From IMG/VR virus record IMGVR_UViG_3300044630_002411, positions 1-29,202 of that record: DNA of 29,202 nt. One strand, 5' to 3'. The DNA is from a virus. Of the stretch, positions 1 through 29,202 are shown in pieces (position 1 is the first letter of the stretch; each line of letters begins with the position of its first letter). The position numbers and the translations under genes were made by a program. The notes beneath the pieces are model-generated. The model worked only from the letters and a program-made list of their open reading frames with translations. It did no database searches and was not told the DNA's origin.

Positions 1-1069
1 GATCTAGAACAACACCAGAACTCATCAATGGAATGTATGGGCAATAGAATGCTGCCGCATCAGTCTCAGATGAACCCTTGTATCCAACTAGAACAGGTGT
101 AGTATCAGGAGCATAAGAGTCAACAAAAACTCTCATAGCGCCGTTCAATGTACCAACAAACTTAGTGTTTGTAGGTGCTTCGAATGTACCTTCTGTTGTA
201 CGTGCAAACGCAGAAGTAGTTGCAGATTGCAATACTGTCAATGCAGCACTTGAAACAACAGCCCAGTTACCTGCGCCACGACGTGTACGTTGGGCGATCA
301 AGTTAGCAACACGGTTGATAAGAACAGCTAAGGCAGCGTGTTCGTCACCAACGTAAGTAGCTGTACCAGATACAGTAGCTTGGTTGAATGTAAACTCTGT
401 ACTTGCTAGAGTACGTAGAGATAACAAGATTTCTTGGTCAATTTCAGCAGTAATTTCTTGTGCTAGTGCAGCCATGATTTCTGCTTCAACGTCAATACCA
501 TGTTGAGACTGTGCATCTTGCGCAGCTTCAAATGTCCAACGTGCTTGCAACTTACGTGACTTAGCTTCAACAGCTTGTCTCAAGATTTGAACGCTGATCT
601 GACGACCGCCGTTACCTTCTAGGGCCGCAGTATCGTTAGCTGTGTAGAAGCTAGTTGTATCACCAGCTGAACCACTTGGCTGACGTGAGTAAGCCTGCGC
701 AATCTTGAATGGACTCAATGCTTCTTCACCAGCTGATACGCTAGTTTGTGCCGCACTGTTGTCTGTCAAGCTGTTAGCATAACGTACACGTAGAGTGTGA
801 ATTTGACCAACTGGGCCAGTCATAGGCTGAACACCTACTAGCTCGTTAGCGATAACTGTAGGCATAACACGACGGATAACCGGTAAAATAACACGGTTAA
901 GAGTTGCAATGTTACCTGCAGTTGTAGTACCAGCAGAAGATTCAGCTAGTAACTGTTTTTTGGTGTTTTCTAAGATCACACCCATTGTTGAGCGGCGAGT
1001 GCCCTTTAAGCCTTCTAACAGGGCCTCTTTGGTTTCGCCCCAACGGCTTTCTAATAGAACTTTTGACAT
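1..1069 (-). CDS. 23: Major capsid protein gp23 (3' end outside window)
   Basis: About 356 N-terminal residues of the T4-type major capsid protein, which forms the hexamers of the prolate head. The reading frame is open from the ATG at 1069 to the window edge. The translation begins MSKVLLESRWGETKEALLEG and contains the strongly conserved gp23 block with EAKSRKLQARWTFEAAQDAQ followed by HGIDVEAEIMAALAQEITAE. The start is set by a good ribosome binding site (TAGGAG, about 8 nt upstream). A likely maturation site for the gp21 protease, L-A-E, lies at residues 41-43, so the propeptide would be shorter than the 65 residues of T4. It is the last gene of the gp20-67-21-22-23 head cluster and follows gp22 after 28 bp. 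I see no late promoter of its own in that gap. Identification is by recognised sequence similarity and gene order. Confidence 0.96.
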   Translation of the reverse strand, partial: MSKVLLESRWGETKEALLEGLKGTRRSTMGVILENTKKQLLAESSAGTTTAGNIATLNRVILPVIRRVMPTVIANELVGVQPMTGPVGQIHTLRVRYANSLTDNSAAQTSVSAGEEALSPFKIAQAYSRQPSGSAGDTTSFYTANDTAALEGNGGRQISVQILRQAVEAKSRKLQARWTFEAAQDAQSQHGIDVEAEIMAALAQEITAEIDQEILLSLRTLASTEFTFNQATVSGTATYVGDEHAALAVLINRVANLIAQRTRRGAGNWAVVSSAALTVLQSATTSAFARTTEGTFEAPTNTKFVGTLNGAMRVFVDSYAPDTTPVLVGYKGSSETDAAAFYCPYIPLMSSGVVLD

Positions 1070-1097
1070 TTTAATATTCTCCTATAGATGTCGTTTT

Positions 1098-2207
1098 TTA
1101 TAGCCCTGCCAAACGCTTAAAGTCGATTAGGTTATCTACACCTTCTTCTACTTCAATTTGTTTTTTGGCAGATTTATTACCAGTTACTTCTGTAACAACT
1201 CTTGACTCAGACAATGATTGCTTTTCAGCAGACTTTGTTGTAGCGCCGGAGTTTAGAACAGCTGGTAAATACTTATCGAAAGTAGCTTTCAACTTAGTTG
1301 TTTGCACACTTTCTAGTAAGGTTTTCATTGTAGCAGCTTTTTCTTCGTTCAATGGACTTAGCAATTCAGCCATAGTCTTTTCACGTAGATTACTTTCTTT
1401 AATGATTCGAACTTCACGTTCTTTTGACTCAACTAACTGTTTAGCACTAGATAAAATCTGTGCTGATTCTGCAAGTTGGTGTTCTTTTTCTTGTAGTTTA
1501 GCTATTAGCTTGCGAGTTTCTGCTTTCTCATTTAAATGAGTAACAGAGAATTCGCCCGCGAAAGCTTCAAACAGTTTACGACCGAAAGTATTCTCTCGTG
1601 CAATCTGGATGTCTTCCTTAAGCTGAGATAGTTCACCCTGAAGATGAGTTGTGACTGCGCTGCTAAGTCTTTTGGCACTTTCAGAAACGAAACGCTTCTT
1701 CAATGCTTCAAGTTGCTGACGACCTTCAGAAACCAATTTAACTTTAGCTTCAACAACTGCTTGCTTGTCTTGTGTGAATTCTTTAATTTCACGGGCAAGA
1801 GCATGAACAACGAATTGTTCTAGTTTGCTTTGGCTTTCTTTCATTGATTTACGATCTGCACGCAACTCTTTGATTTCTTCGGCTAGTTTAGTTACCATGA
1901 AATCATTGAACTTAACTGCGTTTTCACGTAGTTTTTGTTGTGCGCGGACGCGGTCTTCGTTCATAGCCTGTCTTTCAGACTGAAATTCTTGAATTTCAGT
2001 CTCTAGGCTGTCAGTCATCATCTTATCTAGGGCTTCAACCATCACGCTTCTGTCGTGTTCATAACGGCGTGCAAATTCTTCTCGTAATTCAGCACGAACT
2101 TGTTCACGGGCTTCTACTAACTTTGATTCCCATGCTTCATTTAACTGAGCACCAACTTCATCATTAATTAGACCGCTTTCAAGTAATGGTTTGATAGCAT
2201 CAAACAT
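1098..2207 (-). CDS. 22: Prohead core scaffolding protein gp22
   Basis: 369 residues. It is the major scaffold (core) protein around which the gp23 shell assembles and which gp21 later digests. The protein is almost entirely charged helix with long predicted coiled coil, consistent with a scaffold. It starts MFDAIKPLLESGLINDEVGA, as gp22 proteins do, and the C-terminal third contains FGRKLFEAFAGEF, a recognisable gp22 segment. Three related blocks with the core L-x-x-EI-x-E-[FL] begin near residues 68, 108 and 137. Several [L/I]-x-E tripeptides could serve as gp21 cleavage sites. It lies between protease gp21 (12 bp upstream) and capsid gp23 (28 bp downstream), the order found in T4. Start ATG at 2207 is preceded by an AGGGG ribosome binding site. 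Confidence 0.93.
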   Translation of the reverse strand: MFDAIKPLLESGLINDEVGAQLNEAWESKLVEAREQVRAELREEFARRYEHDRSVMVEALDKMMTDSLETEIQEFQSERQAMNEDRVRAQQKLRENAVKFNDFMVTKLAEEIKELRADRKSMKESQSKLEQFVVHALAREIKEFTQDKQAVVEAKVKLVSEGRQQLEALKKRFVSESAKRLSSAVTTHLQGELSQLKEDIQIARENTFGRKLFEAFAGEFSVTHLNEKAETRKLIAKLQEKEHQLAESAQILSSAKQLVESKEREVRIIKESNLREKTMAELLSPLNEEKAATMKTLLESVQTTKLKATFDKYLPAVLNSGATTKSAEKQSLSESRVVTEVTGNKSAKKQIEVEEGVDNLIDFKRLAGL

Positions 2208-2219
2208 GCTTATTCCCCT

Positions 2220-2855
2220 TTATTTGATTTTCAAGTCTTTGATAAGGCGCATTACTTCCTCTTTCAAAAACTTTTCTACTTTTTTGTCACCCTGTGCATC
2301 TTTTGCTATATCCAACAATTTATGACCATGACGCATATTCATCATACCTTCATATATTGCTTTTGGATAAGCATTAGGAGCGCTTGGTTGAGCGACAATA
2401 TCGACAGTGACTATTTCAAAATCACTGACACGGCCGTCCATATCGTTAACGTTTCCGCTACCTCTACTAGACACGCCAAGTTTGACACCACTCTGCAACA
2501 TGGTCGTTACTAATTGACCCATTGGAGTTGGTAATATTTTTAATTTTCCAAAACCGTTCGCACCATCCATCCACATTTGTGTGATCATGTGTGATACGCG
2601 GTCTAAGTTAATCTTTAAGTCGTCCGGGTGATCCACTTCGCCTAGAACTGAATAACCTGTTTTGATTTGTTCGTTTAGAGTATTAACAGCAGATTCAATT
2701 TCAGAAACGGGGTAAACACGCTCATTAGCGTTCTTTACCCCACCCTGAATGAAGATCCCTTTCATATAGAGATTCTTCTTGTCGCCATCACCTTCACTTT
2801 CAACCACCATACCGGCTCGGTCAAAAGTTAGATGCTCTTTGAGATACAAAGCCAT
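2220..2855 (-). CDS. 21: Prohead core protease gp21
   Basis: 211 residues, the usual size for the T4-type prohead protease. This serine protease sits in the core, is activated on completion of the prohead, and cleaves scaffold, core and capsid proteins after Glu in [L/I]-x-E motifs. Visible family signatures are GEVDHPDDLKINLDRVSH (likely catalytic His76), KLGVSSRGSGNV (likely catalytic Ser129 or Ser130) and the conserved block VDIVAQPSAPNAYP, with Asp152 a candidate third residue. The spacing of these three resembles T4 gp21 (His85, Ser140, Asp168). It is flanked by the gp67-like core gene and gp22 with 12-bp gaps on both sides, so the three are probably one transcript with translation closely linked. 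Confidence 0.94.
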   Translation of the reverse strand: MALYLKEHLTFDRAGMVVESEGDGDKKNLYMKGIFIQGGVKNANERVYPVSEIESAVNTLNEQIKTGYSVLGEVDHPDDLKINLDRVSHMITQMWMDGANGFGKLKILPTPMGQLVTTMLQSGVKLGVSSRGSGNVNDMDGRVSDFEIVTVDIVAQPSAPNAYPKAIYEGMMNMRHGHKLLDIAKDAQGDKKVEKFLKEEVMRLIKDLKIK

Positions 2856-2867
2856 TGCTCTCAGACC

Positions 2868-3734
2868 TTACTTAACGATTCTTCTTGTTGTCTTGCGAGA
2901 CTCAGCTACTGGGCTCTTTACTGCACCGGCTGCGTCTTTAGTGACTGGCTTAGGTGTAGACTCACCTTTTTCTGTGAAGTTGTTTGTACCTGGTGCATTC
3001 TTAAATGATCCAGCACCTTTAACAGATGTTTCACCTTTAGCATATGCATTGCTAGGAGCCTTTGGGCTATTAGGTACAGACTCTGATTGACCAGAGAATC
3101 TAACTGGCTTGCTGTCCATACCAGCTTGACCAGAATTCTGTAGACTTGGGCTCTTTGTTTGAGCACCGTTGTCACCCATCTGACCATACTTGTTATATGT
3201 TGAACCGCCAACTTGTTTTAGCTGTACAGCTTCCATAACTGATTCTTCTAAATCATCTTCTTCTTCGATTTCTTCGGCTTCCATCATGTCGTCATCGCCC
3301 ATGTCGTCCATGTCGTCCATGTCGTCTCCGCCCATGTCGTCATCGCCGCCGCCCATGATTTGTTCAAACTCTGCCATTAATTGGTCTAGCTTGTCTTCAA
3401 TACGAATAACTGCATCTTCGACTTCATCGCCTTCTTCGTCGCCCATGTCGTCTGCATCAATATCTACCACTTCTTCGTCGCCGTCTTCTTCGTCGCCGAA
3501 TTCTAATTCTTCATCGCCTTCGGTCATACCGCCGGCTTCTTCAGCACTAATTTCGTCCATCAAGTCACCGACTTGACCGACCATGCCGCCTTCACCCATC
3601 ATCTCCTCGTCCATAATAGACTCGTAGATTTCACGTGATTTCTCTACCACGATTTCGTGAAATAATTCACGGGCTTGTTCTTCATTCTCATTGATAATCA
3701 TATCAATAAGTTGTTCAAATTTTTTGTTGTCCAT
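2868..3734 (-). CDS. 67: Acidic prohead core protein, gp67-like (enlarged)
   Basis: 288 residues. The N-terminal ~45 residues (FEQLIDMIINENEEQARELF and following helix) resemble the start of T4 gp67, an 80-residue internal core protein with a very acidic tail that is processed into an internal peptide. Here the acidic part (about residues 45-165) is greatly enlarged and contains Met-Gly-Asp repeats. It is followed by a ~120-residue Ser/Gly/Lys/Pro-rich, basic C-terminal region with no match I recognise, ending KTTRRIVK. Start ATG 3734 has a strong CAGGAG site. Position between gp20 and gp21 matches T4 gp67/68. A terminator-like hairpin and then a late-promoter-like octamer lie just upstream, so this gene probably heads a 67-21-22-23 transcript. 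Assignment rests on the N-terminal similarity, acidity and context; gp68 is not separately visible. Confidence 0.75.
   Translation of the reverse strand: MDNKKFEQLIDMIINENEEQARELFHEIVVEKSREIYESIMDEEMMGEGGMVGQVGDLMDEISAEEAGGMTEGDEELEFGDEEDGDEEVVDIDADDMGDEEGDEVEDAVIRIEDKLDQLMAEFEQIMGGGDDDMGGDDMDDMDDMGDDDMMEAEEIEEEDDLEESVMEAVQLKQVGGSTYNKYGQMGDNGAQTKSPSLQNSGQAGMDSKPVRFSGQSESVPNSPKAPSNAYAKGETSVKGAGSFKNAPGTNNFTEKGESTPKPVTKDAAGAVKSPVAESRKTTRRIVK
3285..3357 (-). repeat. Tandem GAC/ATG-rich repeat in gp67-like gene
   Basis: On the plus strand the 9-mer CATGTCGTC recurs in tandem, with short variants, coding for overlapping Met-Gly/Asp-Asp units (MDDMDDMGDDDM type) in the acidic region of the gp67-like protein. 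Such in-frame repeats can expand or contract by slippage and may explain the length of this acidic segment. Confidence 0.7.
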
Positions 3735-3769
3735 TGTTTGTCTCCTGAAATAGAATGGCTTTGTAGAAT

Positions 3770-3777
3770 TATTTAGT
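3770..3777 (-). promoter_or_regulatory. Late-promoter-like octamer before gp67-like gene
   Basis: Minus strand reads ACTAAATA, one or two changes from the T4 late promoter TATAAATA. It lies 36 nt upstream of the ATG at 3734 and just downstream of a terminator-like hairpin. The same octamer precedes gp20 and the tape measure gene. Assignment is by motif recurrence and position. Confidence 0.55.
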
Positions 3778-3786
3778 GGGTATCAT

Positions 3787-3816
3787 AAAAAACAGCACAT
3801 TAAGTGCTGATTTTTT
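3787..3816 (-). terminator. Intrinsic terminator after the small ORF downstream of gp20
   Basis: Stem CAGCAC (3793-3798) / GTGCTG (3804-3809) with a 5-nt loop, flanked by six A on one side and six T on the other. On the minus strand the stem is directly followed by TTTTTT, a classic rho-independent terminator. It would end transcripts coming from gp20 and the 76-residue ORF. Being symmetrical, it could also act on the plus strand. Confidence 0.72.
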
Positions 3817-3841
3817 ACGTTTTCACTTGGAATAAGCTGAA

Positions 3842-4072
3842 TTAGACAGTAGGTCCGCCTTCAGCATCGGGCTTAGGACCGTACTGGTCAAAAACTTTTT
3901 TCAAATGTTGCTTCTTTTCATAATTGCGAACATCTAACATCTTACGTAATTTACGTATTTGTTTTAAGGTAAGTTTAGTTTTTCTTGACTGCTTCCATTC
4001 TGGTTTGCTGTTATCTTGATTTATATCTTGATAACCCGATATAGGTGTGTCAAACATTTCCATTAATTTCAT
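3842..4072 (-). CDS. Small basic protein of unknown function between gp20 and gp67
   Basis: 76 residues, unrecognised. The middle is strongly basic (KQSRKTKLTLKQIRKLRKML) and likely helical; the ends are more polar and the C-terminus is Pro/Gly-rich. It follows gp20 after 28 bp and has its own late-promoter-like octamer (4091-4098) upstream. It ends just before the terminator at 3787-3816, so it is probably the last gene of the gp20 transcript. In T4 this interval holds only gp67 and gp68. Its size and basic character do not match gp67, and I see no convincing match to gp68. A role in head assembly is suggested only by position. Confidence 0.65.
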   Translation of the reverse strand: MKLMEMFDTPISGYQDINQDNSKPEWKQSRKTKLTLKQIRKLRKMLDVRNYEKKQHLKKVFDQYGPKPDAEGGPTV

Positions 4073-4090
4073 TTTGGTGTTCCAATAATC

Positions 4091-4098
4091 TATTTATC
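4091..4098 (-). promoter_or_regulatory. Late-promoter-like octamer before the 76-residue ORF
   Basis: Minus strand GATAAATA (context TGATAAATAG), 18 nt upstream of the ATG at 4072 and next to the gp20 stop codon. It is identical to the octamers before both homing endonucleases, gp55 and gp6. Confidence 0.55.
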
Positions 4099-4100
4099 AG

Positions 4101-5879
4101 TTATGCTTCCGGGCCTGCCGGTGGCATAGCTCCTGGCGATGATTGTACTGGACCTCCTATTTCAGGGGCCATTTCTTCACCTTCAGGTGCTTCTGGCTCT
4201 GCCATTTCTTCACCTGTTTGTTCATCAGCTTCTACATCACCTACACTTACACCAATGTTGCGCAAGTCTTGTCCTGCAGGTACTTCATCTTCGGTCTTGT
4301 TATTTTCTTCACGCCATAGTTCTTCGTTCTTGGTGATTTCTTCTTCAGTCAATCCCAAGAATCTTTCCAATGCAAAACGCTTACTAATATAAGGAAATGC
4401 TTCCATTGAAGCAAATGTACCAACACGGGCATTATCTAATTCACTTTGACGATAGGCTGCAAAGTTTTGCGGTGGATTGAACTTCAATTGGAACAATCCA
4501 CTATCGATGTTCAATCCTCTCCAACGCAAGAACAGTTTGAATTCTTCATCAAGCTTCAATGCAATGTAGTTCTGTAGTCGTTCGCAGTATTGATTAAAAC
4601 GAAACTCTTGGATCATAGCTGTACCAACACGACCATCACTTAATGGTGTTGTGTTATCATCAGGTCCAGTAGGCAAATATGAACTTGGCACACGCAAACC
4701 GCGAGCTAGTCTGTTATTAAAGTAACGCAAGTCATCAATCTCACCTAAGTTTTGTCCACCAGGTAATACTTCAACACTTGATCCTCTTCCGTCAGCAGTG
4801 ACAGGGAAGAAGTAATCTTCATTCATTGATAATGGATTGTAAGTAGCATCCACTACACTAGAACCACCATATGGTGATGGGATTCTACGCTGGTGAATTT
4901 CGTTTTTAATACGCTCAACGAATGCCATAGCCATATGACTTGGCATGTTACCAACGTCAATCTTGAACATTCTACGTTCAGGTGCTCGTTGTACTCGGTA
5001 GATAAGAACAGCGTCTTCTAGTAATTCTTTTTGTTTATAGACTTTGAAAATGTTTTCTAAGATTGATTGACCAAAGGGCCAGAAACGATCCAGACCCTCC
5101 GTCAAACTTAGATGAACTACATGTTTAGCATCTATGGCTGACTCGCTCTGACCCAAAGTAAATCGACTACCGGTAGTATTATACGGCATAGCAGGTACAG
5201 TGTAGCCACCACCTGTTCCGCCACCGCCGGTGCCACCAAATCCAGTTGCAGGGTTGGCAGCAAAGTCTGTGTTAGTTTTTTGCGCTACTGTTAAGTTTTG
5301 TAAATTGATGTTAATGTCTTTAATAACATACTGCTCGGGCTTCTTGCCTTCACTTTCATTAACGATAACTTTGATGACCTTAAGCATGTCAACCCAGTAC
5401 AGCTTAAAGTTCTCTGGGTCACGAACAAATACTTGATCGCCAAACTTAATACAGTTACGAAATATCTTGAACAGTCGCACATCAAATTCGTTTAACTTAC
5501 ACCATTGTTGTAATTGTGTCTTTAGTAATTCTACTTCGTGCGGAGTAGGATCATCTTTAAATTCAAAAGCAAAAGGAGTTTTATTTTGCTCGTTCTTCAT
5601 TGTACTGAACTCTGAAATAATATCCAAACATGCGTTAATTTCAGCATCAACGTCCATCATTTCATACTGATTGTATCGTTCGATACGGTTTGGATGACCA
5701 GAATAGACTTCAGGAAGTCTAGAACCGTAATTTTTATAACCAAATTCATTGTTATTCCATCCGCCAGTAGAACTGCCGTTTTGGCCAGGGCTTCCGTTCC
5801 ATGCTCCTTGATTGCTATTGCCTCCGGAGATTGGACTAGAAACGCCGCTTCTGTTTAAAAATTTCTTTTTGTATGTCAT
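4101..5879 (-). CDS. 20: Portal vertex protein gp20
   Basis: 592 residues, somewhat longer than T4 gp20 (524). It forms the dodecameric portal through which DNA is packaged and to which the tail joins. Recognisable portal segments include YNQYEMMDVDAEINACLDII near residues 68-90, KIFRNCIKFGDQVFVRDPEN, and LPTGPDDNTTPLSDGRVGTA in the second half. Departures from T4 are a Gly/Asn/Ser-rich N-terminus, a Gly-rich insertion around residues 205-230 (GFGGTGGGGTGGGY), and a long acidic, Pro-rich C-terminal tail. The ATG at 5879 lies 20 nt downstream of an ACTAAATA octamer. No strong Shine-Dalgarno sequence is visible. The gene lies 28 bp from the tape measure gene upstream, unlike T4, where the tube gene 19 precedes 20. 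Confidence 0.95.
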   Translation of the reverse strand: MTYKKKFLNRSGVSSPISGGNSNQGAWNGSPGQNGSSTGGWNNNEFGYKNYGSRLPEVYSGHPNRIERYNQYEMMDVDAEINACLDIISEFSTMKNEQNKTPFAFEFKDDPTPHEVELLKTQLQQWCKLNEFDVRLFKIFRNCIKFGDQVFVRDPENFKLYWVDMLKVIKVIVNESEGKKPEQYVIKDININLQNLTVAQKTNTDFAANPATGFGGTGGGGTGGGYTVPAMPYNTTGSRFTLGQSESAIDAKHVVHLSLTEGLDRFWPFGQSILENIFKVYKQKELLEDAVLIYRVQRAPERRMFKIDVGNMPSHMAMAFVERIKNEIHQRRIPSPYGGSSVVDATYNPLSMNEDYFFPVTADGRGSSVEVLPGGQNLGEIDDLRYFNNRLARGLRVPSSYLPTGPDDNTTPLSDGRVGTAMIQEFRFNQYCERLQNYIALKLDEEFKLFLRWRGLNIDSGLFQLKFNPPQNFAAYRQSELDNARVGTFASMEAFPYISKRFALERFLGLTEEEITKNEELWREENNKTEDEVPAGQDLRNIGVSVGDVEADEQTGEEMAEPEAPEGEEMAPEIGGPVQSSPGAMPPAGPEA

Positions 5880-5898
5880 AACTTTATCTGGTTAACAG

Positions 5899-5906
5899 TA
5901 TTTAGT
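5899..5906 (-). promoter_or_regulatory. Late-promoter-like octamer before gp20
   Basis: Minus strand ACTAAATA (context GACACTAAATACTG), 20 nt upstream of the gp20 ATG, in the 28-bp gap after the tape measure gene. The same octamer precedes the gp67-like and tape measure genes. Confidence 0.55.
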
Positions 5907-5907
5907 G

Positions 5908-8900
5908 TCAAACTTGTGAATACTGTAATATCTTGCCTTGTATGTCATTGCTTTCACTCATCTTATTAACTAATTCGGTCATAGATTTAGCAACTTCAGC
6001 CATAACGCTTTCATCTGCACCTTCAACAATAGGTGCAGCAGCATTCTGTGCTAAGTCCTTTACCATTTGTTGAGTTGCGGCTTTGAATTCTTCTTGCAAT
6101 TGCTTAATAGCATCTGTTAAAGAAGTTTTATCCATATCCATAATCTCTTTTAATCTATCACCTAAAACATTACCTGCATCAGGGCCAAATTGTTCTGTGC
6201 CAACTTTAGCAGGGCCCATGTCATAATTTGTTGCAATACCCGAATGCAATATCTTTTTCCAAGCTTCAGTGTCAGTGATTGTTTGTGTCTTTTCATCATA
6301 CGCACCCACTTTAACTGGTTTCTTTGCAATACTTGCAATCTTATCAGTAGGTACTACAGTTTCATTTCCATGTAATTCAACTAAGTAACCTGTATCAGGC
6401 CCTTCAAATACTCCGCCTTTTTGCGCCTTAGGTATATCATTTTTCTTCACTCCGGCGACCATTGTTCCGCCGCTAGTAGGTTGTATATTTTGAATATCTT
6501 GAGAGCCAGCAAATGCAGTAACTTTTTGCATAAGTTCATTACCAACATATGCACCTTTCTTTCGAACATCTCCCCCTGCAATCTGACTAGTAGCTAACAA
6601 GTTTGCTTGTTCTTGGGACATATTCTTTTCATCTATGCCCATAGACGTAGCCATTCTAGATTTACCTTTTTCCATATACCAAGCAACTACATCAGCCGCT
6701 ATCTTTGGATCATTAACTAAATCAGGATTCTTAACTAGAGTGTCATCACCAAAAATTGCTTTTGATGCGGCTGCATAGTTTGCTTTACCAGTTAACTGTA
6801 TGTATCCGCGACCTCTATATTTGAAACCATCTCCCGGTTCAAGATTGCCCATGCTTTGACCAATCTTAGTATTTTTACCATACATGAACTCGCCCATCGA
6901 CTCTGGATTCGATTTGATTTCATTTAATTCTTGGTCTGTTTTACCGCTGGCTCTAGAACCAAATATAGATCGTATTCGGTCATTAGATGTTTTGCCATAG
7001 TTTAGATTCTCGTTTACAACTTTACCACCGGACTCTTTCATCACATTACCTAGCACAGCGTTGAGATACTTCTCATCACCCATACCACGCTTCATTAATG
7101 CGGCTTTGACATCACCTAAGTTTTGTTTAACATCTTGTTTGACTGGTGGCGGTGTTCCGCCTCCCATACTTGCCATTGGTGGTGTGGATCCTGTACCACC
7201 AGATGCGCCGGCCGGTGGGGCAGTTGATGGAGCCGGTGTGCTAGTACCTGCTCCTGCGCCTAATTCAGTTTCAGTCAATACTCTTACTCTACCAGAGAAC
7301 TTTGATAGGTCAAATTCTGCACCCTTAAATACATTCTTTAGTTTATCTTGTGCATCAGACAACGCATCAACTTCTTCTTCCTGTTTCTCTATCTTTTCTT
7401 CTTCAAGCTTGTTCAATTTCATTACTGAACCAGACAATTTAGTAAACATCATGTCAGATTCTTTTAAGCTATCTTTCAACTTAGTGATAGCTTCTATTTC
7501 TTTTTCTAGTTCTTCGTTTTGGGCAGCACGGTCATCGTCTAAACCACCAGTCTTCATACCTGTACCCAACGGAGTAATCATTTCTTTACCGTGCAATTCA
7601 ACTGGATAACCTGACTTAGGTCCATCAAATATTCCACCTACTGCGGCTTTAGGTGCACTTGCCTTTGCTTTCTCATTTGCAATCGCTCTATCCATTTGCT
7701 GTAGGATATTTTTGTATGCAAGTTCGCTTTGTGCGCTGCTTGAAACAGGGCCTTTTTTCTCAAATATTTCTCGTCGCTTTTCTAATTCAGCTAGTTTGTT
7801 ACTGACATCTTTGTTTTCACTAGCAGGTTTAGCTGAAGCCATCTGCGGGCCAGTTGTCGGGGCCGAAGATGCCATTGTTGCACCAGGTGTCATTGCACCC
7901 AATGACTTCATTAAATTTGGATCTTCTACTTTGACAATGGATACCTTAACTACATCATTTCCTGCCTTAGTATCTTTAACAAGACTATCATCTTTCTTAA
8001 CTTCTGCTTTCTTAGAAGCTTCATTAACTTTCTTATCAGCATCGGCGGTCATCTTAGCAATACCACCACCGGCAACTTCACCAATAGCTTTACCTGCTTT
8101 ACTACCTAACCAACCACCTAATGCTGCACCAATAATACCGCCTACTGCTGTACCTAATACAGGTACTACAGAACCAATAGCAGCACCTGCGGCTGCACCT
8201 TTTAATGCGCCTGCGGCTCCGCCAATTGCTGTTCCAGTTCCGCCACCTACAGCTTCACCTTTTTCAACACGTGCTTCTTCTTTAGTAATCTTACCTTCTT
8301 TAAGGTCTTTGTCAGCTTTCTTTATACCTTGATATGCATCTACTACGCCTGTACCAACAGCCGCAACAGTACCGATCAATGGTGCTGCTTTAGATAAACC
8401 TGCAAGAGGTCCTGCTAATTTAGAAAGCGCAGTACCGGCTGCTGTTGCGGCTGATGCGGCAGTTCCTGCTCCACCTGCGGCTGTTGCGGCTACTGGTGCT
8501 GCCGTTGCTACTGTTTTTGCACCAGTAATGGCGTTTTCAGCTTTTACTAAACTCTTGAAGCCACCTACTTGTCTTTGTGCCTCTGAAGCAGCCATTCCAC
8601 CTTTACGTAGGTCTTGATATTTCTTTAAATCGTCAGGTGATAAGCCACCAGGCATCTTTGGGCCGCCGCCGGACATTGGGCCTGCTCCACCAGGTAAACC
8701 TTTGTTCATTAAGTCACCGACACCACCTAATGCAGAGCCTACTCCCATCTTACCTAACTTATATGCGGCTATTCCTGCCGCGGCTGCTAAGGCTGCACTA
8801 GCGGCACTGGCTGCAAATGTAGACTTAGTAAATGGATTCAGTGCTCCCAATAAATCGTCTTTTAAACCACGTAATGCACGTTCTAATGATAGTACAGTGT

Positions 8901-10428
8901 TCTCTGTATCTTTTGCACCATCACGCATTGGTTTGCCAGACGCATCTAAAATTTCGCCTTGTTCTTTTCGTCTTTTTATTTGTTCTGCTGTGGCTTTATC
9001 TTCTGCGGCAATTCGATCTCTTCCTGCCTGTGTTTGCATGTCTATTAACTTAGCTGATTCCTTACGCATTTGATTGTCATATCCAAATGCTTCTTGAATT
9101 TGCTTAGATGAATCCCCGTATGCGTATGCACTTTCTCCCAATGTTTTTCGTACATAATCACCTGATTTGACAATTGCAGCTTGATAATCACGTAATGCAC
9201 TTTGACCCTTGTTTAGCGTTGAAGCAACTCCTTCAATGTTTCTACCTGCAGTCAAGAATTGCGCATTGGTTTGTGTGTAAACAGGAGCAGTATCCCTAGA
9301 TATACTTTGTAGTAATGCTGTAGAATTTCTGGCGCTTTCATTAGCCTGAGACCATGCAGCCAATTCATTCTTAGATTTTATAACGCCAGATATCTGATCA
9401 GCCCTGGCCTCAAGTTCTTTTTTCCTGATAGGATCAGTCTCTGCTTCTGCTTTTTTCTCTAACTCTGCCCTTTCCATAGATTTGGCGTGTATATATGCAT
9501 TAAAGTTTTCTTGTACCTGAGCTTGTTCAAGCGCCGATTGACTTTCTTTGACTGACATACCAGTTAATTCTCTGAGCTTAACTAGTTGATCTACATATTC
9601 TAATGATGCTCTTTGTAGTTCTTTGGGACTTTTTGACAAAACCATACCAGCATTAGAGCTTTGTTTAACATACATCGCCTGAGCTTCAGTTAATTGCTCT
9701 TGACTGATACCTAAACGATTGTAAGCTTGTATGTTCTTTTCACCTACCGCAGTCATCTGTCCAAACAGTTTGGTGCCAGCGGCAGAGTTAACACCCAATG
9801 CATTTATATCTTTACCAACGATTTTTACAGAATTGACAAATTTGTCTAAGTTGTCTACTGTATATCCTGAAGCACGACCAAGTTGTCTAACTTGCTCAGT
9901 CGTCATGTTGGTAGTGCCACCCATTTCGCTCAAGCTGTCAAAAGCTTTAAGCATCTTCTGAGTTTGATCAAGTAACATGGGGGCCATAACACTAAAGCCC
10001 TTAATTACACCTCCAATTGTATTACCTAAAACACCAAAGTGTTTTCCAACAGACATTGCAACATCACCAACACCGCCAATAGTTGAACCCCACTTAGTAA
10101 GGTCTGCTGATGTATTTGTTAATGTGCTAGATAAATTGAATAATCCTTTAGTGGCTGCAGCGCCTGCTTCTTTTAGTGATTTAGTTGCGGCTGCTGCCTC
10201 TCGTTCTCCGGCAATTCTAGCTTTTTCAGCTTCAGATAGTTCTCTTAGATTATTACCTAAATTATCAAACGCAGTTCCAGTACGCTTAACATTTTGGTCA
10301 AGCATCCATTGCTCACGCTGTTCTTTAGTCATTGTTTTTGCAAAAACACCGGCTAAGGAGTTAACAGCATCCGTTTGTATGCGTAGCTGTTCTAAGATTT
10401 CTTGACTGGTTTGATTATTTTCATCCAT
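5908..10428 (-). CDS. Tail tape-measure-like protein with internal GH19-type lysin domain
   Basis: About 1506 residues from the ATG at 10428 (a TTG at 10440 is an alternative). Tape measures set tail length and leave the tail during infection. Support: great length, long helical charged N-terminal half (about 1-530), Ala/Gly-rich hydrophobic segments (about 533-566, 631-701 and 722-793, the last with glycine-zipper spacing), and two copies of a motif common in tape measures, GG-[IV]-F-x-GP-x-x-GY-x-VELHG-x-E, near 928-953 and 1335-1360. Between the copies, about residues 1110-1290, is a GH19 chitinase/endolysin-like domain: candidate catalytic Glu near 1132 (NVMKESGGK) and the signature FKYRGRGYIQLTGKANY near 1201-1217. 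It would cut peptidoglycan during DNA entry. T4 gp29 (590 residues) is the functional counterpart, but I cannot show homology. It is divergent from the gp26-like gene. Confidence 0.82.
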   Translation of the reverse strand: MDENNQTSQEILEQLRIQTDAVNSLAGVFAKTMTKEQREQWMLDQNVKRTGTAFDNLGNNLRELSEAEKARIAGEREAAAATKSLKEAGAAATKGLFNLSSTLTNTSADLTKWGSTIGGVGDVAMSVGKHFGVLGNTIGGVIKGFSVMAPMLLDQTQKMLKAFDSLSEMGGTTNMTTEQVRQLGRASGYTVDNLDKFVNSVKIVGKDINALGVNSAAGTKLFGQMTAVGEKNIQAYNRLGISQEQLTEAQAMYVKQSSNAGMVLSKSPKELQRASLEYVDQLVKLRELTGMSVKESQSALEQAQVQENFNAYIHAKSMERAELEKKAEAETDPIRKKELEARADQISGVIKSKNELAAWSQANESARNSTALLQSISRDTAPVYTQTNAQFLTAGRNIEGVASTLNKGQSALRDYQAAIVKSGDYVRKTLGESAYAYGDSSKQIQEAFGYDNQMRKESAKLIDMQTQAGRDRIAAEDKATAEQIKRRKEQGEILDASGKPMRDGAKDTENTVLSLERALRGLKDDLLGALNPFTKSTFAASAASAALAAAAGIAAYKLGKMGVGSALGGVGDLMNKGLPGGAGPMSGGGPKMPGGLSPDDLKKYQDLRKGGMAASEAQRQVGGFKSLVKAENAITGAKTVATAAPVAATAAGGAGTAASAATAAGTALSKLAGPLAGLSKAAPLIGTVAAVGTGVVDAYQGIKKADKDLKEGKITKEEARVEKGEAVGGGTGTAIGGAAGALKGAAAGAAIGSVVPVLGTAVGGIIGAALGGWLGSKAGKAIGEVAGGGIAKMTADADKKVNEASKKAEVKKDDSLVKDTKAGNDVVKVSIVKVEDPNLMKSLGAMTPGATMASSAPTTGPQMASAKPASENKDVSNKLAELEKRREIFEKKGPVSSSAQSELAYKNILQQMDRAIANEKAKASAPKAAVGGIFDGPKSGYPVELHGKEMITPLGTGMKTGGLDDDRAAQNEELEKEIEAITKLKDSLKESDMMFTKLSGSVMKLNKLEEEKIEKQEEEVDALSDAQDKLKNVFKGAEFDLSKFSGRVRVLTETELGAGAGTSTPAPSTAPPAGASGGTGSTPPMASMGGGTPPPVKQDVKQNLGDVKAALMKRGMGDEKYLNAVLGNVMKESGGKVVNENLNYGKTSNDRIRSIFGSRASGKTDQELNEIKSNPESMGEFMYGKNTKIGQSMGNLEPGDGFKYRGRGYIQLTGKANYAAASKAIFGDDTLVKNPDLVNDPKIAADVVAWYMEKGKSRMATSMGIDEKNMSQEQANLLATSQIAGGDVRKKGAYVGNELMQKVTAFAGSQDIQNIQPTSGGTMVAGVKKNDIPKAQKGGVFEGPDTGYLVELHGNETVVPTDKIASIAKKPVKVGAYDEKTQTITDTEAWKKILHSGIATNYDMGPAKVGTEQFGPDAGNVLGDRLKEIMDMDKTSLTDAIKQLQEEFKAATQQMVKDLAQNAAAPIVEGADESVMAEVAKSMTELVNKMSESNDIQGKILQYSQV
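6774..7100 (-). other. GH19-type peptidoglycan hydrolase domain core
   Basis: Part of the tape-measure-like gene. The codons for the candidate catalytic Glu (KESGG context) lie near 7033-7035, and the block YRGRGYIQLTG lies near 6780-6825, about 70 residues later. This is the typical spacing between the first catalytic Glu and the [FY]-x-GRG-x-[IL]-QLTG motif of GH19 chitinases and phage endolysins. Confidence 0.75.
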
Positions 10429-10439
10429 GTATTTTACCA

Positions 10440-10447
10440 AATAAATA
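10440..10447 (+). promoter_or_regulatory. Possible late promoter for the gp26-like gene
   Basis: Plus strand AATAAATA, 52 nt upstream of the ATG at 10500. It is a weaker match than the GATAAATA/ACTAAATA sites but is the only candidate in the divergent gap. Confidence 0.35.
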
Positions 10448-10452
10448 TAGAG

Positions 10453-10460
10453 TATTTAGT
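10453..10460 (-). promoter_or_regulatory. Late-promoter-like octamer before tape measure gene
   Basis: Minus strand ACTAAATA (context AATACTAAATACTC), 25 nt upstream of the ATG at 10428, in the divergent gap with the gp26-like gene. It matches the octamers before gp20 and the gp67-like gene. Confidence 0.55.
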
Positions 10461-10499
10461 ATTGGGCAATGACCCGATTTTAACTTAAAAGGAACAAAA

Positions 10500-11330
10500 A
10501 TGGCATTAGATAACAACCCGCTGAAACAGTATTTCCGTCGACCAGCAGTATATGTAAAATTACCTAGCGGTGGTAAATATTATCCGCAGGGGGTAATAGA
10601 CATGCCCACTAACGGCGAAATCCCAATCTTCCCTATGACAGCCATAGATGAGATTACTACAAAAACCCCTGACGCATTGTACAACGGTACTGCTATGGCA
10701 GAATTGATGAAAAGCTGTGTACCAAACATCAAAGATCCGTGGGCCATCAATAGCATGGACTTAGACGCAATTTTGATTGGCATTCGTGCAGCAGGTGGTG
10801 GAAACGACATGGAAATTGAATCCGAATGTCCTGCATGTAAAGATATTGGTAAGTATGGAATAAACCTTATAAATATGCTAAGTCAGATGCGACCAGGCAA
10901 TTATGAGACTGACCTAGAAATAAATGATTTGAAAATCAAATTTAGACCATTGTCATATAAAGAAATGAACGAGGCCAGCATTGGGCAGATCGAAATTCAA
11001 CGTGTGTTTATCATGTTAGAAAACGAAACCGATGAAGAAATTCGCAAAACACGTGGTCAAGAAGCACTAAAAAGAATAACACAGTTAACCATCAAGTTGT
11101 TGACAGGTGCTATTGAATACATTGATACTCCGTCAGCCCGTGTTGATAATAAAGAATTTATTTTAGATTTCTTGAATAATTGTGATAAAAACATGTATGT
11201 TACATTGCGTGATTACAATGCAGACTTAAAATCTCAAACAGAAATTAAACCATTAAAAATCAAGTGTGTTCACTGTTCCAATGAGTATGAACAACCGTTC
11301 ACATTGAATACCAGCGATTTTTTCGTCTAA
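10500..11330 (+). CDS. 26: Baseplate hub assembly protein, gp26/gp51-type (T4_baseplate family)
   Basis: 276 residues in the unshifted form. Family signatures are the N-terminal YFRRPAVYVKLPSGGKYYP, then MTAIDEITTKTPDALYNGTA, then LDAILIGIRAAGGG, as in T4_baseplate-family proteins, which help assemble the baseplate hub. Two CxxC pairs (Cys110/Cys113 in ECPACKD and Cys256/Cys259 in KCVHCSN) suggest a zinc-binding unit. The ATG is preceded by AAAAGGAACAAAA, a fair ribosome binding site. The end of the gene reads GAT TTT TTC GTC TAA, and a coding-like frame in -1 continues for 76 codons beyond it. Together they look like a tail assembly chaperone pair made by frameshifting, next to the divergent tape measure gene. 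The gene number is uncertain between 26 and 51. Confidence 0.85.
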   Translation: MALDNNPLKQYFRRPAVYVKLPSGGKYYPQGVIDMPTNGEIPIFPMTAIDEITTKTPDALYNGTAMAELMKSCVPNIKDPWAINSMDLDAILIGIRAAGGGNDMEIESECPACKDIGKYGINLINMLSQMRPGNYETDLEINDLKIKFRPLSYKEMNEASIGQIEIQRVFIMLENETDEEIRKTRGQEALKRITQLTIKLLTGAIEYIDTPSARVDNKEFILDFLNNCDKNMYVTLRDYNADLKSQTEIKPLKIKCVHCSNEYEQPFTLNTSDFFV

Positions 11331-11366
11331 CGCTTCTCCGCCTTGACCCAGAAGGCATACAGAAGC
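11318..11366 (+). promoter_or_regulatory. Programmed -1 ribosomal frameshift signal
   Basis: The slippery heptamer T TTT TTC (11318-11324) is in the zero frame of the gp26-like gene, directly before codon GTC and stop TAA (11328-11330). After a 7-nt spacer comes a stem-loop: outer stem GCTTCT (11332-11337) / AGAAGC (11361-11366) enclosing inner stem GCCTT (11340-11344) / AAGGC (11352-11356). A second hairpin, TTGACGGC (11370-11377) / GCCGTCAA (11387-11394), follows. Heptamer, spacer length and downstream structure all fit a -1 frameshift element of the kind used by many phages in tail assembly chaperone genes. Confidence 0.78.
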
Positions 11367-11554
11367 TTCTTGACGGCTATGAAAATGCCGTCAATGATAT
11401 AAAGAAAAGTGCCATGTCCATGGCATGGTATATGAGGGGTGGTGCGACATATGAAGATGTTCTGAATATGTCCACTTCCGAACGTGAGCAATTAAAAGAA
11501 CTCATAGACAGTAACTTAGAAGTCACTAAGAAATCAGGACTCCCGTTCTTCTAA
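11324..11554 (+). CDS. -1 frame extension of the gp26-like gene (frameshift product C-terminus)
   Basis: After the shift, translation continues RLTLLRLDPEGIQKLLDGYE and so on for 76 residues to TAA at 11552-11554, giving a fused protein of about 351 residues. The segment MAWYMRGGATYEDVLNMSTS and the end KKSGLPFF look like a small conserved protein that follows gp26-type genes in T4-like phages. The frame is open back to a TGA at 11288-11290 but has no ATG, GTG or TTG before the coding-looking part. The first in-frame ATG (11414) would give only 46 residues, would cut off the helix LDPEGIQKLLDGYENAVNDI, and has only a weak purine stretch upstream. This favours synthesis as a frameshift fusion, though the short product is possible. 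Confidence 0.75.
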   Translation, partial: RLTLLRLDPEGIQKLLDGYENAVNDIKKSAMSMAWYMRGGATYEDVLNMSTSEREQLKELIDSNLEVTKKSGLPFF

Positions 11555-11641
11555 TTTGGTTTTCTTTTTATTCTTTCTTTAGCCGTAACTATTCATTTAG
11601 TCAATTATTGGCTTATTCTTTTTATCTTGTTTCTCTTTTAA

Positions 11642-11685
11642 AGATGTCCTTCGGACATCTAAGAACTTCGCTACGCTCGTTCTTA
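11642..11685. repeat. Pair of adjacent palindromic hairpins
   Basis: Hairpin A: AGATGTCC (11642-11649), loop TTC, GGACATCT (11653-11660), a perfect 8-bp stem with a UUCG-like turn. Hairpin B: TAAGAAC (11660-11666), 12-nt loop, GTTCTTA (11679-11685). They abut, sharing one base, like paired REP-type elements. They may stabilise or end transcripts; on the minus strand hairpin A is followed by only TTT. Confidence 0.6.
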
Positions 11686-11754
11686 TGCTGTTTAACTTTA
11701 ATTACTGTTTATTCTATCATGGATAACATAACATTAGTACTTGCACTTGAAGCC

Positions 11755-11780
11755 ATGGTAGTGCTAAAAAGCACCACCAT
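11755..11780. repeat. Hairpin in intergenic region
   Basis: ATGGTAGTGCT (11755-11765), loop AAAA, AGCACCACCAT (11770-11780): 11-bp stem with one A-C mismatch. There is no T-run on either side, so it is not a standard terminator. Confidence 0.55.
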
Positions 11781-11937
11781 TGGTAAAGGGTTTACTTGCC
11801 CGTCATCCATTGTTATCTTTTCCCCGTAGTGTCAGCTATTTCTGCTACATCTACGCTACCGGTTGCTCTGTAAAGTTTATGGGACTGTAGTTAGGTCTAT
11901 CAATGATCTTTCAATTGACGCCTTCGCAACGCACATT

Positions 11938-11965
11938 CTATAGCTTAAAGATAAAGTTGCTATAG
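11938..11965. repeat. Hairpin in intergenic region
   Basis: Inverted repeat CTATAGC (11938-11944) / GCTATAG (11959-11965), 14-nt loop. Function unknown. Confidence 0.45.
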
Positions 11966-12118
11966 ACTTGTTGAAGGTTCGCTTTGTCGATTGCCTTCTC
12001 GGTATATCCAGAAAAATTAATTTCTGCTACTCCAGAATCTAACGGCACAGCACTATCTGTACAATCTCAAGGAGAGTCGAGGATCCCCGACCAAACAAAT
12101 TTAAAGACTAAAGTGTTT

Positions 12119-12700
12119 TTATTTTAATGTAGAGAGTATATCTTTGGTTTTAAGATTTTCGATTGATGACTTGGTGTCTGTTGTATTTGCGCCTGATGCG
12201 TATGTTTTGAATAAATCTTTGTTGTACTTCCAAAAGTGATCAAATTCAATGAGAATCCAATCATTGTACTTTTCAGAAGTATAATATAGAAATTGATCTG
12301 TGATCCATGTTAGTTTACTCTGAACGCAAACAAACTTACCCTTGCGGTTAAATTTCATAAACAATATGTTTACATCGTTTGATTCAGCAACTGCCATGAG
12401 TTGATCTAGCCAACTATTTAGTTGCTTACACTCTCCTGTAAGTACTAAGTGAAAGGGAAAGTCAGCGTAACTCTTTGCCTCGGCGTTAAATTGATTCCAT
12501 CCATCTGGTGGAATGATATCACCTTTAAAAGATTTTGCTTGATTCTCGCTTAGATATTCTTTTCTATACGAATTGGTGCCTCCTATGTAAGCACCACTGT
12601 GAGGTGCTCGAACAAAAGACTCATTATAGAGTTTGCTCATAAAGGTTGCAACTTCTCTCTCAAAAGAGCTGCCCTTATTTTTACTTTTTGATCCACCCAT
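12119..12700 (-). CDS. PD-(D/E)XK nuclease, Hjc-like (possible Holliday junction resolvase)
   Basis: 193 residues. The N-terminal part has the layout of Hjc-type resolvases: a basic start, GSSFEREVATFM (Glu14), then FVRAPHSGAY, then Asp61 in FKGDIIPPD and Glu74-Ala-Lys76 in FNAEAKSY, that is D-x(n)-E-x-K with an upstream Glu. These residues would bind the metal and cut DNA branches. The C-terminal ~100 residues are Trp/Phe/Lys-rich and unassigned. T4 resolves branched DNA with endonuclease VII (gp49), a different fold, so this may be a functional substitute. ATG 12700 has an AGAGG site upstream and overlaps the end of the homing endonuclease gene by 20 nt, indicating coupled expression in the gp47-gp46 recombination operon. 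Another PD-(D/E)XK activity, such as nicking or degradation, is also possible. Confidence 0.62.
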   Translation of the reverse strand: MGGSKSKNKGSSFEREVATFMSKLYNESFVRAPHSGAYIGGTNSYRKEYLSENQAKSFKGDIIPPDGWNQFNAEAKSYADFPFHLVLTGECKQLNSWLDQLMAVAESNDVNILFMKFNRKGKFVCVQSKLTWITDQFLYYTSEKYNDWILIEFDHFWKYNKDLFKTYASGANTTDTKSSIENLKTKDILSTLK

Positions 12701-13316
12701 CTAATGCCTCTTTGTATAAATTTATATCTTTGTGTATTCTACTTATCAACTCATGGTGACAGTTGAATTTTTTAGCTAACTTTTTGTATGTTCCGTGCTC
12801 GTATGTGATGGTTTCAAGGGCTTGAATAATTTGAACCTTTAATTCTGGGTTTGTTCTGCGAATACTTGCTAATAAACAATTTCGTTTTTGATCTTCGGAT
12901 CTTCTTTGTCCTGCATTTTTATTAACTCGTTTTTGTATATGTTCTAGAGTTTGTTTAGCTCCAGTGCGTTGTTGTGACCAAAGGCGCCGAGTCTTATCTG
13001 ATGGAACCCAGCCTACATTACTAGAGTCACCGCCCTCTGAATAGTTAGTTAGAATACCGTCACCTTTGATGATTCTTCCATATTTACTGACTAGTTCTTT
13101 TTCGTGGTTGAATGCATCGATTTCTTCGGCATACTCAGCTATTATTTCTAACTTTGGTTCTAACCCGGCCACTTTCAACTCAGATAAGAATTTTCGTTTC
13201 AACGAATTTCCGGTTTGGTTGACATTGACCGTCGCAGATAATCTGTACTTTTTACCCTTACCGACATAAAAAGGTTTTCCGTTTCTAGGATCGTACAATA
13301 TATAAACATACCACAT
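12681..13316 (-). CDS. GIY-YIG homing endonuclease (Seg-like), copy 1
   Basis: 211 residues from the ATG at 13316, chosen over the upstream TTG at 13331 because of AAAGGATT 7 nt before it. The GIY-YIG nuclease domain is at the N-terminus: VYI (residues 4-6), FYVGKG (16-21), Arg25, catalytic Glu72 (HEKELVSKYGR) and Asn91 (LTNYSEGG). Residues about 106-150 (SDKTRRLWSQQRTGAKQTLE) look like a NUMOD3-type DNA-binding module. The C-terminal KKLAKKFNCHHELISRIHKD looks like a helix-turn-helix. It is a free-standing selfish endonuclease that cuts phage genomes lacking it and spreads by repair. It lies between gp46 (59 bp upstream) and the nuclease gene it overlaps by 20 nt. A late promoter and an RBS-masking structure precede it. 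Confidence 0.85.
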   Translation of the reverse strand: MWYVYILYDPRNGKPFYVGKGKKYRLSATVNVNQTGNSLKRKFLSELKVAGLEPKLEIIAEYAEEIDAFNHEKELVSKYGRIIKGDGILTNYSEGGDSSNVGWVPSDKTRRLWSQQRTGAKQTLEHIQKRVNKNAGQRRSEDQKRNCLLASIRRTNPELKVQIIQALETITYEHGTYKKLAKKFNCHHELISRIHKDINLYKEALDGWIKK

Positions 13317-13319
13317 AAC

Positions 13320-13377
13320 TAATCCTTTCAAGTCTTACATTGTATTTATCATTTATGTGTAAATCTTACAAAGATTA
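13320..13377 (-). promoter_or_regulatory. Possible RBS-sequestering hairpin with internal late promoter (copy 1 endonuclease)
   Basis: On read-through RNA, TAATCTTT (plus 13370-13377) can pair with AAAGGATTA (plus 13320-13328), eight base pairs with one bulged G, covering the ribosome binding site of the endonuclease. The octamer GATAAATA lies in the loop at 13343-13350. RNA started there would lack the upstream arm. The loop is about 41 nt, so the structure is less certain than the one at 17443-17478. Confidence 0.4.
13343..13350 (-). promoter_or_regulatory. Late-promoter-like octamer before copy 1 endonuclease
   Basis: Minus strand GATAAATA (context AATGATAAATACAATG), 26 nt upstream of the ATG at 13316. 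Same core and left flank as the site before the second endonuclease (AATGATAAATAAG). Confidence 0.6.
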
Positions 13378-15447
13378 TCCCATATCAGATGCGCTTGAAT
13401 AGGAAGTAAATCCTCCCTCCTTGATAACTTTTAGTACGTTCGGGACACGACCTGCAAGTTCTTCGCGGTGACTAATTAGCCAAATTGATTTTTGACGACG
13501 GCGACTCATATCTTTCAAGATAGCAAGACTGTTCTCGACACCCATTGTGTCAAGGCCGCTGTCAATCAACTCATCAATAAACAATGTGTTAATCGGCCCG
13601 TATAAGCTTTCGTAAACATCACGGAATGCAAAACTCAATCCTAAGATTAGTCTGTTTCTTTCGCCTCGACTCAAGTTATCAAAGTCTAAGTCACGACCTA
13701 ATTCAGTGATTTCAACTTGTAAGTCATTTTTGAAAACAACCTGATGAGGTAAACCAATCTTGTCTAAGTAGTGAGTCAACCGACTGTTCAAGTAACTTAA
13801 GTTTTGATCAATGATCTTTTTACGAACAAAACTGTCTTTGCTAGTTAACAAGTCAAGTAAGAACTTTTGATGTTCCATTGTTTTTGTCAATACGTTGATG
13901 GCATCGAATTTTATTTCTTGCAAAGCTTGTCTTTCCATATCAACAACTTGTTCTTGATATGGATCAGCTTCCGTCGCTTTGCTCTCAATTTGTGATAGTA
14001 AAGATGATACCTTTGCTCTGTGCTCAACTGCTTTGGCTTCGGTATCGTAATGAGTAGATGGCCTTTTGCCAAGAGTGACGCTAGGTGTGTCAAAAAGTTG
14101 TTCACTAAAGGGGTTATTTTCGCTGGATTTCTCGTCAATCTGCTTTTTGATGTTATCAATTTCCGTTGACTGCCGAACCGCTTCAACCTCTGTCTTATAA
14201 TGTGTTGTAGGTTTATCATTTACAATTATTGGGTTAGTAACTAGTTCATCTAGTTGGAACTTCAAGTCATCTAAATGGCTTTTGCTAGCATTGCACAATT
14301 CAATCTTACTATCCAATACAGTAGTGTGTTGGTCATCGTGAAAATCTTGTCCACACGCATAGCACTTGTGTTCTTTTAGTGTAGTAACTTCTTGTGTTAG
14401 CTTATCGTAGTTCTTACCTTCTTTGGTAATCTCTTTTCTAAGACTTTCAATCTTACTATCATACGCTGTCTTCAACAGTACTTGTTTGTTATATTCAATC
14501 AAGTCCTGATGAGCCTTTAGCTCTGCAACAAAATCGATGTGACTTAGCTCATCCATTTTAAGTTTGAGTGCGTTAATATCTTTGTCTTGCTTTTGCATCC
14601 AAGCAGTTTGTCTAGCAATCAGTGCCTCATAGGCGTCATGTTGTTGTTTTTGTTGATCCCATACTGCCAAATCTTTATGTGCTTGTAATTCAGTTTCAAT
14701 GTCAATCTTGCTCAAATCATCGTATTCAACTGCAAGGATAGCCAAATCTTCATCATGCTTCTTTAACCAAAGCATTTGCCTACGTTTGATTGCATCGATT
14801 TGTTCTTTGACTCGTTTATTGGCTTCTTCAATTGCTTTGATTTTGAATTCTTCTTGTTGAATGTCATCTTTACTTTGACGAATCATTTCTTTAACAACAT
14901 CTGCCTTCTCACTAAGCAATGTGATGCCCAGTAATTGTTCGATGATATCTTTTTGTTCGTTGTTCTTTAGTGCAAGGAATGGCTCGCTGTATGTATTGAG
15001 TACAACAATGTGGCGAAACATATCAGGAGTCATGTTAATGACTCGTTCGATAACTGCTTGTGTTTCTTTGTTCTCACCTTGTTGATCCTCTGTTGCCTTT
15101 TGATGAACATCATTGACATAGAATTTCAAAATATTTGGTTTGCGACCTCGTTCAATCTTGTAGTTAGTTCCATTGATATTAAACTCTAATGTAACTAACA
15201 TGCCTTTGGCATTGGTACGATTGACCAAGTTATCTTTGCGAATGCTATTTATAGGCACACCAAACAGTGCATAAGATAAGCCTTGAATTAGTGTAGTCTT
15301 GCCTGTACCATTACGAGCACCATCACCACCTAAGTCTAAGTTCTCACCTAGAATAAGTGTTAACTCTTTTTTGTCAAAGTCTACTGCTTGTGTTACTTGT
15401 CCGATAGATAAGAAGTTTCGTAAAGTTATATTTTTAAGTGTAATCAT
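13375..15447 (-). CDS. 46: Recombination endonuclease subunit gp46 (Rad50/SbcC-like ATPase)
   Basis: 690 residues. With gp47 it forms the Mre11-Rad50-type complex that resects DNA ends for recombination-dependent replication. Visible parts in order: Walker A GARNGTGKTT (about 43-52), Q-loop region near 150, long coiled coil (about 180-360), zinc hook CYACGQ with Cys362 and Cys365, returning coiled coil, ABC signature LSRGERNRL (about 592-600), Walker B TLFIDE (621-626), D-loop region SGLDTMG and H-loop SH (659-660). All catalytic motifs are intact. It overlaps the upstream 77-residue ORF by 14 nt and has TTAGGAT upstream of its ATG. Length is somewhat greater than T4 gp46 (560 residues), mostly in the coiled coil. 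Confidence 0.96.
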   Translation of the reverse strand: MITLKNITLRNFLSIGQVTQAVDFDKKELTLILGENLDLGGDGARNGTGKTTLIQGLSYALFGVPINSIRKDNLVNRTNAKGMLVTLEFNINGTNYKIERGRKPNILKFYVNDVHQKATEDQQGENKETQAVIERVINMTPDMFRHIVVLNTYSEPFLALKNNEQKDIIEQLLGITLLSEKADVVKEMIRQSKDDIQQEEFKIKAIEEANKRVKEQIDAIKRRQMLWLKKHDEDLAILAVEYDDLSKIDIETELQAHKDLAVWDQQKQQHDAYEALIARQTAWMQKQDKDINALKLKMDELSHIDFVAELKAHQDLIEYNKQVLLKTAYDSKIESLRKEITKEGKNYDKLTQEVTTLKEHKCYACGQDFHDDQHTTVLDSKIELCNASKSHLDDLKFQLDELVTNPIIVNDKPTTHYKTEVEAVRQSTEIDNIKKQIDEKSSENNPFSEQLFDTPSVTLGKRPSTHYDTEAKAVEHRAKVSSLLSQIESKATEADPYQEQVVDMERQALQEIKFDAINVLTKTMEHQKFLLDLLTSKDSFVRKKIIDQNLSYLNSRLTHYLDKIGLPHQVVFKNDLQVEITELGRDLDFDNLSRGERNRLILGLSFAFRDVYESLYGPINTLFIDELIDSGLDTMGVENSLAILKDMSRRRQKSIWLISHREELAGRVPNVLKVIKEGGFTSYSSASDMG

Positions 15448-15667
15448 AATATCCTAAATTCTTTGCGTATTCTTTTATTGTTGTTGCTCCGTTTAATCCA
15501 TCTTCGTCAGTGAACACAGGATTTTCTAAAGTAGTGTATCCGTCATAGCATGAAATAAACCATGCAGGCCTGCCGTAACTAATACAAGGTGTTGCTTGTG
15601 CTATTTGTCGCCCGTCAACAAAGGGTGGTCTATTGATACTCATTAAGTAGTTGCTGACTTTGTTCAT
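15434..15667 (-). CDS. Small ORF of unknown function between gp47 and gp46
   Basis: 77 residues with no match I recognise. It is rich in Tyr, Gly and aromatic residues (ISYGRPAWFISCYDGYTTLE) with no obvious membrane segment or metal motif. Its ATG overlaps the gp47 stop as ATGA, and its 3' end overlaps gp46 by 14 nt. It is therefore locked into the translation chain of the complex and likely real. A role with the gp46-gp47 nuclease is suggested by position only. Confidence 0.68.
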   Translation of the reverse strand: MNKVSNYLMSINRPPFVDGRQIAQATPCISYGRPAWFISCYDGYTTLENPVFTDEDGLNGATTIKEYAKNLGYYDYT

Positions 15668-16677
15668 AGAGTATTGTAAATGTCCAATAGAATTTTTTTA
15701 TCAAAGCTGTTTGATTCAATCGCATTGATTTGGTCAATGATAATTTGGTCTACCGATTCAAATCGTAGTCCATCACCATTCTGACCTTGCTCAACAGCTT
15801 CGCCCTTCATTGGAATTAATGTCATTTCTCTTAATTTATGTTCTGGAATTAATGTTTCTCTGATAAAGTTAGCTTCTTCATAGCTAATATCAATGTCAAG
15901 ATGTACTCTAACATGACTGTCAATCAAAAGATAGCCTTCTGGGTTTTCTAAAATATCTGACAATTTGTGTACACGATAGATTGGTTGTCTTGGCCAACTA
16001 TGAAACACTGGTTCAGTTCCCCATTCTAAAATCATCATACCACGTGCGTCATCACCTGCATCAGCATAGTTGTGCGGGAAAGCATTACCAATATACCAAA
16101 TGTTCTTTCGTGATTGTCGTTTATGAAAGTGACCACTGAATACTTTCTCAAAGCCAGTCATATAGTCTTCATTAATCTCACCGTGATCTGGCATCTCAAC
16201 CATAGCATTCATATAGAAGCGAGGTAATTCTAAATGACCAAACATATATTTGCCACCTAGTTTTTTTAATTTCTTGTAATCATCTTGTACAAGCCACGGC
16301 GCTATGACTACATCTCCTTGTTGGAAGAAGTCGTTAATGATTTTAACGTTCGGTAAATGTTTAGCCCACTCAACACTATGAATGTCCCTGCGATCACGAT
16401 AATAAAGATCGTGGTTGCCTGGGATAAAATATACAGTATCAAAGCTACCATTTAATTTCTCCAATGCTTGTAAACCAAATTGTAGTGTTTGAATGTTGAT
16501 GCTGGCTCTGTGATGATTATAATCACCCAGAAAGAAACATGTCTCACATCCTTCTTTCTTTGCTTGGGTAACAAACCAATCTACAAAATTGGCACAGTCT
16601 TGATTGTGTTGCAGGCTGTTTGACTTAAGGCCAAAATGCACGTCGGTGAAAACTGCTGCCTTCTTAAATAAATTCAT
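15664..16677 (-). CDS. 47: Recombination endonuclease subunit gp47 (Mre11/SbcD-like nuclease)
   Basis: 337 residues, close to T4 gp47 (339). It is the metallophosphoesterase nuclease partner of gp46. The phosphoesterase motifs are all present: FTDVHFG (Asp12, His14), FLGDYNHH (Asp52), PGNHD (86-90), FGHLE (146-150) and SGHFHKR (181-187). Start ATG 16677 overlaps the stop of the upstream homing endonuclease gene as ATGA and has AAGGACA just before it. Expression therefore depends partly on translation through the endonuclease gene or on this internal ribosome binding site. Confidence 0.96.
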   Translation of the reverse strand: MNLFKKAAVFTDVHFGLKSNSLQHNQDCANFVDWFVTQAKKEGCETCFFLGDYNHHRASINIQTLQFGLQALEKLNGSFDTVYFIPGNHDLYYRDRRDIHSVEWAKHLPNVKIINDFFQQGDVVIAPWLVQDDYKKLKKLGGKYMFGHLELPRFYMNAMVEMPDHGEINEDYMTGFEKVFSGHFHKRQSRKNIWYIGNAFPHNYADAGDDARGMMILEWGTEPVFHSWPRQPIYRVHKLSDILENPEGYLLIDSHVRVHLDIDISYEEANFIRETLIPEHKLREMTLIPMKGEAVEQGQNGDGLRFESVDQIIIDQINAIESNSFDKKILLDIYNTL

Positions 16678-17435
16678 TCATTGTCCTTAAGTTTGTATCC
16701 ATTATAAAATTCCCCGTTTTTTGATTTTTCTCGAATAGTACTCATCCACTGACCTGTTTGTCTTTGGAACTCACTGATACTAGTATACACTTCTACTTCT
16801 CCGGAGTCACGCAATAAGGTAACCTTTTTGGATGTTTTTTCAGCACCTTTTAATCCGTTCTGTACTCTATATTTTTTTGCGAGATCTGGATTTTCTTTTT
16901 GCCATTGTTTTATTCCAGCACTATGTTTTTCTTTTGCTCCGGCTACTGAATCATAATATCCTTTTAAGGTAGTCGATCTGTTCTTACGGGCATCATCTGT
17001 GTGACAGTGCCTAATCATTTCTTGTCGTTCTTCAACAGTAGTACCCTCCCATTTTTTCTTGTTGAACAACCTCCATTTTTCACCTAATGCTTCTCTAATA
17101 ATTACTACTTCTTCATCAGTGAACATAGTTAAATCATTGTTCAATCCATCACCACCGGGTGTGCTATTAAGCCCATTCTTATAAGAATTATATTGACTAA
17201 TATATTTTATTTCTGCTAATGCGAGTTGAGATATAGAATCAAACCCAGCGTCAATTACTTCATATACACAATTATCAGGTCCATAATGATTAATAGCTTT
17301 GTGTAATTTTCCTTTAGGATTAGTGATTGATTCCTTGCAGTGTGTTTTCCAACGAGATTTTTTATACTCAGGTTTTGTATCTAACCCAATGTATACTTCT
17401 CCTAAAGGAACAACAGTGATTTTGTAAATGAACAT
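16674..17435 (-). CDS. GIY-YIG homing endonuclease (Seg-like), copy 2
   Basis: 253 residues. The N-terminal GIY-YIG domain shows IYK (3-5), GEVYIGLDT (12-20), Arg28 and His32 in SRWKTHCK, Glu75 (LALAEIKYISQYNSY) and Asn90 in GLNSTPGGDG. The central part is basic and helical. Residues about 205-247 (SGEVEVYTSISEFQRQTGQW) resemble a NUMOD1-type helix-turn-helix used for target recognition. It is only distantly like the other endonuclease in the window, so it was probably acquired separately. It sits between gp55 and gp47 and overlaps the gp47 start by 4 nt. A hairpin holding a late promoter covers its leader. Confidence 0.87.
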   Translation of the reverse strand: MFIYKITVVPLGEVYIGLDTKPEYKKSRWKTHCKESITNPKGKLHKAINHYGPDNCVYEVIDAGFDSISQLALAEIKYISQYNSYKNGLNSTPGGDGLNNDLTMFTDEEVVIIREALGEKWRLFNKKKWEGTTVEERQEMIRHCHTDDARKNRSTTLKGYYDSVAGAKEKHSAGIKQWQKENPDLAKKYRVQNGLKGAEKTSKKVTLLRDSGEVEVYTSISEFQRQTGQWMSTIREKSKNGEFYNGYKLKDNE

Positions 17436-17442
17436 TTTATAA

Positions 17443-17478
17443 CCCTAAATGAATGATACACTTATTTATCATTTAGGG
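17443..17478 (-). promoter_or_regulatory. RBS-sequestering hairpin with internal late promoter (copy 2 endonuclease)
   Basis: Perfect 10-bp inverted repeat, plus strand CCCTAAATGA (17443-17452) and TCATTTAGGG (17469-17478), 16 nt apart. On the minus-strand RNA the downstream arm holds TTAGGG, the ribosome binding site 7 nt before the ATG at 17435. The octamer GATAAATA (17463-17470) overlaps the upstream arm, so a late transcript starting near 17457 would lack that arm and expose the site. Confidence 0.65.
17463..17470 (-). promoter_or_regulatory. Late-promoter-like octamer before copy 2 endonuclease
   Basis: Minus strand GATAAATA (context AATGATAAATAAGTG), 27 nt upstream of the ATG at 17435 and inside the hairpin at 17443-17478. 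Confidence 0.62.
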
Positions 17479-17490
17479 ATAAAATATTGA

Positions 17491-18393
17491 TTATTCTTCA
17501 AAAGATGGAGCACCTGCCCCTGAACCTTGACGACTCCAACTCGGGTTTAATCCGTTAATTTCTAAAATGTCATCTCTAATATTTTGATTGCGTTTTTCTG
17601 TGTTTAGTACACGGCAGAAACTGTTTGTAATAGCAGCCGTGTAGTAAGCAAATGGGTTTGCCGATTTGGCTTCATTGAATCGTAAACCAACATAGGTTAA
17701 TTGAAGAATGGCACTGTTACGCATTTCATCGTTGTAAGTATAACCGCGCCAATTGTATTTCATAGCATATTTTTCGCACATCATGATATACATGCGGGCC
17801 AACTTATTAGTTATTTGACCATGATCTTTGTTGAAATTTCCAGTTTCTAAGTCACCTTCCCAATGACTTTTCCCAATGCAATAAAAACTATTGTTCTCGT
17901 CTATCTTGTAATGTTGGAATGGGGGAAAATTAACCTTGACATGCACCATATCGTCAACATCTGCTTTTATTGGTGCGGCATCTTCTAAATCTGCAAAAAT
18001 CTCATCCTGTTCATCAAATTCAAAGATATCTTTTGCTGTTTTCTTTTTTACTGTTTTTCTAGGTTGCTTTTGCGCTACGGGCACATGATCCCAAGTCATT
18101 ATTCTAAATACTAAATCATTAGTTGATATTGAATTTGGGTCTACGGTAGAGCCGGATTCAATAGATAATCTATGGGCTCGTGTTTCTTTTGCTTGCTGTA
18201 TAACCTCGGGAGAGAATGCATGTTCATAGCATTTTTCTAATGGTTCTTGCGGCATATCAACGATATAATCATAGCGATGATACTCTGGTTTTGTGAAATA
18301 ACAATACGTTGTTTTGCTTTCGTGAATCTCTTTGAGAATGTCTTTGTTGTTTAAGTAATTTACAGGTTTTCTTGGTGCTGGTAATAGGCTCAT
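17491..18393 (-). CDS. 55: Late transcription sigma factor gp55 (with large internal insertion)
   Basis: 300 residues from the ATG at 18393. The in-frame TTG at 18447 would give 318, but the ATG has ACGGAG five nt upstream and begins the recognisable sequence. gp55 binds host RNA polymerase core and recognises the T4 late promoter. The N-terminal VNYLNNKDILKEIHESK (11-27) matches the gp55 start, and residues about 195-272 (GYTYNDEMRNSAILQLTYVG, then NPFAYYTAAITNSFCRVLNT) match the conserved promoter-binding core. Between them are ~155 extra residues absent from T4 gp55 (185 residues), with a basic stretch (RKTVKKKTAKD) and an acidic one. The T4 C-terminal clamp-binding tail is not clear; the protein ends APSFEE. 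It has its own sigma70-like promoter and a more distant late octamer. Confidence 0.86.
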   Translation of the reverse strand: MSLLPAPRKPVNYLNNKDILKEIHESKTTYCYFTKPEYHRYDYIVDMPQEPLEKCYEHAFSPEVIQQAKETRAHRLSIESGSTVDPNSISTNDLVFRIMTWDHVPVAQKQPRKTVKKKTAKDIFEFDEQDEIFADLEDAAPIKADVDDMVHVKVNFPPFQHYKIDENNSFYCIGKSHWEGDLETGNFNKDHGQITNKLARMYIMMCEKYAMKYNWRGYTYNDEMRNSAILQLTYVGLRFNEAKSANPFAYYTAAITNSFCRVLNTEKRNQNIRDDILEINGLNPSWSRQGSGAGAPSFEE

Positions 18394-18418
18394 ATGGCTC
18401 CGTAGTTTTGTTGAGATA

Positions 18419-18447
18419 AGTGTAACACTTTCTTTGCAGAAAAGCAA
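18419..18447 (-). promoter_or_regulatory. Sigma70-like promoter for gp55
   Basis: Minus strand TTGCTT (18442-18447), 17-nt spacer, TACACT (18419-18424) preceded by TGT, an extended -10. The -10 lies 25 nt upstream of the gp55 ATG. This would let unmodified host polymerase make the sigma factor before late transcription begins. Confidence 0.5.
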
Positions 18448-18479
18448 TAGAAAGATAGAGGAAAAGGTAAAAAGCGCAT

Positions 18480-18500
18480 TATATTTATCAGATAAATATA
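18480..18500. promoter_or_regulatory. Palindromic divergent late promoters between gp55 and baseplate operon
   Basis: A perfect 10-bp inverted repeat around a single A: TATATTTATC (18480-18489) A GATAAATATA (18491-18500). The minus-strand octamer GATAAATA (18482-18489) faces gp55 and the plus-strand octamer (18491-18498) faces the baseplate operon, 21 nt from its first ATG (18519). The two octamers are separated by one base, so two polymerases could hardly bind at once. Confidence 0.65.
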
Positions 18501-18518
18501 GATAAGGATAATACTACT

Positions 18519-19388
18519 ATGGCACGAGGACTTCAAGGATCAATAAGTGAAACAAGACAACAAGGGTCGGCTCAGGATTACTATAACTATGCCGAAATTA
18601 GTGATTGGAGAGTTAGGTTAAGTCTTGCACCCGGGGCATCCGGATACTTATACAATTCACCCAATCCGGGCATTATGGCACCATTAGCAGAAACTAACGG
18701 TGTTATATTCCCCTACACACCTCAAATTCAAATACAGTATGCAGCCACATATGACACTGCTGATGTGGCACATAGTAATTATAAAATATTCCAATACAAA
18801 AATAGTAGTGTTGATTCTATATCAATAACTGGAGATTTCACTGCTCAGGATACATATGAAGCCAATTATATGCTAGCGGCAATACATTTTTTTAAGTCTA
18901 TGACTAAAATGTTCTATGGAAATGATCAAGATCCAGTTAACGGGACTCCCCCACCTTTGTGTTATATGTACGGTTTAGGAGAATTCCAATTCAATAAACA
19001 CCCAATAGCTATTACCAGTTTCAGTTACAGTTTACCAAATGATGTGGATTATATTCGTGCTAGTGTGACAGCTAATAGCTCTGACGCCGCTGACTCAGCC
19101 GCGGCCGCGAGATTTGCAGACAACCCTACAAATCTAAGAACTGCAAGTTCCGGTATTAGATCCGGCGGGTTACCTATGCCTCCTGAATGGTCTTTATTAA
19201 AAGGAAACGGTAATGCACCCGGGACAGTTGAACCCACCTATGTTCCCACAAAACTACAAATTCAAATAGGTGCTATACCGATAGTAAGTAGACGAGATAT
19301 AAGTGAAAACTTCAGCCTGCGTGATTATGCTTCAGGTGAATTATTGAAGGGATCACAACGAGGAGATCAAGGTGGAGGTATCTGGTAA
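18519..19388 (+). CDS. Baseplate tail tube cap/initiator protein (gp48/gp54-like)
   Basis: 289 residues, first gene of the baseplate operon. It resembles the tube-like baseplate proteins that cap the hub and start tube polymerisation in T4-like phages: the block IFPYTPQIQIQYAATYDTAD, then SISITGDFTAQDTYEANYML, then ALA/PPLCYMYGLGEFQF and TSFSYSLPNDVDYIRA. T4 has two such proteins, gp48 (364 residues) and gp54 (320), and I cannot decide which this is. A C-terminal ~90-residue Pro/Gly/Ser-rich stretch follows the fold, ending SQRGDQGGGIW. ATG 18519 is preceded by AAGGATAATACT. Its stop overlaps the next start (TAATG), indicating coupled translation with the gp53-like gene. Confidence 0.7.
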   Translation: MARGLQGSISETRQQGSAQDYYNYAEISDWRVRLSLAPGASGYLYNSPNPGIMAPLAETNGVIFPYTPQIQIQYAATYDTADVAHSNYKIFQYKNSSVDSISITGDFTAQDTYEANYMLAAIHFFKSMTKMFYGNDQDPVNGTPPPLCYMYGLGEFQFNKHPIAITSFSYSLPNDVDYIRASVTANSSDAADSAAAARFADNPTNLRTASSGIRSGGLPMPPEWSLLKGNGNAPGTVEPTYVPTKLQIQIGAIPIVSRRDISENFSLRDYASGELLKGSQRGDQGGGIW

Positions 19389-19702
19389 TGGCATCGATTA
19401 ATAATATATATCCGGCAACAAGTCCATATGCAAATACGGATGTAGTTGATAAGAAATTCTTAGACACTATGATTAATAGACCTATACCAGCATTAGGTTC
19501 TGATGTGTTTTGGCCAATAACCCCTGTTTATGAATTTAGGCCTGATTTATTGGCATATGATTTGTATAGCGATGCAAGACTTTGGTGGGTTTTTGCCCAA
19601 AGGAATCCAAATAGATTGAAGGATCCTTATTTCGATTTCATCACAGGTACTGAGATATATCTTCCTAAAATGGATACACTTAAAAGAGCATTAGGTATTT
19701 AA
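19388..19702 (+). CDS. 53: Baseplate wedge protein, gp53-like (short form)
   Basis: 104 residues against 196 in T4. The motif DLLAYDLYSDARLWWVFAQR followed by NPNRLKDPYFDFITGTEIYL resembles the gp53 baseplate wedge family, in which a PEELA-like helix, [LW]YWVL and DPYYG segment recur; it also resembles LysM-like base proteins. It appears to keep the core and lack the T4 C-terminal half. It overlaps the upstream gene by one base (TAATG) and is 2 bp from the next gene. gp53 holds the wedge to the hub, fitting the operon order before gp5, gp25 and gp6. Confidence 0.78.
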   Translation: MASINNIYPATSPYANTDVVDKKFLDTMINRPIPALGSDVFWPITPVYEFRPDLLAYDLYSDARLWWVFAQRNPNRLKDPYFDFITGTEIYLPKMDTLKRALGI

Positions 19703-19704
19703 TA

Positions 19705-22017
19705 ATGGCTGACGATTCGAATGGCTATAATTATTCAGGGTATGAAAGTGCATTTGTACCAACCGGTGTAGTATCTGATGAGACACCACAACAAAGTGCC
19801 ACAGTAAATTCTAACCCAGTAACATCAAATACGGGAACCACCCAAGCTGGCTCTCCCGGAGTATCTGAAAATTCAGGCGTAGGTTCTCGCAGATTTAATC
19901 CATTGAGTAGGTACTCAAGTTACACCTATCAGTTGTCATTATATATGATCACACCTGACGCACTTGACGAATTCAATCGTTCAGGTAGAAAAGATATCTT
20001 CATGTTTAACGGTGTTAGAGAGTCAGTAGAAAATCAATCCGGTGCATATTTAATAGCCCAAAGCGGTGGTATCAACAATCCTGTTACTAGGGCCCCTGGA
20101 TTTGAATATGACTATTATATTGATAATTTAAAAATCGTGTCAGCCGTTACCGGTAATAGTACAGCATCACCTACAATCAATGTAGGTTTTGACTTTACCA
20201 TTACAGAAGCATATGGTCTGTCGTTTATCACTAACTTAAAAAGAGCTAAAGAAGCATTGGAAAGATATTCGACAACTATCAATTATAAAAATAGCACTAA
20301 TGCTAGCCGACAGTTTTTCATATTGGGATTAAAGTTTTTAGGATATGACGCTGCAGGAAACATTATAACTCAATCTAACTTGATTGATGATCCTGATCCT
20401 ACTTTTCAACGATTTTACGACATTAACATTACTGAGATTGCATTCAAAATTGACGGTAAAACAACAACATACAGCATCAAGGCAGCATCTCTTCCAATAG
20501 CTAGTGCATTAGGTCAAAAAAGAGGTGTTATTGATAAAGGTGCTACTCAATTAGTGGGAAATAATGTACAGCAGATTCTTAACCAGTTGATGGTAAAGAT
20601 GACAAAGGATCAAGCAGATGATGTTAATGCTAAAAAGCGAGAATTTGGTAACACTTATAGTATACGATTTCTAGGTGACGCTGATAGTATTGCCCAATCT
20701 TCTATTGTTAGTTTAGCCGATACAAGTAAAATCAAATGGCCAATGGCTAACCCAACTGACAAGAAAACTGTTAATGATAGTTTGTCAATAAAAGCACAAC
20801 CCAATAGTAATGAAAGAACAGTTGCATTTAACCGAGACACCCCAATTCTACAAGCTATCACTAGTGTGATAACGCAAAGTGAGTATTTGGTCAATGGTTT
20901 AAAATCGGTATACACTACTGCTGAACAACCCAATTCAGAAACAAATAGTCAGTCAGCAGAAAAAATTGACAGTAATAAAAGATTAAAGTGGTTCAACATA
21001 GCACCTGTAATTTCAGGAACTAAATTTGATACCATTATTAAAGATTGGGTGTTTGATATTGAATACCAGGTTCGAACGTATGAGATTCCAGTGTTAATGT
21101 CCGCATATGCCGATAAGACTACTCCATATTATGGTGCGGTCAAACGATACGAATACTGGTGGACTGGACAAAACTCTGAAGTTATTAAATACGAACAATC
21201 AATGAATAACGCATACTTTAACGTGTCACTAGGCGGCGGCGATGCGTCAAGTACTGCTACTGGTGGTAATGCACAGGTTCCTTTAGTAACGAGTAAAGTT
21301 CAACCAGCCGACAAATTAGGTAAATTGGGTGTAGGTAAAGAGGCACAAAATAGTGTAACCACTGACCTAATGACACCGAGAGATTGGGCTAATGCAAAAA
21401 TAGAAATTTTAGGTGACCCTGATTGGCTTTCTAATGAAACAGCTAACATAAATGATGATGCAAAATCATTTTACGGACCTGATGGATACACCATCGATTT
21501 TAAATCTGGACAAGTTTTTATTGAAATTAAGTTTCTAGAAGCAGTTGATTACGAACACGATACCGGATTGATGAAAATAAACACAGACATATTATTTTTT
21601 AATTATCCTGTTTCTATTGCTAAACAATTAGAAGGGGCAATAAGCTATCTAGTTACTAGAATAACACATAATTTCAGAGGGGGTAAGTTTACACAAGAAC
21701 TAGAATGTAAGATAAACACTTTTGCTGATGTAAAGGGAACAACTATATTAGAAGAACGAGAGCAAAACAGAACATCGGCTGAAGCTGCTGCTAACAACTC
21801 TAGAGAAACTCAAAATTTAGCGTCTAGATATCCTCCACCTGCAGGATTAAAATCTGATCCTCCACCATCTACTGGTACTACTGGTGGAAATCAATCAGTG
21901 GGATCATCAACACCTGCAACTACACAAGACACCACTACTAAAGGAGTAGCAAATGATGATGCAGCCATTGAGGCTGCATGGCAGCAAGACTACCTTGGCG
22001 GGGGCAGAGGAGCATAA
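19705..22017 (+). CDS. Large baseplate hub/structural protein (gp27 position)
   Basis: 770 residues, not confidently assigned. The N-terminal ~65 residues are Ser/Thr/Asn-rich and look disordered. Then comes RRFNPLSRYSSYTYQLSLYM and a series of beta-rich segments, including INVGFDFTITEAYGLSFITN and a middle part with TYEIPVLMSAYADKTTPYYG and KRYEYWWTGQNSEVIKYEQS. Residues about 570-680 (KIEILGDPDWLSN, FIEIKFLEAVDYEHDTGLMK, SYLVTRITHNFRGGKFTQEL) resemble the domain that lines hub proteins of the gp27/late-control-D type. The C-terminus is again low complexity. It lies directly before the gp5-like spike gene (TAATG overlap), and gp27 forms the (gp27-gp5) hub in T4. A gp27-like role is therefore my inference. 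It is about twice the T4 length (391). Confidence 0.6.
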   Translation: MADDSNGYNYSGYESAFVPTGVVSDETPQQSATVNSNPVTSNTGTTQAGSPGVSENSGVGSRRFNPLSRYSSYTYQLSLYMITPDALDEFNRSGRKDIFMFNGVRESVENQSGAYLIAQSGGINNPVTRAPGFEYDYYIDNLKIVSAVTGNSTASPTINVGFDFTITEAYGLSFITNLKRAKEALERYSTTINYKNSTNASRQFFILGLKFLGYDAAGNIITQSNLIDDPDPTFQRFYDINITEIAFKIDGKTTTYSIKAASLPIASALGQKRGVIDKGATQLVGNNVQQILNQLMVKMTKDQADDVNAKKREFGNTYSIRFLGDADSIAQSSIVSLADTSKIKWPMANPTDKKTVNDSLSIKAQPNSNERTVAFNRDTPILQAITSVITQSEYLVNGLKSVYTTAEQPNSETNSQSAEKIDSNKRLKWFNIAPVISGTKFDTIIKDWVFDIEYQVRTYEIPVLMSAYADKTTPYYGAVKRYEYWWTGQNSEVIKYEQSMNNAYFNVSLGGGDASSTATGGNAQVPLVTSKVQPADKLGKLGVGKEAQNSVTTDLMTPRDWANAKIEILGDPDWLSNETANINDDAKSFYGPDGYTIDFKSGQVFIEIKFLEAVDYEHDTGLMKINTDILFFNYPVSIAKQLEGAISYLVTRITHNFRGGKFTQELECKINTFADVKGTTILEEREQNRTSAEAAANNSRETQNLASRYPPPAGLKSDPPPSTGTTGGNQSVGSSTPATTQDTTTKGVANDDAAIEAAWQQDYLGGGRGA

Positions 22018-25000
22018 TGGCAGAAGATATTTTTAAACCGGCGGGAGCCTCAAAGGCAAGTAAACCGGATTCCGGTGGAGGTGTTGTTAGAAGTGTACCT
22101 GTATTTGGTATAGTAAAAAATAACGTAGACCCTACACGAACCGGACGCATTCAAGTATATATTACTGATCTAGGAAGTGATGACCCTGATAATCCTGCAG
22201 GCTGGGTAACAGTATCATATATGAGTCCCTTTTATGGGTTCGTTGAACCAACTGCAGGTACTACAGGTGACGGTGACTTTGCCGCCAACCCGGCTAGCTA
22301 CGGCGTATGGAACAGTCCTCCTGATTTGGGTACAAGCGTAATTTGCATATTCATCAACGGTGATCCTAACTATGGATTCTATATTGGATGTGCTCCCAAG
22401 GCAGAAGCGTTGCACATGGTTCCTGCTATTGGCTCTAGTGAAAATATTATTACTAATAATAACGGGGAAGCACAAAGCTATGGCGGGGCTTCACAGCTTC
22501 CAGTAACTAACATTAACACCAACAACAAGGCTATCGCTGATGGCAACAATTTCTTAGATGAACCAAAGCCTGTACATAGCTACCAGGCATCAATATTGTT
22601 TAAGCAAGGATTAGTTCGTGATCCATTACGAGGTACAATTACTACCGGTGCACAACGAGAAAGCCCCTCTCGTGTAGGATGGGGAGTAAGTTCACCCGGT
22701 AGACCAATTTACTCAGGTGGATACAATGATGCTAGTATTGTACAAGCCGCACAGGCCGGTAAAGACTCTGCCGGCATGACAGTAATTTCTAGAAGAGGCG
22801 GCCATTCTATTGTTATGGATGACGGTGATCTAATAGGCAGAGATCAATTAGTTAGAATAAGATCAGCGGCAGGTCATCAAATACTAATGAGCGATGATGG
22901 GCAAACACTGTTCATTATACATAGTAACGGTCAGTCATGGGTAGAGATGGGCAAAGAAGGCACCATCGATATGTTCTGTACAAATAGTTTTAATGTGCGA
23001 ACACAAGGTGATATAAACTTTCATGCTGACACTAACATAAACATACATGCTAAGAAAAAATTAAACATTAAGGCCGAAGACATTAACATTCAGTCTGAAA
23101 AGAGCACTACACAAAAAGTAGGAACAGATTATAAAGTAGAAACCTCAGGAAAATACACTCATAAAGTTGGCGGATCGATGAGTTTTCAATCCGGCGGTGA
23201 AGGAAGCTTTAATTCAGGTGGAACTTGTTACATCAATGGTAGCAGAGTTAATTTGAATACTGGACAAGGTGCAGATCCAGAGGCAGTTGCTCCATTGCAA
23301 GATATTGGTCACACTGACACCATGTTTGAACCGGTCAAAGGGTACATAGCATCACCGGGTACACTAAAGAGTATTACTACTAGAACACCTGCACACACAC
23401 CTTGGTCTAATGCAAATCAAGGGGTCAATGTAAGCACTAGCTCTAATGCTAGTGATAATTTACCATCAGCACCTAGCTCTACTGTAGCAAAAGCAAATGA
23501 AGAGGCAGCAGTAGCACCAACTGGTAATCCAGTACAACCAGCCGCACTATCAACTGTTCCACCTACACCTGCAATGAGCGGAGCAATGGATGCACAAGCT
23601 ACTGGATCAATAGTTAGTGCTGTTGCAACAAACGCGGCAACTGGCGCCGCAGCAGCAGCCGTAGCAACTGGTGCAGGTATTGTTCAAACTGCTCAAGGAC
23701 AAGTTGCATCACTGGGTGCATTAGCTCAAACACCTGCGCAACTAGAGTCTGCTGGAATATTAAAACCCGGTTCTTCTGCGCTAGTAGATTCATTAATAAA
23801 ATCTGGATCACCATTATCACAAGCACTACCTAACAACTTGTTCACTGGCCAAGGTGGTGTATCTAGCCTAACATCGTTTGTATCTAATCCAAGCGCACAG
23901 ATTTCTGGTATGGTTTCTAACTTCCAAAAGTCTCAGACAGCATTGACTGGCGCAGGATTGATGACCGGAAAAGAATCGCCTAATAGTATTGCCGGAATGA
24001 TTATGTCAGGTGCAACAGCAGGAGTAAGTAACACCATTAATGCAGTGAAGAACTTAGGATCACTTGCTTCTAACATATCATTGCCTAGTTTAGGATTACC
24101 GGGTGTGACTGGCCCTATTACTAATGCTATTAGTTCAGGTAATTATGCTGCCGGCTTAGCTGAATCAAGTACAGGTGGGTTAAGTTCAATAATGAGTGCT
24201 GCTCTTCCTGTTGCAGGATTGATTGCAGGTTCTAAGCTGAATAGTAGAGGATCTAGTGCAGCAGCATTTGGTTTAATCGCATCATCGCTGGCAGCATTGC
24301 CTCGAGGTCCGGTAAATCTAAAAACTAATTCAGCATCAAATATTGACAATGCTTTAGCAAGATCAAATAATTTAACTTCGGCAACACAAATATTACGAAC
24401 TACTGGTCAGATATTAGGTGGAAATACTGCAAGAGTCACTAGTGCAGTTGCCGGCGGGATAACAGCTATTAGTAAACTCAATTCAGCACAAAATCCGTCA
24501 CAAGCTCTAAGAGGTTTAACAGGAGTTATAGGAAGTATAGGTACTATTGGAACAGCAGTGGGTAACAAGTCATTGGCCAAAGCTTCAAGAGATGTAAATG
24601 CTATTATAGGTGTAACATCACAGGTCAATAAAAGCCTAGCTACTATTGCCAATGCTAAAACATCTGCACAAGCACTTAGTGGCTTAATAGGTGTGTTTGG
24701 TGGTGTAGGAAAGAGTGCATCTATATTTGGCAACAAGAAAGTTATCAAAACAACTAGAGATATCAATAAGATTCTAACTAACACAGGTCAAATCTTACGA
24801 GCATCACAAGTATTGAATACTAGCAAGAATGTGAATCAAACGCTGGGTGCATATGGTTCTATTATAAATGCTGCCGGTAGAATTGCAGGTGTATTTGGTA
24901 AGAATAGTAAGAGTACTGGATTGTTTGGTTTACCGGGCGGGCAATTAAGTGTAGGTTCTATAGTGAATAAATCACTAGGATCATTGGGTATTCCTAAAAA

Positions 25001-25649
25001 TCCTGCGTTGAATTCTATTATTACTAACGCGGTAACCGGAGCACTCAATAAGATTGCATTCCCTAGTGCAGTCAAAGGCGCAGCCGGATTAGCAGCCGGA
25101 TTGCCTACAGCGGCATCAAGTCAAATCACAAATGCACTAAGCAGTTTACAAGCAGGCGGTCAGAACTTAGCCGGTCTAGCTCTAGGTGACTTGCCTTTAG
25201 GAGAAGCAGGCCCACTAAACGCGGCCATGTCTGCAATAGGTTTTGGTGGCGCTAGCGCAATCAAGATGCCAAGCATAGGATTGAACACAAACAATATTGC
25301 TGAAGTTAATGCGCAAATTAGCTCATTGTTAGAAGATTCTAGAATTCCTAAGCCTAACTTTGGTGATGTTGACGAATCTGCGGCGGCATTGTTGGATGCA
25401 ATCTTGGCACAGAATGACCAAATTGATAGTGCATTTGAAGAAATTGAAGGATTAACTGAACAAGTCGAATCTGCGAGAGAAGAATATTTCACACTTGAGA
25501 ATGCATTACCTGCAGGAGATCCTCAGCTAGAATCTGCTAGAGCAAGCTGGATTCTATTAAGTCAAGACTTGCAAGGTAGATTGGAAGCAATTGATAGCGT
25601 TATAAATCAATCAGTATTGATAGACATAGACGACAGTGACGTTGCATAA
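22017..25649 (+). CDS. 5: Baseplate spike protein gp5-like, without lysozyme, with long C-terminal extension
   Basis: 1210 residues from the ATG at 22017, which overlaps the previous stop (TAATG) and follows GAGGAG; an upstream in-frame ATG at 21978 is less likely. Residues about 25-130 form the gp5 N-terminal OB-fold (GIVKNNVDPTRTGRIQVYIT, then DLGTSVICIFINGDPNYGFY). Residues about 260-417 are the triple-stranded beta-helix type, with short repeats (GDINFHADTNINIHAKKKLN). In T4 a lysozyme domain lies between these; here the gap (about 130-258) is too short and shows no lysozyme motif. From about 420 to 1100 the protein is Ala/Ser/Gly/Asn-rich with three ~55-residue repeats near 810-970. The last ~100 residues are an acidic coiled coil. 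T4 gp5 is 575 residues. It would form the membrane-piercing spike. Confidence 0.87.
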   Translation: MAEDIFKPAGASKASKPDSGGGVVRSVPVFGIVKNNVDPTRTGRIQVYITDLGSDDPDNPAGWVTVSYMSPFYGFVEPTAGTTGDGDFAANPASYGVWNSPPDLGTSVICIFINGDPNYGFYIGCAPKAEALHMVPAIGSSENIITNNNGEAQSYGGASQLPVTNINTNNKAIADGNNFLDEPKPVHSYQASILFKQGLVRDPLRGTITTGAQRESPSRVGWGVSSPGRPIYSGGYNDASIVQAAQAGKDSAGMTVISRRGGHSIVMDDGDLIGRDQLVRIRSAAGHQILMSDDGQTLFIIHSNGQSWVEMGKEGTIDMFCTNSFNVRTQGDINFHADTNINIHAKKKLNIKAEDINIQSEKSTTQKVGTDYKVETSGKYTHKVGGSMSFQSGGEGSFNSGGTCYINGSRVNLNTGQGADPEAVAPLQDIGHTDTMFEPVKGYIASPGTLKSITTRTPAHTPWSNANQGVNVSTSSNASDNLPSAPSSTVAKANEEAAVAPTGNPVQPAALSTVPPTPAMSGAMDAQATGSIVSAVATNAATGAAAAAVATGAGIVQTAQGQVASLGALAQTPAQLESAGILKPGSSALVDSLIKSGSPLSQALPNNLFTGQGGVSSLTSFVSNPSAQISGMVSNFQKSQTALTGAGLMTGKESPNSIAGMIMSGATAGVSNTINAVKNLGSLASNISLPSLGLPGVTGPITNAISSGNYAAGLAESSTGGLSSIMSAALPVAGLIAGSKLNSRGSSAAAFGLIASSLAALPRGPVNLKTNSASNIDNALARSNNLTSATQILRTTGQILGGNTARVTSAVAGGITAISKLNSAQNPSQALRGLTGVIGSIGTIGTAVGNKSLAKASRDVNAIIGVTSQVNKSLATIANAKTSAQALSGLIGVFGGVGKSASIFGNKKVIKTTRDINKILTNTGQILRASQVLNTSKNVNQTLGAYGSIINAAGRIAGVFGKNSKSTGLFGLPGGQLSVGSIVNKSLGSLGIPKNPALNSIITNAVTGALNKIAFPSAVKGAAGLAAGLPTAASSQITNALSSLQAGGQNLAGLALGDLPLGEAGPLNAAMSAIGFGGASAIKMPSIGLNTNNIAEVNAQISSLLEDSRIPKPNFGDVDESAAALLDAILAQNDQIDSAFEEIEGLTEQVESAREEYFTLENALPAGDPQLESARASWILLSQDLQGRLEAIDSVINQSVLIDIDDSDVA
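24440..24930 (+). repeat. Three ~55-residue protein repeats in the gp5-like extension
   Basis: Repeat units run approximately over residues 810-860, 860-915 and 916-970. Shared elements are [VI]N-x-I near the start, then a GL-x-GV-[IF]-G-x-[IV]-G segment and FGNK/VGNK, then K-x-[ST]-RD at the end of the first two units. They are diverged at DNA level, so they are old duplications. Confidence 0.6.
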
Positions 25650-25657
25650 ATAATATC

Positions 25658-26107
25658 ATGCCTCAATACATTGGATTCAGCACAGTAGGTGCAAATTTAC
25701 CCAGAACAACCAATGCTCCCGTAGGAAACGACGGGGGTGTTGGTACCGTACAACGATCGGTTAATACTGGTAGAAAATTCAGATTGGTTAACCAGCCATT
25801 AGTTATTCAAGACTTTGTAAATGCGTTGAACATCCGACAAGGACAGAAGGTTGGAAATCCAGGATATGGCACCACTTTATGGAATTTTGTGTTTGAACCA
25901 AACACGGCTGATGTTCAATTTAAATTAGAAAATGAATTAAAGCGGGTCGCTAGTTTAGACCCTAGACTTCTAGTAAATACTGTGAAAGCATATCCGCAAG
26001 AGAATGGAATTTTACTAGAATTAGAAGTTGCTGTAGCTCCCTTCAATCAAGCAAATCTGTTGAATGTTTTTCTAAGTTCTTCAACAAGTTTTGCAGCAAT
26101 ACAATAA
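25658..26107 (+). CDS. 25: Baseplate wedge protein gp25
   Basis: 149 residues, close to the usual 130-150. It belongs to the GPW/gp25 family, which joins the wedge to the tail sheath start. Signatures are NALNIRQGQKVGNPGYGTTL, WNFVFEP (75-81), then ENELKRVASLDPRLLVNTVK and the beta-hairpin EVAVAP. It starts 8 bp after the gp5-like gene with no clear Shine-Dalgarno sequence, so translation is probably coupled to the gene before it. An N-terminal ~40-residue extension (Gly/Asn-rich) precedes the conserved fold. Confidence 0.88.
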   Translation: MPQYIGFSTVGANLPRTTNAPVGNDGGVGTVQRSVNTGRKFRLVNQPLVIQDFVNALNIRQGQKVGNPGYGTTLWNFVFEPNTADVQFKLENELKRVASLDPRLLVNTVKAYPQENGILLELEVAVAPFNQANLLNVFLSSSTSFAAIQ

Positions 26108-26135
26108 ATCCTAATAAAAGACAGTTTTTAGGTAT

Positions 26136-26143
26136 GATAAATA
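26136..26143 (+). promoter_or_regulatory. Late-promoter-like octamer before gp6
   Basis: Plus strand GATAAATA (context TATGATAAATACTTAA), 18 nt upstream of the ATG at 26162, in the 54-bp gap after gp25. The only late-type octamer inside the baseplate operon. Confidence 0.58.
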
Positions 26144-26161
26144 CTTAAAAGAGATAAACCT

Positions 26162-29100
26162 ATGGCTACAAGTTCAAGACAATCTGCATTATTTGGCGTA
26201 AATGATTGGCAAGCAATCTACCAAACATTTCGTGAAGCCGATTTTAGAAGTTATGATTATGAGACTTTGCGTAAAAGTTTCATTGATTACTTGCGTGTAT
26301 ATTACCCTGAAACCTTCAATGACTATATCGAATCCAGTGAATTCATTGCGTTATTGGATGTCATTGCGTTTATGGGTCAAGGTTTAGCATTCAGAAACGA
26401 TCTAAACACCCGTGAGAACTTTATCGACACTGCCGAGCGTAGAGACAGTGTTATCAAACTTGCAAATTTAGTGAGTTATACTCCTAAACGTAACCTTGCT
26501 GCCCAAGGGTATTTAAAAATTGTTAACATTCAAACAACTCAGAATATTACTGATTTGAATGGTACCAACCTAAGCAATCTTCCTATTTTATGGAATGATC
26601 CTGCTAATCCAAGTTGGTTAGAGCAGTTTAATACTATTATTAATGCAGCTTTAGTTGACACACAACGAGTTGGTCGTCCTGGAAATGTTTCTGATCTATT
26701 AGGTGTCACTACTAGCGAATACACCATGCGAATCCCCGACGCTTCATTACCTATTGTACCGTTCACTTCAGTAGTTGATGGCATTGCTATGAATTTTGAA
26801 CTTTGCAGTGTAACAAGTGTAGACGAAAATTATATGTATGAAATTCCACCAGCACCTAGTGGAAGATTCAATATGTTGTATCGTAACGACAAATTAGGGT
26901 ACGGTAGTCCAAATACAGGTTTCTTTTTCTATTTCAAGCAAGGTATCTTGCAGAATTATGACTTCACATTAGAGCAACAAATCGCTAACCAAGTTGTAAA
27001 CATTGATATTGAAGGAATTAATAACGAAGATACTTGGTTGTATCAATTAAACACAAACAACGGAACTAGAGTTCTTTGGAATAAAGTTGAGAACATCTAT
27101 GCTGATGCTTATCTACAAACTGAAACTAGTAACAGAACTATATTCTCGGTAAACTCACGATTCAATGACCAAGTTAGTTATGTGTTTGGTGACGGGGTTT
27201 TTAGTCAAATTCCAGTAGGAACATATCGTGCATATGTTCGTGCAGGAAATGCATTGACCTACACAATTGATCCAACCGAGATGCAAGGTATAACTGTTTC
27301 GATTAGCTATATAAATCGCACAGGCAAAACTGAAATATTGACATTAGGTTTAGAATTACAATTACCGGTATCTAATGCACAATCAAGAGAGCCATTAGCA
27401 CAAATCAAACAACGAGCTCCTACTAGATACTATACTCAAAACCGTATGGTTAATGGAGAAGACTACAATAACTTTCCATATACATTGTATAGTTCTATTA
27501 TCAAAAGTAAAGCTATCAATCGCTCAAGTATTGGTGTTAGTAAAAACTTAGACTTACTAGACCCCACCGGCAAGTACTCAAGTCTAAACAGTTTTGCAAC
27601 TGATGGTGCATTGTGGCAAGATGAAACAAATGGTTTTGAATCGTTAACAATAAACACAGTTGGTAACATTATTACTTTTTTAACCGATACATTGAACAGT
27701 GTGTTGTCAAGTAATAGAGTAGTTCAATACTATACTCAAAATTTCACTCAATATTCAATTAACTCTGCGTCAGGTGATGGTACCGTTTATTGGAATGCCA
27801 GTACAGTTGATGGAAACTCATTGACAGGTTACTTCTTTAACATTACTAACGGCAGTGAGCTTCCGGTACCAATAGGTACATACTCTACAAACAATGTAAA
27901 GTATATTACAGCAGGAGCATTAGTTAAGTTTGTAGCACCTAGTGGATTCTACTTTGACGCAAACAATCGCTTAGTATCAGGTATTCCTGGTCCTAGCAAT
28001 CAAACATACATTTGGACAACAGTGTTGTCAGTTATAGGTGATGGATATAATAATGGTCAAGGTAATTTTGCTAATGGTACAGGACCGGTAACATTAAATG
28101 GTTATGTACCTGATGGTTCTATACTAACAACTGTACTCCCCTCGTTTGACAACTCTTTGTCTAATGAAATAGTGCAAGAATGCATTATTCGTATGGAACT
28201 ACAACAAAACTTCAGTTTAGTGTTTGACAATTCTTTGACTATTGCACAAGACCGTTGGAGCATCAAACAATATGATGATGTTAATTGGTTTGTGAACTTT
28301 CAATATGTGAACGGAAGATACATTGCAACATATCGCTCATTGCGTTACTATTTTGGAAGTGTAGAAGATACTCGTTTTAGCTTTGAACGTGACAAACTTG
28401 TATACGATCCACTAAGTGGAAAAATTCTTCAAGACTTTATTAGTGTATTAGCAACTAACACACAACCAAACAGCAATTCACCATTATCTAAACCTATTAC
28501 AGTAAACATAGTTGGACAAACTGTAGAAAGCGACGGATATGTTAATGACTTTGAAGTTGAAGTAGCAAGTAACGATATTAATAATCGCGGGTTGATCGTC
28601 AATCCTGATTTCTTTCAAACAGTTACTGGATTCACTACTGGTGGTGCAAACTCGGGTATTTATGTATTCTTTGAATTAGTGGAAGATGCTATTAATCTGT
28701 CTAGATATCAAATCGTTCCTACATCTGATATTGTACAGTATCAAACAAAGACACAAATTGAAGTAGCTAAATATGAGTATCCACTTGGACAATTGTTCTA
28801 TGCATTTGGTGAAACTACCTTTTGGAAAACAGTACAGGACAACACGGTGAACACACCATTTTATATCTTAGAAGAACAGCCCCAGTATTCTACTAAGCCG
28901 GGTCGTCAAGGTTTGCAGTTCCAGTATCGCCATAACAGCAACAACACAACTCGAATTGATCCTGCAACAACTAACATTATTGATTTATATGTGGTAACAC
29001 AGAGTTACTACACTCAATACCAAAATTACGTGCAAGATACATCTGATACTGTGCCTATGCCACCCAAACCAACTATTAATGAGTTGAGTGAAGAATACGG

Positions 29101-29202
29101 GGAACTCAATAATTACAAAATGTTATCTGACAGCATGGTATTAAACAGTGTAGTGTTTAAACCATTATTTGGTCTCAAAGCATCTGCTAATTTAAGAGCT
29201 AC
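26162..29202 (+). CDS. 6: Baseplate wedge protein gp6 (3' end outside window)
   Basis: The frame is open from ATG 26162 to the window edge, at least 1013 residues, while T4 gp6 has 660. gp6 dimers form the inner ring that links the baseplate wedges. Recognisable segments are the N-terminal YETLRKSFIDYLRVYYPETF and IALLDVIAFMGQGLAFRNDL with NTRENFIDTAERRDSVIKLA, and, near residue 425, RAPTRYYTQNRMVNGEDYNN, all typical of gp6. The rest is beta-rich with no domain I recognise. The start is preceded by AAGAGATAAACCT, a moderate ribosome binding site, and by a late-type octamer. Confidence 0.93.
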   Translation, partial: MATSSRQSALFGVNDWQAIYQTFREADFRSYDYETLRKSFIDYLRVYYPETFNDYIESSEFIALLDVIAFMGQGLAFRNDLNTRENFIDTAERRDSVIKLANLVSYTPKRNLAAQGYLKIVNIQTTQNITDLNGTNLSNLPILWNDPANPSWLEQFNTIINAALVDTQRVGRPGNVSDLLGVTTSEYTMRIPDASLPIVPFTSVVDGIAMNFELCSVTSVDENYMYEIPPAPSGRFNMLYRNDKLGYGSPNTGFFFYFKQGILQNYDFTLEQQIANQVVNIDIEGINNEDTWLYQLNTNNGTRVLWNKVENIYADAYLQTETSNRTIFSVNSRFNDQVSYVFGDGVFSQIPVGTYRAYVRAGNALTYTIDPTEMQGITVSISYINRTGKTEILTLGLELQLPVSNAQSREPLAQIKQRAPTRYYTQNRMVNGEDYNNFPYTLYSSIIKSKAINRSSIGVSKNLDLLDPTGKYSSLNSFATDGALWQDETNGFESLTINTVGNIITFLTDTLNSVLSSNRVVQYYTQNFTQYSINSASGDGTVYWNASTVDGNSLTGYFFNITNGSELPVPIGTYSTNNVKYITAGALVKFVAPSGFYFDANNRLVSGIPGPSNQTYIWTTVLSVIGDGYNNGQGNFANGTGPVTLNGYVPDGSILTTVLPSFDNSLSNEIVQECIIRMELQQNFSLVFDNSLTIAQDRWSIKQYDDVNWFVNFQYVNGRYIATYRSLRYYFGSVEDTRFSFERDKLVYDPLSGKILQDFISVLATNTQPNSNSPLSKPITVNIVGQTVESDGYVNDFEVEVASNDINNRGLIVNPDFFQTVTGFTTGGANSGIYVFFELVEDAINLSRYQIVPTSDIVQYQTKTQIEVAKYEYPLGQLFYAFGETTFWKTVQDNTVNTPFYILEEQPQYSTKPGRQGLQFQYRHNSNNTTRIDPATTNIIDLYVVTQSYYTQYQNYVQDTSDTVPMPPKPTINELSEEYGELNNYKMLSDSMVLNSVVFKPLFGLKASANLRA

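Follow-up and report, generated by a model that had tools for sequence, protein, structure and literature searches.

The stretch of viral DNA analysed here (the window) is 29,202 nucleotides long and carries a T4-type gene set, with portal gp20, prohead protease, gp46/gp47-like, late sigma factor and baseplate genes. Within it, a gp26-family gene is divergent from a gene for a large tail protein and runs at its 3' end into a second open frame, shifted by -1. The features of this region are the following:

5908-10440, minus strand: large tail protein of 1510 aa, with a tape-measure-like region and a chitinase/endolysin-like domain
10500-11330, plus strand: gp26-family gene (TAC-N, short form, 276 aa; PF12322, phrog_150), stop codon TAA at 11328-11330
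11318-11324, plus strand: slippery heptamer T TTT TTC, from direct reading, in the X XXY YYZ register
11325-11331, plus strand: 7-nt spacer between heptamer and stem, containing the 0-frame stop
11332-11366, plus strand: putative stimulatory two-part stem-loop (lower stem 11332-11337/11361-11366; inner stem 11340-11344/11352-11356)
11368-11397, plus strand: second hairpin, lineage-specific (8-bp core 11370-11377/11387-11394)
11324-11554, plus strand: -1 extension, the predicted C-terminal domain of a long form (76 codons, RLTLLRLDPEG...KKSGLPFF; stop codon TAA at 11552-11554)

The product of 10500-11330 matches the Pfam family T4_baseplate (PF12322) with an E-value of 2.9e-13 and 50.5 bits (curated cut-off 24.5), and its PHROG match is phrog_150, the T4 gp26/gp51 family (E 5.8e-15). 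Structure prediction gave a good model of this protein (pLDDT 87). Comparison of the model with the solved structures of the PDB using Foldseek and VIA-align returned helical-hairpin matches alone, none of them significant, and a search by sequence found no solved structure; since the fold has no match among solved structures, a structural tie to lambda gpG was not obtained. Against a viral structure library, the model matched chiefly gp26-family and uncharacterised phage proteins. The protein also contains two CxxC pairs (residues 110-113 and a C-terminal CVHC), echoed in T4 by the CPEC of gp26 and the CPKC of gp51, and this pairing suggests a zinc site in the gp26-family protein.

The product of the divergent gene at 5908-10440 matches phrog_794 (E 9e-8), phrog_167 (E 1e-5), phrog_181 (E 4e-29) and PF00182 (E 2e-6). 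It resembles tape measure families weakly, and the corresponding neighbours in isolates are unnamed virion proteins; we consider it the likely partner of the gp26-family protein. Two further regions of the window deserve mention. Beyond the -1 extension, about 560 bases (11555-12118) have no assigned gene and contain perfect inverted repeats (11642-11660 and 11660-11685), and an Rfam search of this interval gave no match. The gp46/gp47 (SbcC/SbcD-like) genes lie between two homing-endonuclease-like genes (12681-13331 and 16674-17435, minus strand).

The 3' end of the gp26-family gene reads GAT TTT TTC GTC TAA. The original prediction had placed a canonical heptamer in frame here, 3 nt ahead of the stop, and direct reading confirms it. 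An IMG/VR search yielded 72 relatives, 35-95% identical, and both the heptamer and a -1 tail are present in all 70 of those with a readable 3' end (48 distinct sequences, 49 with the window), TTTTTTC occupying the slip site in 49 of 49. In the remainder of these genes, 13,467 codons contain 58 in-frame heptamers of the X_XXY_YYZ type and not one TTTTTTC; these background counts exclude chance as the origin of the heptamer at the gene end. The 0-frame stop lies several codons beyond the heptamer in the relatives L060-L064 and L069, with the heptamer still in register, so that the heptamer signal and the stop signal are separable.

In the -1 frame the reading continues as ...SDFF-RLTLLRLDPEG..., which gives a fusion of 351 aa. 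The expectation that these 76 codons are protein coding was borne out: dN/dS ranges from 0.01 to 0.23 in eleven pairs, and the differences between moderately divergent pairs fall on codon positions 1, 2 and 3 as 584:202:1234. The other two frames contain 5-10 stops over the tail in the five sequences examined. Tail length is identical in 44 distinct sequences, and the complete tails of the IMG/VR relatives extend 71-75 codons beyond the stop (one tail leaves its contig). By these measures of sequence change, the -1 tail evolves as a protein. It is predicted to be helical (pLDDT 84), and when searched alone against Pfam and PHROG it gave no significant match.

Folding of the region downstream of the heptamer, which had been proposed as a check, gave a minimum free energy of -27 kcal/mol and a z-score of -5.4, and none of 200 shuffled sequences folded equally well. 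Among 42 distinct sequences, the lower stem (GCUUCU/AGAAGC) is paired in 99.6% of alignment cells and the inner stem in 68%. Two pairs of the lower stem show compensatory changes, G-C to A-U and C-G to U-A, the latter in four sequences, where U replaces C in one arm and A replaces G in the other. The covariation score of this stem exceeds those of all 500 shuffles and all slid controls, although such counts are inflated by relatedness. The choice of stem sequence is in part synonymous: leucine is encoded by CTT at the stem in 42 of 43 cases, against 14% of leucine codons in these genes, and lysine by AAG in 43 of 43, against a background of 35%. Other stems stand at about the same distance from the heptamer in the distant relatives L065, L069, Rhizobium IC12 and P-HM1, and an Rfam search at the slip site gave no match. 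The predicted 7-nt spacer and two-part stem-loop are thus upheld by folding and covariation; the 8-bp hairpin postulated behind them is present, but it is well formed in the window and its closest relatives only.

The same arrangement extends well beyond these relatives. An in-frame TTTTTTC followed by a -1 tail was found in 87 of 87 further loci (61 distinct), comprising 80 of cyanophage type, three of jumbo phages and four of Aeh1/phiAS5 type. Fourteen isolates carry the heptamer, namely Atu_ph07, Phosso, 121Q, Paride, Munch, Sf-FS3, IC12, phiAS5, XaC1, Kaldavass, GAP32, BF, Vibrio F86 and P-HM1, and variants of it are seen in RL38J1 (TTTTTTG) and XacN1 (TTTTTTT). The original prediction had suggested a comparison across gp26-type genes, and in this comparison heptamer, stem and -1 frame are kept over large divergence. 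Four isolates retain a -1 tail although the canonical heptamer is missing: the two Ackermannviridae IME250 and D5lw, Vibrio K474 and Pseudomonas Cygsa01. The gene 3' ends concerned are our loci L190 and L192 (Ackermannviridae), L189 (K474) and L084 (Cygsa01), and the Ackermannviridae read GAG ATT TTC ATT TAA. As IME250 and D5lw have no standard start codon nearby, a non-canonical shift site is possible in both.

T4 itself is not known to use a shift, as the original prediction had noted, and its gp26 (208 aa) and gp51 (249 aa) are indeed separate paralogues, both of which match PF12322 and phrog_150. Gp51 extends about 45 residues past the part it has in common with gp26, and in hhalign profile comparisons its C-terminus matches the cyanophage -1 tail (probability 96.5, E 1e-9) and the C-terminal part of the window-type tail (probability 80, E 1.4e-5, 34 columns). 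The window-type and cyanophage tails are tied together through T4 gp51, since their direct comparison is weak (probability 5.6). T4, KARL-1, phage 31, phiP4-3 and the RB43 candidate lack a slippery site at the 3' end of gp26. A 36-protein tree groups the gp26 and gp51 of six Straboviridae in a single clade (support 100/98) and places every shift-bearing protein outside it; as some branches are long and the tree has no fixed root, derivation by duplication is the simplest reading of this tree, short of proof. T4 thus shares with the window the protein family and an extension related to the -1 tail, but it appears to make the short (gp26) and long (gp51) forms from two duplicated genes, whereas the window would make them from one gene and a shift. 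PMC3004832 counts both T4 proteins among the hub assembly chaperones and describes gp51 as required yet absent from the particle, which agrees with a chaperone role.

Taken together, the conserved heptamer, the protein-like evolution of the tail and the paired, covarying stem argue for programmed -1 frameshifting to a 351-residue product, which is very probably, and by far, the best explanation of the locus. We are confident that this is the tail assembly chaperone gene of a T4-type myovirus, giving a short form and a -1-shifted long form of 351 residues.

Alternatively, the tail could be a small gene in its own right, on which ribosomes reinitiate once they have reached the gp26 stop, with no shift at all. 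An ATG lies within six codons of the slip site in 12 of 49 distinct sequences. In some relatives an ATGA overlaps the 0-frame stop, and among cyanophages an ATG is conserved two codons into the tail. Annotators have also kept the two reading frames apart: in cyanophages and Vibrio F86, genes named 'gp51' or 'baseplate hub assembly catalyst' fall inside the -1 frame that extends the gp26 gene before them, as in the following loci:

L080, 3699-3890: separately annotated 'gp51' gene within the -1 extension
L188, 2337-2504: separately annotated 'gp51' gene within the -1 extension
L191, 2172-2333: separately annotated 'gp51' gene within the -1 extension

The cyanophage pairs (for example P-HM1 and Sf-FS3) resemble the window in having a gp26-family gene, an in-frame TTTTTTC and a -1 tail, and differ from it in their shorter tail, in the ATG that often stands two codons past the stop and in their annotation as two genes. 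In the window, however, neither ATG nor GTG nor TTG occurs in the -1 frame before the ATG at 11414 (the first 30 codons of the extension), and most relatives likewise have no start for many codons past the heptamer (32 in the window); the claim that a start codon is missing holds for them and fails for the 12 sequences with an ATG near the slip site. Reinitiation, moreover, gives no role to the invariant heptamer and the covarying stem, and in T4 gp51 these two parts are genuinely fused. We therefore regard it as an improbable source of the tail in general; where an ATG stands near the slip site, as in those 12 sequences and the cyanophages, it may add a free tail domain.

Still less probable is that the long form arises from transcriptional slippage on the T6 run and not from ribosomal frameshifting. 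A six-T run is present in nearly all relatives, but six T is short for slippage by RNA polymerase, and a heptamer held strictly in codon register, with a conserved stem 7 nt behind it, suits a ribosomal mechanism; furthermore, -1-frame tails persist in relatives without the run. A single gene split by sequencing error or a recent frameshift mutation, in favour of which there is the frame break itself and nothing more, is rejected, as the same break, stop and heptamer recur in about 150 independent contigs and isolates.

Under programmed -1 frameshifting, most ribosomes would terminate at 11328 and release the 276-residue short form. A minority would be paused by the stem-loop 7 nt downstream and slip one base back on U UUU UUC, with tRNA-Phe re-pairing on UUU UUU, and their reading in the -1 frame would yield the 351-residue long form with its additional helical domain. 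If the parallel with lambda gpG/gpGT holds, short copies would be many and long ones few, and together they could coat the tape measure protein and bring in subunits of the tube or hub. What the DNA shows is a signal in the right register, a stem and a coding tail, all conserved together; that ribosomes shift here in vivo, how often they do so and how the chaperone works is inferred.

The -1 frameshifted tail assembly chaperones of lambda (G/GT) and P2 (E/E') were described by Xu, Hendrix and Duda (2004) and are reviewed in PMC5009743. As in the window, one gene of the tail module gives a short form and a -1-extended long form, with the slip site near the 3' end of the first reading frame. They differ in having no sequence relation or demonstrated fold relation to the gp26 family, and the window gene is divergent from its large tail neighbour. 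The tail chaperones of Vandenendeviridae and Andersonviridae (PMC12846349) are also from myoviruses and have a poly-T -1 site; these are other phage families and their motif is GTTTTT, against T TTT TTC in the window.

The original prediction had further suggested that T4-type phages have their tail assembly chaperone in the gp26 family. Our comparisons support this as the most likely role, and it had already been published: the work of Vladimirov, Gautam and Davidson (2022; PMID 34826709), which PMC10885494 and PMC12846349 cite, identified the tail chaperones of T4-like phages and their separate genes. In PMC12846349 it is also the source given for poly-T slippery sites in the TAC-N genes of T4-like phages and, by the account given in the PRFect paper (PMC10885494), some T4-like phages have a short gene and a long fusion gene in place of a shift. 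The main idea is not new and priority lies elsewhere; what is firm here is the shift signal, the covarying stem and the wide survey.

Atkins et al. (2016) noted that the G-T shift is conserved in long-tailed phages, T4 excepted (PMC5009743). Our survey indicates that T4's wider family is no exception, the shift being kept in most T4-type phages sampled and duplicated genes being found in T4's own group. It is probable that the usual way of making T4-type chaperones is a -1 shift at U UUU UUC followed by a stem, in cyanophages, jumbo phages, Rhizobium, Vibrio and Aeromonas Aeh1-like phages, that the relatives of T4 swapped recoding for duplication, and that the cyanophage 'gp51' genes are -1 extensions. 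Annotations that treat the -1 tail as a gene of its own, or omit it, would be corrected accordingly. Recoding and duplication would then constitute a natural experiment, in which gp26 and gp51 gain a clear and testable role.
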